Of a stretch of DNA of 64,000 nt, positions 1 to 64,000 are shown one piece after another; position 1 is the first letter of the stretch; every line of letters starts with the position of its first letter. The notes under the pieces were generated by a model that was not told the DNA's origin, ran no database searches, and worked only from the letters and a program-made list of their open reading frames with translations. The stretch covers positions 1 through 64,000 of the forward strand of contig NZ_FOOX01000002.1 of assembly GCF_900113335.1 (NCBI RefSeq), read 5' to 3'. The position numbers were made by a program, and so were the translations under genes. The DNA is from Desulfotruncus arcticus DSM 17038. GTDB taxonomy: Bacteria; Bacillota; Desulfotomaculia; Desulfotomaculales; Desulfallaceae.

Positions 1-169
1 TTTCAAAAACCATCGAGAAAACCAAACAAAAAACTGTTAGACAAGAGAATCCCAATCCTTTAACTATGCCAGCTTTACGTAAGTAATTTGATATTTTTAA
101 TTCTAAAAACGTAGATTGGAGACTTTTTGGCAGTTGCTTAACCCCTGCGTTTTTTATTATCATGATCAT
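1..169 (-). mobile_element. Transposase, N-terminal part (cut by window edge)
   Basis: On the minus strand an ATG at 167-169 follows an AAGGAAGGTG ribosome binding site and opens a frame of 56 codons that runs off the window. The sequence contains KQLPKSLQSTFLELKIS and a following hydrophobic stretch (FSCLTVFCLVFSMVF). This is what I recall of the N-terminus of IS4-superfamily transposases in Clostridia, but the catalytic DDE residues lie outside the window. An in-frame ATG at 212-214 is also possible. Whether the element is intact cannot be judged here. Confidence 0.55.
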
Positions 170-342
170 GGACACCTTCCTTGGTCTGGTAATTTTGGTT
201 TTTGGCAATTCCATTTTACCAAAAGGATTGGTGTCTTTTCTATTTTTTCTCAATGATTGTCAAGGGCTATTTTATTTTCCAGCAAGGCCGCTTAAATGTT
301 GGGATTAAGGTTATTTTGCAAGTGGGAAAGTTGAGTTGTCTA

Positions 343-612
343 CTAAAAACTGCGATAAATAATCAATAATGCTATAAAAGTTATTACAACTATACCTATT
401 AGTGATGCTTTTTTATAAAAATAGATAGCTTCTTCACTCAATTCAGGTTTTTCTTTATACATCCATCTTCTACCTAATAAAAAGCTTTCTTCAGGATTTA
501 TATATCCAAAAATTAATAGTCCATATATAGGAATTAAAAAAGTAAAAAATATGAATAATTCAGCTCCACTCAAAATTGCTCTCCCTCTAAAATTTGGTTT
601 AACAAAAAACAC
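343..612 (-). CDS. Small two-TM membrane protein (DUF6199-like)
   Basis: An 89-residue protein, apparently from a GTG start. It has one hydrophobic segment at about residues 18-37, a short polar stretch holding PEESFLLGRRWMYKEKPE, and a second hydrophobic segment at about 70-87. The arrangement of two TM helices around a W-Y-K, PELSEEAI stretch resembles the short DUF6199 proteins of Firmicutes, which have no known function. It stands alone, with no operon partner. Family assignment is tentative. Confidence 0.5.
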   Translation of the reverse strand: MFFVKPNFRGRAILSGAELFIFFTFLIPIYGLLIFGYINPEESFLLGRRWMYKEKPELSEEAIYFYKKASLIGIVVITFIALLIIYRSF

Positions 613-838
613 TTACTTTTCCAGCCCTTATTTATGGCTATATTTTTTGTACTGGAACCCTGCATTATATGGAGTAATCACAGATACAGTTTTCGGTTTT
701 AGCTCGTTCCTATATTACCATTAGTCAGTTGTTGAAGCAATAATCAGAGTTATTGTTTTTATTATCTTAGTCATCCACTTTAAGTCGCTCCGCCCTCATA
801 AGTATGTAAACTTTTGGGTCGAGGAATGTCCCCAGCGT

Positions 839-878
839 ATGGGTCAAAAACCCCACCTGAACCAAGTCTTCTTTATCA
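839..878 (+). repeat. Truncated copy of the two-hairpin element
   Basis: The stretch from about 843 to 877 (GGGTC, A-run, CCCCACCTGAACC, AAGTCTTCTTTAT) matches one end of the elements at 51702-51826 and 61461-61583. Only the right arm of the second hairpin is kept; the left arm is not. The rest of the interval 613-1042 holds no gene that I can see. Confidence 0.6.
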
Positions 879-1042
879 CTTTATGAGCCGGTCTATCTCC
901 TAATTTCTGCGCCGGGCCAAAGTTCGGAATTTGTTCACAATCAGGTCACAAACCGGAAAAAAATAATGGCTATAATAAAAAGCATCTGGTGCCCGGCAGG
1001 ATAGCCAACGCTTATATTCGTTTCCAGAGAGGTGACCCAATC

Positions 1043-1729
1043 ATGAAAACATTAAAATTCAGGCATGAGAAAAAGCATTACATTAATATCGCCGATTATT
1101 ACAGTATCAGAACCAGGCTGAAGTATATTGCCGGCACCGATAAGTTTGCGGGAGCCGACGGTACATATAAAATCAGAAGCCTGTATTTTGACACCCCGGC
1201 CAATAAGGCTCTGATAGAGAAGCTGGAAAGCTTTAATCATCGTGAAAAATTCAGGATCCGGTTTTACAATGACGACCCTTCATATATCAAGCTGGAAAAG
1301 AAAAGTAAAACCAATGGCTTGTGCCTGAAGAGATCGGCCCCGTTAACCCGTGAGCAATGTGAACAATTGCTTGGCGGTGATATCGCCTGGCTTGCCGGTG
1401 CCGGCCATGAATTGCTGGTGGAGCTGTACGCCAAAATGAAGCACCAGCTTTTAAGGCCCAAAACAGTGGTTGATTATAGAAGGGAAGCCTACATTTTTGA
1501 GCCGGGCAATATTAGAATAACCATCGACCGTGATATTGGCAGCGGGTTGTTTTCTCAAGATTTATTCAATCCAAATCTGCCGACCGTCGGTATCATTCAC
1601 GGGGGCTATATTGTTTTGGAGGTAAAATATGACGAATTTCTGCCGGAGATTATCCAGGACATCATTCAAACCAACCACAGGCGCAGTACGGCCATCTCAA
1701 AATACGCCGCTTGCCGCATGTATGGTTGA
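1043..1729 (+). CDS. VTC-domain polyphosphate polymerase
   Basis: The protein belongs to the VTC family, whose members make polyphosphate from nucleotide triphosphates inside a basic tunnel (the core of yeast Vtc4). Typical family features are visible: R-H-E-K-K near the N-terminus, IRSLYFDT at about residues 48-55, REKFRIRFY, an IKLEKKSK strand, VDYRREAY, ITIDRDI, and a C-terminal VLEVKYDE. The start at 1043 is chosen because GAGGTGA lies just upstream; an in-frame ATG at 989 has no such site. Length (228 aa) suits the bacterial family. It is followed after 18 nt by a DUF4956 gene and then CotH, a recurrent trio in Firmicutes. Confidence 0.88.
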   Translation: MKTLKFRHEKKHYINIADYYSIRTRLKYIAGTDKFAGADGTYKIRSLYFDTPANKALIEKLESFNHREKFRIRFYNDDPSYIKLEKKSKTNGLCLKRSAPLTREQCEQLLGGDIAWLAGAGHELLVELYAKMKHQLLRPKTVVDYRREAYIFEPGNIRITIDRDIGSGLFSQDLFNPNLPTVGIIHGGYIVLEVKYDEFLPEIIQDIIQTNHRRSTAISKYAACRMYG

Positions 1730-1747
1730 TGTACAGGAGGTATGAAT

Positions 1748-2437
1748 ATGAACACTGAGCAACTGAACTTCAATGATATTTTCAAGTCCAACTTTTTGGA
1801 CAAAGTAACCTCGTTTTCCATGTTGGACACGGCTGTCGCGCTGGGCCTGGCCTTTGTGCTGGGACTGTATATCTTTATGGTGTATAAAAAAACGTTTAAG
1901 GGTGTTATGTACTCGGCCAGCTTTGGCGTTTCCCTGCTTTCCATGACGCTTATCACTACGCTCATTATTATGGCCATAAGCTCAAACGTCATTTTGTCAC
2001 TGGGTATGGTCGGCGCGCTATCCATCGTAAGATTTCGTTCCGCCATCAAAGAGCCCATCGATATAGCATTTTTATTTTGGGCCATCAGTTCGGGCATTGT
2101 TTTGGGCGCGGGACTGATTCCTTTGGCAGTATTCGGTTCTTTGTTTATCGGTGTAATTATGCTGGTGTTTGTGAATAAGAAAAGTACCGATAATCCATAT
2201 ATATTGGTCATTAAATGTGACGGCGACGACAGCGAAAACGCGGCCATGCAATATATCCAAAGCAGTGTTAAAAAACATATTGTCAAATCCAAAACCGTGG
2301 CTGCCGGCAGCGGTGTTGAACTGACTGTGGAAATAAGGCTCAAGGATATGTCTACCAAATTTGTCAATGAGATCAGCGCTATTACGGGGGTAAACAGTGC
2401 CGTGCTGGTCAGCTACAACGGCGAGTACTTATCTTGA
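1748..2437 (+). CDS. DUF4956 membrane protein
   Basis: A membrane protein with about four TM helices in its first 140 residues and a soluble C-terminal domain of about 80 residues. The signature LSLGMVGALSIVRFRSAIKEP, split across the third helix, marks DUF4956. The family is usually found next to VTC-domain proteins, as here, and is suspected to act with the polymerase at the membrane. ATG codons occur at 1742 and 1748; AGGAGG at 1735-1740 is correctly spaced only for 1748. Function is unproven. Confidence 0.85.
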   Translation: MNTEQLNFNDIFKSNFLDKVTSFSMLDTAVALGLAFVLGLYIFMVYKKTFKGVMYSASFGVSLLSMTLITTLIIMAISSNVILSLGMVGALSIVRFRSAIKEPIDIAFLFWAISSGIVLGAGLIPLAVFGSLFIGVIMLVFVNKKSTDNPYILVIKCDGDDSENAAMQYIQSSVKKHIVKSKTVAAGSGVELTVEIRLKDMSTKFVNEISAITGVNSAVLVSYNGEYLS

Positions 2438-2452
2438 CGGTGGTGTAGGGGA

Positions 2453-4267
2453 ATGATAGACAGTAAGCACATTAATAAAATCGTGGTTGTATTTATGGCA
2501 GCCGCTGTAATCTTAACCGGCGTTTTGATGCTTAATCCCGGCAGCTTCACCGCCCCTGCCGCTGAACCTCTATATGCGAGCAAGGTGTTTGATAAGGATC
2601 AGGTAACCCAAATTGATATTGAGATTGATGAGGAAGATTTCGACTGGCTGATTGAAAACGCCACTGCTGAGCAATACCGGGGCGCTGACATCACAGTTAA
2701 CGGTGAAACCTTTTATAATGTCGGTATCCGGCCCAAGGGCAATTCCAGCCTGCGGTCGGTGGCCCAGGATGACACAACCGACCGTTATAGCTTCAAGCTG
2801 GAGTTTGACACCTATGTCGATGGTCAAACCTGCTTTGGCCTGAACAAGCTGGTGCTGAATAATATGCATATGGATAAAACCTATATGAAGGAATATCTGG
2901 CCTACGATATGTTTGCCTCGCTGGGGGTGGTTACGCCCCTGTATTCCTTCGCTAATGTCACTGTCAACGGTGAGCCGTGGGGGCTTTATCTGGCGGTTGA
3001 GTCGATGGAGGAAAGCTTTGCGGAGAGAAATTTCGGCAGCGCATACGGAAACCTGTATAAGCCGGAAGGGGCCGGTGCGGATCTTAAATGGTCTGGCGCA
3101 AGCGCGGCCAATTATTCCGGCATCAAAGACGGCGCGGCGTACAAAGTTACCGACGCTGATTTTGACAAGGTAATTGACATGATTGAACACCTTGACAGCG
3201 GCACCGATTTGGAGAAATATTTGGATGTGGACTCCATCTTAAGGTACTTTGCGGTGAATACCGTGCTGGTTAATTTTGATAGCTATGCCGGTAATATGCA
3301 GCACAATTATTACTTGTATGAAAAAGATGGTGTGTTTACCATTTTGCCCTGGGATTTGAATTTGGCCTTTGCCGGCTTTGGCGTAGGCAACGGGGAGCAG
3401 GCGGTCAACTATCCGGTAGATAAACCGGTTACCACCGAGCTGAGCGAGCGCCCGTTGATCGGAAAACTGCTTGAAATTCCGGAGTATCAAGAGCTTTATC
3501 ACCAATATTTAAGGGAAATTGTGGCCAACTATATTGACAGCGGGTTGTTTGAGGAAAATATATACAAAACGGATAAACTGATTAATAACTATGTCAAAAA
3601 TGACGCCACTGCGTTTTTCACCTATGAGCAGTATCAAAACGCCCTGCCCGTGCTGCTTGAATTCGGCAGGCAGCGGGCCGCCAGCATTACCGCCCAGTTG
3701 GCGGGAGAGCGGTCGTCAACAACCTGGGAGCAAAGTGAAAAAACTACTGCCGGAGCGGGTAATGACGCCGGCGTTGACCTGAGCGCCATCGGCGGGGGCA
3801 TGGGCGGCGGCAAGGGCGGCCCGGCCGGCAATGCGAGGCCGCAGGATGCCGCCGGGCAGGAGGCCGCACCGCCCGAGCCGGATAACGCGGGCGGCGGGAA
3901 TCGGGGCGGTGCCAGTCCCGACCGGGAGAAGATGACTAAAGCTATGGAAATAATCCAAAGCGCCAATGGCGGGGAGCTTACGGATGAACAAACGGCCCAG
4001 CTGAAAGAACTGGGTTTGGACGAAGCCATGATCGATAGAATGAAGAATATGCCTGACGGGATGCGGCCCGGCAATGGCGGCTTTGGCGGCGGCGGTGCCC
4101 CCGGAGGCGGCGTTCCCGGGGACGGGAAGATGAACAGGCCGGATCATCCCAATAATGGATTAAGGTTAACAAATGTCCAAATCGAATATATCGCTGCCAG
4201 TGCGGCGCTGCTGTTAGCCGGGTTGCTATTGACGGCCAGGTTTAAGAGAAGGAAATATTCCAGCTGA
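2453..4267 (+). CDS. CotH-family kinase, secreted and membrane-anchored
   Basis: A 604-residue protein with an N-terminal signal/anchor segment (residues about 8-27), a CotH domain, and a C-terminal TM segment (about 577-597) followed by RFKRRK. CotH proteins are atypical secreted kinases; in Bacillus CotH phosphorylates coat proteins. Visible CotH landmarks are VGIRPKGNSSLR, YSFKLEFD, LNKLVLNN, the Y-MKEYLAYD helix and LPWDLNLAF (metal-binding D). Residues about 430-570 are a Gly/Pro/Asp-rich low-complexity linker. It lies 15 nt behind the DUF4956 gene, so the three genes are probably one operon. The linker may let the kinase reach out from the membrane. Confidence 0.88.
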   Translation: MIDSKHINKIVVVFMAAAVILTGVLMLNPGSFTAPAAEPLYASKVFDKDQVTQIDIEIDEEDFDWLIENATAEQYRGADITVNGETFYNVGIRPKGNSSLRSVAQDDTTDRYSFKLEFDTYVDGQTCFGLNKLVLNNMHMDKTYMKEYLAYDMFASLGVVTPLYSFANVTVNGEPWGLYLAVESMEESFAERNFGSAYGNLYKPEGAGADLKWSGASAANYSGIKDGAAYKVTDADFDKVIDMIEHLDSGTDLEKYLDVDSILRYFAVNTVLVNFDSYAGNMQHNYYLYEKDGVFTILPWDLNLAFAGFGVGNGEQAVNYPVDKPVTTELSERPLIGKLLEIPEYQELYHQYLREIVANYIDSGLFEENIYKTDKLINNYVKNDATAFFTYEQYQNALPVLLEFGRQRAASITAQLAGERSSTTWEQSEKTTAGAGNDAGVDLSAIGGGMGGGKGGPAGNARPQDAAGQEAAPPEPDNAGGGNRGGASPDREKMTKAMEIIQSANGGELTDEQTAQLKELGLDEAMIDRMKNMPDGMRPGNGGFGGGGAPGGGVPGDGKMNRPDHPNNGLRLTNVQIEYIAASAALLLAGLLLTARFKRRKYSS

Positions 4268-4393
4268 ACTAAATCAAAGGGCATCGGCAGATCAAAGTTT
4301 TCTAAAAGCTGTAATGTGACAATAAATATAATGTGATAATTAATAAAGGAAGCAAGTCTGCTGTGCAGAAAAATAACAGGGGAGGTGATCAAG

Positions 4394-5086
4394 TTGCCTG
4401 AATACGCCGGCACAGTTTTAGTGGTGGAAGATGAAGAACCAGTCAGAGAGCTCACGCGTCTATACCTGGAAAGGGAAGGCTTTCAGGTGGAAACGGCTCT
4501 GGATGGTGAAGAGGCGCTGCTGAGGGCGGCAAGCGCCAGGCCGGATCTGATTTTGCTGGATATTATGCTGCCTAAAATGGACGGCTGGGCGGTTTGCCGT
4601 GAAATCAGGAAGCAGCTTGTCACTCCCATCATTATGCTGACCGCCAGGGGTGAGGAGCTGGACCGGGTGCTGGGTCTGGAAATGGGCGCGGATGATTATA
4701 TCACCAAGCCTTTTTCCCCCAGGGAAATGGTGGCCCGGGTCAAGGCTGTGTTGAGACGGGTTCAGCAGACGCAAACCAGACAGGATAACGAGGTAATTAC
4801 CTTGCCCGGTTTAATCATAGATAACAGCGCCAGGCAGGTGGAGATAAATGGCCAAGTTATACCAATGCCGCCCAAGGAATTTGACCTGTTATGGTTCTTG
4901 GCCGGTAATCCCGGCCGGGTTTTTACACGCGAACAGCTGCTGCAGCAGGTTTGGGAATATGACTATCTGGGCGATCCCCGCACGGTGGACACCCACATTA
5001 AACGTTTGCGCGAAAAACTAAACGCCAATACGGGGCGGCGATACATTAAAACAGTATGGGGCCTGGGCTATAAATTCGAGGTTTAA
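4394..5086 (+). CDS. OmpR-family response regulator
   Basis: An N-terminal receiver domain has the acidic pair VEDEE, the phospho-acceptor Asp in LLDIMLPKMDG (about residue 56), the T in MLTAR and the K in ITKPF. The C-terminal winged helix contains the EFDLLWFLA and DTHIKRLREKL elements of OmpR/PhoB regulators. GGGGAGGTGATC overlaps the GTG at 4385, so the TTG at 4394 is the better start. It ends 6 nt before the histidine kinase gene and presumably responds to it. Confidence 0.93.
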   Translation: MPEYAGTVLVVEDEEPVRELTRLYLEREGFQVETALDGEEALLRAASARPDLILLDIMLPKMDGWAVCREIRKQLVTPIIMLTARGEELDRVLGLEMGADDYITKPFSPREMVARVKAVLRRVQQTQTRQDNEVITLPGLIIDNSARQVEINGQVIPMPPKEFDLLWFLAGNPGRVFTREQLLQQVWEYDYLGDPRTVDTHIKRLREKLNANTGRRYIKTVWGLGYKFEV

Positions 5087-5092
5087 AGCAAT

Positions 5093-7030
5093 ATGTTTAA
5101 CAGCTTATTCAGTAAATTAATTTCCACTTACATTGCTGTCATTTTAATTACCCTGTTGGTGCTGGGTGCGGCCATGTCCTACCTGTTGGGCGATTATTAC
5201 TACTCTACGGTGGAACAGGAACTGCTGAGTGAAAGCCGGGAATTGGCAGGGATAATAGCTGAAAATACCGCGCAGGACAGCATCTCCCCCGGCGTGATGG
5301 CCGCCTTGAATCGCATCAGCAAGAACCGCGTGTTTTTAATCAGCCGGGAGGATCTGATCCAGATGGCCTATGGCGGGGCTGTAAACAACCCGCCGCCCGG
5401 GGCCCCGCCCGGTGATCAACCCGGCAGTCCACCCGGCAGTCCGCCCGATGCGCCACCCAACGGTCTGCCTCTAAGACTGGCCCCGCAGGATGCCCAATTG
5501 CTGTTGGAGGGAAAAACCGTCACCCGGCGGGGACATTTGTCACGACCTGACCAGGTGGTGATTTTTGCCGTTGTACCTGTGCTGGTAAAGGGTGAAGCAA
5601 CCGGGGCCTTATTCTCGTCCGCGCCGCTGGCGGATATTACCGAAGCGGTGCGGGCCGTGCGCCGGATCATGTTGATTGCCGCGATTCCCGCGCTTTTGCT
5701 TGCGGCATTGTTTGGTTTGTTGATATCGCGCTCCCTGGCCGGACCGCTGGGCCGGTTAAGCGAGGCCACCGTACAAATTGCGGGCGGGGATTACCGGCAG
5801 CGGGTGGAGATTGTCTCCGGCGATGAAATTGGCCGGCTCGGGCAAAACTTCAACCGGATGGCGCTGTCATTGGAGGATACCGTGGGCGCCCTGGCCCGGG
5901 AAAAGGGGAAAATAGAAAGCATCCTGGCTAACATGGACGAGGGCGTGGTGGCCGTGGATAATGACAACCGGGTGATTTTAATCAACCGGCAGGCCGTACG
6001 CACCCTGGGTTCGCCCCAAAACGGCCGGCTAACGGCTCAACAGGCATTGCCGCAGGAAAGCTTGTCCGAAACAAATAAGCAAAATCAACAATCCGCCCGG
6101 CTGTCAATGCAGCCCGGTGCGGAGGTTATTATGGACAGACGGTTAAAAGAATTATTTGCCGCGGTTCTGGCGTCAGGTGAGTCGTGCAGTGAAGAATACA
6201 CGCCGGATGGCGGGCAGACCTTTATCCAGGCCCATGTTTCCCGGTTGACCGATCAGGACGGCCATGGCTTTGGCGCGGTCGGCGTACTGCAGGATATAAC
6301 CGAGATTAAAAAGCTTGATCAACTGAGGCGGGATTTTGTGGCCAACGTATCCCACGAGCTGCGCACACCAATGACCTCTGTTCAGGGCTATATCGAAGCC
6401 ATGCTGGACAGCGCTATACCCATCGGGGAGCGGGATAAATACCTGGAGGTGATCTACCGGGAAACACTGCGCTTAAATAAGCTGATTTATGATTTGCTGG
6501 ATTTGTCGATGATAGAATCGGGTAAGGAAAAATGGGAGCTAAATGAAATAGAAATACCGGAATTAGTGGGCCAGGTGCTCTTAAAATTGCAGCCGCTGAT
6601 GGAAAAGCGCCGGGTAACCGTGGACAGTCGCTTCACCGGCCGGCTGCCGCCGGTGCCGGGCGATGAAGACCGGATCGAGCAGGTTATTTTTAACCTGCTG
6701 GATAACGCCATTAAGTTTTCGCCGGCCGGAGGTGTAGTTACATTGCGGGCGGAGGAGGCTGACGATAAAATTACGGTGTCTGTCACCGACCGGGGTCCGG
6801 GTATCCCACTTACAGATATGGAGCATATTTGGGAACGTTTTCATAGAGTGGAAAAGTCCCGCTCCCGGGCCCTGGGGGGCACCGGACTGGGGCTGGCCAT
6901 AGTTAAACAAATTGTAGAGGCCCATGGCGGCACGGTTAATGTGCATAGTGTCGCGGGAGAGGGATCTACATTTAGTTTTACCCTGGCCACCAACCTTGCT
7001 GAAACCGGATTTTTCAGTAATATGCCATGA
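5093..7030 (+). CDS. Membrane sensor histidine kinase (HAMP-PAS-HisKA-HATPase)
   Basis: Domains in order: TM1 (about 10-32), an extracytoplasmic region of about 160 residues with a Pro/Gly-rich insert (about 100-123), TM2 (about 192-212), HAMP (to about 265), PAS (about 270-405), HisKA with phospho-acceptor His421 in NVSHELRTPM, and HATPase with N box, DRGPGIP and GTGLGLAI. This is a complete phosphate-type sensor. It is cotranscribed with the preceding regulator. The Pro/Gly-rich sensor loop resembles the Pro-rich segment of the convergent lipoprotein at 7259-7927, which may point to a shared envelope environment. The signal sensed is unknown. Confidence 0.93.
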   Translation: MFNSLFSKLISTYIAVILITLLVLGAAMSYLLGDYYYSTVEQELLSESRELAGIIAENTAQDSISPGVMAALNRISKNRVFLISREDLIQMAYGGAVNNPPPGAPPGDQPGSPPGSPPDAPPNGLPLRLAPQDAQLLLEGKTVTRRGHLSRPDQVVIFAVVPVLVKGEATGALFSSAPLADITEAVRAVRRIMLIAAIPALLLAALFGLLISRSLAGPLGRLSEATVQIAGGDYRQRVEIVSGDEIGRLGQNFNRMALSLEDTVGALAREKGKIESILANMDEGVVAVDNDNRVILINRQAVRTLGSPQNGRLTAQQALPQESLSETNKQNQQSARLSMQPGAEVIMDRRLKELFAAVLASGESCSEEYTPDGGQTFIQAHVSRLTDQDGHGFGAVGVLQDITEIKKLDQLRRDFVANVSHELRTPMTSVQGYIEAMLDSAIPIGERDKYLEVIYRETLRLNKLIYDLLDLSMIESGKEKWELNEIEIPELVGQVLLKLQPLMEKRRVTVDSRFTGRLPPVPGDEDRIEQVIFNLLDNAIKFSPAGGVVTLRAEEADDKITVSVTDRGPGIPLTDMEHIWERFHRVEKSRSRALGGTGLGLAIVKQIVEAHGGTVNVHSVAGEGSTFSFTLATNLAETGFFSNMP

Positions 7031-7189
7031 TGAACGCGACTTGAAGTTTTTCGTTACTTTTCCGTTACCTTTACCTTTACTATTATCTTTACCGTAGCGG
7101 CACAAAATTTATTAATAAAAATTGTTATGGTGCGCGTAATACAAGTGAAAAGAATTAAATTAACAGCTATAGCATAAGGATGCTTTGTT

Positions 7190-7233
7190 GATAAAATTGG
7201 AGGTTGTAATTGCTTACAACCTCCAATTTTATC
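7190..7233. terminator. Bidirectional terminator
   Basis: A perfect 20-bp inverted repeat (arms 7190-7209 and 7214-7233, loop TTGC) whose outer parts are A/T-rich on both strands. It lies between the convergent histidine kinase and lipoprotein genes and can stop transcription from both sides. Confidence 0.88.
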
Positions 7234-7258
7234 TAAATCTGCCGGCGTTGAAGGCAGT

Positions 7259-7927
7259 CTAATTACCGCCGGCACTTTCCGCATTGTCCGCCCCTGATTC
7301 CTTATTGCCCGTATCCGCCGGGCCGTCTGTCCCCGGCCCCATACCGCCCATCATTTGAACAAAATAAACTGTATCATCTTTTTGCCATACCCGCAAAAAC
7401 TGGCCTTCTTTAATCTCCGTCAGATTGACCGGTGTGGTTTCATTACTGCCCCGCTGCAGTGTTACGATAGGCGTGTCTGCCGGTATAACAAAGGTTGCGG
7501 TTTCTTCGGTTACCTGCAGCCCGGGTGGCCTATTCCCCGGCCCTGCTTCACCATTGCGGGGGGCGGGCGCCTGTCCTGCTGCCTGCCCTGCCGTACCGGG
7601 GTCGGGTTCCGCCGGAGCTTCCTCGCCGGCAGGTGGTTGCTCCGGCGCCTGGGCAGGTTGTTGATCCGGTGCTTCGGTAGGCGGCTGACCGGGCGCTTGC
7701 TCCGGTGCCGCTGCTTTATAAACCGTTATTTCATTTCCCGCAATAGCTTTAACCTTACCGGTTAAAGCCGGCTCCTCCTCCGGAATGACGACCTGCTCAT
7801 TGGTTGCAGCAGCAGCCTCGTTATCCTGGTTGGCTGACTGGTTATTGTTGCCGCTGCAGCCAATAGCCAGCACAGCGATAAAAGATAGCACCAGTACTAT
7901 AAAAAGTTTATTCAATTTTAACTTCAT
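7259..7927 (-). CDS. Pro/Ala/Glu-rich lipoprotein
   Basis: The N-terminus has a lysine-containing n-region, a hydrophobic core and the lipobox LAIGC with the lipidated Cys at about residue 24. After it comes an acidic, Asn/Gln-rich start, a short domain (LTGKVKAIAGNEITVYK), a Pro/Ala/Gln-rich linker, and a second short domain (ETATFVIPADTPI to YFVQMM). The two beta-strand-like pieces may be one small barrel interrupted by the linker. ATG at 7927 is preceded by GAGGTG. Together with CotH and the sensor kinase it forms an envelope-related neighbourhood. I do not recognise a named family. Confidence 0.75.
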   Translation of the reverse strand: MKLKLNKLFIVLVLSFIAVLAIGCSGNNNQSANQDNEAAAATNEQVVIPEEEPALTGKVKAIAGNEITVYKAAAPEQAPGQPPTEAPDQQPAQAPEQPPAGEEAPAEPDPGTAGQAAGQAPAPRNGEAGPGNRPPGLQVTEETATFVIPADTPIVTLQRGSNETTPVNLTEIKEGQFLRVWQKDDTVYFVQMMGGMGPGTDGPADTGNKESGADNAESAGGN

Positions 7928-8311
7928 CACTTACACCTCGTCTTTAATTAACATTACGCCGGTAAAACGGCGAATTTATTTACTGTGGAGTTGTCCCCGG
8001 GGCCCATATGCCTATATTTTAACTGCCACTTTTTACTGTTTTGTGAACTAAATGTGAACAAAATGCGAACTTTTGTAGTTTAAAGTGTTTAGGATTAAAC
8101 TGCTAACGCAGCGAGGGGCAGACCCCTTATGGAGGTTTTGGAATGGTGCCAAGCCAGATCAGTTTGGCGATAACCCAGTCATGGAGATAAGAGATGTAAA
8201 AATAGAGCGAGCTCCATATTGCTAGCTTTGCAGACAGAAAAAATTATTTCTGAAACCAAAGAAAAAGGTTTTTACAATTTTATGTTGAATTTGCTGTCGA
8301 ATTTGCTAATG

Positions 8312-8358
8312 TAGGCAAACGTTACGCATCATCTATGTTACGTTGCCTATTTTATTTT
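8312..8358 (+). terminator. Terminator-like hairpin
   Basis: TAGGCAA-ACGT pairs with ACGTTGCCTA with one bulged base, and is followed by TTTTATTTTTT. It is a plausible terminator for a transcript whose gene has been lost. Confidence 0.55.
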
Positions 8359-8497
8359 TTAAATTAATCATTAACTTGATAAATCCTTATAGAATGTTTC
8401 CGGTAGAAATGACTAAAATGCGAAGCCTAAAAAGCTTTTTCTCCAGCTAAAGGATTCTTAGAAGGAATTGCCGGTTAAAATATCGAAACATCATATT

Positions 8498-8540
8498 GGC
8501 AATGTTTGCATGATCATCATGTACTCGTTGCCTTTTTACT
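8498..8540 (+). terminator. Second terminator-like hairpin
   Basis: An outer GGCAA/TTGCC pair encloses an inner CATGAT/ATCATG stem, followed by TTTTTA. It resembles the hairpin at 8312-8358. It lies about 120 bp upstream of the aldo/keto reductase start, so it may also act as a leader attenuator. Confidence 0.45.
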
Positions 8541-8657
8541 TATTTAGAAAAAACATTTTTTGCGTTGCCATGCCGTCTGCGTTCGGCTGTTTTTGTCAAG
8601 AGGAGGATGGACAATACTAAGAATTACCTTAATTTATTGGGGGAGGGGTGGAGTCAT

Positions 8658-9773
8658 ATGATGCAAAAAAATAAAATGGATTTTATTGTGCCAAAGAGAG
8701 CATTCGGCAATACTGGAGTTAAAATATCGAAACTCTGTCTTGGGGGAGGATCCTTTGGAAGCACAGACAGCCAAGCTTTGCTGGATGAAGCCTTGAGGCA
8801 CGGTGTGAATTGCTGGGAGATTGTTTCATTTACTGGAAAAGTATATGCTGAATACTTCCAAAAAAATCCCGGGATACGAGAAAGAGTTTTTTTGTCTGGG
8901 AAAGTTTATTCAACAGATCCAGTTATCATGCAGGAACAGTTGGACAAAATTCTCAAAGAGAATGAGACTTCCTATATTGACTTTTTAGCAATACATTCAG
9001 TGAATGACATCAAAACGCTCAATAGTGATGTAAAAAAATGGGTTGAGAAAGTCAAAAAGGAAAAAAAGATTAGATTTTTCGGATTCTGCACCCACAAAAA
9101 TATGGATAACTGCCTCAGCGGCGCCTCTGAGCTCGGTTGGATAGATGGAATTCAAACGTTTTACAACTATAGGATGCAGAATATTAAAAGCATGGATGAC
9201 GCTTTGCAGAAATGCTATGAAAAAGGCATTGGCATATTTGCTGTTAAGTCCATGGGGTTCTGTGTCCAGAAAAAAGCTGAGCTGCAGAAGCTTCCGAGCA
9301 AGGAAAAGATAGATTCATTATTGAAAGTTTATCATATGTCCTTTGAGCAATCAAAACTAAAGGCAATTTGGCAAAATCCTTCTTTAACATCAATCTGCTC
9401 TCTCATGCCTAACTCAGCTATTTTACAATCAAATGTTTTGGCAGCTATTGATGAGAATCCACTCAACCCTGAGATTTTAAGATTGTTGGTAGATTATGCA
9501 TATGCCACTGGAAATTATTTCTGTAGGCGCTGTGGTGCATGCGAAACAACAAACATCGACAAGATACCTATATTTGACATTATGGAAATGCTCATGTATT
9601 CAAGAGGATATGGTAGACCAGATTTGGTTGCTCAGAGGTTTGCACAAATGCCAAGTGGGATTCAGAGTAAGATAGATAGTAGCGATTATTCGAGTGCCGA
9701 AAAAATATGTCCTCAGAAAATGCCAATAACCCAACTCATGAAGGAAGCCTATCAAGAATTTCACAAAGAATAA
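8658..9773 (+). CDS. Aldo/keto reductase-family protein with C-terminal Fe-S motif
   Basis: A 371-residue TIM-barrel protein. The N-terminal AFGNTGVKISKLCLGGG and the later FLSGKV and FLAIHSV match the conserved Lys and His of aldo/keto reductases. At the usual Asp/Tyr positions the sequence reads NCWEIVSFTGK, so the canonical Asp is Glu and the Tyr may be Phe. The C-terminus has CRRCGAC and, about 70 residues further on, ICP, which together resemble the 4Fe-4S site of ferredoxin-like members of this family. ATG at 8658 follows a GGGGAGGGGTGGAG site; upstream in-frame starts have poorer spacing. It is monocistronic. The substrate is unknown. Confidence 0.8.
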   Translation: MMQKNKMDFIVPKRAFGNTGVKISKLCLGGGSFGSTDSQALLDEALRHGVNCWEIVSFTGKVYAEYFQKNPGIRERVFLSGKVYSTDPVIMQEQLDKILKENETSYIDFLAIHSVNDIKTLNSDVKKWVEKVKKEKKIRFFGFCTHKNMDNCLSGASELGWIDGIQTFYNYRMQNIKSMDDALQKCYEKGIGIFAVKSMGFCVQKKAELQKLPSKEKIDSLLKVYHMSFEQSKLKAIWQNPSLTSICSLMPNSAILQSNVLAAIDENPLNPEILRLLVDYAYATGNYFCRRCGACETTNIDKIPIFDIMEMLMYSRGYGRPDLVAQRFAQMPSGIQSKIDSSDYSSAEKICPQKMPITQLMKEAYQEFHKE

Positions 9774-9938
9774 AAGGTTTAGAGGTAAAAAAGATAAACA
9801 GGAACGATGCTTCATCTCTTATCTCTGGTTTCGTTAGCCGGGGAATACTGCTGAGCTTTGTTGGAAGACTAAATCTGAGGATGTTTACATTGATCAATTT
9901 ATTTAAGATAAGTTATTCACTAAAAAAATAATGCATCC

Positions 9939-10274
9939 TTATTCTAATCTTTCCATTAATTTAAGGCTAAAACCTATGCGCTCAATTTCTTTTCTTGTTA
10001 AAACATCCCCCTCTTGGGGTCTAATATTCAATTTGAAAGCAATGGCAAATTGCCCAACTTGTTGATGAAACTGAATTCTATTCATTTTTATATTTTCACC
10101 TAACAGGTCTGACATAACTTCAGCCGTAGCTTCGTGCCCAATGGCCGAAAGAAACCCATTTTGTTTTATATACCTCTTTGCAGTAGCTGCATCTATATCT
10201 TTGATAGAATACAAACCGTTAGTAGTAGCTACTGTTCCGTTAAATAGAGCGACAGGCAGTTTTACATCCTTCAT
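9939..10274 (-). CDS. DUF1874 protein (YddF / AcrIII-1 ring-nuclease family)
   Basis: A 111-residue protein with the DUF1874 pattern: LFNGTVATTNGLYSI at the N-terminus, FLSAIGHEAT in the middle, NRIQFHQQVGQFA, and a C-terminal DVLTRKEIERIG. The family includes viral AcrIII-1, which destroys the cyclic tetra-adenylate alarm of type III CRISPR, the bacterial Crn2, and YddF of the Bacillus element ICEBs1. The catalytic histidine of AcrIII-1 lies in the G-H-x-x-T motif; here it is His47. The ATG at 10274 follows TAGGAGAC. No CRISPR genes are in the window, so a mobile-element or anti-defence origin is as likely as a host role. Confidence 0.85.
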   Translation of the reverse strand: MKDVKLPVALFNGTVATTNGLYSIKDIDAATAKRYIKQNGFLSAIGHEATAEVMSDLLGENIKMNRIQFHQQVGQFAIAFKLNIRPQEGDVLTRKEIERIGFSLKLMERLE

Positions 10275-10585
10275 TTTTGTCTCCTATTAATAATTGTTTT
10301 TGATACTTCGACAGTATACTATAAATTTCTTTTGGGTTCTATATTAAGCTTGCAAAATATCATTTTACATAGACGACCTACCCGTTGCCTACCGCTGGCG
10401 CCGATGCTGACACTGGTGCCAAGTGACAAACTGCATGGTTAAAGAGGAACTGCCGTCACGGACACAGTGGCGGAAGGACGTGGGCCACCGGTGTATCGGT
10501 GTGAGGCGCGGCAGAAGTTAGCTTGTGATTTGGTGCTGGGGAATGAGGGGGGCGCTGGAGAGGGTATGGGAGGAGGTTGATTGAG
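10275..10585. other. Divergent intergenic region
   Basis: The left end holds the promoter region of the DUF1874 gene (an AT-rich TATAGTATACTG stretch at about 10307-10322, read on the minus strand). The rest, about 10375-10570, is GC-rich without an open frame that I would call a gene. A GGGAGGAGG ribosome binding site ends it. Confidence 0.4.
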
Positions 10586-10960
10586 ATGGCTGAGCTATTT
10601 TCTAAGAAGCCTGATTTGCTGGTTAAATTGTCAGCTGCCTCCTTAGCATTGTCAAATGCCGCGGTAAAGCTATATATGTATAAAAAGGACATGCTAGATG
10701 AGCTAAGGAGAGATGTTGAGTTTTACGAGGAATTAAAACAAGCATACATTGATTCTGCAGAAATAGATGAAATTCTTGCTGAAAAATTTGCTACCATATC
10801 AATATCTTTAATTGTACCAATGACGCGTTCTGAAGAAAAGGTTAAAGCCGGACCATTTAATGTTTCCTATGATATAAGCACTGTCATACTTGACACAAAA
10901 AGTATAGCATATAATCGCAAAACGCCCCTTTCAGGGCGTTTTGCCGGTGCTGCCTTTTAG
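10586..10960 (+). CDS. Hypothetical protein
   Basis: A protein of 124 residues from the ATG at 10586, which has GGGAGGAGG at a good distance; the TTG at 10577 is less likely. The first 75 residues look helical (KLSAASLALSNAAVKLYMYKK, then charged heptad-like residues) and suit a small coiled-coil or DNA-packing type protein. The last 15 codons run through a terminator hairpin at 10916-10943, which is unusual and suggests that the original stop was lost by frameshift. No family recognised. Confidence 0.5.
   Translation: MAELFSKKPDLLVKLSAASLALSNAAVKLYMYKKDMLDELRRDVEFYEELKQAYIDSAEIDEILAEKFATISISLIVPMTRSEEKVKAGPFNVSYDISTVILDTKSIAYNRKTPLSGRFAGAAF
10916..10943. terminator. Terminator hairpin
   Basis: GCAAAACGCCC and GGGCGTTTTGC form an 11-bp perfect stem with loop CTTTCA. 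It sits inside the end of the plus-strand frame and just downstream of the minus-strand YjcZ-like gene, so it can serve both directions. Confidence 0.8.
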
Positions 10961-11091
10961 CAAACTCCGCCGCAACCTATGAATCCCATTCCGAACACCA
11001 GTAAGATTAGAATCAGAAACAGAATGAAACTCCCGTCAAAGAAAGGTGCACCACCACCACAACCTGCTCCACAGCCTGCTCCATAACCCAT
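10957..11091 (-). CDS. YjcZ-like small Gly/Cys-rich membrane peptide
   Basis: A 44-residue frame preceded by a strong GGAGGATG site. The N-terminus is Gly/Cys-rich (MGYGAGCGAGCGGG), followed by one hydrophobic helix (FILFLILILLVFGMGF) and a terminal GCGGVC. This is the plan of YjcZ-family sporulation proteins of Firmicutes: Gly-rich head, single TM helix, Cys at the end. The stop overlaps the stop of the convergent gene by a few bases. Expected in the forespore or coat, but that is inference. Confidence 0.75.
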   Translation of the reverse strand: MGYGAGCGAGCGGGAPFFDGSFILFLILILLVFGMGFIGCGGVC

Positions 11092-11251
11092 TAATACATC
11101 CTCCTTAGATCAGGTTTAACATTTATTTGCGGTTTATACTATGCAGACATAGGGGAAAATGCTAACGTTGTAATGGAGGATATTGGATAAAGGGCTATGT
11201 ATGCAATGCAAAACATAAACGCCCCCGGCCGCCGACCCAACGGCACAGGGG

Positions 11252-11530
11252 CTATATGAAAGGTGTATATATTATCTTAAAAGTGATGAAAAGCCGAGAT
11301 TCGAATTTAGAGTTGTAGCGGATATTCAGTACTGTGACTATGACCCAAACGGAACACGATACTATCGCAATTCAGTGGACAAGCTTGCGGATGCAGCTGA
11401 AACCTTTAATCAGCATGATCTTGCTTTTACTGTACAACTAGGTGATATTATCGACCGGGGTATCAATAGCTTTTCTACGATTCTTCCGATCTTCAACAAG
11501 ATAGAAGGTCCGAAGTATCAGAGAAATTGA
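11252..11530 (+). pseudogene. Metallophosphoesterase, N-terminal fragment
   Basis: An open frame without a usable start codon encodes FRVVADIQYCDYDPNG, TRYYRNSVDKL and FTVQLGDIIDRG, then stops at 11528. These are the first two metal-binding blocks (D-x-Q/H and GDxxDR) of calcineurin-like phosphoesterases, closest to the ADP-ribose/CDP-alcohol diphosphatase group. The remaining metal ligands (N-H, H, G-H-x-H) are missing, so the enzyme is dead. It borders the AT-rich island that follows. Confidence 0.75.
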
Positions 11531-11788
11531 TTAATGAATAATAGGGTATTGCTTCTTAACGCCTTAATATTTACTGAGCTTATGGACAGCCAAATATAAG
11601 GTGCATATTTTCCATATAGGTTATATTTGATCACCCTTGATTCAATACAGAAGAGCGCCATAGATATTTTTTTGCTGGAAAATCTATAATATAAATGTAA
11701 AAAATCTCTATATTCATGTATAATATAATAAATTAAATTGGCTTGTCCAATCAACAAATTCAAATGGACAGGCTTCCGGGGTGTTTTA

Positions 11789-12937
11789 ATGGAATCGGAA
11801 ACACGTTCATTTGCAGTTTGTGTGGAAGATTTTGAAAACTTAAAATCTATAAAAAAGCTACACTTAAATATTTGGCAACTCCCCAAAGACCTTATTGTTG
11901 ATATAGGAATTCAGGTAGTTATAAATAAAATATTTTTTAAAGGGCGAAGTTATTTCAAGTTCATTTTATATACACCTTTCCTTGTTAACTTAAATAGTAT
12001 AGAGCAATTATATGATTGTTTTAGGGAAAAAAATGTTACCCAGTTAATCTTCAATGACGAAGTTCAGCAGTTTAAACCTATGAACCGAACTTCTCAAAAT
12101 GATACTGCAACATTAGTTTCTTTCTATGGCCGAGAACCTTTATTACTGCTAAAAGCAGAAATAGATAGACTTAATGAACAAAAAATTGAAATATTGCTAA
12201 ATATAGATGATCTCAAGCATGAGGAAATAGAAGATCCATGTAATCTTTATTTAAGATTTAGATACAAGTCTTCGTTAAAAAGTAAAAATATATGCATTTC
12301 CCAGGATGGTGGCTTTTCTGATAATATATTTTATGACATTAGATTTAATGAAATGAGATTACTGCCTATAAATGAACTGACTAATATACAAAGAAACTGT
12401 CTGGGCGTTGATGATTTATACATTTTTATTATTCAGGAATTTGACAGAAAAATAACTACATATGAAAAGGATTTAGAGTATATTAGATTTTTAGAAAAAG
12501 AACATTTTGGTTCTTATTTAAAAGAACTTAAAAGTATAAATAATGATTTTATAATCTATTACTGGAAAATAAAGGGTGGTTTTTCTGAAGACCCGGAAAG
12601 AAGAACCACTACCATTCAAATTCCTAAGGCTATTAATATGGTTGCTGGATTTGAAAAACAGAAAGTTTCTTTTAAACAGTTTCAAGCCGGGGTACTTATA
12701 AACGTTTTTTCAGCGGGAATAATATATAGTAACAAAATATTCCGTACTTATTTTGATAAATTGTTTGAGGGAAACAAATATATTTTAAGATTAATTACTT
12801 CGATTTCTAATTTACTTGATATTATTTTTTTTCTCTTGTTTGTTATAAGTTTTTTATATGGTGTTGCAAAATTAGTAAGATTTACTATATCTTTATATAA
12901 AAAGCCTAATTTTAAGTTTTCTTTTAGAAGATGGTGA
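11789..12937 (+). CDS. AT-rich island gene 1: unknown protein with C-terminal membrane segment
   Basis: A protein of 382 residues from the ATG at 11789 (GGGGTG upstream; a TTG at 11738 is also in frame). Most of it looks soluble and alpha/beta, with many Ile, Asn and Lys. A charged stretch with possible coiled coil lies at about residues 230-270 (EFDRKITTYEKDLEYIRFLEK, broken here by family-unlike residues). The C-terminus has a hydrophobic segment (LLDIIFFLLFVISFLYGV) and a basic tail. I recognise no family. Its strong AT bias differs from its neighbours, and it overlaps or abuts the next gene, so the three island genes are likely one operon. Confidence 0.65.
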   Translation: MESETRSFAVCVEDFENLKSIKKLHLNIWQLPKDLIVDIGIQVVINKIFFKGRSYFKFILYTPFLVNLNSIEQLYDCFREKNVTQLIFNDEVQQFKPMNRTSQNDTATLVSFYGREPLLLLKAEIDRLNEQKIEILLNIDDLKHEEIEDPCNLYLRFRYKSSLKSKNICISQDGGFSDNIFYDIRFNEMRLLPINELTNIQRNCLGVDDLYIFIIQEFDRKITTYEKDLEYIRFLEKEHFGSYLKELKSINNDFIIYYWKIKGGFSEDPERRTTTIQIPKAINMVAGFEKQKVSFKQFQAGVLINVFSAGIIYSNKIFRTYFDKLFEGNKYILRLITSISNLLDIIFFLLFVISFLYGVAKLVRFTISLYKKPNFKFSFRRW

Positions 12938-12942
12938 TTCAA

Positions 12943-13530
12943 ATGTCGAGTTTTACTATTAATAAAATAGCTTACAATTTAAAAACAAATATTAAATATG
13001 ATCATAAACTAAATGATATTTTTAGATTTGCATATGAAGAATATAAGCAATTCTATCCCGATTTTAAAGAATGGTTTTATGATAAGATGGTTATTGATTT
13101 TTATAAAGGAAATAGAATTATATATGCTATTGAAAATGAATACAATAATATTTATGGTATTGCAATTCTAAAAAAACCAAATAACTCAATAAGCTCTAAC
13201 AAAATTTGTAGTCTTTATCTCCTTAAAGAAATTAGGAAATTAGGTTTAGGTACATTACTTTTCACTGATTTTTATAAAGAATTTAATGAAAATATATTTA
13301 ACCCTAACTTGGTTATTACTGTTCCAGAAGAGAGGCTTTTCGAAACCGATGGTGGAATACAGTTTTATAGATTTTTGAATAATCATGGTTTTAAATTGAA
13401 AAATGCTAATAGGGGTAAGTATAGATTGGGCTATCATGAATACGTATTTATAAAAAATTTGTCGGGAGTAAATCATGGAAATCAAAGGTATAATAACCAT
13501 TCAGCCCAAATTTGCCTTAGGAATAGTTAA
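12943..13530 (+). CDS. AT-rich island gene 2: GNAT-type acetyltransferase
   Basis: A protein of 195 residues. The central block YGIAILKKPN, ICSLYLLKEIRKLGLGTLLF fits motif A of GNAT enzymes, with R-K-L-G-L-G as the acetyl-CoA pyrophosphate loop, followed by a helix and later by FYRFLNNHGFK (motif B-like). GNAT enzymes move acetyl groups onto amines of small molecules, proteins or RNA bases; the acceptor is unknown. It starts 5 nt after gene 1 (or overlaps it if the GTG at 12931 is used), and its end overlaps gene 3 by 56 nt. Confidence 0.75.
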   Translation: MSSFTINKIAYNLKTNIKYDHKLNDIFRFAYEEYKQFYPDFKEWFYDKMVIDFYKGNRIIYAIENEYNNIYGIAILKKPNNSISSNKICSLYLLKEIRKLGLGTLLFTDFYKEFNENIFNPNLVITVPEERLFETDGGIQFYRFLNNHGFKLKNANRGKYRLGYHEYVFIKNLSGVNHGNQRYNNHSAQICLRNS

Positions 13531-13984
13531 GGGATTTAAACGTATTGAATGGAGAAAGAAAAATAGCTTTTCCAATTTGAATCATTTTTTATGCTCTAAA
13601 AATAAGAAGTTAAATTTATTAATGTATGTAACTTCTCCAGTTAAAAGTCCTTGTATTGTAGTAGAAACTTCTAACATTGAAATTGGTGACCCAATTGAGA
13701 TTTTTAATAAAAATGCCAGCATTGCTGGCATTTCTTACTTGGATATTTTAAGCTACTATGGTGGTAAACATACTATTGATAAATTATATAATTATAGTGA
13801 TAACACAATATGTGAGAAAGCTTATGTAATTTATATTAAGCATTGTTACTTGATTCACCAAAGTATCTTAACAGAACTCGTTAATTATATAACTGAAATA
13901 AATCTGAGTATTTTAAAGGGTATTCGTTCAGTTCAAGAGTTTAATTACACAATTAACAATAATATGATTTACAAAATATGGTAG
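13475..13984 (+). CDS. AT-rich island gene 3: ASCH/PUA-like domain protein
   Basis: A 169-residue protein starting with GIITIQPKFALGIVKGFKRIEWRKK. The pattern (I-x-P-x-(8)-G-x-K-x-x-E-x-R) is typical of ASCH domains, which have a PUA-like beta barrel and bind or hydrolyse modified nucleosides; E. coli YqfB, an N4-acetylcytidine hydrolase, is a member. A second conserved-looking part is LLMYVTSPVKSPCIVVE. ATG at 13475 lies within the end of the GNAT gene, implying translational coupling. Pairing an acetyltransferase with a possible deacetylating ASCH protein is notable. Confidence 0.7.
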   Translation: MEIKGIITIQPKFALGIVKGFKRIEWRKKNSFSNLNHFLCSKNKKLNLLMYVTSPVKSPCIVVETSNIEIGDPIEIFNKNASIAGISYLDILSYYGGKHTIDKLYNYSDNTICEKAYVIYIKHCYLIHQSILTELVNYITEINLSILKGIRSVQEFNYTINNNMIYKIW

Positions 13985-14230
13985 TATCGGAGATTGCCGT
14001 GAAGATTTTAAACCACCATGACATGGCACCTAAAAATACCCCGGAGGCTGCAACAACAGCGGCATGCAAATGGCCGGCGTTCCCGTAAAGTTTAAAGCCG
14101 GCAAAAATTGCGGTATACGCCAATATGTTAACGGGATTGGCTATGGTCAGAACGAAGGCGGATGAGAAAGCCTTATATAAACCCGGCAATATTATTTTGC
14201 AAATACAGACGGGTATAAATCTGGGCGGTC
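13953..14230 (-). pseudogene. LysE-family transporter, internal fragment
   Basis: On the minus strand the frame reads KAFSSAFVLTIANPVNILAY, then two hydrophobic stretches. F-x-x-G/A-F-x-L-x-x-x-N-P is the fourth-helix signature of LysE/RhtB amino-acid exporters. The first three helices and a start codon are absent and the C-terminus ends abruptly at the island border, so it is a remnant. It flanks the AT-rich island on the right as the phosphoesterase fragment does on the left. Confidence 0.72.
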
Positions 14231-14568
14231 AGATCAAAGATTTAAAAATTATGGACAAAAGGTTTTAAAATAAACATAAGCTCTCCCGTAACCGGAGGGT
14301 CAACACTTTTTGGGTATTTATCATATAGTATTAAAAATGCTTCCCTTTATTATAAACGACCATAAAACATTGCACGTGGCTTTAATGTACCAATAATTCC
14401 CAATCACTTACCGGAGTTAAAAAAAATATGTAAGCGGATTTGCTGATGGGCCAAAAATGCCTAAGTACGGGGTAAATGGCAAATATTTAATTGTTAAATA
14501 CGGATCAATCAATAAATCTCAGCAGTCCGGTACGGTAAGCTGCAATTTATTTTTTAGGAGTTGATCCT
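14231..14568. other. Intergenic region
   Basis: No gene is seen. There is a weak inverted repeat near 14282-14300 (CTCC and CCGGAG) and the TTTTTAGGAG ribosome binding site of the next gene at the end. Confidence 0.35.
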
Positions 14569-15558
14569 GTGGCTGAGGAATGGAGAGGCAAACATCTTTG
14601 GATCTGGCAATTGGAGAAGTCCGGTGATCCGGGTGAAATCGTGAAAAAATCAATTTCCTTGGGGCTCGCCGGATTAATTGTAAAGGCATGGGACGGCGGC
14701 AATTACTGGTCGCAAATTGAAAAAATAGCCGGGTTGGCAAGAGAAGCCGGCTTAGTTGTCGGAGCCTGGGGTTATTCCTATGGAACCAATATCAAGGGAG
14801 AGTTAAACGCTGCAAAACGTGCCGCTGCAGCCGGGGCTGATTGGTTAGTGGTGGATGCTGAAGTGGAGTATGAAAATAAATCCGGTGTAGAAAAAGCAAA
14901 GCAGCTGGGCGACGCCTTCCGAAATAGCTTCAGCGAGCTGACGATAGGTTATACCACCTTTGCTATAGCACAATATCATCCCGGTTTCCCGTACAAGGAA
15001 TTTACCAAGTGGTGTAATGTAGTTTTGCCGCAGGTGTATTGGGGGGAATTCAAAATGGCGGTGAATACGGCACTGGCTAAGACATTGCCGGGGCTCATAA
15101 GCTACGGCTTGCCGATTGCCCCGATCGGGCAGACCTTTAGCTCGGTGCTCCCCGAGGAGATTATTCTTTTTGGTCGGTTGGCTAAAAAAGAGGGGTTATC
15201 CGGCATTAGTTTTTGGGACTGGCAGAGCGCAACTCCCGGGCAGCTCAATGCGGTTGGCAGTGTGGATTACCCAAAGGAGGGAAAACCCGTGGTAAGTGAT
15301 TACGCTAAAGAATCCTGGGAAAAAGCGGTGGCAAAAGGAATTTTAGATGGCACCAACCCCCAGGGGGTGATTACCAGAGAAATGGGGGCGGTGATATTGG
15401 ACCGGCTGGGTTTACTGGATTATTCCACTGTCCCGCAGGAAATGGTGGATGAACTAAAAAAACAGAAGCTGATTACAAATGATCACCCCACCCGGGCCAG
15501 GATTACCTGGGGTGAATTTTCAACTGTAATATTGAGATTATTAAATAAAACCAAGTAA
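14569..15558 (+). CDS. GH25-like TIM-barrel hydrolase with SLH-like C-terminus
   Basis: A 329-residue protein from a GTG start behind TTAGGAG. Residues 1-235 look like a TIM barrel: KHLWIWQLE, GLIVKAWDGG, VVGAWGYSYG, WLVVDAEVEYE (the D-x-E pair expected of GH25-type lysozymes), LPQVYWGEF, and GISFWDWQ at the end. Residues about 245-329 hold SLH-like repeats (WEKAVAKGILDGTNPQG, ITREMGAVILDRLG) as found in wall-binding endolysins. No signal peptide is visible, so it may be phage-derived or exported otherwise. The likely target is peptidoglycan or a related glycan, by inference. Confidence 0.75.
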   Translation: MAEEWRGKHLWIWQLEKSGDPGEIVKKSISLGLAGLIVKAWDGGNYWSQIEKIAGLAREAGLVVGAWGYSYGTNIKGELNAAKRAAAAGADWLVVDAEVEYENKSGVEKAKQLGDAFRNSFSELTIGYTTFAIAQYHPGFPYKEFTKWCNVVLPQVYWGEFKMAVNTALAKTLPGLISYGLPIAPIGQTFSSVLPEEIILFGRLAKKEGLSGISFWDWQSATPGQLNAVGSVDYPKEGKPVVSDYAKESWEKAVAKGILDGTNPQGVITREMGAVILDRLGLLDYSTVPQEMVDELKKQKLITNDHPTRARITWGEFSTVILRLLNKTK

Positions 15559-15570
15559 TATTGTTGATAA

Positions 15571-15601
15571 ATTAGCCGGAGCGGCAAATGCTCCGGCTAA
15601 T
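15571..15601. terminator. Bidirectional terminator
   Basis: A perfect 12-bp stem, ATTAGCCGGAGC against GCTCCGGCTAAT, with a 7-base loop, lies between the convergent hydrolase and pstB genes. Confidence 0.85.
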
Positions 15602-15660
15602 GTCTTCTTTACAGGTTATCACGCTTTTCTCCGTATCCGCACAGGCATTTAGAAGCATAA

Positions 15661-16404
15661 TTACCACATTAAGCCGGAAAAGAAAGCCCTGGTTTTTTCC
15701 CTGTGCGGGTGATTAAACATGTCCCCGGTTGCTCCGCATTCCACCACCTGACCCTCAGCAATAAAAACAGTCTCTTGTGCCACCCTTTTAGCCTGGAAAA
15801 GATTGTGGGTTACAATAGCTATGGTCAGCTGCGCCGATAAATTAACCAAAAGCTGTTCAATTAGCAGTGTGGATGCAGGGTCCAGATTGGAACAGGGCTC
15901 ATCCAGCAGCAGGACTTCCGGTTCAACTGCCAGCATCCGGGCGATGGCCAGCCTTTGTTTTTGACCACCGGACAGCTCGGCCGCGGGTTTATCCAGTTTG
16001 TCCTTAACTTCATCCCACAGACCGGCCTGAAACAGGCATTTTTCAAGTATAGCGGCAAGTTGATTTTTGCCGGCTCCATAATAGCGGGGGCCGAAAAGGA
16101 CATTTTCTTTTATGCTTAAAGGCAGTGCCACCGGGGTTTGAAAAACCAGACCCACCTGGCGCCGAATACCTGCTGCATTCTTGCCGGCATAAATATCGGC
16201 TCCGGCCAATAAAATTTGGCCGCTGCATTTAAAAGCTTTGTCCAATTCAGCTGTTCTGTTGATGCTTCTTAAAAGGGTGGTTTTACCACAGCCCGAGGGG
16301 CCAACTATGGCCGATATGCAATTTTCCTTAAACTCAAGGCCGATGTCCTTTAGTATTTGGCTTTGGCCATACCAGGCACTGAAGTTCTCAATAAGCAACG
16401 ACAT
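15661..16404 (-). CDS. pstB: Phosphate ABC transporter ATP-binding protein
   Basis: A 247-residue ABC ATPase with Walker A GPSGCGKTT, the signature LSGGQKQR, Walker B VLLLDEP and the switch His in IVTHN. It energises phosphate uptake with PstC and PstA. The ATG at 16404 gives the usual PstB start (MSLLIENFSAWYG); a longer in-frame start lies inside pstA. Last gene of pstSCAB, read on the minus strand. Confidence 0.93.
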   Translation of the reverse strand: MSLLIENFSAWYGQSQILKDIGLEFKENCISAIVGPSGCGKTTLLRSINRTAELDKAFKCSGQILLAGADIYAGKNAAGIRRQVGLVFQTPVALPLSIKENVLFGPRYYGAGKNQLAAILEKCLFQAGLWDEVKDKLDKPAAELSGGQKQRLAIARMLAVEPEVLLLDEPCSNLDPASTLLIEQLLVNLSAQLTIAIVTHNLFQAKRVAQETVFIAEGQVVECGATGDMFNHPHREKTRAFFSGLMW

Positions 16405-16409
16405 AAGCT

Positions 16410-17300
16410 TTAAGCCCCTTTTTTTATGCTGCGCAGCCACAGGGCCGCCATATTGATTATTAATAATAAAATCACCAGCAGCAAAGCGGTGCCGTAGGCC
16501 TTGGACATGGATACATGCTGGCTGAAAAGTATATATAAATGATATGGCAGGGCCATCACCGGTTCAAACAAGCTGCCGGAGGAATCAGCTGAAATTGCCG
16601 CAGCTGTAACCATTATGGGAGCGGTTGCTCCCGCCGCGTAACCCATAGCCAGCAGCAACCCGCTGATTATGGCCGGCGTTGCCCGGGGAAAAATTATTTT
16701 GCATAATATATACCAGCGGGACACACCCAGCGCGGTGCCCGCCAGGCGATATTGTTCATTAACCGCCAGCAAGGCGTCTCTGGCAGTTATCACAATTACC
16801 GGGAAAATCATAATCCCGAGAGCCAGGCCGCCCGCCAGTAATGATATCCCAAAACCCAGGTGTAATACAAAGAAAGAATAGCCAAACAATCCTGTTATAA
16901 TAGAAGGAACCCCGGCCATGCATTGAATGGTTAGGTTGAGCAAGCCGATAAACTTCGTTTGGCCGGCCTGCTCAGCCAAATATACCGCGGTGATGATACC
17001 CGGCACTGCCGATGCGGCAACGGCGATAAGCACCAGGTAAAAGGTGCCTCTGATGGCGGGAAGCACCCCTCCCTGTGTCCCCAGTGGAAAACCCGCGGGG
17101 GCAGAGGTTATAAATTCCCAGGTCAATGAAGAACCGCCCCGGTACAGCAGGTATGCCAATATACCCAGCAGGATAAAAAGTATAACCAGACCTGAGGCCC
17201 AGAATAAGCTAAGCCAGATTAAATCCCGGAAGCATCGCCGCAGGTTCGCTTTCCCTGTTTTATAATCCGCCGCCCGCGCGGTATATTTAGTAACCGCCAT
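16410..17300 (-). CDS. pstA: Phosphate ABC transporter permease PstA
   Basis: A 296-residue permease with six predicted TM helices. The cytoplasmic EAA-type loop is visible as AGTALGVSRWYILCKIIFP, and GVLPAIRGTFYLV precedes the transporter core. The start overlaps the end of pstC by 14 nt and the stop lies 5 nt before pstB, so translation is coupled along the operon. Membrane channel for phosphate together with PstC. Confidence 0.93.
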   Translation of the reverse strand: MAVTKYTARAADYKTGKANLRRCFRDLIWLSLFWASGLVILFILLGILAYLLYRGGSSLTWEFITSAPAGFPLGTQGGVLPAIRGTFYLVLIAVAASAVPGIITAVYLAEQAGQTKFIGLLNLTIQCMAGVPSIITGLFGYSFFVLHLGFGISLLAGGLALGIMIFPVIVITARDALLAVNEQYRLAGTALGVSRWYILCKIIFPRATPAIISGLLLAMGYAAGATAPIMVTAAAISADSSGSLFEPVMALPYHLYILFSQHVSMSKAYGTALLLVILLLIINMAALWLRSIKKGA

Positions 17301-18195
17301 GTTTATGCACCCCGTTTTTCTTACTGTGCAGCAATATATTTATGAGCATGTTAATGCACATAACAAATGCCAGCAGCACCAAACCTGCTGCAAATAAGGC
17401 CCGGTAATGCAGGCTGCCGGCAACAGAAGTGCCCAACTCCAGTGCAATTAAGGCGGAAATCGGCTCGCCCTTGCCAAACCACGAGGTAGGGAAAAGCAAT
17501 ATGTTGCCGGCCAGCATTAAAACAGCCATTGTTTCACCGGCGGCCCGGCCAAAGGCCAGTATTAAAGCTCCAAGCAGGCCCCTGCTTGCCAGTGGAAGCA
17601 TTACCTTTAGTGCGGCATATTGCCTGGAAACGCCCAAAGCCAGCGCCGCCTGCCTGTATTCCCCCGGTACTGCACGCAAAGCGGCCTCGGAAGTAGCCAC
17701 GATGTAGGGTAGAACCATTACTGTCAGTACCAGTGAAGCGCAAAATAAGGATTCGCCGCTGGCCATATGCCAGGAAGCTTCAAAGTATTTTACCAGCACA
17801 GCGGCACCAAGGAAGCCATAAACCACCGAAGGAATACCTGTAAGTACATTCAGCACCGGCCTGATGATCGCTGCCAGCCAGGTTGGAGCAAATTCTGCTA
17901 AAAATACAGCGCTGCATAACCCAATGGGAGCGGCGAGCAATATCGCTCCCAGAGCTGTCCAGAGGGTACTGCAGATCATTGCCCCCAAACCCAGTAAGGG
18001 TGGGTTGGCCAAAGGGCTCCAATCCAAGCCGCCAATCAACCGGGCCGGCCCCATTGCAGACCATGCCGGCCAACTCTCCCGGGTCATAAAAAAAACAATG
18101 GCCAGCAGCAATAGCATGGCACCGCTGGATACCAGCAAATAAATCAAGCCCGCGAGAGCATTTAACCATAACTGCTGCTTAGTTTTAAATGACAT
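17287..18195 (-). CDS. pstC: Phosphate ABC transporter permease PstC
   Basis: A 302-residue membrane protein with about six TM segments and the PstC-type loop ALALGVSRQYAALKVMLP; GIPSVVYGFLG is a family signature. It forms the phosphate channel with PstA. An inverted repeat at 18219-18246 sits between it and pstS and may reduce transcription into the permease genes relative to the binding protein. Confidence 0.93.
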   Translation of the reverse strand: MSFKTKQQLWLNALAGLIYLLVSSGAMLLLLAIVFFMTRESWPAWSAMGPARLIGGLDWSPLANPPLLGLGAMICSTLWTALGAILLAAPIGLCSAVFLAEFAPTWLAAIIRPVLNVLTGIPSVVYGFLGAAVLVKYFEASWHMASGESLFCASLVLTVMVLPYIVATSEAALRAVPGEYRQAALALGVSRQYAALKVMLPLASRGLLGALILAFGRAAGETMAVLMLAGNILLFPTSWFGKGEPISALIALELGTSVAGSLHYRALFAAGLVLLAFVMCINMLINILLHSKKNGVHKHGGY

Positions 18196-18218
18196 AATCT
18201 ATCACTCTTTTAAATGAT

Positions 18219-18246
18219 TGTGGGTAGTTATTTAAAACTACCCACA
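18219..18246. other. Hairpin between pstS and pstC
   Basis: An 11-bp stem (TGTGGGTAGTT against AACTACCCACA) with a 6-base loop. It has no long T-tract, so it is more likely an RNA-stability or partial attenuation element that favours pstS over pstCAB. Confidence 0.55.
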
Positions 18247-18267
18247 TGATTAAATAATCATAATTTG

Positions 18268-19185
18268 TTAATCAGCGGCAGGGATGAACCCCATTTCCTC
18301 AACTACTTTTAGCCCTTTTTCCGAGAGCAGGTAATTAATAAATAGCTGCTCTTGGGCATTGGGGGTATCTTTGGTGATTAGCAGCAGCGGCCGTGCTATT
18401 TTATATTCCCCGCTGCTGATGGTTGCCAATGTCGGGGTGACCCCATCCACTTTAAGCACACCCAGTTGCCCTTCGTTTTGCTTGACTAAACCAAAAGAAA
18501 CGTAACCCATAGCATTCTGGTTTTCCATTACTTTACCGGCCAGTGCCCCCATTGAAGGCAATTGGATAGCTTCTTTAGAGACCGGAGTTCCTTTCATAAC
18601 TAATTCATCAAATATCTGACTGGCTCCGCCGCCCAAATCCCTTATCGCCAATACAATGGGGTTGTCAGGCAGTTGGGCATCTAGTTCCTTCCAGGTTTTA
18701 ATTTCCCCGGCGAAAATACGTCTTACTTCATCAGTGGTTAAATCCGGTTTTATTTGCATTACCCGGTTCTGAGGATGGACGGATATAGTTAGAGCATCAG
18801 AGCCCAGCTTAAAAATCTTGCCCTCCGGCATTTTTTCTTTTTCTTCATCTTTAATTTCACGCGAAGCCATACCAATGTCAACGGTGCCGTCCAGGGTTGA
18901 ATTAACCCCAAAGCCGGATCCGCCGGTGGACACGAAGATTACGATAGGCTCTTCCGGCAATTCAGCATCCACTTTGTTCCAGGTTTTGTATTCCTCAGTA
19001 AAATCATTGGCGCATTGGGCGATAACCGGCGCCAGGGTGCTGGACCCGCCCACTTTTATGGACTGCCTTTGGCTTACCGTATCACCTGCCTGACCCGTGG
19101 CTTGGGGCTCATTTTGTCCGCAGCCAGCCAGTAAAAACAAGGTCATAATTACCAAAAATAGTGCTAAAAACTTATTTCTCCCCAC
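18268..19185 (-). CDS. pstS: Phosphate-binding lipoprotein PstS
   Basis: A 305-residue substrate-binding protein. The signal peptide ends in the lipobox LLAGC at about residue 22. Phosphate-binding motifs are visible: VGGSSTLAPV, STGGSGFGV, and DIGMASREIKDEE. It catches phosphate outside the membrane for PstCAB. First gene of the operon; the AT-rich segment 19200-19320 should hold the promoter, but I could not recognise a clear Pho box. Confidence 0.93.
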   Translation of the reverse strand: MGRNKFLALFLVIMTLFLLAGCGQNEPQATGQAGDTVSQRQSIKVGGSSTLAPVIAQCANDFTEEYKTWNKVDAELPEEPIVIFVSTGGSGFGVNSTLDGTVDIGMASREIKDEEKEKMPEGKIFKLGSDALTISVHPQNRVMQIKPDLTTDEVRRIFAGEIKTWKELDAQLPDNPIVLAIRDLGGGASQIFDELVMKGTPVSKEAIQLPSMGALAGKVMENQNAMGYVSFGLVKQNEGQLGVLKVDGVTPTLATISSGEYKIARPLLLITKDTPNAQEQLFINYLLSEKGLKVVEEMGFIPAAD

Positions 19186-19469
19186 TATTAATTACCTCCC
19201 CGTTTCCCAATATTATTTTGGCAACTATTTAATTATTTACCATAAGATAAATTGATATGTAAAATAGAATATTTTTATATACTTTGAGTAAACAATTGGT
19301 TTTTTTTATTGTAAGGGCAGCCGCTCAATCAAGCTTATTGGGAAAAAGCAAAAAGGCCGGTCGGTGTGCTGAGCATGGGTATTTTATTTTTTCTAATTTC
19401 GGCAAAAAAAAGGAAATCCTGTATTTGGCTAAGAAAGCATATTATAGTTAAAGTGGGGGGGGGGCTCCT

Positions 19470-20324
19470 ATGAACTACATAGAAATGGTCAATGATGCCA
19501 TACACTATATTGAATCGAATTTGCACCGGAATATATCCTTGCAGGAGTTGGCGTTCCGGTATTACATTTCACCCACCCACTTCCTTCGCATCTTTAAAGC
19601 GGTAACCAATCAGACAGTAAAATCATATATCCTGGGGCGAAAGCTTTCCCAGGCTGCCGTTGCTCTAAAAGAAACGGACCGCAAAGTGGTGGACATTGCC
19701 TTCCAATACGGATTTAATTCACATGAACAGTTCACCCGTGATTTTATAAAAGTATTTCACGTTGCCCCAAGTCTCTTCCGCAAAGAGAGATTGCTGACCC
19801 CGTTAATGGAAAGGTTGGATATCATTGAGCGGGACTTTAAAACCAGAAATAAAAAAATTGTTGTCAACTACTGCTGCCGGGAAATAAAAGAAATTAAATT
19901 GCTGGGCAAGAAGGTTTTTTTAAACCCGGAATGTTTATGCGAAATGGAAGAACTGATCGGCAGGGTTTACGATTTTTACGAGGAGTATTTTGTACGGGGC
20001 ACTGCCAGGCGCTTGTTCAGCGTCGGCTGCAGCGACAGCATAGACCCGTCCCTTAGTTTCTGTTTTTATGGCATGGCCGCGGAGGAGCATAGTGGAGACC
20101 GTTCCGGGCTGGCGGAGATGACTATTCCGGCATCCAGGTACGCCGTATTCGTCTATCCGGATTTTATGGGAGCGGTATTTCGCACGGTACGGAAAGATTT
20201 AGATCAATGGTTCAAGGCTACCGGATTTGCATTTAACCATAACGCCGGTTTTGATTTTTTTGAATTTCATGATGAGGATTACGAACATACCAGAAAGTTT
20301 TATTTGTATGTACCGTTGTTTTAA
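19470..20324 (+). CDS. AraC-family regulator with effector-binding C-terminus
   Basis: Residues 1-105 hold two helix-turn-helix units (SLQELAFRYYISPTHFLRIF and VVDIAFQYGFNSHEQFTRDF) of the MarA/Rob type, here at the N-terminus. Residues about 125-284 look like a GyrI-like effector-binding domain, ending in FYLYVPLF, which is a normal end for that domain. Such proteins sense small drugs or metabolites. It follows a GGGGGGG stretch and stands about 200 bp upstream of the DsrK-like gene on the same strand. Confidence 0.88.
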   Translation: MNYIEMVNDAIHYIESNLHRNISLQELAFRYYISPTHFLRIFKAVTNQTVKSYILGRKLSQAAVALKETDRKVVDIAFQYGFNSHEQFTRDFIKVFHVAPSLFRKERLLTPLMERLDIIERDFKTRNKKIVVNYCCREIKEIKLLGKKVFLNPECLCEMEELIGRVYDFYEEYFVRGTARRLFSVGCSDSIDPSLSFCFYGMAAEEHSGDRSGLAEMTIPASRYAVFVYPDFMGAVFRTVRKDLDQWFKATGFAFNHNAGFDFFEFHDEDYEHTRKFYLYVPLF

Positions 20325-20443
20325 ACTGATTGCCGCAAAAAAGCTCAAGATTTTTTTCTCAATTCAGACTATTATTTTAACCAAAAAGACGGCCATCAAG
20401 ATTTTTAATTTTCAATTGAAGAAAATCAAATCACAACTGAAAT

Positions 20444-20562
20444 TTTACGTTAAACTGCAGCCGGCAAGACCGGTCATGAAATTCCGGTCAGGCTTCGGCC
20501 AGGTCGCTGCCGTGAAGAGGTGAAAATTATGCCAATGTATAAAGGAATGGTACAACCGGTTA
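20444..20562 (+). repeat. 119-bp repeat, copy 1 (leader and start of DsrK-like gene)
   Basis: This stretch matches 35105-35223 over 119 bp without gaps and with about 10 differences by my count. It covers 85 bp of leader and the first 11 codons of the DsrK-like gene. Inside it GACCGG and CCGGTC form a hairpin that is identical in both copies. Confidence 0.88.
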
Positions 20563-21911
20563 GGGCTACACCGGATGAAATGCGAAAAATCCATATTGAA
20601 CCGGTGCCTGAAGAGGAAAAACCACAAAAAGCACTGGAATTACTGGATCAAATTCGCAAAAAGTTTCGTTCGTTCGTTTTCGCCATGGAGTCCTGCACTA
20701 AGTGCGGTCAATGTGCCGAAAACTGCCATACCTATCTTGGCACCGGGGACCACAATAATATCCCAACCAACCGGGCGGAACTAATCCGAAAAATTTATAG
20801 ACGCTACTTTACCCTGGAGGGTCGTTGGTTCGGCAAACTGGTGGGGGCGGAGGATATCAGTCTGGATGTTATTGAACAATGGTACTCCTACTTTTACCAG
20901 TGCAGCCAGTGCCGGCGCTGCGCACATGTTTGCCCATTCGGCATTGACACCTGCGAGGTAACCTTTATCGGCCGCCAGCTGCTGCATTGGCTGGGTATTA
21001 CCCCCAAACTGCACGCCAGCGTTGGCGCAGCTATGGAAAGGGTCGGTAACCATACAAATTTCCCCAAACCCGGCATTGTTGACACTCTGGAATTTATGTC
21101 CGAGGAAATCATGGACGAATTTGGTGTGGAAGTAGATTTTCCAGTCGATAAGCCTGCATCCGACATCATGTATATCCCCTCGTCAGCGGATTTTATGCTC
21201 AATCACTATACTTTAATGGGCGCAGGCATGTACTTTAACTATATTGGTGCCAACTGGACCATTCCCAGCGCTGTTACCGAGGCCGGCAATTTCGGTCTAT
21301 TGTTTGACCAGTATTACACGCAGCGGCATAATGTTATGCGCCTGCTAAATGCGGCCCAGGAGCTGGGTGTGAAAAAGATCGTCTGGGGAGAATGCGGTCA
21401 CGGTTGGCGGGCGGCTAAGATGTACATCCCCTCTTTGGCGGACAGGCCGGTAATATGGCCCATCACTCATATCCATGACGAAATTGCCGCAATGATCCGT
21501 AACAAAGAATTAAAACTTGACCCGTCCAAAAACTCAACGCCCGTGACACTGCACGACCCATGCAACTACGTGCGGGCCTGCGGCTTAAATGAAAACATGC
21601 GCGTCATTATGCATGCGGTGACCACCGACTTCAGGGAAATGACGCCCCATGGTATGGATAACTTTTGCTGTGGCGGTGGTTCAGGTATCCTGTTTGACGA
21701 TCCGGAAATGTACCAGCGCCGGATTCTGCTTAGCAAGAAAAAGGCCGAACAGGTGCGGGCCACAGGGGTGGGTAAAGACGGCAACGGTATCCTTTGCGCG
21801 CCATGCTCCATTTGTAAAGCTCAGCTTTATCCCATGGTGGAGGAGCATGAGCTGGGTGTGGAAGTTAAAGGCCTGGTCGACCTCGTTGGCAAGGCTCTGG
21901 TTTGGAGTTGA
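20529..21911 (+). CDS. DsrK/HdrD-like Fe-S oxidoreductase
   Basis: A 460-residue cytoplasmic protein. Two 4Fe-4S motifs are seen near the N-terminus (CTKCGQCAENC and CSQCRRCAHVCP) and two Cys-rich CCG-type blocks further on (WGECGHGW, and HDPCNYVRACG with NFCCGGGSG and CAPCSICK). This is the plan of DsrK, TmcB and HdrD, which pass electrons between menaquinol-linked membrane partners and disulfide substrates. No gene for a DsrM-like cytochrome or other Dsr subunit is adjacent. ATG at 20529 follows GAGGTGAAAATT. The name DsrK is from resemblance; another member of the group is possible. Confidence 0.85.
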   Translation: MPMYKGMVQPVRATPDEMRKIHIEPVPEEEKPQKALELLDQIRKKFRSFVFAMESCTKCGQCAENCHTYLGTGDHNNIPTNRAELIRKIYRRYFTLEGRWFGKLVGAEDISLDVIEQWYSYFYQCSQCRRCAHVCPFGIDTCEVTFIGRQLLHWLGITPKLHASVGAAMERVGNHTNFPKPGIVDTLEFMSEEIMDEFGVEVDFPVDKPASDIMYIPSSADFMLNHYTLMGAGMYFNYIGANWTIPSAVTEAGNFGLLFDQYYTQRHNVMRLLNAAQELGVKKIVWGECGHGWRAAKMYIPSLADRPVIWPITHIHDEIAAMIRNKELKLDPSKNSTPVTLHDPCNYVRACGLNENMRVIMHAVTTDFREMTPHGMDNFCCGGGSGILFDDPEMYQRRILLSKKKAEQVRATGVGKDGNGILCAPCSICKAQLYPMVEEHELGVEVKGLVDLVGKALVWS

Positions 21912-21913
21912 TA

Positions 21914-22087
21914 ATGCCGCAAGAAACAGCCCCCCTGTTGAAGGAATTGGATGATGCCGCTTCCGAGCCCATCCGGTTCCGCCCCCCGGGCAAGGTCGAG
22001 CTTTTAGGCGCTTTCTTGGCCGGTCGCTGGTGCTGCGACTCACAGGCGCGATCAGGATTCTGTAAAAGCTGCCATTGGATTTCATGA
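21914..22087 (+). CDS. Short hypothetical or truncated protein
   Basis: A 57-residue frame begins 2 nt after the DsrK-like stop (MPQETAPLLKELDDAASEP). The beginning looks like real coding sequence, but the second half (RWCCDSQARSGFCKSCHW) does not, so it may be the start of a gene broken by a deletion or frameshift. No family recognised. Confidence 0.35.
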   Translation: MPQETAPLLKELDDAASEPIRFRPPGKVELLGAFLAGRWCCDSQARSGFCKSCHWIS

Positions 22088-22145
22088 TGAAATTGATAAT
22101 ACCGCCGCTGCTGCAGGCGGAAAAGGTTACGAGCACTATTCAATG

Positions 22146-22173
22146 AGACTTCCACAAAACGGAAGTCTTTTTC
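22146..22173 (+). terminator. Terminator
   Basis: AGACTTCC and GGAAGTCT pair across a 7-base loop and are followed by TTTTTC. It would end the DsrK-like transcript. The interval from here to 22446 shows no gene. Confidence 0.8.
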
Positions 22174-22446
22174 ATTACCTCTTTTCCATGGATTTGATAT
22201 AGTTTATCTTGCATAACTTTATATTCCTTTTAACGTCTCGACACATGTGGAAACATGCGTACTTTTGTCGAAAGTATGAGAAGTGGGAAGCCAACAAAAA
22301 TGGCTGAATGACCAGCGATAGTGAATCCCTAAGTTGCTCTAATTATTGTAAATTTATATCGATCGAGGCATTAAAAATTTTTATTGTAGAGCCGATATTA
22401 TAATATATATAGAAAAGAATGTAAGAAGTGAGGTGCGGCGTCAATT

Positions 22447-23977
22447 ATGGCAGAAATAGCATACAAAACAGGATTGATTGGAACTAAATATAGTAAGCCG
22501 GGAATTAATCAGTATTTGATTTCCCGCCGGCGCTTGCATCAAAGATTGGATAATTCATTGATTTGCAAACTTACTTTAGTAACAGCTCCTGCGGGCTATG
22601 GCAAGACTACGGCCGTTCTTGACTGGCTGGAGAAATGCGGTTTGTCTGCGGCGTGGGTGTCGGTGGATTCCTACGACAATAACCCCGTGGTGTTCTGGCG
22701 ATACGTATGTACTGCACTAGATGGCATTTCCGACGGTCTTAGTAAAGACACGGAATATGTTTTTTCCTCTCTGGAGCTGTTGAAAGCAAATATACATATC
22801 AACATTCTCATCGACCGGCTGTCAGGGGTTCAATCCGACTTCCTGCTTGTGCTGGATGATCTTCATTTGATTACCGATTCTTCTATTTTGCAAGGGCTGT
22901 CCTACCTGATTGACTATCTACCCGCAAAAATGCACCTGATTTTTATCAGCCGGATGGGGCCGGAGCTTGAACTGGCCAGGCATAGAATCAAGTGGCAGGC
23001 ACAGGGGCTGGAGGAAAAAGATTTGCGCTTTGGAAAGGAAGAGATTTTCCTTTTTTATCAGGCAAGGGGTTATACTCTTGAAAACGATGATGTGAAAAAG
23101 GTGGAGACCTATACTGAAGGATGGGCTGCAGCCCTGGTTGCGGTCGCTATGTCCATGGAGGATGCCGGGGGAGGCAATGATGTTATTGCCTCCCTTACCC
23201 GGTCAAGCCGTGATATAGAACAATATCTCCTAGATGAGGTGATCAGCACTTGGCCGCCGGAAAAAAGGGCTTTTGCCATGAAAACCTGTATTTTGGATAT
23301 GCTTTCAGAAGCTTTGTGCAATGCCGTTACTGAAGAAGACAATGGACGCCGTATGTTGAATGAAATCAATGAAGGAAGCGGTTTCCTTATTACTTTGGAT
23401 GAGCAAAACCGGGAGTACAAATATCATCCTCTATTTAAAAGCCTTCTTTACAGGCTCCTTTCCGAAACTGTCCCGGAGGAAATTGCAGATCTGCATATTA
23501 AGGCTGCACGCTGGTTCCGGGAGCACGGCTTCATGCCGGATGCCATTGAACACTTGCTGCGCGGCGGCTCATACCGGGAAGCCCTTGAAATGATAGAACA
23601 CCGGATTGATCATTTGATCAACAGAAACGATTTCGGTATGCTGCTGTCGTGGATAGAACGCCTGCCGGTCGAGTTTAAGGATAACAGCTTCAAGATAGCT
23701 GTTATTTATGCGCTGTATTATGCGGAAACCGGCCGGTATGATTTGTCGCGGCAATGGATTAAAAGAATGAAAACGTTAAAGGATGATAATCAATATGCTT
23801 CCAGTCCCGGTTGGAACAGCTATAGCCGGACGGTATGCACTTTGGTTGAGGTTAACCTGCTTATCAGAGAAGGCAATGTCGAGTACCTGCCACACAGGGA
23901 ATATATACAGCAAGCTGGGAGTAAAAAACCGCGCCCAATGTGTGAAGCTGGTCCGTGAAACAGGCCTGCTGAAATGA
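22447..23977 (+). pseudogene. MalT/LuxR-type ATPase regulator with deleted C-terminus
   Basis: The first 480 codons encode the N-terminal part of a MalT-like STAND regulator: P-loop APAGYGKTT at about residue 50, LVLDDLH (Walker B), and the start of the helical repeats. Normal members have about 850-900 residues and end in a LuxR helix-turn-helix. Here the frame runs into a stop at 23956, while another frame over about 23900-23977 encodes NIYSKLGVKNRAQCVKLVRE, which is the last helix of the LuxR domain. A deletion of most of the repeats and of the DNA-reading helix with a frameshift explains this. The gene cannot work as an activator. Confidence 0.82.
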
Positions 23978-24298
23978 CCTGACATGTCGTTGATAAAATT
24001 CATAGCGATACTACTGGTAAGATACATGCATAACCTGCATGTGACGTACTTTGGTACGATGCGAGGTTTCCTAATTGTATGCTACCATAAAAATATTTAA
24101 TAGTGGCAATAGGTTGTCTAAGGGTTGCATTGATATACTGACTGAAATGTATTATCCCCTTGTTGGAATAACTACAATGAATGTACAGGCGGCATTGGCA
24201 GGGCAGACAGTAAAATTCCAGAACAGCTCAATAATGAGCAGTGCCAAGGAATGAAAGGAACATGTTAACAAAGTATATGGGGGGAAGGAGGTGCTTTT
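23978..24298. other. Upstream region of the surface operon
   Basis: No gene is visible in this 321-base interval. It should hold the promoter of the collar/discoidin/SLH genes; TTGCAT near 24125 with TGTATT 17 bases downstream is a weak sigma-A-like candidate. A strong GGAAGGAGGTG site ends it. Confidence 0.4.
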
Positions 24299-24541
24299 AT
24301 GGATCCATTACTTGGTGATCTCGAGCTTTTCCCCTATGGCTTTGCGCCGGCACACTGGATGGAATGCGCAGGACAGATTTTGGGCATCAGCCAAAACCAA
24401 GCGCTTTACTCACTCATTGGCACAACCTTCGGGGGAAACGGCACGACAACTTTCATGCTGCCGAACATCCCGGAAGATAAATGCCCTTATGGAATGCGTT
24501 ATTATATCTGCATTCAGGGTATGTACCCTTCCAGAAATTAA
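24299..24541 (+). CDS. Mini tail-collar domain protein 1
   Basis: An 80-residue protein that is little more than one phage tail collar domain: GDLELFPYGFAPAHWMECAG, LYSLIGTTFGGNGTTTF, LPNI, and an end with YYICIQG. The family (tail fibre/microcystin-dependent proteins) is usually about 150-200 residues. It has no signal peptide. A strong GGAAGGAGGTG site precedes the ATG. It and the next gene are the same length and about half identical. Confidence 0.85.
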   Translation: MDPLLGDLELFPYGFAPAHWMECAGQILGISQNQALYSLIGTTFGGNGTTTFMLPNIPEDKCPYGMRYYICIQGMYPSRN

Positions 24542-24573
24542 TCATTTAATTAAAGTATTAGGAGGTCAATGAC

Positions 24574-24816
24574 ATGGATTATTTTATAGGTCAAATCGTA
24601 TCATTCCCATATTCCTTCACACCCATGGGGTGGATAAAGTGTGACGGGACACTTCTCAACATCCAGCAGAACACAGCTCTTTTTTCTCTGATAGGTAATA
24701 AATTCGGAGGCAACGGAACGACCACTTTTGCAGTTCCAAACCTCATAGGCGCGGAGCCGGTACCCGGTATGAACTATTATATGTGCACGTCAGGCATTTA
24801 CCCAACGAGGGATTAA
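24574..24816 (+). CDS. Mini tail-collar domain protein 2
   Basis: An 80-residue paralogue of the previous protein, aligned end to end without gaps; I count 41 identical residues. Conserved parts are FPYSFTPMGWIKCDG, LFSLIGNKFGGNGTTTF, VPNL and the YY-C-G-YP-R end. AGGAGGTC precedes the start. The two probably form a hetero-oligomer such as a trimeric tip, by analogy with collar proteins. Confidence 0.85.
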   Translation: MDYFIGQIVSFPYSFTPMGWIKCDGTLLNIQQNTALFSLIGNKFGGNGTTTFAVPNLIGAEPVPGMNYYMCTSGIYPTRD

Positions 24817-24890
24817 TTTAGCTTGCGGTCCCGCACTTTGTATAAATAGGATAAGAAGGTGCGGGAGAGCAAACGGAAAGGATAGTGATT

Positions 24891-26213
24891 ATGGGAAATA
24901 TCGCTTTAAGTAAAATTGCGACTGCCAGCAGCTATGTGCTTCCCTTTAGCCCCAACAAAGCAGTTGACGGCTTTACGGCCCCGCTTAACAGATGGGTGTG
25001 CAACAGCGTCAGCACTGCTTACCCGGGCTGGCTGATGGTGGATATGGGTTCGCAGAAATTTGTAAACCGCTGGGTGGTAAAACACATGTGCGTCGGCGGC
25101 TTTACACCGTCACAGAACTATGCCAACAGGGACTACAAGCTCCAGGGCAGCAATGACAGTGTAAGCTGGATGGATATAGATACCGTAACCGGCAACACGC
25201 AAAGCACTACCGACAGGACCACGGCAATTGTAAGTTTCAGGTATTACAGGGTGTCTGTAACAAGCGGCCTGAACGCCAACAAAGGCCTTGCTTCCATAGA
25301 GGAGCTTGAGATATACGAAGCACCGGTGCCGTTCCTTACCAACCTGACACTGAGCAGCGGCACACTGAATCCTGCCTTTAACAGCACCGTATATAACTAT
25401 ACTGCAAGTGTCGGATATGATGTGACCAGCATAACGGTAACGGCCACTTCGGGTGGAACAGCCTCCACCATGACCGTAAACGGCGTGACAACAACTTCCG
25501 GTCAGCCCTCTGCTCCAATAAGCCTGAATGTGGGAGCAAATACCGTGACAGTGCAGTTAACCTCGCCGGGCGTACCTGTGCAGACCTATACCGTGGCAGT
25601 TACCCGGGCCAGCAGTCCGTATCTGACGAATATTACCTTTGATAAGGGGTCGCTGGCAACTCCATTTGAAAAAAATACATTGACTTATAATGCAAATATT
25701 CAATATGACGGCACCCAGGTTTATGTAACACCAACAGCAGAGGATCCGGCGGCAGCCATCACGGTAAACGGCTCTCCTGCCACAAGCGGCGTGCCGTTCG
25801 GTCCGATAGCCATGCCGAACATAGGAAATAATGCGGCTATTACCATTGTAGTTACATCCAAGCAGGGTGCTGACAGCCGGACATACACCATCACACCGAC
25901 ACGGGCAAGCGATTGCTATCTATCGGGGCTGCTGATTGTAGGAATAAGGGGCGGTGGACTGACGCCTGCCTTCGATAGGGCTACTTACGCATACACATCA
26001 AATGTAGCCAACTCGGTGGCTTCCGTACAGATACAGGCAACGGCTGAAAATGGAGGAAATATTACGGTAAATGGAATTTCCGTGCAAAGTGGACAGCCTT
26101 CTCAACCCATCAACCTGCAAGTGTCAACAAACCTTGTAACTGTTGTATGCAGTTCCGAAACAGGTGTCGATTCCAAAACATATGAAATAACAATTACCAG
26201 GGCGGCACAGTAA
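24891..26213 (+). CDS. Discoidin (F5/8 type C) and cadherin-like beta-sandwich protein
   Basis: A 440-residue protein. Residues 1-145 form an F5/8 type C (discoidin) domain: IALSKIATASS, KAVDGF, WLMVDMG, YKLQGSND, YYRVSV, ELEIYE. Three cadherin-like beta-sandwich domains follow (about 150-245, 246-342, 343-440), each ending in TYTVAVTRA-like strands. Such domains bind carbohydrates and build stalks. ATG at 24891 is preceded by GGAAAGG. No signal peptide is seen, which is odd for a surface protein and matches the collar proteins before it. Confidence 0.85.
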   Translation: MGNIALSKIATASSYVLPFSPNKAVDGFTAPLNRWVCNSVSTAYPGWLMVDMGSQKFVNRWVVKHMCVGGFTPSQNYANRDYKLQGSNDSVSWMDIDTVTGNTQSTTDRTTAIVSFRYYRVSVTSGLNANKGLASIEELEIYEAPVPFLTNLTLSSGTLNPAFNSTVYNYTASVGYDVTSITVTATSGGTASTMTVNGVTTTSGQPSAPISLNVGANTVTVQLTSPGVPVQTYTVAVTRASSPYLTNITFDKGSLATPFEKNTLTYNANIQYDGTQVYVTPTAEDPAAAITVNGSPATSGVPFGPIAMPNIGNNAAITIVVTSKQGADSRTYTITPTRASDCYLSGLLIVGIRGGGLTPAFDRATYAYTSNVANSVASVQIQATAENGGNITVNGISVQSGQPSQPINLQVSTNLVTVVCSSETGVDSKTYEITITRAAQ

Positions 26214-26222
26214 TTCTCTTGG

Positions 26223-26257
26223 ATATAAAACCTGCAATACACCTGCAGGTTTTATAT
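26223..26257. terminator. Intercistronic hairpin
   Basis: Fourteen perfect base pairs (ATATAAAACCTGCA against TGCAGGTTTTATAT, 7-base loop) lie between the discoidin gene and the SLH gene, followed by GGTTTTTT. It may partly terminate the transcript before the SLH gene. Confidence 0.7.
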
Positions 26258-26289
26258 GGTTTTTTACAAAGTTTTGCGGAGGATATTTT

Positions 26290-29200
26290 ATGAAGAGAAT
26301 TATATTATTAACGGCACTTACTATTGGTATGTTGTTTTGCTTGGCAACATCTTCGTATGCGACCGGTTTATCCAGCAATTTGGTCACTAATGGCGACGGA
26401 GATAATTGGGGTATTTGGAATAAAGATACAAGTGGAAGCTATGTTGACCACTGGAGTCAATTATCTGATCTTGGCGGTACTGCTGGATATGCCCCTGTAT
26501 CCCCGTTCGATTCAGGCGCGATTGGTGATAATGAGTTCTTTGACTTCTGGGATAATTCCACTACGAATAAAACCGGATGCCTGTATCAAGATATAGTCCT
26601 TACCGACACAACAGGAAGTCTGTTCTCCGATATAGACGCCGGAAATATCGGTTTAAATGCACAAGCATATATTTTCAAATACCTTCCCGGCGACGGAGGA
26701 ACCATTCAAATTAAATTCTTGGATGGATCCGGAAGTGAAATTGCAGTCGGGCCCTACCGCAGTTCACGGGATACAAATGACCTCTCAAATTGGGAGTTGG
26801 TGCAAGTCCAGCATGTGCCTGTTCCTTCTGGAGCAAGGACAATCCGTGTAATGCTTATTGCATATGCGCCTGATGGTAATTCCTATGTTGATTTTGACGG
26901 GATAGATGTTGAGCTATGCAACCTTCCTGATATTTCGATTGCGAATTCAACTGCAAACCATACATACAATGGCACTCAAACTATTACTATGTCCGGAACC
27001 GCATCCGACCCGGATGGCCTGCCGGTTACAGTTTCCGCAGCCATTAGCGGTATAACTCAATCAACAACCATTGCAAGCGGTGCTGCATGGAATCTATCAT
27101 GGGATATTGCTTCACTGGGCATTACTGATGGAGATTATACAAACATTCAAGTTACCGCAGATAACGGAAAGGGCATAAGGACCGCAACTTATACCGGGAC
27201 ATTGGCTGTAGATGGGACCGCACCGGCGGCAAGCAGCCTCAGCCCGTCGGATAATGCGACCAACGTGGGAGTAAATGACAACCTGGTGATTAACTTCAGT
27301 GAAAATGTGGTGGTGGGTACAGGAAACATTACCATAAAGAAGACCTCCGACGACAGCATGGTAGAAACTATCGATGTTACCGGAGGAAAAGTGACGGGAA
27401 GCGATACCAGCGCGATAACGGTAGATCCGGCAACTACACTGGATGGAGAAACCGGATATTATGTGGTAATAGATGCCACGGCATTTAGCGACACAGCCGG
27501 CAACAGCTATGCGGGGATAAGCAGCAGCAGCGCCTGGAATTTCACCACAGCCGATATAACAGCACCTACAGTAAGCAGCATCGACAGAAACAGTCCCGCG
27601 GGCGAATCGACCAACGCAACAAGCGTAACCTACAGGGTGACCTTCTCGGAGGCTGTAACAGGAGTGGACACAAGCGACTTCACACTGACCGAAACAGGGA
27701 CCGCACACGGCATAATAGCAGCAGTATCTGCGGGAAGCGGCACAACAATAGACGTAACCGTAAGCGGTATTACGGGAGACGGGACCCTGCGTCTGGACCT
27801 GAACAGCTCGGGTACGGGAATAACAGACGACGCAGGAAATGCCCTAGCAACAGGCTACACAAGCGGCCAAACTTATACCTTTGACACCACGGCACCGACA
27901 GGTGGCAGCATCAGCATCAATAGCGGGGCCGATTACACCACTAGCACTTCCGTAACGCTCACCCTGTCGGCAACAGGGGCGAGCGAGATGATGGTGAGCG
28001 AGGACAGCGGCTTCAGCGGCGCAAGCTATGAGGCGTACTCAACCAGCAAGAGCTTTACCTTAAGCAGCGGGGACGGGATAAAAACAGTATACGCAAAATA
28101 TAAAGATGCAGCCGGTAACGAAACAAGCGCCACCATAAGCGACACAATAACCCTTGTCACCACGGCGGCGACTTATACCGTGACCTATAACGGCAATGGC
28201 AGCAGCTCCGGCAGCGTGCCGATAGACCGCACTAGCTACAACAGCGGCGACACGGTGACGGTAGCGGGCAACGGCGGCGGCCTGACGAAAACTGGCTATA
28301 CCTTCACGGGATGGAACACGGCGGCCAACGGCAGCGGTACCACCTACGCCGCAGGCAGCGGCACCTTTATCATCAGTGCCGACACTACGCTGTACGCCAA
28401 GTGGGTTCTTAACACCGCTTCCGCAGCAGCGGACCTGTCCTTTCTGTACGTTAGCCCCGGAACCCTGAGCCCCGGCTTCTCGGCAAGCGAAACCGAATAT
28501 ACCGTAAGCGTGGGCAACTTGAAGGACAGCATGACTGTAACGGCCTGCGTATACGACACAAGCGCTACCCTTAAAATAAACGGAGAAACTCCGACGGTAA
28601 CCGGTGCGGTATACGGAGAATATGCGGCAACAATAGACCTGGAAGTAGGTTCAAACAACATAATATCGGTCGAAGTTACAGCACGGGACGGGACCACCAC
28701 AAAAACCTACACCATAACAGCAACAAGGGCAGCGGCAAGCCACCACTCATCAAGCGGTGGCGGCGGTGGCAGCGGTGGCAGTAATAGCAGCACAACCACG
28801 GATAAGACAACAACAAAAGTAGTAGTAAACGGCGAAGAATATAACGCCGGGACAACCACCACCACAACCGAAGGCAGCCGGACAGTCACAATAGTAACAG
28901 TGGACGACGACAAAATAGAAGCACTGCTGGAAGCCAAAGGAAACAACACGACAGTAGAAATACCCATAAGCAGCACAACAGACATAGCAGAGGGAGTCCT
29001 CAGCGGACAGACCATAAAAAACATGGAAGCAAAAGCAGCCGTACTGGTAGTAAAAACGGATACAATAAGCTATACCCTGCCTGCGTCTGAGATAGACATA
29101 GACAGCGTCTCGGAGCAGATAGGAGCCCAGGCAGCGCTTAAAGACATAGCGATACACGTGATTATAGCCGCACCACCGGCAGATACGGTAAAAATAGTGA

Positions 29201-30057
29201 CAGACACGGCAGACAAAAACAGCTACCAGATAGTAGTAAACCCCGTAGAATTTGAAATAATCTGTACGAACGGTGACAAGACGGTTGAAGTGTCAAAATT
29301 TAAAGCCTACGTAGAAAGGACCATAGCAATACCAGAAGGAGTAGACCCGTTAAAAATAACCACGGCAGTAGTATTGAACGCTGACGGCACCCTCACACAC
29401 GTACCGACGCAAATAATAAGCATAGACGGCAAATATTACGCTAAAATAAACAGCCTTACAAACAGCACCTACACGGTTATATATAACCCCAAAGAATTCA
29501 AGGATGTAGAAAACCACTGGGCAAAAGAAGTCGTAAACGACATGGGCTCAAGGCTGGTGATAAACGGGATAGGCGGAGAAAACTTCGCACCGGACAAGGA
29601 CGTCACCAGGGCGGAATTTGCGGCAATCATGGTAAAAGCCCTGGGGCTGAAAGCCGGCAGCGGAGCAAGCGGATTTGACGACGTAAAAAGCAGCGATTGG
29701 TACAGCGGTTACATCAAAACCGCAGCAGAATACGGCATAATATCCGGGTACGCGAACGGCAGCTTCGGCCCGGCGGACAAGATAACCCGTGAGCAGGCCA
29801 TGACCATGATAGCAAGAGCCATGAAAATAACGGGGTTAAAAGCAGAGCTTGCGGCAGGAGAAGAAGAAAAGCTGCTGTCGGGCTATGAAGACAGGGAAGT
29901 TTTAGCAGAATATGCGCGGAGCGGCATTGCGGAGTGCATAAAGACAGGTGTGGTATCAGGCAATAGCAGCACCGGGATAGCGCCCAAGGACAACATATCC
30001 AGGGCGGAGGTGGCTGTGATGGTGAGGAGGCTTCTCCAAAAGTCGGGACTCATATAA
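26290..30057 (+). CDS. Large S-layer-anchored surface protein
   Basis: A 1255-residue secreted protein. Order: signal peptide (1-25), an N-terminal lectin-like region (about 30-215), an Ig-like segment (about 215-310), a Big_5/SbsA-type Ig domain (about 311-420, LSPSDNATNVGVNDNLVINF), a second Ig domain (about 420-535), a third (to about 625), an InlB-type B repeat (about 630-710, GYTFTGWN), a cadherin-like beta sandwich (about 715-815), a Ser/Gly/Thr linker, an unknown domain (about 850-1060), and three SLH domains (about 1065-1255; FKDVENHWAKE, ITREQAMTMIARAM). SLH domains bind pyruvylated wall polymer, so it is the anchor of the preceding surface genes. Confidence 0.9.
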   Translation: MKRIILLTALTIGMLFCLATSSYATGLSSNLVTNGDGDNWGIWNKDTSGSYVDHWSQLSDLGGTAGYAPVSPFDSGAIGDNEFFDFWDNSTTNKTGCLYQDIVLTDTTGSLFSDIDAGNIGLNAQAYIFKYLPGDGGTIQIKFLDGSGSEIAVGPYRSSRDTNDLSNWELVQVQHVPVPSGARTIRVMLIAYAPDGNSYVDFDGIDVELCNLPDISIANSTANHTYNGTQTITMSGTASDPDGLPVTVSAAISGITQSTTIASGAAWNLSWDIASLGITDGDYTNIQVTADNGKGIRTATYTGTLAVDGTAPAASSLSPSDNATNVGVNDNLVINFSENVVVGTGNITIKKTSDDSMVETIDVTGGKVTGSDTSAITVDPATTLDGETGYYVVIDATAFSDTAGNSYAGISSSSAWNFTTADITAPTVSSIDRNSPAGESTNATSVTYRVTFSEAVTGVDTSDFTLTETGTAHGIIAAVSAGSGTTIDVTVSGITGDGTLRLDLNSSGTGITDDAGNALATGYTSGQTYTFDTTAPTGGSISINSGADYTTSTSVTLTLSATGASEMMVSEDSGFSGASYEAYSTSKSFTLSSGDGIKTVYAKYKDAAGNETSATISDTITLVTTAATYTVTYNGNGSSSGSVPIDRTSYNSGDTVTVAGNGGGLTKTGYTFTGWNTAANGSGTTYAAGSGTFIISADTTLYAKWVLNTASAAADLSFLYVSPGTLSPGFSASETEYTVSVGNLKDSMTVTACVYDTSATLKINGETPTVTGAVYGEYAATIDLEVGSNNIISVEVTARDGTTTKTYTITATRAAASHHSSSGGGGGSGGSNSSTTTDKTTTKVVVNGEEYNAGTTTTTTEGSRTVTIVTVDDDKIEALLEAKGNNTTVEIPISSTTDIAEGVLSGQTIKNMEAKAAVLVVKTDTISYTLPASEIDIDSVSEQIGAQAALKDIAIHVIIAAPPADTVKIVTDTADKNSYQIVVNPVEFEIICTNGDKTVEVSKFKAYVERTIAIPEGVDPLKITTAVVLNADGTLTHVPTQIISIDGKYYAKINSLTNSTYTVIYNPKEFKDVENHWAKEVVNDMGSRLVINGIGGENFAPDKDVTRAEFAAIMVKALGLKAGSGASGFDDVKSSDWYSGYIKTAAEYGIISGYANGSFGPADKITREQAMTMIARAMKITGLKAELAAGEEEKLLSGYEDREVLAEYARSGIAECIKTGVVSGNSSTGIAPKDNISRAEVAVMVRRLLQKSGLI

Positions 30058-30061
30058 AAAA

Positions 30062-30101
30062 AGTGACACTCCTGTATGCTCAAGGAGTGTCACTTTTTTT
30101 T
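30062..30101 (+). terminator. Strong terminator
   Basis: AGTGACACTCCT pairs with AGGAGTGTCACT across a 9-base loop and continues into eight T residues. It ends the surface operon. Confidence 0.92.
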
Positions 30102-30154
30102 GTCACTCCGGCAATGATAGAAATGTTACCCATTCACTAAAAATAATCATAATT

Positions 30155-30220
30155 TTACTCAGATATACTTATGCCAGCTATCACTACAAGAACACCTAAA
30201 ACCAACAATGCACTCAACAA
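30155..30220 (-). CDS. Possible 21-residue hydrophobic peptide
   Basis: A perfect AAGGAGG site (30226-30232, minus strand) precedes TTG codons at 30220 and 30217 that open a short frame: MLSALLVLGVLVVIAGISISE. It is one short hydrophobic helix. Such peptides can be regulators or type I toxin-like, but at this length chance is a real alternative. Confidence 0.35.
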   Translation of the reverse strand: MLSALLVLGVLVVIAGISISE

Positions 30221-30289
30221 TTTAGCCTCCTTAGTATAATTCAAGGTTAAAGATATTTCTATTCTGCTTTAATTCCATTATATTTCAAA

Positions 30290-30460
30290 ACCGTGCTGTA
30301 CTGTTGTTTCCTCAAACCGGGGCAGCCATTGGGTCCAATTGGCGGCGTCAAGGTTGCTGTAAAACTCCGGCAAGCCGGATGTTTGAGCCGGAAGAAAAAC
30401 ATACATGCTGACCCTCTTGCTGCGTAGGGAATCCTCGCGGCCAAATCCTTAACCGCAGTT
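30290..30460 (-). pseudogene. Serpin, small fragment
   Basis: On the minus strand one frame reads RVSMYVFLPAQTSGLPEF, then NLDAANWTQWLPRFEETTV. This matches the s2B/s3B and hF-s3A area of serpins (L-S-M-Y-I-F-L-P, then W-x-x-W-x-x-x-F). The preceding LPYA-like residues lie in another frame, so there is also a frameshift. The reactive-centre loop and most of the protein are absent. Only a remnant of a serine protease inhibitor is left. Confidence 0.72.
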
Positions 30461-30544
30461 TTTTCATAACAAGCGCCCTTCATCTTGATTTTTTAATCAT
30501 TATAGACGGTTTGATTAATGATAATTTTAACCCGTGTTCTTGGA

Positions 30545-31141
30545 TCAAATAGAATCATCCTGACCCCGCAGGACCGCGAAACCCCATTCGTTCCATTTTA
30601 AAAAGGCAGTGCCGGTAGGCTTATTTTTGTCCACGGTATAAATTCCACTCGCAGTCCGGCGGTAATGTCCCTCTTGCACTACCAGTTCGTTCATGCCGTC
30701 ACCGTTGATATCCCGAACCGTGAAGGAGACGATCGGGCGGTCGAGGTCGGAGGAACACCACCCCGGCTGCATAGTATTGCCATGCAGCCGGTAGACAAAG
30801 AGGTGGTTTTTGTAGCTTTGGTCTTCGCCATCAATCCAGAAGGGCTTGACCGGGCCGAAACTTCCTTTTTTCCACAGAGATAACAACAGGTTGACGGTGC
30901 CGTCATTGTCGGCGTCTCCCAGCGCAAAGTCAGTTATACGCCATGCGGGGGGCGATTGCCAGAGCACCGTATCATTTTCCCGGACGGTAAGGCGGTGACC
31001 GGCAAGCAGATAATGTTCCGGCGTCCCGTTTTCGTTGAGGTCAGCGCTTAAAGTCCGGGACGCCGTGATTTTGCTGCCGGGCAGTGAGGCAAGGATGACA
31101 AAAACTGCCGCACAGACCAATATTTTGCAGGTCCTGCTCAT
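30545..31141 (-). CDS. Secreted FG-GAP/VCBS repeat protein
   Basis: A 198-residue protein with an N-terminal signal segment (VCAAVFVILASLPG). Calcium-binding repeat motifs are visible: ADLNENGTPEH, LGDADNDGTVNLLL and VRDINGDGMNELVV. This is an FG-GAP-like beta-propeller fragment or minimal blade set. Its start overlaps the stop of the DUF3160 gene (TAATG), so the two are translated together and probably act together at the cell surface. Function unknown. Confidence 0.82.
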   Translation of the reverse strand: MSRTCKILVCAAVFVILASLPGSKITASRTLSADLNENGTPEHYLLAGHRLTVRENDTVLWQSPPAWRITDFALGDADNDGTVNLLLSLWKKGSFGPVKPFWIDGEDQSYKNHLFVYRLHGNTMQPGWCSSDLDRPIVSFTVRDINGDGMNELVVQEGHYRRTASGIYTVDKNKPTGTAFLKWNEWGFAVLRGQDDSI

Positions 31142-33315
31142 TACTGAGGCACCGCGTATGATTTCACCCAGGCGGGCTGCTCCGGAGCCTGCCCCTCATC
31201 AAGCATTGACCGCCATTTCTGGTCGGTCAGGCGATCCTGCGCCGGCCACGGAAATTCGTAGTAGGAGTAAACGCCGCCTTTGGCGATGCGCAGTTTGCCG
31301 TCAACAGGGACAACGGCGTAGATCTCGCTGACATAGCCTGTACCTTCCTCCAGTACTTCACCCGCCGGGTTGGTGGCGACGTCGGCGATCAGGCTGGCCG
31401 GGTTTTGAGCAACAGCGGATCTATGGTCCACTCCCTCGTCCCGCAGGGCTTCCAGCCAGAAGTGCTCCAGATCTCCGCCGAAGCCGCGGATGAGGTCATA
31501 TTCCTCATCAGTCAGCGGTTGATTGACCAGTTCCTTTTCGGCAATGACTTTTAGCTTGAGGGCCAGTTCCTCCATGCGTTCCAGCGATTCTTTGTCGTTT
31601 TCGTTCAGCAGTCCCCGGCTTTCGAGCCCGTCGGCGGTCATTTGGGTCAGGGACGCCAGACGGGCGAAGACAACGGGATTGGGTTCAACATATCCGCGGT
31701 CGTCGTTCACGTCTCCACCGCCCATTTCAGCATATACCTGCTTGGCGTAGAGGATGGTGTCGTGTTTGAGCTCGGTCCAGCTTCCTAGATAGGTCTCCAG
31801 CTGTTTGCGGGTCCAGGCCTGGTTGGTCATAAACGAAGGATATCCCTGTTTTTTCGGCTCCGTCAGGGGCGCCAGCGTATGCAGCCAGGACCAGTAAAGG
31901 TTTTGGGTCCAGGTGGCGGTGTCCAAAGAAGCCAGATAGGTTTGCAGTTTGCGCATGTTCTCCGGATATCTGGCGTAGCCGGTTTGACCGGCGCTGTCGA
32001 GAATAGCGTATGCTGCTTCAGAGCCCATGGCCGCCGGAATGTCCAGCCCTTTGGGCAGCATTCGCCGCTCTCCAGCGCTGTTTTCCCCGACTTCTCTGTA
32101 AACAAGCCTTTGGAAGATAGAAGCGTCAATGGTAAATCGCTGACCCATCAACCGGAAGCCTTTTATTGCCTGCTCCCGGTCGGGTTGGATATTTTCATCA
32201 AAGACAGGAATTGAGTTGATGGCCGGGGGCTGGAGTTTGTCGACCGCTGCTTCAAAGGCGGTCCATTTATTATTGTCACCCGTCAGCTGGTTGAGGGTGG
32301 GAGTATTCCCGTAGATTTTTCCCAACAGTTCGCGATACTGTAAGAATCCCAGGTCGTCGCTTTTGCCAACGAAGAAGTTGGTGGGCTCGTAGATGCGGTT
32401 CCAGCTTGCAAAATCTTTATCTCTGTTGAGCAGCAGCGTAATCAGGGCCGCCGATCTGGTTTCATCGTTATTATTAGCACGGAAAGTCATCCGTCCGTAC
32501 CACATCATGGTCTTAAAGTAGGAACGGAGGTCATCGGAGGTTGCGTAGTGGCCCCGGGGGATGTACTGGGTGTAGTCCTCATTGAGTACAGCCAATGGAT
32601 CGTCAGCCGGTTGCCCCATATTCATTACCGGTGATGGTCGCATTGTATCCCGGTGTTCTGCTATGAGCTGAAGTTCCTGTTCTACCTCCCGCTGAACGTA
32701 GGAAGGTACACCTGCGGTGGGGTCCAGCATTCTGGTTGCTACTGCGAAAAAGGCAACGTTACGTTTGGCTGCGTTCTCCCAAGCCGTTCCCTTTAGATCG
32801 CCGTATTGCTGTTCGCTTCCTGCCAGCATTGACACCGTAAGCGTTTGGAGTTCGGAACACAGCCGGTCCTTTTCCAGTGTGCGCAGCAGGTGACTGAAAT
32901 ACAAATGGTAGTTGTGCAGCATTGCATCGGTGGTGACAAAGTTTGGCACTGGGACTGCCGCGTAGCGGTTCACTTCATAAAGCGGAAAGAACTCGCGATG
33001 ATCTTTGGACGCCACCACTACAAACCCGTTTTGGGCCAGAAGTTTACCGGCTGCTGGTGAGAAGCTGAAAAGATCCTTGTTGGTTACATTGGACAGGTTT
33101 GGTTCAACCAGGTATGGCTTGACCGAAGGTTTAACGTTGACGGGGATCTCGCTGTATGGGGCAAAAACAGTGTCTGCAGCTGATGATGAGACCTGTGGTG
33201 TATCTGCTTGCTGCCTGGGGGAGTTCTTGGCAGGCTGACAGCCGGTCAGGGCTGCCGGCAGGGCTATCACCAGCGCTGCGAAGAGACAGGCGGCGGCAAT
33301 TCTACTTATTTTCAT
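31141..33315 (-). CDS. DUF3160 lipoprotein
   Basis: A 724-residue protein with a signal peptide and lipobox LTGC (about residue 26), then the long DUF3160 domain. Recognisable parts are FVTTDAMLHNYHLYFSHLLRTLE, QYIPRGHY, MMWYGRMTF, RFTIDASIFQRLVY, LPKGLDIPAAMGSEAAY and the C-terminal VADVATNPAGEVLEEGTGYV, quoted in pieces. DUF3160 proteins occur in bacteria and archaea as exported proteins without known activity. The promoter is likely in 33316-33353. Confidence 0.87.
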   Translation of the reverse strand: MKISRIAAACLFAALVIALPAALTGCQPAKNSPRQQADTPQVSSSAADTVFAPYSEIPVNVKPSVKPYLVEPNLSNVTNKDLFSFSPAAGKLLAQNGFVVVASKDHREFFPLYEVNRYAAVPVPNFVTTDAMLHNYHLYFSHLLRTLEKDRLCSELQTLTVSMLAGSEQQYGDLKGTAWENAAKRNVAFFAVATRMLDPTAGVPSYVQREVEQELQLIAEHRDTMRPSPVMNMGQPADDPLAVLNEDYTQYIPRGHYATSDDLRSYFKTMMWYGRMTFRANNNDETRSAALITLLLNRDKDFASWNRIYEPTNFFVGKSDDLGFLQYRELLGKIYGNTPTLNQLTGDNNKWTAFEAAVDKLQPPAINSIPVFDENIQPDREQAIKGFRLMGQRFTIDASIFQRLVYREVGENSAGERRMLPKGLDIPAAMGSEAAYAILDSAGQTGYARYPENMRKLQTYLASLDTATWTQNLYWSWLHTLAPLTEPKKQGYPSFMTNQAWTRKQLETYLGSWTELKHDTILYAKQVYAEMGGGDVNDDRGYVEPNPVVFARLASLTQMTADGLESRGLLNENDKESLERMEELALKLKVIAEKELVNQPLTDEEYDLIRGFGGDLEHFWLEALRDEGVDHRSAVAQNPASLIADVATNPAGEVLEEGTGYVSEIYAVVPVDGKLRIAKGGVYSYYEFPWPAQDRLTDQKWRSMLDEGQAPEQPAWVKSYAVPQ

Positions 33316-33353
33316 GGGTAGGCTCCTTTCATAGTTAAGATAAGATTAAATTA

Positions 33354-33890
33354 CTAAACCGAAACGCTAAAAACAACATCTTTGGGTAAAACAGAACGGA
33401 TAAACGCAATATCATTATCTGTTACATCAAGGGCATGAAACTCCGTACCGTTATGTTCGGCGTAAAAAATTATTTTACCGTTGAGGCAGAAATTAATTGA
33501 AAACCATTTTATCCGCCCGTATTGATCAAAACAATTGTTAGTTAAGGTATTAATAAATTCATTTGTAATTTCTCCTGTTTGCGAAACTATGACGGAACTG
33601 CCCGGCGGGCTAATGTTGATAGTCCAGCCGGGAAACAAATCGGCTAAGGCTTCGGAGAAGGGCAGGGATAAATCTTTATTATTGTTATCCTGTACATTCA
33701 CATGGTTGGCAAAAGGCTTGACGCTGTCGATCGCTTCTAAATCGGAAATCCAGCAATTCACCTGAAATGAGGTGCATTTTGCTGCGAAGTAAAGAATCAG
33801 CGGCTTCCAGTGGTTATAGTTCAAAGGAACCATAACGCCGGAAACTTCTTTGAATTTGGTTATTGAAAAATGAACTTGGTGGTTGTCCAT
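33354..33890 (-). CDS. Hypothetical protein
   Basis: A 178-residue protein from the ATG at 33890, which is preceded by GGGGAGTGATG; a longer frame upstream has no such site. It begins with HFSITKFKEVSGVMVPLNYNH and looks like a globular alpha/beta protein without a signal or membrane segment. I recognise no family. It is divergent from the Vat-type gene. Confidence 0.55.
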   Translation of the reverse strand: MDNHQVHFSITKFKEVSGVMVPLNYNHWKPLILYFAAKCTSFQVNCWISDLEAIDSVKPFANHVNVQDNNNKDLSLPFSEALADLFPGWTINISPPGSSVIVSQTGEITNEFINTLTNNCFDQYGRIKWFSINFCLNGKIIFYAEHNGTEFHALDVTDNDIAFIRSVLPKDVVFSVSV

Positions 33891-34232
33891 ATCATCACTC
33901 CCCGTGTGATTTAATACTGATACGGTATGGCGCTGTGCACCAATGAAAAACATGATAAATATTATTTTGTTTTCATCTATGTAATTAAGACGGTAAAAAT
34001 ATGCAAATGTTCCCAAAAAACTGTGCATGGATATAGAATAATTTGCCTCCATTTAAGCCGGTGTCCAGGAGAGCAGTAACTCTGATGGGGTTTAGCCTTT
34101 ACTATTTATTTAATTGGTATTATACTAAAATTCAATATTTTGCAATAAGGCGGTGGTTTTTTTTGAAACTGTGCATTGTAATCGCCGGAATAGTCGACAA
34201 ACAGCAGTGATTTAAAGATAAGGGGAATTACA

Positions 34233-34862
34233 ATGACTGTTCCGGGAAATAAAATATATCCACGAAATGACCATGAATCTGTATATTTGAAAAACGTAAT
34301 CAAAGATCCCAATATTTTTGTGGGCGATTATACCTTTTATAATGATTATGTTAACGACCCTACACAATTTGAGAAGAATAATGTTCTGTATCATTACCCT
34401 GTGAACCATGAAAAACTGGTAATTGGTAAATTTTGCTCCATTGCTTGTGGCGCCAAGTTTATTTTCACAAGTGCTAATCATACGTTAAAATCCCTTTCGA
34501 CCTATCCGTTTCCCATCTTTGCAAGTGAATGGGGATTGGATTGGGATCATGTTACGGATGCATGGGATAACAAAGGCGATATCATAATTGGCAACGATGT
34601 CTGGATCGGCTACGAAGCTGTCATTATGCAGGGCGTGCATATTGGTAATGGTGCGATTATTGGAACCAGAGCAGTTGTTACCAAGGACGTCCCTCCGTAT
34701 ACAATTGTAGGAGGGATTCCTGCTAAAGAAATCCGAAAAAGGTTTAATCCAGAAACTGTTGATACTCTACAGCAGTTACAATGGTGGGATTGGCCCTATG
34801 AAAAGATCCAAAAGCATTTGCCGGATATCATGACTGGAAATCTAAAAGGATTACAAAAGTAA
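34233..34862 (+). CDS. Vat/CatB-type xenobiotic O-acetyltransferase
   Basis: A 209-residue left-handed beta-helix enzyme. Hexapeptide repeats are visible (LVIGKFCSIACGAKFI, IIIGNDVWIGYEAVIMQGV, IGNGAIIGTRAVVTKDV), and the catalytic His lies in FTSANHTLKS. C-terminal PYTIVGGIPAKEIRKRF is typical. The family acetylates streptogramin A (Vat) or chloramphenicol (CatB). Members are also common in chromosomes without proven resistance, so the natural substrate is open. ATG follows AAGGGGAATTAC. Confidence 0.88.
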   Translation: MTVPGNKIYPRNDHESVYLKNVIKDPNIFVGDYTFYNDYVNDPTQFEKNNVLYHYPVNHEKLVIGKFCSIACGAKFIFTSANHTLKSLSTYPFPIFASEWGLDWDHVTDAWDNKGDIIIGNDVWIGYEAVIMQGVHIGNGAIIGTRAVVTKDVPPYTIVGGIPAKEIRKRFNPETVDTLQQLQWWDWPYEKIQKHLPDIMTGNLKGLQK

Positions 34863-34884
34863 CCGTAATATAAAATGGCTTAAG

Positions 34885-34914
34885 AAGCGCTCTGAAAACA
34901 GAGCGCTTTTTTGC
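34885..34914 (+). terminator. Terminator
   Basis: AAGCGCTCTG and CAGAGCGCTT form a perfect 10-bp stem with loop AAAA followed by TTTT. It ends the acetyltransferase transcript. Confidence 0.9.
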
Positions 34915-34940
34915 GCTAATTTTTATACGAGGTTAAGTTA

Positions 34941-35114
34941 ATGAGTCAGAGTACATGCGAACCCGAAATCACCCGGCTGGCACATAAACTGAAATGGCCT
35001 GTATTTGAGAACTACAAAAAGCATGTGCAATCAGATAATAGTTTTGAGGAGAATCTGCTGACCCTGCTCCGGCTGGAAAATGAACAGCGTGACAAGGTGA
35101 AAAGTTTACGTTAA
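34941..35114 (+). pseudogene. Possible IstB-like fragment (IS21 helper)
   Basis: A 57-residue frame beginning MSQSTCEPEITRLAHKLKW and containing SFEENLLTLLRLENEQRD. A helix of the form S-F-E-x-x-L-x-x-L-L-x-x-E-x-x-R near the N-terminus is typical of IstB, the ATPase helper of IS21 elements. The frame is cut at 35105 exactly where the 119-bp repeat begins, so the gene was broken there. The assignment rests on a short match. Confidence 0.45.
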
Positions 35115-35223
35115 ACTGCGGCCGGCAGGACCGGTCATGAAATTCCGGTCAGGCTTCGATCGGGCCGCTGCCGTGAAGGGGTGGGAATTATGCCAATGTA
35201 TAAAGGAATGGTCCAACCGGTTA
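35105..35223 (+). repeat. 119-bp repeat, copy 2
   Basis: Gapless match to 20444-20562, with the leader hairpin, ribosome binding site, ATG and first 11 codons of the DsrK-like gene. After codon 11 the match ends and an unrelated frame follows. No functional gene remains behind this copy. Confidence 0.88.
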
Positions 35224-35343
35224 TAACGAGCAGCAGTACATACCTGCTTCAAAACCTTCCGGACCGTCTGATAATACAACCCATGATGAGTATATCCTCC
35301 AAATGCCGTATGAGGATGAATATTCCCAGTTGACAACCTTATG
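35224..35343 (+). pseudogene. Unidentified C-terminal fragment
   Basis: Behind repeat copy 2 one frame stays open to a TGA at 35341-35343 and reads EQQYIPASKPSGPSDNTTHD, then EYILQMPYEDEYSQL. It looks like the tail of a lost gene. I cannot name it. From here to 35615 I see no other gene. Confidence 0.35.
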
Positions 35344-35615
35344 AGGACTGTATTTAGGGGTCTGATCAAGATAGGTTTACAATTTGGTTGTACTGTACAA
35401 TAAAATAATATTTTGGGATTAAGAAAAGATTAAATATACGATAAAAAGCTGCAATCAAGTATTATCTGGCACTAACTCTTCTGAAATAGTGATTTCCCTG
35501 TCATGATCTCTTAAAAATTTCTAGCACTTGCATTTTTCCTTGCTTCCAGCAAAAAATCATTTTGAGAGCTTAAGAACGGGCCCGTGGCCTAGTGCTGCAA
35601 AGCAGACAGAATGAT

Positions 35616-35872
35616 TCAGTAAAGTTTGCTGTAATTTTTCCCGCCCGGATGGGTTAGGCACTTGTTCCAAAGAAATACTCCGTACTTCGTCCGACCAATT
35701 GGCCTCACCACAAACTCCTGTATTTTCCCCATACGAATAAAAAGATCACTACTGAAGACTATTTTTCTGGAGGTTTCCAATGCCAGCAACCCCTCCCATA
35801 GATGCATCTCTGAGGGGTAACTCAAAAACTCAAGTTCATACTCGCCAAATTGAAAACGTTCATGTTTTAGCG
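35616..35872 (-). pseudogene. MBL-fold (FprA-like) diiron hydrolase fragment
   Basis: On the minus strand the frame reads HERFQFGEYELEFLSYPSEM, then HLWEGLLALE and KIVFSSDLFIRMG. H-x-W-E-G and F-S-S-D-L-F are signatures of the beta-lactamase-fold diiron domain of A-type flavoproteins. The N-terminal H-x-H-x-D-H motif and the rest are missing. The fragment begins directly after the stop of the flavin-binding protein gene. Confidence 0.65.
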
Positions 35873-35877
35873 CTCAT

Positions 35878-36249
35878 TCATAGGGTCTGAGTGGCGGAGC
35901 CTACTGTGATCTCCACGGCCGCCCTGGCCCAAGGAAATTTTTGTTTGACCGTATCAAATTGCGGCCCCGATTTTACAAAGGCCGCAGTACCCTTTATCAA
36001 AAAACCTGTCCCCGGCCCGCGAAGCCCTTCCACCTCCCGGCTGCCCATCGTAACCAACACCTTATTGTTCTTGACCACATTGGCTTCTGTTTGGTTCATA
36101 CCTCCGGCGGGAATCAATAAATTACCTTCTGTCGTAATTTGGATATAGCTATTCCACGTGTTCACTAAATGCGGTCCGTCTTCACCCAGAGTAGCTATAG
36201 CTACTACACCTTCATGCTCCAAAACCTGCGATAGCTTTTGGGAAACCAA
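35878..36249 (-). CDS. Pyridoxamine 5'-phosphate oxidase-family flavin-binding protein
   Basis: A protein of about 123 residues with the split-barrel FMN-binding fold: VLEHEGVVAIATLGEDGPHLVN in pieces, WNSYIQI, NLLIPAGGMNQTEANV, VLVTMGSREVEG, GTGFLIKGTAAFV. An ATG at 36267 is in frame, but AAAGGAG directly before the TTG at 36249 makes the TTG the better start. The role may be flavin reduction or storage; the substrate is unknown. Confidence 0.8.
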   Translation of the reverse strand: MVSQKLSQVLEHEGVVAIATLGEDGPHLVNTWNSYIQITTEGNLLIPAGGMNQTEANVVKNNKVLVTMGSREVEGLRGPGTGFLIKGTAAFVKSGPQFDTVKQKFPWARAAVEITVGSATQTL

Positions 36250-36344
36250 TAGATATACTCCTTTCATAACTTTATTTCATACTATTATGTACCCCGGCGC
36301 TGGATTCCATTCAGGTGTATCCGCTTATCCTAGGAAAATTCCCA

Positions 36345-36612
36345 TAATTAGGGCTTGCTGAACGAAATAAAAATTCAATACTCTCAACGGTTTGAGCGCA
36401 TATTTATCAAATTTAAGTGCAAGGAAAATGAAACAATTAATGCAAAAACCTTGTACTTTGGAAGCAGAACATGTTTAGCAAGTTGGGAAAATAATTCTAT
36501 CTGAAAGAGTTTATATTACCGTATAGCGCTTGTTTCGGTATAATCTGGTCTTTTAGACCCCTCATTATGACATTTTTATTTAAAAATGGATTTGTTCAGC
36601 AAGCCCTAATTA
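36345..36612. mobile_element. MITE or deleted IS with 19-bp terminal inverted repeats
   Basis: TAATTAGGGCTTGCTGAAC occurs at 36345-36363 and as perfect reverse complement at 36594-36612. The 268-bp element has no transposase frame. The GGGCTTGCTGAAC end resembles ends I recall for IS1182-like elements, which would make this a non-autonomous derivative. TAA/TTA at the ends may be part of the repeat or a target duplication. Confidence 0.82.
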
Positions 36613-36732
36613 AACGCCTCCGTTGAAGCAGATTAAGGATAGCTATATCTTGCCGGAGTTATGGATCTACGCGGCAAGGCAATAGTTGGCTTTGCAGCTA
36701 TAGCCAAGCTACAGTTAACAGCCATTGAAGTA

Positions 36733-36895
36733 TTATTATGAAAAAAAAGATCGTTAATCCCTAACCAGATGAGCAAAAAGGATCAGGCGATAGCATAGAA
36801 AGGGTATTGCCAACAGCCATTTCCGCCGATTGCTCATATAATCGACCAAAAGTTCACGTTTTTTAAGGAAATAAGATCAATCTTTATAACGCACC
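36733..36895 (-). pseudogene. Unidentified fragment with in-frame TGA
   Basis: On the minus strand, after GGGGGGTGATG, an ATG opens MVRYKD, then TGA, then SYFLKKRELLVDYMSNRRKW and a hydrophobic segment to a stop. It looks like a small broken membrane protein or a remnant. No family recognised. The rest of 36613-37015 shows nothing else but the hairpin at 36964. Confidence 0.3.
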
Positions 36896-36963
36896 ATTTT
36901 AATATATTGCGGGTTATGGTTGTAGCTTACATTACCACTGCATCACCCCCCGTAAAAGAAAAA

Positions 36964-36981
36964 TCTCCGTATATTTACGGA
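36964..36981 (-). terminator. Terminator
   Basis: CTCCGTA and TACGGAG pair across a 4-base loop, and on the minus strand a T-rich tract (ATTTTTCTTTT) follows. It lies downstream of the gene at 37016-37399. Confidence 0.75.
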
Positions 36982-37015
36982 GTTAAAAATCTAATTGTGT
37001 TACAGTTTGGTCGTA

Positions 37016-37399
37016 CTACGCATCAACAAGAATCACATCTGGCCTAAAAGTTTTTGCCAATCCACCATCAAACTCAACATAACCACTGGAATCTATCTTG
37101 GTGATTTTATGGGGTTTTGAACAATCGAAATCCCTTGTAAAACATCCCCCACCTGATCTGGTTATAATTACAGTGTCACCAACATTTGCTCCAAGCCTTT
37201 CTATTTGCTCTTGCCTTCTTTGGTTCCAGTAATGTTCGGTATCAATACTGGTAGATAATATTATTTTTTCCCCTTCTGGAGTTTTTATCAAAAACAAATC
37301 CGGGCTATCTCCTGTATGGTAAACATCGTAATAAACACATCCGCCTTCAAACTCTTGTCCATAGTATGGGCTATCTGGGTCTATAACTCTAACCTTCAT
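37016..37399 (-). CDS. Hypothetical protein
   Basis: A 127-residue protein from the ATG at 37399, behind GGAGTGAT. It begins MKVRVIDPDSPYYGQEFEGG and is rich in beta strands, with DTVIITRSGGGCFTRDFD and a C-terminal GGLAKTFRPDVILVD. The pattern suggests a small beta-barrel (SH3/KOW-like) protein, by impression only. No family recognised. Confidence 0.6.
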   Translation of the reverse strand: MKVRVIDPDSPYYGQEFEGGCVYYDVYHTGDSPDLFLIKTPEGEKIILSTSIDTEHYWNQRRQEQIERLGANVGDTVIITRSGGGCFTRDFDCSKPHKITKIDSSGYVEFDGGLAKTFRPDVILVDA

Positions 37400-37518
37400 C
37401 CGTATCACTCCTGTCACATAGTTTAGCTTTCTGGTTGTACTGTGCAATAAGATATGAGTAGTTTGTAATTTGGAAATTGTAGATGGTCGATAATGGAAGT
37501 TGACAAACCCAGTTTGAT

Positions 37519-37555
37519 GTTATATATTTATAACAATAAGTTGTATATTTCTAAC
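37519..37555. promoter_or_regulatory. Two tandem 16-bp operators
   Basis: GTTATATATTTATAAC (37519-37534, perfect palindrome) and GTTGTATATTTCTAAC (37540-37555, imperfect) lie 21 bp apart centre to centre, that is two helical turns, just before the ribosome binding site of the membrane-protein/XRE pair. They are likely the autoregulatory sites of the XRE protein. Confidence 0.65.
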
Positions 37556-37575
37556 ACCAGAGGAGGTATTTAATA

Positions 37576-37977
37576 ATGAAGTCAAAAACAATTCTTGTCC
37601 TATGGGTATCAATGCTTTCTGTTATTGTTCTTGGCCTATCTATTGTTGCAATAAGGTTACTTGGAAACAGCAATATCATCTCCGCATTACTGGTCATTAC
37701 TGGTGCATTATCACTCATTATCATTTCGTTCAATGTATTAAAAAGAGTAGTTAGTGACTTGAAAGAAGGTTTTCCAATACACGATGAGCGTTCAAGAAAA
37801 ATAAAGATGCACGCTGCAAGTTATTCATATTTCATCTCCATATATATATGGCTGGCACTTCTAGCTTTTCAAAAACACCTAAACCGAGACGATATTCTTA
37901 CCGCTGGTTTGCTTGGAATGGCAATTTCATTTTTTGTATCCTGGGCAGTATTAAGCAAGAGGAAAGGCCTTGAATAG
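37576..37977 (+). CDS. Membrane protein (DUF2178-like), partner of XRE regulator
   Basis: A 133-residue protein with two TM helices at about 6-28 and 34-54, a cytoplasmic segment with PIHDERSRKIKMHAASYSY, and two more helices. D-E-R-x-x-K-I-x-x-x-A resembles DUF2178. AGAGGAGG precedes the ATG. The stop TAG overlaps the ATG of the XRE gene (TAGATG), so they are coupled. The membrane protein probably senses and the XRE protein represses, as in other small pairs of this design. Confidence 0.72.
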   Translation: MKSKTILVLWVSMLSVIVLGLSIVAIRLLGNSNIISALLVITGALSLIIISFNVLKRVVSDLKEGFPIHDERSRKIKMHAASYSYFISIYIWLALLAFQKHLNRDDILTAGLLGMAISFFVSWAVLSKRKGLE

Positions 37978-38184
37978 ATGAAAACAAGAATAAAGGAATA
38001 TCGAGCACGGTCTAGCCTTACCCAAGCTCAGTTGGCTCAAAAAGTCGGTGTAAGACGAGAAACAATTGTATTTCTTGAAAAAGGTGAATATAATCCTTCT
38101 CTTAAACTTGCCGTAAAAGTTGCACGTGAATTAAACACAACTATTAATGAACTGTTTATCCTGGAAGATCACGATTATGATTAG
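37978..38184 (+). CDS. XRE/Cro-type regulator
   Basis: A 68-residue helix-turn-helix protein ([23 protein letters not shown] in pieces, then [15 protein letters not shown] and INELF). It belongs to the short Cro-like regulators that are cotranscribed with small membrane proteins in Firmicutes. It likely binds the tandem operators at 37519-37555. Confidence 0.88.
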
Positions 38185-38327
38185 TTTACTCATTTTTACC
38201 TAAGGGTATTGAGGGGTCAATTATTACTGTTTAACGAGATATGCTTAATGAAGTTCGCCTTAATCTGTTTTTGTAAGCAGTTTTTTTAACTGCATATAAT
38301 TTAGCTACTACGCCATAATCAGGCTGT

Positions 38328-38367
38328 AACGCCCGCTTATTCTTAATTTAAGATAACGAGGGCGTTT
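38328..38367 (+). terminator. Terminator-like hairpin
   Basis: AACGCCC and GGGCGTT pair at a distance of about 25 bases with T-rich sequence after. It would end the membrane-protein/XRE transcript. Confidence 0.5.
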
Positions 38368-38379
38368 TAAATTGACCGT

Positions 38380-38740
38380 CTAACTTCGCGGCTGCTTATT
38401 GCAACTTATGAATGTAGACCGCATCTTCCCAACCTCTCTCAAACTAATGATCGCCGCCCGGACGGTCAACCGGTTATCAGCGAATTGTCCGGTCTGGATG
38501 AATCCTATTCAATGGATTGACTCGCAAACAATATTTCCAAACTTTTTGCCTTTGGTCCAGCCAGGGCATGCTTGATATTCGCGCTTTCACTTCTGCTGGT
38601 GAACCATATTCCAGACATGATCGCCGGCTTGGCGTTTGCCTCAATGTCATCAGTAAAAGTGGCTACTTATCAACCTGCCGGTATTGTCAGTGCGAAAAAA
38701 CAGTTTCCCGGGTGTTGAACTCACTCTGGTAAATTGTTAT
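38380..38740 (+). pseudogene. Unidentified coding remnants
   Basis: Several short open stretches are visible, for instance LPNLSQTNDRRPDGQPVISE near 38430-38500 and a hydrophobic LIFALSLLLVNHIPDMIAGL near 38570-38630, in different frames. They look like the debris of one or two genes. I cannot identify them. Confidence 0.3.
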
Positions 38741-38859
38741 TAATGCCCCATGGTTCTTTCTTTTTTCTGATATGTTTTATTGAGGACAGGTTGGGGATTA
38801 GAAAAACTGATACCCAAGTATATTCACCATATCTTTTCGCTTGCTAAAGATTTAAGTTG

Positions 38860-38891
38860 TGTATATACTAAATATAAAATTATGTATATAC
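38860..38891. promoter_or_regulatory. Operator of the toxin-antitoxin operon
   Basis: TGTATATAC occurs at 38860-38868 and again at 38883-38891, about two helical turns apart, each nearly palindromic. The second copy touches the ribosome binding site. This suits autorepression by the ribbon-helix-helix antitoxin. Confidence 0.6.
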
Positions 38892-38908
38892 AGGAGCAGA
38901 TAAAAATA

Positions 38909-39181
38909 ATGAAAACTAATCTGACACCTATTAGATTTCCTACCGATCTTTTAACTGAACTAGGTAAATATGTTGGTGATGGCAATAGAAGTAAGTTTAT
39001 TATTGATGCTACACGTAAAGAACTACACAGGTTAAAACAAAGTAAGGCTATTCGTAATGTGGCGGGTATTTTTAACGAGAAGGATTATCCTGAACTAAAA
39101 ACATCGGAAGACTCTTCGAACTGGGTGCGAAAGATGAGAGAAGAATCTGAAGCCAGGAGGAGAGATCTCTTTGGCGAATAA
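38909..39181 (+). CDS. Antitoxin, ribbon-helix-helix type
   Basis: A 90-residue protein from the ATG at 38909 behind CAGGAGCAG. The N-terminus (LTPIRFPTDLLTELGKYVGD, NRSKFIIDATRKEL) has the beta strand and two helices of an RHH DNA-binding domain. The C-terminal half (GIFNEKDYPELKTSEDSSNW) would cover the toxin. Its end overlaps the toxin gene by 11 nt. Confidence 0.85.
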   Translation: MKTNLTPIRFPTDLLTELGKYVGDGNRSKFIIDATRKELHRLKQSKAIRNVAGIFNEKDYPELKTSEDSSNWVRKMREESEARRRDLFGE

Positions 39182-39560
39182 TAACGGCTTTCTTTTGGAT
39201 ACAACCATCCTTATAGATTTGTTTCGGGGACGGCAAGAGGCTATAGATTTCCTTGATCAATTGTTACAAGAAGGATCTCTTTGTGTATGCGCAATAGTGG
39301 TGGCGGAAATTTTTTCAGGTATCCGCCCTGAAGAGCTGTCCAAGGTTGAAGAGTTTGTTGAAGCAATGAATTATTATCCTGTTGAATATAGGACAGCAAA
39401 AAGGGCAGGTTTGTATAGGCGGGATTTTCAGAAAAAGGGAATTACCCTTAGCATATCTGACACCCTGATTGCCGCTACTGCTATCGAACATTCCCTTACC
39501 TTAGTTACGAAAAACGTACGACACTTCCCTATGACTGAGTTAAGTATTATTGAACATTAG
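39171..39560 (+). CDS. vapC: VapC-type PIN-domain toxin
   Basis: A 129-residue PIN-domain ribonuclease from a TTG start inside the antitoxin gene. Acidic residues of the active site are seen in FLLDTTILIDLFRG, VVAEIFSG and ISISDTLIAATA (quoted as LSISDTLIAATA). VapC toxins cut tRNA or rRNA unless bound by the antitoxin. All residues expected of an active enzyme are present. Confidence 0.9.
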   Translation: MANNNGFLLDTTILIDLFRGRQEAIDFLDQLLQEGSLCVCAIVVAEIFSGIRPEELSKVEEFVEAMNYYPVEYRTAKRAGLYRRDFQKKGITLSISDTLIAATAIEHSLTLVTKNVRHFPMTELSIIEH

Positions 39561-39606
39561 AGTTTTGGTGCCAAAAGATGGAAGAAGCTTTAATCTCCGA
39601 ATGGTT

Positions 39607-39771
39607 TCAACACCCCCCGCGGCACAAGGCCGGGGGCTTGCGGAGAAATCCGTCTCCGGCTATCTGTTTCCAATCTTTATCCGGGTCCAACTCGTCGGTT
39701 GCCCCGCTATTTATTTTGCCGTCAACTGACATTAACATAAAAAGTGTAGTCTCGACTCTGTTTTGTTTCAT
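39607..39771 (-). pseudogene. RibD-like reductase domain, N-terminal fragment
   Basis: After AAGGAGTGGAG on the minus strand, an ATG at 39771 opens ETTLFMLMSVDGKINSG, the first strand and NADPH-side motif of the RibD C-terminal/dihydrofolate reductase family, then DELDPDKDW. At residue 43 the frame turns into RKPPALCRGG and stops. The junction lies in a GC-rich inverted repeat (near 39611-39640: CCCCGCGGC and GCCGGGG). The rest of the enzyme is lost. Confidence 0.72.
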
Positions 39772-39896
39772 TATTCTTAAAGCTCCACTCCTTCAAGCGT
39801 AATAAGAACTCTTCCAAATCAAAAAGCGGTAAGAAATAATAGCTATCTATTTAGTACGTTAGTTGAACAGAATTTCACTGTTTTGGTTGGGTAATA

Positions 39897-40289
39897 TTAT
39901 TTATACTTCCTTGAATATATAAATTCTACAACCGGCAGTGTTACAAATGTAAGACAGACCACAATCAGCAAAGGATAATTCTTAATATCATTTAAATTTC
40001 CCCTTCCTTCAGAGATAAATAGAATTAAAGTTGACAATATCATTAACGCAAAGTAACTTATTTTGGCACTCTGTGCTACAATATGCATACCTAATTCGTC
40101 TTTCTTGGAAGACCCTTCATGGTCGCCCCAATTAAGAGCATTAAAAAAATACGACAAAGCCAGAAAGCTGCAGAATATAGAACCACCATCTATAGTTCCA
40201 AATCGCACCCATCTGTATATGGTAACTCCTGCAAGTGTACAAAAAACAGCAAAAGTTAAAATAATAAGGATTTTTTTATATTTATCCAT
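39897..40289 (-). CDS. Membrane protein, partner of second XRE regulator
   Basis: A 130-residue protein with four predicted TM helices and a cytoplasmic loop [20 protein letters not shown]. The D-E-x-G-x-H-I-x-x-x-A-x-x-S-Y pattern resembles the DERSRKI-x-x-AASYSY loop of the protein at 37576-37977, so the two are probably distant relatives. Its start overlaps the XRE gene by 8 nt. Confidence 0.7.
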
Positions 40290-40497
40290 GCTTTTTTTCT
40301 CCGTTTTTCGATGGTATAAATAAATTCTCTAAATTAGTTCCTAAATGTTTCGCTATATCAAAGGCCAGTTGTAAACTGGGATCATATTTATTGTTTTCAA
40401 TGGCGTTAATCGTTTGCCTGCTTACATTACATAACTCTGCTAATTTCCCTTGCGAAAAACTGTTTTTTTCTCTGTATTCCTTAATTCGGTTTTTCAT
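40282..40497 (-). CDS. XRE/Cro-type regulator 2
   Basis: A 71-residue protein ([41 protein letters not shown]) of the same short Cro-like group as the one at 37978-38184. Gene order relative to the partner is reversed: regulator first here. Palindromic TGTAAAA sites upstream are the likely operator. Confidence 0.9.
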
Positions 40498-40521
40498 TTT
40501 GCCACCACCATATTGGCGAAG

Positions 40522-40586
40522 TGTAAAAAGTATTTTACATCTGTATTATAAAATAAGACAAAGGAAGTGTCCAACTTATTTTACAC
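40522..40586. promoter_or_regulatory. TGTAAAA operator cluster
   Basis: A perfect palindrome TGTAAAA-AGTA-TTTTACA at 40522-40539 and another half site TTTTACAC at 40579-40586 lie upstream of the second XRE gene; one more GTGTAAAA occurs at 40662-40669. A 15-bp inverted repeat (AGACAAAGGA with TCCTTTGTCT) at about 40556-40599 overlaps and may be a terminator for leftward transcription from 40688. Confidence 0.6.
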
Positions 40587-40687
40587 CTCCTTTGTCTCAG
40601 ACGTATTTATAAACTTGGCCCTTTTTAAATTAACCTGCCCGTTAGCTGAATAACACCATCTGTGTAAAATACCTGCCCGGCTATTGA

Positions 40688-41050
40688 TTAAAATTTAAAT
40701 TCTTTGATCACTTTCCCGGGCGGCGGGATGTCCCCGTCGGCTTCGGAAAAGGTTAGCAGGTCCTCGTCCGGTGTTTGGCAATCAACTGCTTGATCCTTAT
40801 CTCCGGTGGGAGCTAGCATGGCGGCGGCACCCGCCTGGGTGTCCATCATGTCCAGTAAATTTAGTTCCGCCGGCTTAATGACCACGTACACCGGTTCGTT
40901 GGGATGAAACTGGCGCAGCTCCAGCAGGTTTTCATTAGTCAGCTCAATATCGCCCAAATTCACCCGGATGGACTGGACCCACCTGTTGCCCACTACTTTG
41001 TTAACAATTTCAATTTTTTTAATTTGCGCTTTAAAGTCGGCTTGGCGCAT
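40688..41050 (-). CDS. Hypothetical protein of the phage-like module
   Basis: A 120-residue protein. Its first 65 residues (IKKIEIVNKVVGNRWVQSIR, VNLGDIELTNENLLELRQF, EPVYVVIKPAELNL) look like a compact beta-rich domain; the rest is an acidic Pro/Asp tail. It resembles no family I know. It is the last gene of the leftward rep module and probably phage-derived. Confidence 0.6.
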   Translation of the reverse strand: MRQADFKAQIKKIEIVNKVVGNRWVQSIRVNLGDIELTNENLLELRQFHPNEPVYVVIKPAELNLLDMMDTQAGAAAMLAPTGDKDQAVDCQTPDEDLLTFSEADGDIPPPGKVIKEFKF

Positions 41051-41086
41051 TAATTATCCCTCCCGCTGTAATAATATCTTGGCAGC

Positions 41087-41503
41087 TTAAACCACCCCGG
41101 CCTTTTGCAGTTCCCGGAACATAAACTGGCAGGCTCTGGGGGTTCTGGCCAGCCGGGCCGCGACCTGCTCATAGTTCTGTTTCTGGCGCCCCACCAGCAG
41201 CGCCAGCCGGAACAGCTCGGCCTCGCTCCAGGCATGTTTGGTTTTGCGCCCGGGCCGGGCATTGAAGGCACTGATCCTCTGCCGCAGTTCGCCTGCCTGC
41301 GCATTATCCGCCTGAGCCGGTAGGGAGCATGGCGATAATTGTGCCCCGACAGCCGCGCCGGAGGCGGGGCAGGCGGTGGGGGTACAGACGGGATGCCCTG
41401 TGTCGCCGCAGCCCCGGCTATCCGCAAGGCTGTCCCAAAATACCCGGAGGTTGTTTTTCAGCACCTGCCCGTGCCGTATGTCAACTTTAATCAACAAATC
41501 CAT
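41087..41503 (-). CDS. SANT/Myb-like DNA-binding protein
   Basis: A 138-residue protein from the ATG at 41503 (GGGGTGAG upstream; the frame extends further but without a site). The C-terminal 55 residues (WSEAELFRLALLVGRQKQNY, EQVAARLARTPRACQFMFRE) match a three-helix Myb/SANT-type domain as seen in phage and plasmid proteins. The N-terminus is poorly defined. Part of the phage-like module. Confidence 0.65.
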   Translation of the reverse strand: MDLLIKVDIRHGQVLKNNLRVFWDSLADSRGCGDTGHPVCTPTACPASGAAVGAQLSPCSLPAQADNAQAGELRQRISAFNARPGRKTKHAWSEAELFRLALLVGRQKQNYEQVAARLARTPRACQFMFRELQKAGVV

Positions 41504-41547
41504 GTTCTCACCCCGTTTTGCAACTGATTTAACTTTTAAAAGCTGAT

Positions 41548-42570
41548 TTAATTCAGATACAATGATTTTAACAGCTGACGTTTTTGTTCCCGCCGGCGCA
41601 GCTCCCGCCGGTCCTCCGACCGGCTGACCCATTCAGCGTAGGGCCGGTCCGGGCCCAGAAAATTAGCTGCGTACTTGATATAGCGCGGCTCGGTGCCGAG
41701 CTTTTGGCAGTGGGCGGCGTAATTTTGGGCCGAGTGCAGCAGCTTGGCCGCACTCAGGCCTTCTTTCAGCCTGTCCAGCCAGCACCGGTAAGCCCGCTTT
41801 TGCTCTGCCTTCCGGGGATAGGCTGCCCAGAACGCTAAAAATTCAGAGTTGTATTCGCCTGCTTTGCCGGCCGGTGGTCCGGTTCCAGGCGCTTTTAAGC
41901 TGCCGGCGGCTTTTCCCACAGCCGGCGACGACCTCACACCTTCCTTCCGTATGCCGTACCGTAACGGAATTACAGCTTGATCTTCTTCCTGCTTTGGGGA
42001 ATATAAGGGGTTATGATATTCTTTTTTTAATATTTCTTTAAGTTTTCTTTCGGTATCCTCCCGGCCCTTGCCGTTGTTGGCCTCCGGCCGCCGGCGGGTT
42101 GGTGTTTTACCAACTTCCCGGTTGGTGTTTTGCCAACTTTGTGGTTGGTAATTCACCAACTCAGACTGTGCTTTACCGCCCGGATTGTTATCCGTGGTTG
42201 GTAAAACACCAACTGCTTGAACCCCGAGGTTGCTGCAAAGGATTTTGTTAAATTTTTCCCTGACGTCATTGCGCAGTGGCAAGGTCTGCCACTGGCCGCA
42301 GTCCTGATTCAGGCCAACCCGTTTCCCGTCGGTAAACAGAACCCGGGCCTGCACCAGCAGGTTGAGTTCCCTGGTGATGTCGCTCTTATCGATACCGGCC
42401 ACATTGAAATCACCCTTGCTCAGGACGGCGTATTTCCGGTTGCACCCGCAGCTCAGGCGGATGACCAGGAGAATTATTTTCAACTGCCGCTTGGTAAAGT
42501 TGGAGGTCAGAATAACCTCCAGCAGTTCGTTGGATATCCTGGTGAAATGATCAGTCTGAGGCTTGTCCAT
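41548..42570 (-). CDS. Phage replication protein (RepO-like)
   Basis: A 340-residue protein. The N-terminal 100 residues ([36 protein letters not shown]) are the winged helix of phage replication protein O/replisome organisers. A charged, low-complexity middle follows, and the C-terminus ([51 protein letters not shown]) is a helical domain often found at the end of such proteins. ATG at 42570 sits behind AGGTGAAAAGC. It would bind a phage origin, for which the palindromes at 42600-42677 are candidates. Confidence 0.82.
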
Positions 42571-42607
42571 GCTTTTCACCTGCCGGTAATGGTTTTTGAA
42601 TTTTGCC

Positions 42608-42677
42608 GGGGGCGAAAACCCCGGGGTACGTTTTCTTTAGCACCGTTAACTGACTGACCAGTCAGTTAACGGTGCTA
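42608..42677. repeat. Tandem palindromes beside the replication gene
   Basis: CCGGGG-GCGAAAA-CCCCGG (about 42607-42625) is followed by a 19-bp perfect inverted repeat (42638-42656 and 42659-42677, 2-base spacer, arms TAGCACCGTTAACTGACTG). There is no T-tract on either strand for the larger one, so a simple terminator is doubtful; origin or protein-binding site is possible. Confidence 0.65.
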
Positions 42678-42748
42678 ATAGCGGTTGGGTAAATTTTCAT
42701 TCTTGCGGCGGGTTGTAAACTGCCGGCTGTTGCTTATCTTTGCCGGCC

Positions 42749-42982
42749 TTAGGGTTTATTTTGCGATCTGTGAGCGCTAGGCCCAAAAAAAATATCGTCT
42801 GTTGCCACGCCAAAGAAACGGGCAATTGCTCTGGCATTTGGTAAACCGGGCACCCTTTTCCCGATTTCATACATGCCGATGGTGCTGGCCGGGATATTCA
42901 GCCGTGCGGCCAACTCCCTTTGCGTTAAGGCAGGCTCGTGTTGCTTCCGCAGTTCCGCTAAAGTCCATTTGGGCTTAGTCAC
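42749..42982 (-). CDS. XRE-type phage repressor-like protein
   Basis: A 77-residue helix-turn-helix protein (LTQRELAARLNIPASTIGMY, LPNARAIARFFGVATDDIFF). It is transcribed toward the replication gene and divergent from the YvrJ/endolysin genes. It likely controls the remnant phage module from the AT-rich intergenic region at 42983-43140. Confidence 0.88.
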   Translation of the reverse strand: MTKPKWTLAELRKQHEPALTQRELAARLNIPASTIGMYEIGKRVPGLPNARAIARFFGVATDDIFFGPSAHRSQNKP

Positions 42983-43226
42983 TTTGTTACCTCCTTTTAT
43001 TTCAAAACGTGAGCGTTAAGAATATTGTAATCACGATATGCAAGCGTGTCAATATAAAATTTGGCAACATGTCACAAACAGTGAGCGGATCTTGGCCAAA
43101 AAATTATTCGATCACTGTAAGCATTTGTGCTAATTTAAAACCGGTCGGGATATCCGGTTTTTTCCACAGGCAGTGGAGTACCGGCCGTCCAGCTGCCAAA
43201 AAAATTAAGTGAGGTGCCATGCGGTT

Positions 43227-43415
43227 ATGGAAGAACTGATGAAACTGATTGCGAATTACGGCTTTCCGATGGTGGTGGCGGGATTCCTTCTAGTAAGGCT
43301 GGAGCCGCTGATTAAGGAGCTGCAAAAATCCATTACACTGCTGACGCTGGTGGTGGCCAGGCAGTCGGAGGTGGATGTGGAACAAATGCGCCGGATTGTG
43401 GAAGGCGGCAGCTGA
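43227..43415 (+). CDS. YvrJ-family small membrane protein
   Basis: A 62-residue protein (MEELMKLIANYGFPMVVAGF, LLVRLEPLIKELQ). One TM helix with N-Y-G-F-P-x-V-V and a charged tail is the YvrJ pattern; these genes sit next to lysins and may be holin-like. ATG at 43227 is 10 nt after GAGGTG. The stop overlaps the start of the lysin gene (TGATG). Confidence 0.82.
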   Translation: MEELMKLIANYGFPMVVAGFLLVRLEPLIKELQKSITLLTLVVARQSEVDVEQMRRIVEGGS

Positions 43416-43996
43416 TGCCGGCCCCGGGCGATAGCGGCGCGCCGGTGCAGGAACTGCAGCGGCAGTTGGCCGCGGCCGGCTTTAATCCCGGCCCGGCGGA
43501 CGGGGTGTACGGTCCGCGCACCCGTCGGGCGGTTATTCAGCTGCAGCAATTTTGCTGGCTGGCGGTGGACGGCATAGCCGGGCCAAATACATTAAAGGCA
43601 CTGGCATTGCTCCTGCCTCACCGGCCCGTGCCCGGCCACCGCCTCAGCCCGCACTTTAAGGAACAAGAATTCGCCTGCCGCTGTTGCGGAGTGGTTCGGG
43701 TTAACCTTTACCTGGTGGAAATGCTGGAGCAGCTGCGCGAACGTCTGGGCGGCCGCCCGGTGACTGTCACCTCCGGCTGCCGCTGTGAGGCGCATAACCG
43801 GGCCGTTGGCGGCGTGCAGCAAAGCCAGCACCTGCCGGGCAACGCGGCGGATATAGTTGTCGGTGGCATTGCCCCGCGAGAGGTTGCTGCTGCCGCCAGC
43901 GAACTTGGTTTTCCGGGAGTGGGACAGTATTCCGGCTTTACGCATGTTGATGTCAGGCCGGGCAATCCCGCCAGGTGGACCATTACAAGCCCCTGA
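43415..43996 (+). CDS. Peptidoglycan-binding endolysin with M15A peptidase domain
   Basis: A 193-residue lysin. Residues 1-70 form a PG_binding_1 domain (VQELQRQLAAAGFNPGPADG, VYGPRTRRAVIQLQQF). Residues about 75-190 are an M15A D-Ala-D-Ala peptidase (HLSPHFKEQEFACRCC-like start, TSGCRCEAHNRAVGG, SQHLPGNAADI, FTHVDVR) with zinc ligands His, Asp and His in S-Q-H-x-x-G-x-A-A-D and H-V-D. It may lyse the cell with YvrJ or serve sporulation. Confidence 0.9.
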   Translation: MPAPGDSGAPVQELQRQLAAAGFNPGPADGVYGPRTRRAVIQLQQFCWLAVDGIAGPNTLKALALLLPHRPVPGHRLSPHFKEQEFACRCCGVVRVNLYLVEMLEQLRERLGGRPVTVTSGCRCEAHNRAVGGVQQSQHLPGNAADIVVGGIAPREVAAAASELGFPGVGQYSGFTHVDVRPGNPARWTITSP

Positions 43997-44059
43997 ACCG
44001 GTGCTTTTTTTGTAAAAAGCAAGAATCACTTACTGCCGGCAGGCCATTATGCAAAGAGT

Positions 44060-45049
44060 TCAATTCTGAAATAAACTGAGATATTCTCCATAGCCTTCTT
44101 GCTCCATTGCTTCTTTAGGGATAAATCTTAAAGCCGCTGAGTTGATACAGTAGCGCAGGCCCGTTGGAGCGGGGCCGTCGTCAAATACATGGCCCAGATG
44201 AGAGCCGGCCTTGTTGCTTCTAACTTCTGTCCTAATCATGCTATGACTGGTATCTTTTTTTTCGTGAACTATATCCGGGTTCAGCGGTTTGGTGAAACTG
44301 GGCCAGCCGCACCCGGAATCGAATTTGTCTTTGGAACTAAACAAGGGCTCCCCGGAAACGATATCAACGTAAATGCCATCCCGCTTATTATCCCAGTATT
44401 CATTATGGAAAGGCGGCTCCGTTCCGTTATTTTGGGTTACATCATATTGGATTGTGGTTAGCCTTTTTTTGAGCAGTTTCTTGTCGGCGTCCTTTCCCCA
44501 GTGTTGTTCTATAAAGCTTTCACGCCCCGAACCCCGGCGGTACATGCCATAGTGTACAGGGTTTTTTTCGTGGTAGTTTTGATGATATTCTTCGGCTGGA
44601 TAAAAAGTGGAAGCCGGGATTATCTGCGTTGCAATCGGCAGGTCAAAAAGGCCGCTTTGCTGAAGTTCTTTTTTAGAAGCTTCCGCCTTTTGCTTTTGGA
44701 CATCATTATGATAGAAAATAGCTGTTTTATAGGTGGGCCCGCGGTCTGCAAATTGACCGCCCGTATCGGTCGGGTCAATTTGACGCCAGTACCGGTCGAG
44801 TAATTTTTCATATGAACAAAGTTCCGGGTTAAAAGAAATTTGTACCGCTTCATAATGCCCCGTAGTTTTTGAGCATACTTCTTCGTAGGTGGGGCATTCT
44901 TTATGTCCGCCCGTATATCCGGCAATCACACTAATAACCCCCGGTATCTGCTTAAAAGGGGCTACTAAACACCAAAAGCAGCCTCCGGCAAAGGTTGCCA
45001 GCTCCAATTCTTTGGCATCGTTTTTAATACAGTTCAAATCACCGCTCAA
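44060..45049 (-). CDS. msrAB: Fused methionine sulfoxide reductase MsrA-MsrB
   Basis: A 329-residue fusion. Residues 15-170 are MsrA with the catalytic Cys in [14 protein letters not shown] and [10 protein letters not shown]. Residues about 190-320 are MsrB with [26 protein letters not shown], and the catalytic Cys in [10 protein letters not shown]. MsrB usually binds zinc through two CxxC pairs; only CGWPSF is seen here, so the zinc site is absent. Repairs oxidised methionine in proteins. Single gene. Confidence 0.93.
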
Positions 45050-45269
45050 TTCAGATCACCTAACTTTCACGTTATGGGATGCGAGCTTCCAATTTCTGTA
45101 TGAGTGATTCAATAAGTTTGTCATATCTCCTTGCCTCCCAGTGGATGCACTTCCTTCTCCTCTGTCCCGCCGGTTTAATTACATAACAGTAGTTTAACCA
45201 AAATTGAATAACACCTTAATATTATATCCATACCAGACCTTGAAGTATTACACGATTTATGAGATGTAT

Positions 45270-45385
45270 CGCGCTTAGATTAAGTTGGCTTGTTTCAGTA
45301 ACGAAAGGTAATGTGCTACTGTTTGTCTGGATATTCCTATTTCCTTGGCAATTGTATCTTGCACTACGATATTACTCCAACAGTA
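45270..45385 (-). pseudogene. Helix-turn-helix fragment (ArsR-like)
   Basis: On the minus strand about 37 codons without a start read VVQDTIAKEIGISRQTVAHY, then LSLLKQANLI and a stop. This is a helix-turn-helix with the H-x-x-x-L-x-x-A-x-L-I end of ArsR-type regulators. A stop just upstream cuts it off. The rest of 45050-45543 shows no gene except the MarR operator. Confidence 0.55.
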
Positions 45386-45496
45386 AACAGCTTAATATTT
45401 TTCACCGGGTAATGAAGCTTGGACTGGCACCGGCGCCTTGAAATGAGTTAATTCAAGGTGTTTTTTAAGCTTTTGGGCCTTGATTAATGGCAAAAA

Positions 45497-45516
45497 TGTG
45501 TATATACTCATATTAA
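45497..45516. promoter_or_regulatory. MarR operator 1
   Basis: The motif TGTATATACTCATATTAA upstream of the MarR gene is repeated almost exactly at 46033-46051 upstream of the Fe-S protein. The core GTATATAC is palindromic. Likely the binding site of the MarR protein itself. Confidence 0.65.
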
Positions 45517-45543
45517 TTCTTGAATTGATAGAGGCGTTAGTAT

Positions 45544-46008
45544 ATGCGTACTGAAACTACGAAGGATAATTTCAAGGAAATATCCAGGACAATGGGCAAG
45601 GCCTGCGTCTGCTTCAACCTGCGCAAGGCCTCCAGGCTTCTGAGCCAGGTCTATGACCAGGCGCTGAAGCCGTCTGGCATAAAAGTAACACAGTTTTCTT
45701 TAATGATGGCGGTGGCCGGGAATGACGGCATAACGATGGGGAAGCTGGCCCGTCCGCTGGGAATGGACCGGACCACTTTAAGCCGCAACGCCAGGCTTTT
45801 GGAAAAAAAAGGGCTAATAGAAATAGGAGAGGGGGAAGATCGTCGTGAGCAGGTGTTAAACCTTACTGAAAAGGGAGCCGGGTTGCTGCTGGAGGCCATA
45901 CCCATATGGGAGCGGGTCCAAAAGCAGTTGACTGAGAAACTGGGTGAAAAGCGCTTGGATGAACTTTTGGGAGACCTGCGGGAGGTAGTACGCGAGTCCA
46001 AACGCTGA
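45544..46008 (+). CDS. MarR-family regulator
   Basis: A 154-residue winged-helix protein (MGKLARPLGMDRTTLSRNAR, LLEKKGLIEIGEGEDRREQV, LNLTEKG). The N-terminal Cys pair (CVCF) is unusual and may sense redox state or metal. It lies 90 nt before the 4Fe-4S gene, and both have the same motif upstream, so it probably represses both. Confidence 0.88.
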   Translation: MRTETTKDNFKEISRTMGKACVCFNLRKASRLLSQVYDQALKPSGIKVTQFSLMMAVAGNDGITMGKLARPLGMDRTTLSRNARLLEKKGLIEIGEGEDRREQVLNLTEKGAGLLLEAIPIWERVQKQLTEKLGEKRLDELLGDLREVVRESKR

Positions 46009-46032
46009 AAAAGGTTTTTTTTACAGTGAAAA

Positions 46033-46051
46033 GTGCATATACACATATTAA
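46033..46051. promoter_or_regulatory. MarR operator 2
   Basis: GCATATACACATATTAA, with the same core as operator 1, in front of the ferredoxin-type gene. Confidence 0.65.
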
Positions 46052-46098
46052 AAGATCGTAAGTTGATTAATTATTTATTGGCAAAGGAGGATATGTTA

Positions 46099-47208
46099 AT
46101 GGGACATTTGGTTCATGACAAAGACCAGGTTTATCAGGTGTTGGCCCAACGCTTGAACAAAAATCCAGTGGGGGCGCCAATCAACGATACTTTAATGGCC
46201 ATTCTGCATCGTCTCTATACTGAAACGGAGGCCATGGTGGGCAGCAAATTTCCTTTGGTCCCGATGACGTTGGAGCAGATTGCCGGCATGACCGGGATTA
46301 AAGAGGCGCAATTAAAAACAATTCTGGACGGCATGGCCGACAAGGGTTTGGTGCTGGATATCCCCCGCAAGGACACTTTTTATTACATGCTGGCTCCGAT
46401 GGTAGTGGGATTTTTTGAATATACCTTCATGCGGGTACAAGATAAAGTGAAATTAAAGGATTTGGCCGAGTTATTTCAAAGCTACTTTAACAACAAAGAA
46501 GTCAGAGATGAATTCTCCGGCGACGGCACCAGAATGATGCGGACCCTGGTATATGAAAGTCTGATACCTGTTGCCGTGGAAACAGAGGTTTTAACTTACG
46601 AACGGGCCAGTGAAATTATCCGGCAGTCCGGTGGGGGAGCAATTTCCATCTGTCCCTGCCGCCATAAAGCAGTTCACCTGGGCAAGTCCTGCGGTGCGCC
46701 CCTCGAGGTTTGCACTTCCCTGGGCAGCGCCGCGGAATGGATAATCCGCAGAGGTATGGGCAAACCGGCCACGGTGGAGGAATTACTGCAGGTGCTTGAT
46801 CAAACAGAAAAACTCGGCCTGGTCCATAATTGTGATAACGTACTAAATAAGCCCGCTTACATCTGCCACTGCTGCGGCTGCTGTTGCGTAATTTTGAGCG
46901 GCATTAAAGAACCCGGGAAATATGCCACGCACCCGAGTAACTTTTTCCCAATATTAGAAGCGGAAGCGTGCACAGGGTGCGGAACTTGCGCCGACAGCTG
47001 CCATATACGGGCCATCACCATGCAGGACGATAAAAACGGCGCGGAAGTTCCGGTTGTGAATAAAGATGCTTGTATTGGCTGTGGCGTATGTGCCTCCGCC
47101 TGCCCCACCGGTTCGTTAACCATGTCCCGCCGCCCGGAGCTGCACGTTCCCCCGGATAATGCCAAAGAAAAGTTCTTAAGAATTGCCGGGGAGAAGGGCA
47201 AGATTTAA
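46099..47208 (+). CDS. Winged-helix/4Fe-4S dicluster protein
   Basis: A 369-residue protein from the ATG at 46099 behind AAAGGAGG. The N-terminal half is helical with a winged-helix look (LEQIAGMTGIKEAQLKTILD, GMADKGLVLD). Then come Cys-rich parts CPCRHKAVHLGKSCG and CHCCGCCC, and two 4Fe-4S ferredoxin motifs (CTGCGTCADSCH, CIGCGVCASACPTGS). The protein type recurs beside MarR regulators in anaerobes. It may pass electrons in an oxidative or xenobiotic response; the partner is unknown. Confidence 0.82.
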   Translation: MGHLVHDKDQVYQVLAQRLNKNPVGAPINDTLMAILHRLYTETEAMVGSKFPLVPMTLEQIAGMTGIKEAQLKTILDGMADKGLVLDIPRKDTFYYMLAPMVVGFFEYTFMRVQDKVKLKDLAELFQSYFNNKEVRDEFSGDGTRMMRTLVYESLIPVAVETEVLTYERASEIIRQSGGGAISICPCRHKAVHLGKSCGAPLEVCTSLGSAAEWIIRRGMGKPATVEELLQVLDQTEKLGLVHNCDNVLNKPAYICHCCGCCCVILSGIKEPGKYATHPSNFFPILEAEACTGCGTCADSCHIRAITMQDDKNGAEVPVVNKDACIGCGVCASACPTGSLTMSRRPELHVPPDNAKEKFLRIAGEKGKI

Positions 47209-47241
47209 CCATAGCTGTGCTAAGAAGACGAGAATGACAAG

Positions 47242-47286
47242 GACAAGGGACGGGGTTGGTGATACTCACCAACCCCGTCCCTTGTC
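47242..47286. repeat. REP-like palindrome, copy 1
   Basis: A perfect 21-bp inverted repeat with a 3-base loop, whose arm contains AAGGGACGGGGTTGGTGA. It resembles the palindrome at 56268-56325. Such GGGACGGG...TTGGTGAC palindromes resemble dispersed REP-like units of Clostridia. It may also terminate the upstream gene. Confidence 0.75.
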
Positions 47287-47448
47287 ACCCCTATGCTGCA
47301 GTTTCCTTAACGGGAGTTTGTTTTTGGGCTAATTAATGTTTTTTCCGGCTGTAACTGATATAATTTAAGTGGTTGCTGTTAAATACAGCATGGGAGCGCT
47401 TATATTAAATAATTAATAGTTCATAGGCTGGTAACGGCGGGGTCGGGT

Positions 47449-47532
47449 AAGGATCAAAAAACATGAGACAAACTTTTTCGTTGAAGGAAAAAAGACAGCA
47501 TTTCTTAGCTGTTTTATGGCCTATTTTAATAA
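47449..47532 (+). pseudogene. MATE transporter, 5' fragment (duplicate)
   Basis: 84 bp match 49441-49524 with 3 differences by my count and encode the first 23 residues of the MATE gene (MRQTFSLKEKRQHFLAVLW, then PIL). The match ends abruptly at 47532. Remnant of a duplicated MATE gene. Confidence 0.9.
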
Positions 47533-47604
47533 GTATTTTTTGATTTTCCCATATATCACTTGTTTTCTGTATTTTGGAGCAATTACGATTCTAAAGCTTT
47601 TTAG

Positions 47605-47670
47605 AACCACCTGCATAGCAGGTGGTTTTCGTTATACAAAAATATAAAGCTACCGCGCTACGGTAGCTTT
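47605..47670 (+). terminator. Two tandem terminator hairpins
   Basis: AACCACCTGC/GCAGGTGGTT (47605-47627, loop ATA, then TTTT) and AAAGCTACCG/CGGTAGCTTT (47646-47670). The second also suits the minus-strand gene at 47694. Confidence 0.85.
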
Positions 47671-47693
47671 ACTTGTAAACGAATTGTAATTAA

Positions 47694-47942
47694 CTATAAT
47701 GAAGTTAAAAAGCGGTCAGCTATGACATCCAAACAGTCAGCTATGACTGCACAGATACAATCACAATCGACGAATTTGAATTTCCTGTCTGCCATCGTAA
47801 TAGCTATTAGAATATTGCCTTTAACAGCCACGACTTTCACCAGCTCTTTGTCGCCTGATTCAAGTATTATAATAACTTTTTCACCCACTAAATCCTTTAA
47901 AATGCCGCATAAATTTTCGGGAAAATTAGGAATAAAGTTCAT
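47694..47942 (-). CDS. Small hypothetical protein (LSM-like)
   Basis: An 82-residue protein behind AAGGGGGGAAC. A beta-rich stretch LVGEKVIIILESGDKELVKV, VAVKGNILIAITMADRKFKF, then VDCDCICAVIADC resembles the small Sm-like barrel of DUF2642-type or spore-coat-related proteins. It has four Cys near the end. Family uncertain. Confidence 0.6.
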   Translation of the reverse strand: MNFIPNFPENLCGILKDLVGEKVIIILESGDKELVKVVAVKGNILIAITMADRKFKFVDCDCICAVIADCLDVIADRFLTSL

Positions 47943-48144
47943 TATCCAGTTCCCCCCTTACCTATATTTACTATATTATATGTTGGGAGGTAAAAATTGT
48001 TCTTGCTGCCGATAAAAAAAGCGCGTTTGACCAAGTATAAGCATTATTTTATCTGTTAAAACCAATGAGTTAATCTCAAATTTCGTTTACCTGGTTTTTA
48101 TCCTTTCCCACCAGATTATATCTCCCCAAGCATATCATCAACAA

Positions 48145-48196
48145 AACCACCCCCCCGGGAACCTGCTTTATTCAGGTTCCCGGGGGGGGGTTGTAT
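48145..48196 (+). terminator. GC-rich terminator-like hairpin
   Basis: CCCCCCGGGAACCTG pairs with CAGGTTCCCGGGGGG across CTTTATT. It lies next to the chemoreceptor remnant and would end transcription from it on the minus strand. Confidence 0.75.
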
Positions 48197-48213
48197 ATAA
48201 AAACAGCAGGACA

Positions 48214-48446
48214 TTAGTTTAAGTTTTCGGCCAGTTCCTTCAGATCCTTGGACATGCCCACGATTTCATTTACCGAGGCGGCGGTTTCTTCAACTGAAGC
48301 CGACTGCTCCTCGGAAACAGCGGCTATTTGATTGCATCTTCAATCAATTTATCCTGAACTGTGGTGGCTGAAAAACGCCTAATGTGCCGATTACTGCTCC
48401 GTCAGCGTTAATAATGGGGGCTGCCAGAGCCCTTTTGTTTTATTAA
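48214..48446 (-). pseudogene. Methyl-accepting chemotaxis protein, fused remnants
   Basis: Minus strand, two pieces: ALAAPIINADGAVIGTLGV (a Cache-type sensor end) and, after an out-of-frame gap, IAAVSEEQSASVEETAASVN followed by EIVGMSKDLKELAENLN and a stop (the C-terminal methylation region). TTVQDKLIEDAIK lies in between in a third frame. An internal deletion has removed the TM, HAMP and signalling hairpin regions. Confidence 0.8.
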
Positions 48447-48461
48447 AAGGCTTTTCCGAGT

Positions 48462-48621
48462 GCTGTTTTTCGGTGACAAAATGAACTTAATCAGTAACAT
48501 TATGACAAATATCATTGACAGAATGTTAACAATACCAATCAGGCGGGAGTCCCATCCCCGCCCTGATATATATTTATATAATTTTTTATGACAAAGAGGG
48601 TATCAGGTGTTAAAATATCGA
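48462..48621 (+). repeat. Collapsed copy of the XRE/exporter cassette ends
   Basis: 48462-48535 resembles the promoter region at 56407-56481 (CTGTTTTTC, TAACATTATGACAA, ATCATTGA, AATGTTAA), and 48538-48621 directly behind it resembles 57398-57480, the region downstream of the cassette (AGGCGGGAGTCCCAT, the CCGCCTGAT hairpin, AAGAGGGTATCAGGTG, TAAAATATCGA). The operon between them is missing, so this is a copy with the whole coding part deleted. Confidence 0.8.
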
Positions 48622-49007
48622 TTGAAAGTTTAAACGGCTGTTATATTGGGCCAGGTCGCAAAAAATACGATAGAATAGCATTGTTTCGTGCTCTGGCACT
48701 TAAAAAATTAATTGGACTGCCTACGACTAAGTCGTTGGTTAGATGTTTATTTTATCCTCCGCTGCTAAAGGATAACCCACGCATGTTTTGTACCCCCCAC
48801 CGTGGTAGGCGTGCCTGGTTTGAGTTTTACAGTCATCGAACTTCTATTGAAAGATTGTTTTCCGTACTCAAAGGTCATCTAAGCATGGATCGCCTAACTA
48901 AACGGGGGATAGACAAAGCGTTTACCGATATTATGATTTGCCTTATTACATACCTGACTGGAACTCTTGTTCAGCTTAAAACTAGCTCTTTAGCTAATGT
49001 AGCGTAA
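48588..49007 (+). pseudogene. Internally deleted DDE transposase
   Basis: A 139-residue frame joins an N-terminal part of an IS transposase (YDRIALFRALALKKLIGLPT, TTKSLVRCL) to its C-terminal part (FYSHRTSIERLFSVLKGHLS, MDRLTKRGIDKAFTDIMICL). The H-R-T-x-x-E-R-x-F block carries the final catalytic Glu of IS1182/IS4-like DDE enzymes. The first two catalytic Asp are lost with the middle. The ATG derives from the repeat at 48588. It is open by chance and inactive. Confidence 0.75.
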
Positions 49008-49263
49008 TTATTTTAATTGGTTTTACCGGTGTACACCTGCAATGGGGATTTTTTGTGCTTTTTTACCAACAGCTTTATGCCAATTGTTTTTATAAAGCTT
49101 TTTAATAGGATTTTAAAATTAGCCCCCGGTTTTTAGGTGTTGTCACAGATTATCCGTTATAATTTTTGAATTTTGCAATTGGCTCTTATGGTATCATTAA
49201 TCGAAAGACCACTGGCCGGAAATCCGGTTTCCGGTTTTTATGGTGACAAAGTTTTAAAAATGC
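49008..49263. other. Intergenic region
   Basis: AT-rich, with a short hairpin CCGGAAA-TCCGG-TTTCCGG near 49217-49236 and a T-tract behind it. No gene seen. Confidence 0.4.
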
Positions 49264-49395
49264 TGAGGTGTGCTGTATTGAAAATTAATCCCCAAGAAAT
49301 TTGACTGAAGAACTTATGAATACCCAAAAAAGAATATAACGATAGCAAGCAAAATTGAAGAAATAATAGGATTATTATTAGACCTGTATACATAA
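49264..49395 (+). pseudogene. YaaR gene with internal deletion (duplicate)
   Basis: Start region (GAGGTGTGCTGTATTGAAAATTA) matches the start of the yaaR gene at 50972; then from 49301 (TTGACTGAAGAACTTATGAA) it matches the 3' end of the gene at 51303-51397. About 310 bp between are lost. Remnant of a duplicated yaaR. Confidence 0.88.
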
Positions 49396-49454
49396 CGGTT
49401 TATTATTAATGGGAAGTCCGACCGGTTCCATTTTTATTGCAAGGATTAAAAAAC

Positions 49455-50831
49455 ATGAGACAAACTTTTTCGTTGCAGGAAAAAAGACGGCATTTCTTAG
49501 CTGTTTTATGGCCTATTTTAATAACCCAGCTTGGGGTTTACGCAATGATTTTTTTTAATACGGTAATGTCGGGTAACGCAGGTGCCGACGATCTTGCGGG
49601 GGTGGCCATCGGCGCCAGCTTTTGGATGCCGCTGTCTACCGGTATAACCGGCATATTATTGGCGCTGACTCCCATTGTGGCGCACTATATGGGCGCCGGG
49701 CACAGGGAAAAGGTCCCTTTTGTGGTGTTGCAGGGCGCTTATTTAGCCGTTGCCCTGGCCTTGTGCGTCATTTTGTTTGGTGCTTTAACTTTAAAACCCA
49801 TATTAAATAACATGCACCTGGATGCCGCTGTACGGGATATTGCCCTGCGCTACTTAAAGGGGCTTTCGTTGGGAATCATGCCTTTTTTTGTTTATATGGT
49901 GTTCCGCTGTTTTATTGAAGCCCTGGGACAAACCAGGGTTACTATGTTGATAACTCTAACTTCCCTGCCGATAAATTTTTTAATGAACTATTTGCTGATC
50001 TTTGGTAAGCTGGGTTTCCCCCGCCTGGGTGGTGTTGGCGCAGGCTATGCGACGGCCATTACCTACTGGTGCATTTTGCTCATGGCCCTGTATGTGGTGC
50101 ATAGGGTGGAGCCCTTTGCGCTATTCGGTTTGTTTAAGAAGCGGTATGCGGTTTCTCCGGCGGCCTGGGTGGAACATTTGAAGCTAGGCGTGCCCATCGG
50201 CTGTTCCATTTTCTTTGAAACCAGCTTTTTTACCGGTGTGACACTGTTAATGAGCCGGTATGGCACCGCCACCATCGCGGCCCACCAGGCGGCGTTGAAT
50301 TTTTCCTCAATGTTGTACATGGTGCCGTTAAGCATCTCCATGGCTCTAACCATCACCGTGGGGTTTGAAGTAGGAGCTAAAAGATACCGGGATGCCAGGC
50401 AGTATAGCTTGATTGGGATTTGCATAGCCCTTGGGATGGCCATTTGCTGCGGCATCGGGCTGCTGCTTTTAAATGAGCGGGTAGCCGGTTTATATACCAA
50501 AGATTTATCGGTGCTGTTGTTGACTAAGCAGTTTTTACTGTTTGCCATCTTCTTTCAACTGTCGGATGCCATTGCTACACCGATGCAGGGCGTGCTGCGG
50601 GGGTATAAGGATGTTAACTGGGCATTTTTTATTACCCTTGCCTCGTACTGGTTAATTGGCCTGCCGCTCGGGCATATCCTGTCCGTCTGCACCTCCTGGG
50701 GAGCTTTCGGTTATTGGATTGGATTTAACGCCGGGCTTGCCATGGGGGCGTCTTGTTTAATCGGCCGTATGATTAGCGTGCAAAGAAAATACCGGCTGCC
50801 TCAAATGTATCCGGGTTATAAGCAGTTATAA
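49455..50831 (+). CDS. MATE-family efflux transporter
   Basis: A 458-residue membrane protein with twelve TM helices (first: LAVLWPILITQLGVYAMIFF). NorM-type features are MSGNAGADDLAGVAIGASFW, VYMVFRCFIEALGQTRVTM and the symmetric second half starting at about residue 240 (KLGVPIGCSIFFETSFF). It should exchange Na+ or H+ for drugs or metabolites. Fragments of a duplicate lie at 47449-47532 and 57494-57548. Confidence 0.93.
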   Translation: MRQTFSLQEKRRHFLAVLWPILITQLGVYAMIFFNTVMSGNAGADDLAGVAIGASFWMPLSTGITGILLALTPIVAHYMGAGHREKVPFVVLQGAYLAVALALCVILFGALTLKPILNNMHLDAAVRDIALRYLKGLSLGIMPFFVYMVFRCFIEALGQTRVTMLITLTSLPINFLMNYLLIFGKLGFPRLGGVGAGYATAITYWCILLMALYVVHRVEPFALFGLFKKRYAVSPAAWVEHLKLGVPIGCSIFFETSFFTGVTLLMSRYGTATIAAHQAALNFSSMLYMVPLSISMALTITVGFEVGAKRYRDARQYSLIGICIALGMAICCGIGLLLLNERVAGLYTKDLSVLLLTKQFLLFAIFFQLSDAIATPMQGVLRGYKDVNWAFFITLASYWLIGLPLGHILSVCTSWGAFGYWIGFNAGLAMGASCLIGRMISVQRKYRLPQMYPGYKQL

Positions 50832-50971
50832 GTGAATAAATAGTATAAAACATCGCGTATGGCTTTCGTTTATGGCAGTGAACAGGCCGGCCGGCTTCTT
50901 AATTTACTGATTGGGTATCGGCAGCTGATTTTTCACAGTGATATAATTTTAGATAGCTGAGGTGTGCTGTA

Positions 50972-51397
50972 TTGAAAATTACTCCGGGAACAAACAGAAA
51001 CGTCCATACCACAACTAAAAAAGTTACTGCTTCCGCAAAAAATGAAAATTTTTCAGATTTCCTGCAATCACAGCACCAAAGGCAGTATGAAGTTGAAGTG
51101 GCAAAAATGATCGAAGATATTAAAAAAGCAGGAGATAAACTAAAAAATTCGTTAAGCGTAGTGGATGCCTGGGAGTATAAAAAGTTAATCAAGGAATACC
51201 TGCACTATATAATTAATAACCATTATGTGGTTAATTACACTCATAGCTTGCGGGCCGGGTTACTTTCCAAGGTGCATATTATTGACCAAAAAATACAAGA
51301 AATGACTGAAGAACTTATGAATACCCAAAAAAAGAATATAAAAATAGCCAGTAAAATTGAAGAAATAATAGGATTACTAATAGATCTGTATACATAA
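50972..51397 (+). CDS. yaaR: YaaR-family protein (DUF327)
   Basis: A 141-residue helical protein from a TTG start behind GCTGAGGTGTG. NFSDFLQSQHQ, MIEDIKKAGDKLKNSLSVVD, LIKEYLHYII, and the end KIASKIEEIIGLLIDLYT are typical of YaaR. The family has no proven function and occurs widely in Firmicutes. A deleted duplicate lies at 49264-49395. Confidence 0.88.
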   Translation: MKITPGTNRNVHTTTKKVTASAKNENFSDFLQSQHQRQYEVEVAKMIEDIKKAGDKLKNSLSVVDAWEYKKLIKEYLHYIINNHYVVNYTHSLRAGLLSKVHIIDQKIQEMTEELMNTQKKNIKIASKIEEIIGLLIDLYT

Positions 51398-51462
51398 TAA
51401 ATCCGTATCCGTTTTACGTTTATGCTGATCATGCCGGGGAGGTGTATACCTTCTTTGGGGGA

Positions 51463-51508
51463 AGGGCGAGGGTTGCTGTAACGAAGCGCCCGCCCTTTTT
51501 TATTTTGT
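51463..51508 (+). terminator. Terminator
   Basis: AAGGGCG pairs with CGCCCTT across a long loop, followed by TTTTTATTTT. A second short hairpin (CCTTCCGGAAGG, then CTCTTTTTT) follows at about 51589-51608. No gene in 51398-51884 apart from these and the two-hairpin element. Confidence 0.7.
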
Positions 51509-51701
51509 GCCCGCCTGTTTTCGCAGCCGTAATCTGCTGTTAATTCTGACGGCCTGTCTTTGCCGCTGAAAAAGGAGATAAAAAAACACCTTCCGGAAGG
51601 CTCTTTTTTCCTCAGACTTTATTCGTACTGGCATTATATTGCATATTGACCATATCGCGTTGGCAAGATAATCAAAAAAGATATTGACCCGGGCAAGATT
51701 T

Positions 51702-51826
51702 ATCTCGTTAACCGCCGCTAAGACTCCCGCCTCTACAGGCGGGAGTCTTAGCGGCGATAAACTCGAAATAAGTGCGACTAAGGTTCAGGTGGGGTCAAAA
51801 CCCCACCTGAACCAAGTCTTCTTTAT
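51702..51826 (+). mobile_element. Two-hairpin element, copy A (PATE/MITE-like)
   Basis: About 125 bp with hairpin 1 (20-bp stem, arm CGCCGCTAAGACTCCCGCCT) and hairpin 2 (GGTTCAGGTGGGG against CCCCACCTGAACC). The copy at 61461-61583 is inverted; a piece lies at 843-877. The plan, two end hairpins without a gene, is that of palindrome-associated IS200/IS605 derivatives. Confidence 0.82.
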
Positions 51827-51884
51827 TGATAAAAATAATAATGATATAATTAATAATAAAATCAATAATGAATAGGTGATTATT

Positions 51885-52241
51885 GTGCCAAAAAATGATG
51901 ACCAGCAAACTCTGATGAGGCTCATTATTGGGTTATACATACTCAAGATACTTCAGCAGGGGCCCGCGCACGGCAACAAACTGGCAGGTGAAATCAAGCG
52001 GCGCACAGAGGATGCTTATACGCCCAACACAAACGCCTTGTACCCGCTGCTGCGCAAGATGGAAGAACGCGGCTATATAACCGGGGCATGGGATAGCCCG
52101 GTTACTCGCGGTAAGCGGGTTTATACCATTACGGATGCCGGTGTTGCCCGGATACCCGCATTGGAATTAATGATGGAAGAACGACTAAAACAGGCCGAAC
52201 AGAGGATTGCAATTTTACGAACGGATTTACTGGGACATTAA
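51885..52241 (+). CDS. PadR-family regulator
   Basis: A 118-residue winged-helix protein from a GTG at 51885 with AGGTGATT before it. Typical parts are LYILKILQQGPAHGNKLAGE, TPNTNALYPLLRKMEERGYI and GKRVYTITDAG. It lies 50 nt before the MFS gene and probably represses it. Confidence 0.9.
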   Translation: MPKNDDQQTLMRLIIGLYILKILQQGPAHGNKLAGEIKRRTEDAYTPNTNALYPLLRKMEERGYITGAWDSPVTRGKRVYTITDAGVARIPALELMMEERLKQAEQRIAILRTDLLGH

Positions 52242-52291
52242 CGTTTGTCAGATGAGCTGATAAATTTTTTACTGCCGAAGGGTGTGATTTT

Positions 52292-53866
52292 TTGAAACAG
52301 CAAGAGCAAGCAGCTTCTAACAACGATTCCTTCTGGCTGCCGCTGTTTATAGTGGTTATCGGCGCTTTTGCGGCGATATTGAACAACAGCTCCATCAACG
52401 TGGCGCTGCCCAAAATGATGACTATTTTCGGAGTGTCGGCGGACGATGCCCAGTGGATTTTAACCGCGTATATGTTGACTTCCGGAGTGGTGATCCCAGT
52501 TACCGGATATCTTGGCGACCGCTTGGGCACCAAGCGGGTTTACCTTATCTGTACGGCGGTTTTTACTCTCGGCTCGGTACTGTGCAGCCTGGCCTGGAAC
52601 AATAGCTCCATGGTGGCGGCCAGAGTGGTACAGGGCATCGGTGGCGGGGCCATGATGCCGGTAAGCATGGCTATCGTCTACAGGATCGTCCCCCGGGAGA
52701 AAATCGGTCTGGCACTCGGGGTCTGGGGTATGGCGGCAGTGTGCGGACCAGCTATCGGGCCGACTTTGGGCGGCTATATTGTGGACCATCTAAACTGGCG
52801 GTTTCTTTTTTCAATGAATATTCCCTTGGGGGTTGTCGGCCTTATTTTAACCCACCTCCTCATTGCGGAAGGCCCCCTGCGCCAAAACCTGAGATTTGAT
52901 TTATGGGGTTTTATTTCCGCCTCTTCGGGTTGCTTTGCCCTGCTCCTGGCACTGAGCGAAGGGACAGCTAAGGGTTGGGGTTCTTATTATATAGTGTCTT
53001 TATTTACCTTTTCCTTCTTTGCCCTGCTTCTCTTTATAATTGTGGAACTCAACCATGATCAGCCCATGCTTGACCTGAGGCTGTTTAAAAGCGGTGTTTT
53101 CTCAATCAGCGTCTTTGCCGGGAGCCTGATTACGGTCGGCCTGTACGGAGGAGTCTTTTTGATCCCCCTTTTTACCCAGGACCTGCTGCTTATGACTCCT
53201 TATGAAACCGGCCTCCTGCTGATGCCAGCCGCCATTGTGACAGCAATAATGATGCCCGTCAGCGGCTTTCTCTTCGACCGGTTCGGCGCCAAAATCCTGG
53301 CTGTGGCCGGTTTGACCCTGACAGCCTGGGGGACCTGGGAATTTCATAACCTCAGTTTGAACACAAGCAATCATAGCATCATCATCTTGGCGGTAGTGAG
53401 ATCTTTAGGCATGGGCCTGGCGATGATGCCCATTACCACCGCCGGAATGAACTCTATCCCGGTTAACCAGGTGGGCAGGGCCTCCGCCCTGAACAACGTC
53501 AGCCGTCAGGTTGCCGGTTCCTTTGGCATTGCTGTTCTTTCGGCGGTAATGCAAAACAGGCAGGTTTTCCATGCCGCCCGTCTGTCGGAAGGCCTCTCTG
53601 TGCATTCCGCCGCCGCCGGCCTGATGGCCCAACTGCAGGGGTATTTAGCCCATGCCGGAGCGGGAGCGGCGGCCAAAAGCACCATGCTGGCGGTGTTAAG
53701 CGGGCTTATGGCCAAGGAGTCCCTGGTTCTGGCCATAGACGACACTTTTATTGTGGCGGCGTTGTTTATATTCGTTGCCATTCCTCTGGCTTTTTTACTG
53801 AACAAGCCGGAGAAAAAGGACGAAGCTCCGCAGGCGCCGGCGGACGCAGTGGCCAGGGAGGCTTAG
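52292..53866 (+). CDS. DHA2-family MFS drug exporter (EmrB/QacA-like)
   Basis: A 524-residue protein with 14 TM segments from a TTG start. Family motifs are INVALPKMMTIFGVSADDAQ-WI, the motif A loop GYLGDRLGTKRVYL, motif C GVWGMAAVCGPAIGPTLGG, and a GRASALNNVSRQVAGSFGIA block. Such proteins exchange protons for drugs or fatty-acid-like compounds. It sits between a PadR and a TetR regulator and before oleate hydratase, so fatty acid or detergent stress is a sensible guess. Confidence 0.92.
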   Translation: MKQQEQAASNNDSFWLPLFIVVIGAFAAILNNSSINVALPKMMTIFGVSADDAQWILTAYMLTSGVVIPVTGYLGDRLGTKRVYLICTAVFTLGSVLCSLAWNNSSMVAARVVQGIGGGAMMPVSMAIVYRIVPREKIGLALGVWGMAAVCGPAIGPTLGGYIVDHLNWRFLFSMNIPLGVVGLILTHLLIAEGPLRQNLRFDLWGFISASSGCFALLLALSEGTAKGWGSYYIVSLFTFSFFALLLFIIVELNHDQPMLDLRLFKSGVFSISVFAGSLITVGLYGGVFLIPLFTQDLLLMTPYETGLLLMPAAIVTAIMMPVSGFLFDRFGAKILAVAGLTLTAWGTWEFHNLSLNTSNHSIIILAVVRSLGMGLAMMPITTAGMNSIPVNQVGRASALNNVSRQVAGSFGIAVLSAVMQNRQVFHAARLSEGLSVHSAAAGLMAQLQGYLAHAGAGAAAKSTMLAVLSGLMAKESLVLAIDDTFIVAALFIFVAIPLAFLLNKPEKKDEAPQAPADAVAREA

Positions 53867-53880
53867 CAGAGGGGGGTAAT

Positions 53881-54450
53881 ATGTCCAGTTCTCTAATCAC
53901 CAAGAAAGCTCTTGCCGATTCATTAAAGGAATTAATGCGGGATATCCCCTTGAATAAGATTACGGTCAAGAATATAGTCGACAAGTGCGGCCTTAACCGG
54001 CAGACCTTTTACTATCATTTTCAGGATATTTTTAATTTGGTTGAATGGATTTATCAAACCGAGGCGGTTGAAAGTATTGCTCAATACAGGAGCTACAGCA
54101 CCTGGACAGACGGCTTTTACAAAATTTTTTTGTATATAGAAAACAACAGGGCCTTTTGTCTTAATACCCTGAACTCCTTAAGCAGGTCTCATCTGGATAT
54201 GTACCTTTATGCTGTTACCAATGACCTGCTTATGGGGGTGATTAACGAAATTTCCTGCCATATGCAGGTTAAGGAAGAGTATAAGAAGTTTATCGCCAAT
54301 TTCTATACGCTGGCCTTCAACGGGCTGGTAATTCAGTGGATGATGAACGGCATGAAGGAAAACCCGAAGCTGATCATTGAAAAACTCAGCGAGCTTATAG
54401 AAGGGAATTTTATCAAGGCGCTGCGGAGATATGAAGACAAGTCGTGCTAG
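53881..54450 (+). CDS. TetR-family regulator (DhaS/TetR_C_8-like)
   Basis: A 189-residue regulator with N-terminal HTH (LKELMRDIPLNKITVKNIVD, KCGLNRQTFYYHFQDIF) and a helical C-terminal domain (IANFYTLAFNGLVIQWMMNG). It is 14 nt behind the MFS gene. It may also control the oleate hydratase 200 bp downstream. Confidence 0.9.
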   Translation: MSSSLITKKALADSLKELMRDIPLNKITVKNIVDKCGLNRQTFYYHFQDIFNLVEWIYQTEAVESIAQYRSYSTWTDGFYKIFLYIENNRAFCLNTLNSLSRSHLDMYLYAVTNDLLMGVINEISCHMQVKEEYKKFIANFYTLAFNGLVIQWMMNGMKENPKLIIEKLSELIEGNFIKALRRYEDKSC

Positions 54451-54648
54451 ACGGGTTGGGCGCGGCTTTTCTATACAAAAAGGCGCGAATGTATAAATAT
54501 AATACAGTTTTACAGTAGAGTATGAAATCTATACAGCCTCCGGTTATTGATTATTTATATCATGTGGTTAAAGTATTATAGTTAATTTCGTTCCGAGATT
54601 GCGTATGGTCTTTCCCACAGATATCAAGTAGCTATGGAGGCGATTAAA

Positions 54649-56241
54649 ATGAATAGGAAATATGAACACAAGCATGCGTATTTTGTGGGTGGCGGGCTGG
54701 CATCACTTGCCGGGGCCGTTTACCTGATTAGAGATTGTGCTTTCCCGGGGAAAAATATCCATATCCTGGAGGGAATGCCCATCCTCGGCGGAAGCAATGA
54801 CGGAGCGGGAAACGCGGAGGACGGATTTGTTTGCCGTGGAGGAAGAATGTTAAATGAAGAAACCTATGAAAATATGTGGGAGCTTTTGTCCTCCATACCG
54901 TCTTTGGAGCAGGAGGGGGTATCGGTCCTGGAGGAAATACTGGCTTTTGACCATGCCCATCCGACCCATGCCAATGCCAGGCTGATCAATAAGGACGGCG
55001 AGGTACTGGACGTTACCTCCATGGGATTTGACAATGCCGACCGGATGGCGCTGGCCAAGCTGATGATTACCCCTGAAGAAAAGCTCGACAACCTGCGCAT
55101 CAGCGATTGGTTTGCCAATACACCACATTTCTTTGAGACAAATTTCTGGTATATGTGGCAGACAACCTTTGCTTTCCAAAAGTGGTCCAGCCTGTTCGAG
55201 TTTAAACGCTACATGAACCGGATGATTTTTGAATTCTCACGTATCCAGACACTTGAAGGGGTAACAAGGTCACCATATAACCAGTATGAATCTGTTATCC
55301 TGCCCATGAAGGCCTATTTGGATGGTTGCGGTGTTGATTTCACCCTGAAATACACAGTAACAGATCTGGATTTTGAAGCCGGCGAAGATATTACCGTTAC
55401 CGCAATCCATTATCGGCAGGATGGGGCAGAAGGCGTAATTAAGCTTGATAGGGGTGATTTATGCTTCGTAACCAATGGCTGTATGACCGATAACGCAGCT
55501 CTGGGTGATCTGCACACTCCTGCCGGGATGATAGCTGAGAACCCTATTTCAGGAGACCTCTGGGCCAAAATTGCCGCCAAAAAGAATGGCCTGGGCAATC
55601 CGAAGCCCTTTTTTGGCAACGCGGAAGAGACCAACTGGGAATCTTTTACCGTTACCTGCAGAGGTGACAAGCTGCTTAAAATGATTGAAAAATATTCCCG
55701 CAACAAACCCGGCAGTGGCGCGTTAATGACCTTTAAGGATTCCAACTGGCTGATGTCCATCGTGGTTGCCGCGCAGCCCCACTTTAAGAATCAGCCCCCG
55801 GATACCACAATCTTCTGGGGTTATGGCCTGTACACCGGCAAGGAGGGCAACTATGTCAAGAAACCCATGCGTGAATGCACAGGTGGGGAGATACTGACAG
55901 AACTGTTGCATCATCTGCATTTTGCAGAGGAAATTGATGCTATTATGGATACCGTGGTTAATGTCATCCCTTGTATGATGCCGTACATTGTGGCGCAGTT
56001 TCAGCCCCGGGCAATGAGCGACCGCCCGCAGGTGGTACCCGAAGGCTCCACCAACCTGGCCATGATCAGCCAGTTTGTTGAAATTCCCGAGGACATGGTG
56101 TTCACGGAGGAATACTCCGTCCGTGCTGCCAGAATAGCTGTTTATACGCTGCTTGGGGTTAATAAAAAAATCTGCCCGGTAACTCCTTACAGGTATGATA
56201 TAAGGGTACTGTTAAAGGCACTGAATACTTCATTTAGATAA
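54649..56241 (+). CDS. ohyA: Oleate hydratase
   Basis: A 530-residue FAD enzyme that adds water to the cis-9 double bond of oleic acid to give 10-hydroxystearate, detoxifying unsaturated fatty acids. The dinucleotide motif YFVGGGLASLAGAVYLIRD, ILEGMPILGGSNDGAGN, the catalytic Glu region in RGGRMLNEETYENMWELLS (in pieces), and NQYESVILPMKAYLDG are characteristic. The ATG at 54649 is preceded by GGAGG, which itself lies behind an in-frame ATG at 54634. Full length for the family. Confidence 0.93.
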   Translation: MNRKYEHKHAYFVGGGLASLAGAVYLIRDCAFPGKNIHILEGMPILGGSNDGAGNAEDGFVCRGGRMLNEETYENMWELLSSIPSLEQEGVSVLEEILAFDHAHPTHANARLINKDGEVLDVTSMGFDNADRMALAKLMITPEEKLDNLRISDWFANTPHFFETNFWYMWQTTFAFQKWSSLFEFKRYMNRMIFEFSRIQTLEGVTRSPYNQYESVILPMKAYLDGCGVDFTLKYTVTDLDFEAGEDITVTAIHYRQDGAEGVIKLDRGDLCFVTNGCMTDNAALGDLHTPAGMIAENPISGDLWAKIAAKKNGLGNPKPFFGNAEETNWESFTVTCRGDKLLKMIEKYSRNKPGSGALMTFKDSNWLMSIVVAAQPHFKNQPPDTTIFWGYGLYTGKEGNYVKKPMRECTGGEILTELLHHLHFAEEIDAIMDTVVNVIPCMMPYIVAQFQPRAMSDRPQVVPEGSTNLAMISQFVEIPEDMVFTEEYSVRAARIAVYTLLGVNKKICPVTPYRYDIRVLLKALNTSFR

Positions 56242-56267
56242 GAATAAAGTATCAAGCCTGACCTTAT

Positions 56268-56325
56268 GCCAAGGGGACGGGATTGGTGACACGCTGATGG
56301 GTGTCACCAATCCCGTCCCCTTGGC
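56268..56325. repeat. REP-like palindrome, copy 2
   Basis: A perfect 25-bp inverted repeat with an 8-base loop; arm contains AAGGGGACGGGATTGGTGAC. Related in sequence to 47242-47286 but not identical. It is also a likely terminator of the oleate hydratase gene. Confidence 0.82.
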
Positions 56326-56435
56326 ACTTTTTGTTGCAAATCCAGCGCTGGCATCACTGATCGGGCAGGGCAAGCTGAAAGGCAGCCTGAATTTTTACCA
56401 ACAGGGCTGTTTTCTATTGACGAAATGGAAATAAT

Positions 56436-56478
56436 TATTAACATTATGACAATTATCATTGATAAAATGTTAATAACA
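56436..56478. promoter_or_regulatory. Palindromic operator of the XRE/exporter operon
   Basis: TTATTAACATT and AATGTTAATAA frame TATGACAATTATCATTGATA-like sequence. The same arrangement is found at 48493-48531. It probably binds the XRE regulator. Confidence 0.55.
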
Positions 56479-56521
56479 CATTACATTATAAATAGTCAAT
56501 ATTGCATGAGGGGTTGCAGCA

Positions 56522-56782
56522 ATGCTACAAAACCGGGTTAAAGAATTAAGAGCAAGGCATAATTTAAACCAGTCTGAATTAGGAAAATTGGTAGGGGCAA
56601 CTCGCCAGACAATTGGCATGATTGAAAAAGGAGACTATGCACCTTCTGTCGCTTTGGCGCTTAAGATTTCGAAAGCATTTCAATTACCTTTGGAGGAAGT
56701 TTTTTGGCTGGAAGAGGAGGAGAAAAATGGGCCAGTTTTTCACTTATTGGTTGGAGATCAAGAAATTGCAAGATTAGATTAA
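56522..56782 (+). CDS. XRE regulator with short C-terminal extension
   Basis: An 86-residue protein; residues 1-65 are a Cro-type domain (LNQSELGKLVGATRQTIGMI, YAPSVALALKISKAFQLPLE, VFWLEEEE). The extra 20 residues (VFHLLVGDQEIARLD) are unusual for this short group. It is 17 nt before the exporter gene. Confidence 0.88.
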   Translation: MLQNRVKELRARHNLNQSELGKLVGATRQTIGMIEKGDYAPSVALALKISKAFQLPLEEVFWLEEEEKNGPVFHLLVGDQEIARLD

Positions 56783-56799
56783 TATAAAAAGGTGATGAA

Positions 56800-57348
56800 A
56801 TGTTGGTAACTTATTTATTGGTTTTTATATTAGCCGGCATTCCGCTGGTTGAGCTGGTTGTTGTTGTGCCACTGGCGATAATTGGCGGGCTGTCGCCGGT
56901 ACCTGTAGCTGTACTGGGTTTCTTGGGAAATGCGTTGACCGTCATGCTGTTAATTGTTTTTATTGAGAGGGTAAAGGGCTGGATGAGGTCGAGAAAAAAG
57001 AAGCGTATCGGTGAGAGAGAGCATGTCGGGGAAGAGTTGCAGAACGGTGAAGAAGTTGATGCGGAGCAAGATTCCCAAAAGGAAAAACGGGCAAGGGTTC
57101 TTTTTGACAAATATGGTTTGCCCGGGTTAACTATTTTCGGTCCGATTCTCGTAGGTTCCCACATTACCGCCTTTATGGGTATGAGCTTTAGCTCTAAAAG
57201 ACACCTGGTATCCGGTTGGATGCTGGCCAGTTTAGGGTTGTGGACAATTGTATCCGCTGTCACGGCCAGTTATGGGGTAACTTTTTTTGTTCAGGATGTG
57301 GAGGAAAACGGATTTCTTATCCGCCTATTTCAACAATTAAATAATTAA
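56800..57348 (+). CDS. Small multidrug export protein (COG2426)
   Basis: A 182-residue membrane protein. N-terminal helices (VFILAGIPLVELVVVVPLAI, IGGLSPVPVAVLGFLGN) and FDKYGLPGLTIFGPILVGSH are the signature of COG2426/PF06695. Between helix 2 and 3 there is a highly charged stretch of about 40 residues. Drug export for the family is an old annotation and not well tested. Confidence 0.82.
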   Translation: MLVTYLLVFILAGIPLVELVVVVPLAIIGGLSPVPVAVLGFLGNALTVMLLIVFIERVKGWMRSRKKKRIGEREHVGEELQNGEEVDAEQDSQKEKRARVLFDKYGLPGLTIFGPILVGSHITAFMGMSFSSKRHLVSGWMLASLGLWTIVSAVTASYGVTFFVQDVEENGFLIRLFQQLNN

Positions 57349-57397
57349 TATCGCTTATGGTGCATCCGGGTTAAGCCGGATTAATAGTAACCGCTAA

Positions 57398-57480
57398 TAC
57401 AGGCAGGAGTCCCATTCCTGCCTGTATTGCATTTGAATAATTTTTAATGATAAAAAGGGTATCTGGTGCTAAAATATCGA
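57398..57480 (+). repeat. Downstream repeat with hairpin
   Basis: ACAGGCAGGAGT and CCTGCCTGT form a hairpin, followed by AATAATTTTTAATGATAAAAAGG and TAAAATATCGA. It matches 48538-48621 except for a few bases and includes compensatory-looking changes in the stem (GGCAGG/CCTGCC here, GGCGGG/CCCGCC there). Confidence 0.75.
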
Positions 57481-57493
57481 AATGATAAAATGA

Positions 57494-57548
57494 TAGGTAC
57501 ATCTTGTTTAATTGGCCGAATGATTGGCGGGCCAAGAAAATTCCGGCT
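57494..57548 (+). pseudogene. MATE transporter, 3' fragment (duplicate)
   Basis: ATCTTGTTTAATTGGCCG-AATGATTGGCG and AAGAAAATTCCGGCT match 50745-50799, encoding CLIGRMI and the next residues near the C-terminus of the MATE protein. No other part of a MATE gene is near. Confidence 0.8.
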
Positions 57549-57563
57549 AGGGAGTAATTGATT

Positions 57564-59711
57564 ATGATTAAAAGAGCGAAGGAGCTATTGCAGAAATATT
57601 TTGGCTACGATGATTTTCGTAAGGGGCAGGAGGACATTATCGGGAGCATCCTGGCGAAGCGGGATACCTTTGCGATCATGCCCACGGGGGCCGGCAAGTC
57701 ATTATGCTACCAAGTTCCCGCGCTGCTGTTGGAAGGAGTGACTTTGGTCATTTCTCCCTTGATTTCTCTCATGAAGGATCAAGTAGACACGCTGGAAAAC
57801 ATGGGCATACCCGCTACTTTTGTCAACAGTTCCTTAAGCTATGCTGAAACTGCCAAAAGAGTTGACGAGGTTAAGCAAGGAAAATACAAATTGTTGTATG
57901 TTGCTCCGGAACGATTGGAAGCCGCAGGCTTTACTTCCCTGATCAGCAGTTTGCAGCTAGCCCTGGTAGCTGTGGATGAGGCCCATTGTGTATCCCAGTG
58001 GGGCCATGATTTTAGGCCGAGCTACCGGCATATCCCGGCGTTTATCCAACAATTGCCCCAAAGGCCGGTAATTTCCGCTTTTACCGCCACGGCGACGGAA
58101 GAAGTAAAAAATGATGTTGTTTATTTATTAACCCTTAAACGGCCCAATATTTATGTCACCGGCTTTAATCGGGAAAACTTATTTTTTTCAGTAGTCAGGG
58201 GAGAGAATAAAAGAGACTTCGTTTTAAACTATGTGCGGGATAATAGTGACCGGGTGGGGATTATTTATGCGGCAACCCGGAAAGAAGTGGAAGGTATTTG
58301 TAAAGAATTAAAACGAGCCGGTGTAAATGCCGCCAAATATCATGCGGGACTTAGCGCCCAGGAGAGAAAGCAAAATCAGGATGATTTTATATTCGATAAT
58401 AATAATATTATCGTAGCAACAAATGCCTTTGGCATGGGTATTGATAAATCCAATGTGCGGTTTGTCATCCATTATAATTTGCCGAAAAATATAGAGGCTT
58501 ATTACCAGGAAGCCGGACGTGCCGGCAGGGACGGGGAGGCCAGTGAATGTATTTTATTATTTGCCTCCCAGGATATTTTACTGCAAAAATTTATGATCGA
58601 ACAATCGCTGCTGAACCCTGCAAGAAAGAATAAAGAATATCAAAGGCTGCAGGAAGTTGTGGATTATTGCCATACGCCAAACTGCCTGCGTAAATTTATT
58701 CTGGAATACTTCGGCGAAGAAAATGTGCCGGAGCATTGTGCCAATTGTTCCACTTGTACCGATGACAGCCGGTTGGTGGATATTACGGTGGAGGCGCAGA
58801 AAATCTTCTCCTGCATTATTCGCCTAAAAGAGAGATTTGGCAGCACTGTAGTCGCCCAGGTGCTTAAAGGGGCTAAAAACAAAAAAATCCTGGCCCTGGG
58901 CTGTGACCGGTTATCTACCTATGGTATTATGAATGAATATACGGAAAAAGAAATTAAGGATATTATCAATATCTTGGCAGCCGATGGTTACCTTAGCCTG
59001 ACCGCGGGGCAGTACCCGGTGCTAAGAATAGAAGAAAAAGCAGCGGCGGTTCTAAAAAACGGCGCCAGGGTCTATCAAAAGGTGCCAAAGAAAAAAGAAC
59101 GGTTGACCGGGGATAATTCTTTATTTGAACTGCTGAAAAAATTACGCAAAGATATCTCCGCTAAAGAAAAATTGCCTCCCTATGTGATTTTTCCGGATAG
59201 CGCCCTGCAGGAGATGAGTAAACTTTACCCGCTGGATGCACGGGCTTTACTAAAGATTAAGGGAGTAGGGGAGTATAAGCTGCAAAAATACGGGGAGCTG
59301 TTTTTAGACTGTATCAGAAACTATGCTGCGGAAAACGGCATATCAAACGGCATATCGCTAGATGCGGCGGAAGCTGAAGCAAAAACGGAAAAAGTAAGCA
59401 ATAAAGTTGATAAAACGCCGAGTCATTTAGTAACCCTGGAGTTGTACCAAACAGGGCTGCCGCTGAAGGAAATAGCCCGGCAAAGGGAAATCACCCTGAC
59501 CACGGTGCAGAATCATATTATTCAATGCGCCTTGGAAGGAGCGGCTATAGACCTGGATGCTTTTATTCCCCGGCAGTATGAAGAGCAAATTTTACAGGCT
59601 GTCCAAAAGGTTGGCGGAGAAAAATTAAAGCCGGTTAAAGAACAACTGCCGGAAGAAGTAGATTACTTTGCAATTAAAGCAGTATTGTGTAAATATGGGG
59701 TCAGGCCTTGA
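57564..59711 (+). CDS. recQ: ATP-dependent DNA helicase RecQ
   Basis: A 715-residue helicase. Motifs: FRKGQEDIIGSILAKRD, MPTGAGKSLCYQVPALL (Walker A), VDEAHCVSQWGHDFRPSYRH (DEAH), SAFTATA, QEAGRAGRDGEASECILLF. The zinc-binding Cys residues are in CHTPNCLRKF and HCANCSTC. An HRDC domain (about 525-600) and a C-terminal HTH_40 domain (about 640-715, LVTLELYQTGLPLKEIARQR) follow. It unwinds forks and recombination intermediates. Its end overlaps the convergent radical SAM gene by 11 nt. ATG at 57564 behind GGGAGTAATTG. Confidence 0.94.
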   Translation: MIKRAKELLQKYFGYDDFRKGQEDIIGSILAKRDTFAIMPTGAGKSLCYQVPALLLEGVTLVISPLISLMKDQVDTLENMGIPATFVNSSLSYAETAKRVDEVKQGKYKLLYVAPERLEAAGFTSLISSLQLALVAVDEAHCVSQWGHDFRPSYRHIPAFIQQLPQRPVISAFTATATEEVKNDVVYLLTLKRPNIYVTGFNRENLFFSVVRGENKRDFVLNYVRDNSDRVGIIYAATRKEVEGICKELKRAGVNAAKYHAGLSAQERKQNQDDFIFDNNNIIVATNAFGMGIDKSNVRFVIHYNLPKNIEAYYQEAGRAGRDGEASECILLFASQDILLQKFMIEQSLLNPARKNKEYQRLQEVVDYCHTPNCLRKFILEYFGEENVPEHCANCSTCTDDSRLVDITVEAQKIFSCIIRLKERFGSTVVAQVLKGAKNKKILALGCDRLSTYGIMNEYTEKEIKDIINILAADGYLSLTAGQYPVLRIEEKAAAVLKNGARVYQKVPKKKERLTGDNSLFELLKKLRKDISAKEKLPPYVIFPDSALQEMSKLYPLDARALLKIKGVGEYKLQKYGELFLDCIRNYAAENGISNGISLDAAEAEAKTEKVSNKVDKTPSHLVTLELYQTGLPLKEIARQREITLTTVQNHIIQCALEGAAIDLDAFIPRQYEEQILQAVQKVGGEKLKPVKEQLPEEVDYFAIKAVLCKYGVRP

Positions 59712-60681
59712 TACTAAGACCAATATCATACCCTGCTTCCCACAACATGTTCCAAGCTTGATTCGCAGAGAAGCCACGGTTTTTTTCAGTTTGCGATGCG
59801 GTATCTCTTGGATTGGCTCCATATTCTGCGTAAAGCTGGTTAACACCGGCTAATAGTGTCATTTGAGTAACCTCATGTGCATTCATAGCTCTTTGAGGGC
59901 GGGTAACAAGTCTGGCTACTGCAGCAATTTTGGTTAATTCTATGGCAGGAATTTGACCTTTATCGTACAAGGGGGACCCTTTTACGGGTGTACGTCGCAT
60001 AGCTGCCATAACTTTAGCATTATAATCCCTTGCTCTAAGCATTTCTGTTGCTAATTCATCATATGAATGCTCAGGACCTATTGGTTCAACACAATAATAT
60101 AAATCCAAACCGGCATCACGAATAGCATTGAGAGTGCTTATTCTAATTTCCGGTTTTATGGTAGTATCAACACCTTCTTTTAAACGATTTATATGATAAG
60201 CTCCGGTAAATCCTAGCTCCTTGAGTTTCTTAGCTGTTTCATAGTCAAAATCCCCTATATTGGCAACAAATCTAATATTGTCAGGCAAGCGTTTTCTTAC
60301 GTTTTGAGCAATATCCATAAAATCATTAACTGGATAATCTGCGGTAGTCATCAGGAAAAAATCATTAATTCCATCGGCAAGCAGCAAATCTAGTTCCGCT
60401 AATATAGTAGCTGTATCTTTTCTCCAGGAGTCGGGCAATGAATAGTGATTTTGTCCCATTGAACAGAATTTACAATTAACTGAACATGGTTCTGCATTAA
60501 TCCCTATTTGGGCAAAAACCAGCCCCTTATTACTGTATTCAGTGCGAGATAAGTAATTAGCAGTGGATAGTAATTTGTAAAAATCATCAGTGAGGCAATT
60601 AATATTTAATAGGGTGATTGCCTCATCTTTGTTTAACATCTTACCATTTTTGACTGACTCCAATAAGTTAGGCACCAACAT
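59701..60681 (-). CDS. BioB-like radical SAM protein
   Basis: A 326-residue protein with the radical SAM cluster motif CSVNCKFCSMGQNHYS. The sequence around it (LVFAQIGINAEPCSVNCKFC) and the barrel strands (INDFFLMTTADYPVNDF, IRFVANIGDFDYETAKKLKE, AYHINRLKEGVDTTI, YYCVEPIGPEHSYDELA) resemble BioB/HydE enzymes. Biotin synthase needs a second Fe-S cluster with Cys and Arg in fixed places that I cannot find, so it is a homologue, not BioB. Next to a PadR regulator; substrate unknown. Confidence 0.82.
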   Translation of the reverse strand: MLVPNLLESVKNGKMLNKDEAITLLNINCLTDDFYKLLSTANYLSRTEYSNKGLVFAQIGINAEPCSVNCKFCSMGQNHYSLPDSWRKDTATILAELDLLLADGINDFFLMTTADYPVNDFMDIAQNVRKRLPDNIRFVANIGDFDYETAKKLKELGFTGAYHINRLKEGVDTTIKPEIRISTLNAIRDAGLDLYYCVEPIGPEHSYDELATEMLRARDYNAKVMAAMRRTPVKGSPLYDKGQIPAIELTKIAAVARLVTRPQRAMNAHEVTQMTLLAGVNQLYAEYGANPRDTASQTEKNRGFSANQAWNMLWEAGYDIGLSIKA

Positions 60682-60710
60682 GCATTTTCCTCCTTGGCAG
60701 ATTCTAGTTA

Positions 60711-61118
60711 CTAATCCTCAATTTGCTTAAGATTGTCTTTACCACACTTGGTTTTAGCGTATACCTCGCGAATTTCTTCAACCATCATTCCAATGGATTG
60801 ATGGTATTCTTCCAAAGTAGCAATCCAGAGTGAAAGACATTTTAATCCCGTATTCGTAAGATGGTAAAATTTTTTTGCCGGTGGCGTCTCAATCATAAAC
60901 CAGGATGATTCAACCAAACCCCGCTGTTCCATTGTTTTAAGAAAACGATATACACCGGTTCTATCCGGCTTATGTCCTTTAAACATTGGTGATTCCGCGA
61001 TTCGCTGGATAATTTTATAGCCGTATAGGTCTTCCTGGGCCAGAATCGCCAAAATCAACGGCTGAATAAATTTGTCAAGGTTACTTCCCGAACAGGGGCA
61101 TTTGTTAAAATCCAGCAT
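60711..61118 (-). CDS. PadR-family regulator with N-terminal Cys motif
   Basis: A 135-residue winged helix (ILAILAQEDLYGYKIIQRIA, PDRTGVYRFLKTMEQRGLVE, FYHLTNTGLKCLSLWIATLE). N-terminal CPCSG and a C-terminal Cys might bind metal or sense redox. Transcribed 29 nt before the radical SAM gene on the minus strand and probably controls it through the palindrome at 61146-61164. Confidence 0.87.
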   Translation of the reverse strand: MLDFNKCPCSGSNLDKFIQPLILAILAQEDLYGYKIIQRIAESPMFKGHKPDRTGVYRFLKTMEQRGLVESSWFMIETPPAKKFYHLTNTGLKCLSLWIATLEEYHQSIGMMVEEIREVYAKTKCGKDNLKQIED

Positions 61119-61145
61119 GAGATATTCTCCTATAGTAGATATAGT

Positions 61146-61164
61146 CTAATATCAGTAATATTAG
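61146..61164. promoter_or_regulatory. Likely PadR operator
   Basis: CTAATAT-CAGTA-ATATTAG, a perfect 7-bp dyad, about 30 bp upstream of the PadR start. Confidence 0.6.
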
Positions 61165-61460
61165 TACAAATTAACTTTTATTTCAAGTTAAATCTCAATG
61201 GTTAATAAATCTCAGTCCTTCCTTTTGGCGGGAAGTCTACCGTGTCCCTGAAATCAGGGGCACGTCTCCGGGGGCTTAAGAACTTCTGTTATTTTGTATG
61301 AATGACCTATTTTAAGAATTAGACACTTATAAACCCCAAAACGTCTTATTAGGTGTAACGCTTAACTGTACGGTTTGGCAGGTTATGTTTATAATATAAT
61401 TAAAGTGATTCCGCTGCAGAATGTGGTATGTGATTCTAGTTTGTTTTACCTGTTAATATA
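61165..61460. other. Intergenic region
   Basis: No gene is seen. A short inverted repeat, CCCTGAAATCAGGG at about 61244-61258, is the only visible structure. Confidence 0.4.
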
Positions 61461-61583
61461 ATAAAGAAGACTTGGTTCATGTGGGGTTTTGACCCCACAT
61501 GAACCTTAGTCGCACTTATTTCGAGTTTATCGCCGTTTAACTCCCGCCTGTAGAGGCGGGAGTCTTAGCAGCGGTTAACAAGA
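61461..61583 (-). mobile_element. Two-hairpin element, copy B (inverted)
   Basis: Reverse complement of copy A with a handful of differences. Hairpin 2 has GGTTCATGTGGGG against CCCCACATGAACC, where copy A has GGTTCAGGTGGGG against CCCCACCTGAACC: both arms changed together. In hairpin 1 the outer stem is damaged (TTAAACGGCG versus TTAGCGGCG). Confidence 0.85.
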
Positions 61584-61623
61584 TCAAATGAAATTATAAT
61601 AACGAAGGAGCTGGTTTTCCATT

Positions 61624-62619
61624 ATGGATGCGGACCCATCGGGTTCAGGCAGGTTTAGATTCAGCGCATTTTCCAATCTGGGTTTATTTGTTATCAAAGG
61701 TTCACTTGCTTTATCATGCGGTAGTGCGGCACTTTATGCCTCTACCTTGTATTCTTTGAGCAATACCGTAAATAACGTAATGTCCATGCTGGGTATAAAA
61801 ATGGCTTCCCGCCCGGCGGACTTGGAGCACCCTTTTGGATATGGCAAGGAGCTGTATTTCTGGACATTTATTGCCTCAGTTTTTATGCTGGGGGTTGCCA
61901 GTATGGGGTCAATTAGTCAAGGAATTGAGCACATCAAAGAACAGGTGACGGCAACTACCAGTGTCTGGCCCATGCTAATTTTGCTGGTGGCTTTTGTTTA
62001 TGAGTGTTTTCTTTTTAAATCCGCTCTTTCCATAACCCGTCTTAAAAAGCGTGGAGAAAGCAAATTGGTTATCAATAGCCAATATAATATCTTAAAAAGA
62101 AGCAATAACCCGGCCAATAAAATGCTGATTTGGCAAAGCGGGGCTTCCGTGGCGGGTACGGGGATAGCTCTGGGAGCCATGCTGGTAACCCACCGGACAG
62201 ACAGTTATTTATTTGACGGTATTGCCTCCATTGCCGTGGGGATTTTATTGGGCTGTATGGCCTTAATGCTTGCCGACCGGCTCAAGGACTTAATTATCGG
62301 CCGCTCGGCCGGTCCGGGAACTATTCAGTTAATTGGCGACCTCGCCATGCAGGTGCCCGGTGTGACGGATATCCGTGAAATTAAAACCATGTATGTTGGC
62401 GCCCGGTCATTGCTGGTTAACATGGAAATAGAGATAAAAAATTGTTTGGATGTACAATCCGCGGAGAATATTTCCGACGAAATTGAGAGGGTTGTCAAAG
62501 ACGCCTTGAATATTGTAACACACATAAACATTGAGATAATCGCAGATGATATGGTACAGGACTGGAGAAGAAAAACTGTTTCTTATGCTGATTTAAAGTC
62601 CCTCAGTGAGGTTATTTAA
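61624..62619 (+). CDS. CDF-family transporter paralogue without the usual metal ligands
   Basis: A 331-residue protein with about six TM helices and the cytoplasmic C-terminal domain (IREIKTMYVGARSLLVNMEI). ASRPADLEHPFGYGKELYFW is shared with CDF2 next door. The TM2 site normally H-S-L-S-D reads Y-S-L-S-N here, and the TM5 site E-D reads Q-S (LIWQSGASVAG). It should not move metal by the standard site. It may be a regulatory half of a heterodimer. ATG follows GAAGGAGCTGG. Confidence 0.82.
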   Translation: MDADPSGSGRFRFSAFSNLGLFVIKGSLALSCGSAALYASTLYSLSNTVNNVMSMLGIKMASRPADLEHPFGYGKELYFWTFIASVFMLGVASMGSISQGIEHIKEQVTATTSVWPMLILLVAFVYECFLFKSALSITRLKKRGESKLVINSQYNILKRSNNPANKMLIWQSGASVAGTGIALGAMLVTHRTDSYLFDGIASIAVGILLGCMALMLADRLKDLIIGRSAGPGTIQLIGDLAMQVPGVTDIREIKTMYVGARSLLVNMEIEIKNCLDVQSAENISDEIERVVKDALNIVTHINIEIIADDMVQDWRRKTVSYADLKSLSEVI

Positions 62620-62621
62620 TA

Positions 62622-62657
62622 AAGGAACCTGCCTCTTTTTGTGGGGCAGGTTCCTTT
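62622..62657 (+). terminator. Hairpin between the two CDF genes
   Basis: AAGGAACCTGCC and GGCAGGTTCCTT pair across 11 bases with only short T-runs. It can end the first message or moderate readthrough to the second. Confidence 0.7.
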
Positions 62658-62682
62658 CTATCAAAAAGGATGGTGCTGATAA

Positions 62683-63660
62683 TTGGACGCAGCCGGCTAT
62701 AAAGCCGTATGGATCGCCCTGTTTGCCAATCTGTCAATTTTCTTGACCAAAGCCGTTGCCGCCTGGATAGGTGACAGTGCCGCCATGTTCTCAGAAGCCC
62801 TGCACTCGTTGTCGGACCTGGTGAACAGCATTTTTCTGCTTATTGGTATGAAAATGGCTTCCCGTCCTGCCGATATGGAGCACCCTTTTGGTTACGGCAA
62901 AGAGGTTTATTTTTGGTCTTTTATCGCTTCGGTTTTCATGTTTGGTGTTACCAGTATGGGTTCATTGACCAGGGGATACCACCAAGTGGTTGACCCTCAC
63001 CCAATTGCCGCCATTGAACTTATCACCATCGCCCTGCTGCTGGCCATGATCTTTGAAATGTTCGCTGTAAGGGCTGCGATGCGTGCCGTGGTTAAGGATG
63101 TTGGTGTACAAGCTCGCGGCTTCAAAGTTTTAGCCGCGTCTATTAAAAATATCAACAGAGTGGCCAATCCGGCAGTAAAGTTTGTGTTCTTTGAAGATGC
63201 GGCAGCTCTGATCGGAGTTGTTATAGCACTGATGGCAGTACTCGTCAGCGAGCTTACCAACAATATCGTATATGATGGTATAGCATCAATTATCATCGGT
63301 GTCATGCTGGGAGCTTTAGCCATTATGCTGGCTTACGAGAACAGGGATATGATTGTTGGTAGGGCTGCCCACCCCAATATTATAAAACGTATTGGGGATG
63401 TTGCCATGAGCGTTTCCGGTGTTGTCGACGTAAAAGATATAAAAACCATGTATATAGGGGCACATTCGTTATTGGTTAATATGACCCTGCAAACCAAACC
63501 AAGGCTTAATATTGAAGTAGCTGATGATGTAGTAGATGAAGTTGAGAGAAAGATTATTAAAAAAATCAGCATTGTAAAAGAGATAAACATTGAAGTGGAA
63601 GCTGATGACTATGTCTTTGACTGGCCAAGGCAAAAAAAGAATTTTGATGAAATAGTATAA
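62683..63660 (+). CDS. CDF-family cation efflux transporter
   Basis: A 325-residue cation diffusion facilitator with a TTG start. TM2 has FSEALHSLSDLVNS with His and Asp of the transport site, and TM5 has FFEDAAALIGVV with Glu-Asp. The C-terminal domain (VKDIKTMYIGAHSLLVNMTL) matches the dimerisation domain. It resembles the ZnT9-like branch with E-D in TM5. It exports zinc or another divalent ion, by family. Shares a common origin with the preceding paralogue. Confidence 0.9.
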   Translation: MDAAGYKAVWIALFANLSIFLTKAVAAWIGDSAAMFSEALHSLSDLVNSIFLLIGMKMASRPADMEHPFGYGKEVYFWSFIASVFMFGVTSMGSLTRGYHQVVDPHPIAAIELITIALLLAMIFEMFAVRAAMRAVVKDVGVQARGFKVLAASIKNINRVANPAVKFVFFEDAAALIGVVIALMAVLVSELTNNIVYDGIASIIIGVMLGALAIMLAYENRDMIVGRAAHPNIIKRIGDVAMSVSGVVDVKDIKTMYIGAHSLLVNMTLQTKPRLNIEVADDVVDEVERKIIKKISIVKEINIEVEADDYVFDWPRQKKNFDEIV

Positions 63661-63694
63661 ACAATACAATCGGGATACTATTTTTTACTTGGGT

Positions 63695-64000
63695 TTATAT
63701 CCTATAAGCGGGTGGTTCTAGAATCCAGCCTTTAAGTTGACCGTATGAAAAAAATTTATCATATAAATCGATCTCTTTCATTAAATACGTTTTAAATAGT
63801 TCTCTAAGTTTGGGTGAGGTAGACTCCACAAAAGCCGATGAAGCGATGGGTATAAATACACTGATTCCACCAAGTATACGCGTATATATATATTCGTCGT
63901 TAATTTCTTCAACTTTATATGAACTGTCGGAACCCGCAGGCGGTCTTTTAGGTAAGGGGATGCCATATGTCATCATTATTTTCTCTAATTCGGCAACTTC
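63695..64000 (-). CDS. DUF3231 (CotF-like) protein, partial
   Basis: Minus-strand C-terminal part, open to the window edge. EVAELEKIMMTYGIPLPKRP and the end YDKFFSYGQLKGWILEPPAY are hallmarks of DUF3231, a family of spore-coat CotF relatives. The repeated helical bundle begins outside the window. An internal ATG at 63976 should not be taken as the start. Confidence 0.85.
   Translation of the reverse strand, partial: EVAELEKIMMTYGIPLPKRPPAGSDSSYKVEEINDEYIYTRILGGISVFIPIASSAFVESTSPKLRELFKTYLMKEIDLYDKFFSYGQLKGWILEPPAYRI

Follow-up and report, generated by a model that had tools for sequence, protein, structure and literature searches.

Three tightly packed genes with a base composition unlike that of their neighbours raise the question of what such a set does and where it came from. 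The genes lie in the first 64,000 nucleotides of contig NZ_FOOX01000002.1 of Desulfotruncus arcticus DSM 17038 (1 to 64,000; hereafter the window, to which all coordinates refer unless a locus is named). An earlier note, made from the letters alone, had described them as an AT-rich island encoding a membrane protein, a GNAT acetyltransferase and an ASCH protein, and had proposed a writer/eraser or toxin/antidote pair acting on acetylated nucleosides. Sequence and structure comparisons suggest that the island probably serves against phages and includes components that are new.

The island and its surroundings

The three intact, overlapping open reading frames are found where the earlier note had placed them, all on the forward strand: P1 (11789 to 12937, +), a membrane-anchored protein; P2 (12931 to 13530, +), a short stand-alone GNAT (sGNAT, PHROG 13728); and P3 (13475 to 13984, +), an ASCH protein. 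The P1 frame opens at a TTG at 11738, but we favour the alternative ATG at 11789, which gives 382 aa, because homologues start there and a GGGGTG Shine-Dalgarno sequence lies ahead of this ATG. P2 starts either at 12931 or at an ATG at 12943; from the latter the gap after P1 is exactly the claimed 5 nt, and the 56-nt overlap of P2 with P3 was likewise found. At 27% GC, chance would come nowhere near producing open frames of 382, 199 and 169 codons, and the two motifs that had been read in them, R-K-L-G-L-G in the GNAT and G-x-K-x-x-E-x-R in the ASCH protein, are both present. The unusual composition was also borne out: the GC fraction of the island is 0.269 in a window of 0.451, and only 3 of 1236 equal-length stretches within the window have a lower value, which points to horizontal acquisition.

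That the island lies between two dead genes is plausible, albeit not firmly shown. At its right edge, a 78-aa LysE-like fragment (13953 to 14189, -) is probably a dead gene, as had been claimed, on a weak match to Pfam LysE (E 0.0023) that falls under the curated cut-off and covers only part of the profile. On the upstream side lies a short open reading frame with a phosphoesterase-like GDIIDRG string and no Pfam match. Around the island, neither a tRNA gene nor convincing flanking repeats were found as marks of an integration site.

Other features of the window are recorded here as separate observations. Some 1.5 kb ahead of the island, positions 9939 to 10274 (-) encode a 111-aa STIV_B116-like protein (PF08960, E 1.3e-30), of a family to which the viral ring nucleases AcrIII-1 (type III CRISPR) belong. 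Positions 27251 to 29750 show a strong AT skew (0.27-0.53) within a gene for a 1255-aa exported-looking protein, a feature not shared by the remainder of the first 30 kb. At 38780 to 39560, two overlapping small genes, the second of which starts like a PIN toxin (LLDTTILIDLFRG), are VapBC-like by reading; this pair had no PADLOC match.

Three proteins, two of them divergent members of their families

P1 is the least familiar of the three. The window protein had no match in Pfam, PADLOC or PHROG, and searches of Pfam and NCBIfam gave nothing useful for P1 or P3. A P1-family HMM built without the window picks it up with an E value of 1.5e-16. The family is marked by the segments LHxNLW, YxRFR and RLNExR followed by a C-terminal membrane helix, all of which are present in the window P1, encoded beside ASCH and GNAT genes; hydrophobic helices are found at the C terminus of its members, frequently together with an LLGAxGS motif. 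Because no signal peptide was seen, the remainder of the protein would lie in the cytoplasm, held by a tail anchor or a hairpin. AlphaFold2 models of the window P1 (pLDDT 63, pTM 0.60) and of a homologue from locus L104 (pLDDT 75, pTM 0.75) agree in outline, with a β-rich domain of ∼300 residues followed by membrane helices. Both predicted domains resemble the fold of ribophorin I and of the N-terminal domain of M1 aminopeptidases (Z 9-11.6, rmsd ∼3.5-4 over ∼180 residues), somewhat above the Z of 7-8 that the search tool reports as a common best value. Ribophorin I, like P1, ends in a membrane helix; however, identity to these proteins is only 6-11%. We rejected P1 as an M1 aminopeptidase, since only the N-terminal domain of those enzymes was matched and no HExxH peptidase part was found by reading. 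Beyond this match, the fold searches returned nothing enzyme-like, and the modelled fold says nothing of function. P1 appears to represent an undescribed family with a predicted β domain and a C-terminal membrane helix; no description of such a protein was found in the text, figures apart, of PMC7641849. The earlier note had held that its idea would fail if the first protein proved to be a phage structural protein. We discarded this identity, given that the window P1 has no PHROG match and that a search of the phage collection with a P1 homologue came back empty. Genome and viral contigs scanned with either P1 or P3 as a single query also gave no matches, and the P1 alignment shows too little conservation to support a pattern scan.

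P2 (199 aa) carries the acetyl-CoA loop RKLGLG and lacks an EVE domain. Only sub-threshold GNAT matches were obtained in Pfam and NCBIfam, and the match to PADLOC PDC-M11A was weak (E 1.4e-4). P2 matched phrog_13728 with an E value of 2.3e-12 and an sGNAT HMM built without the window with 7.5e-18, whereas the GNAT-EVE HMM did not match it, and we therefore rejected P2 as a truncated GNAT-EVE. It shows the features of the short GNAT family: it is stand-alone, has the loop and a YP-x(3,4)-W segment, and is without EVE. The two families are related (hhalign probability 93%), and P2 is a very divergent member of its own, with an end branch of 2.87 in the short-GNAT tree. P2 was also considered as a type II toxin of the AtaT/TacT kind, in which a ribbon-helix-helix antitoxin gene adjoins that of the GNAT. 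This was rejected, because its neighbours are P1 and the ASCH gene, and by reading no ribbon-helix-helix antitoxin frame lies beside P2.

Members of the short GNAT family were found in 14 phage records, each with a genome of 223-469 kb; 201phi2-1, Phosso, Viktualia and Kc263 are among these phages (loci L226, L227, L228 and L229). The acetyltransferases of 201phi2-1 (gp209), Kc263 and Phosso share with P2 the YYPxIxxW and C-terminal YRxxxxEYxFN segments, but these jumbo phages differ from the window in carrying the enzyme without P1; in 201phi2-1 the gene lies beside virion and protease genes. The phage proteins form a supported clade with one short GNAT from Variovorax. Short GNATs without P1 also occur in Variovorax and Rhizobium, and a Variovorax gene of this kind with neither P1 nor ASCH (L224, 6983 to 7357) directly follows a Wadjet (JetABCD) operon on four near-identical plasmids.

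P3 is a divergent member of the GevA/M11B family, with matches to PADLOC PDC-M11B (E 2.1e-9), to an ASCH HMM built without the window (E 4.5e-10) and to phrog_3136 (E 6.6e-9); P3 as query gave no matches on plasmids. The nearest solved relatives of its family are ZmASCH (Zymomonas mobilis ZMO0922, PDB 5GUQ) and its relatives (E 1.6e-21). ZmASCH is an ssRNA nuclease that depends on Mg and whose cleft contains Tyr47, Lys53 and Ser128 (PMC5615036). P3 keeps the first two of these residues but not Ser128, and the nuclease activity was shown for ZmASCH only (PMC5615036). This bears on the proposal that P2 is a cytidine acetyltransferase whose product is deacetylated by P3 in the manner of YqfB. The proposal fits a GNAT and an ASCH protein encoded by overlapping genes, but it is hard to reconcile with the residues on which YqfB depends: Lys21, the nucleophile Thr24, Arg26 and Glu74, the first three in the arrangement Lys21-x-x-Thr24-x-Arg26, with T24A inactive (PMC6972931). 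In the P3 motif, G-F-K-R-I-E-W-R, the position of the threonine is held by glutamate (K-R-I-E-W-R), as it is in the relatives aligned with P3, which leaves an ac4C eraser without its catalytic nucleophile. Further, the closest solved ASCH protein is the ssRNA nuclease rather than YqfB, and the solved GNATs closest to the short GNAT family acetylate protein N termini. We therefore rejected P3 as a YqfB-type ac4C amidohydrolase, and a writer/eraser pair for ac4C is highly improbable.

Recurrence of the gene set and its known relatives

The claim that the GNAT and ASCH genes belong together and recur elsewhere with a membrane protein was upheld in 24 complete P1 loci from Bacillota, Alpha-, Beta- and Gammaproteobacteria and Campylobacterota (a P1 gene cut by a contig end, L208, is excluded; L033, whose ASCH gene was identified separately, is included). 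An ASCH gene is present in all 24, a (PIN-)GNAT-EVE gene in 20, a P-loop gene in 19 and a short GNAT gene in 16, and the short GNAT adjoins P1 in 16 of the 16 loci having both. The possibility that homologues of the GNAT and ASCH genes are never found together, which the earlier note had named as counting against its idea, can be set aside, as every complete locus carries at least one GNAT gene along with its ASCH gene. Fourteen of the 24 were found with P1 as the sole bait; nine came from a GNAT-EVE bait and are thus not independent evidence of a link between P1 and GNAT-EVE.

One distant P1 homologue lies on a Rhizobium megaplasmid, directly after GNAT-EVE and ASCH genes and before HTH-ASCH, PIN-GNAT-EVE and P-loop genes. 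With this protein as the query, PLSDB gave seven P1 records (two from Rhizobium and one each from Methylobacterium, Paracoccus, Pseudomonas, Nitrosophilus and Paenibacillus); all seven have (PIN-)GNAT-EVE and ASCH, and four have a stand-alone GNAT of 171-213 aa beside P1. In a set of 160 GNAT-EVE loci drawn from genome and viral contigs, ASCH is present in 156, P-loop in 48, P1 in 10 and short GNAT in 5, the last always accompanied by P1. Searches of whole genomes with the P1 alignment, which gave seven further complete loci, indicated how rare P1 is: it was found in 1 of 398 genomes of the window's phylum, namely the window's own, and in 3 of 200, 1 of 274, 3 of 249 and 5 of 200 genomes of four other groups, with the seed genome counted each time. 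Judged from these searches, the set is rare, mobile and recurrent across distant bacteria.

Several of the related loci lie in mobile or defence contexts, as the earlier note had envisaged. Type I restriction genes lie next to L219 and a gene with a Lamassu LmuB-like match next to L033, and L207 and L221 have genes beside them that read as integrase-like. On a Nitrosophilus plasmid, a complete P1 locus (L034, 7974 to 16885) lies beside Tn7-like TnsA/TniB/TniQ genes and is possibly cargo of a Tn7-like element.

The set also has toxin-antitoxin-like relatives. In M11B loci of other Bacillota, PDC-M11A is a GNAT of ∼355 aa with a further C-terminal domain and sometimes an N-terminal PIN domain, and its gene overlaps or adjoins the ASCH gene. 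Operons of (PIN-)GNAT-EVE with ASCH, often with an AAA_17 ATPase, were predicted to be toxin-antitoxin systems, none of them characterised (Bell, Wolf and Koonin 2020, PMC7641849). The record of the lambda-like phage PhiR47_2 (GenBank PV340567; L230, 1950 to 3378) names such a pair GevT toxin and GevA antitoxin, and PADLOC identifies the two proteins as PDC-M11A and PDC-M11B (E 2e-133 and 7e-52). GevAT, PDC-M11A/M11B and the (PIN-)GNAT-EVE/ASCH/AAA_17 operons as described in the text of PMC7641849 are thus one and the same, which ties an unnamed PADLOC candidate to a named system. A literature search for PDC-M11 or GevAT found no paper, and the toxin and antitoxin names rest on the GenBank record.

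The window resembles GevAT in its homologous ASCH gene with an adjoining GNAT of a related family, in the mobile and defence contexts of such loci and in the P1 family shared by both kinds of locus. It differs in having neither GNAT-EVE nor a P-loop gene, and in that its GNAT is stand-alone and has no EVE domain and that it encodes a membrane protein, of which no description was found in the text of PMC7641849. No remnant of a GNAT-EVE or P-loop gene was found within the window, and PDC-M11A (PDLC04419) had no match in the whole genome; the absence of GNAT-EVE means that the window is not strictly a GevAT member. Three other, unrelated loci, all of them among the seven from the whole-genome searches with the P1 alignment, share this absence. 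L207, L219 and L222 have P1, short GNAT, ASCH and P-loop, with no GNAT-EVE or remnant of it within the stretch read. In L222 (Paenibacillales) the four genes are on one strand, in the order of the window with one gene added; its short GNAT falls within a group of short GNATs from Paenibacillales loci in which PIN-GNAT-EVE is retained, indicating that the presence of GNAT-EVE changed there independently.

A proposed conflict module and its alternatives

Family memberships, recurrence and spread across phyla, the absence of GNAT-EVE and the homology of the ASCH protein to a named antitoxin are directly established. On this basis we somewhat favour the reading that the island is a horizontally acquired conflict module of the toxin-antitoxin or abortive-infection type, related to GevAT, in which P1 and sGNAT would replace GNAT-EVE as the effector under a GevA-homologous ASCH protein. 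The constant company of ASCH and GNAT with P1 (24 of 24 loci, 14 of them reached through P1 only), the adjacency of short GNAT and P1 wherever both occur, the four loci without GNAT-EVE, the named homologous pair in the phage record, the low GC and the type I restriction, Tn7-like and Lamassu-like neighbours all argue for it. Counted against it are the lack of the P-loop gene that 19 of 24 loci have, the great divergence of P2 (the branch of 2.87) and P3, and the dependence of the toxin and antitoxin names on one GenBank record. In such a module, the ASCH protein may bind nucleic acid and/or its partners and keep the module silent, restraining the effector and/or sensing nucleic acid. Upon phage attack, sGNAT would acetylate a target, for which P1 itself, tRNA and some other nucleic acid are candidates. 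The damaging step would be performed or localised by P1, held in the inner membrane with its β domain facing the cytoplasm. Two components not found described, a membrane-anchored β-domain protein and a stand-alone GNAT, join a widespread, barely studied toxin-antitoxin family; and because the presumed toxin GNAT-EVE is dispensable, the essential core may differ from that assumed.

The presence of the same GNAT subfamily in jumbo phages provides a direct, testable link to counter-defence and bears on two further readings. Tentatively, P1, short GNAT and ASCH might constitute an anti-phage system of its own, with a new effector at the membrane, to which the short GNAT of jumbo phages is the matching antidote; one enzyme family would then sit on both sides of the conflict. 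It is about equally conceivable, and equally short of probable, that sGNAT is a protective partner that acetylates P1 or the target of P1, with P1 alone a toxic membrane effector and the jumbo-phage enzyme a borrowed antidote. The 14 phage records with short GNAT, set beside the absence of P1 from the phage collection, the strict adjacency of the two genes in bacteria and the supported clade of phage and Variovorax enzymes are consistent with protection, but 8 of the 24 P1 loci have only (PIN-)GNAT-EVE and no short GNAT, short GNATs exist without P1 in Variovorax and Rhizobium, and the phage enzymes may serve an unrelated purpose. Decay offers a less likely account than either, namely that the window holds a non-functional remnant of a full (PIN-)GNAT-EVE/ASCH/P-loop/P1/sGNAT locus whose toxin was lost. 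The broken neighbours on both sides, the long P2 branch and the lack of GNAT-EVE in the genome and of any P-loop gene or remnant in the window would fit such a history; however, each of the three genes is intact and retains conserved motifs at 27% GC, and L207, L219 and L222 are intact loci that likewise lack GNAT-EVE.
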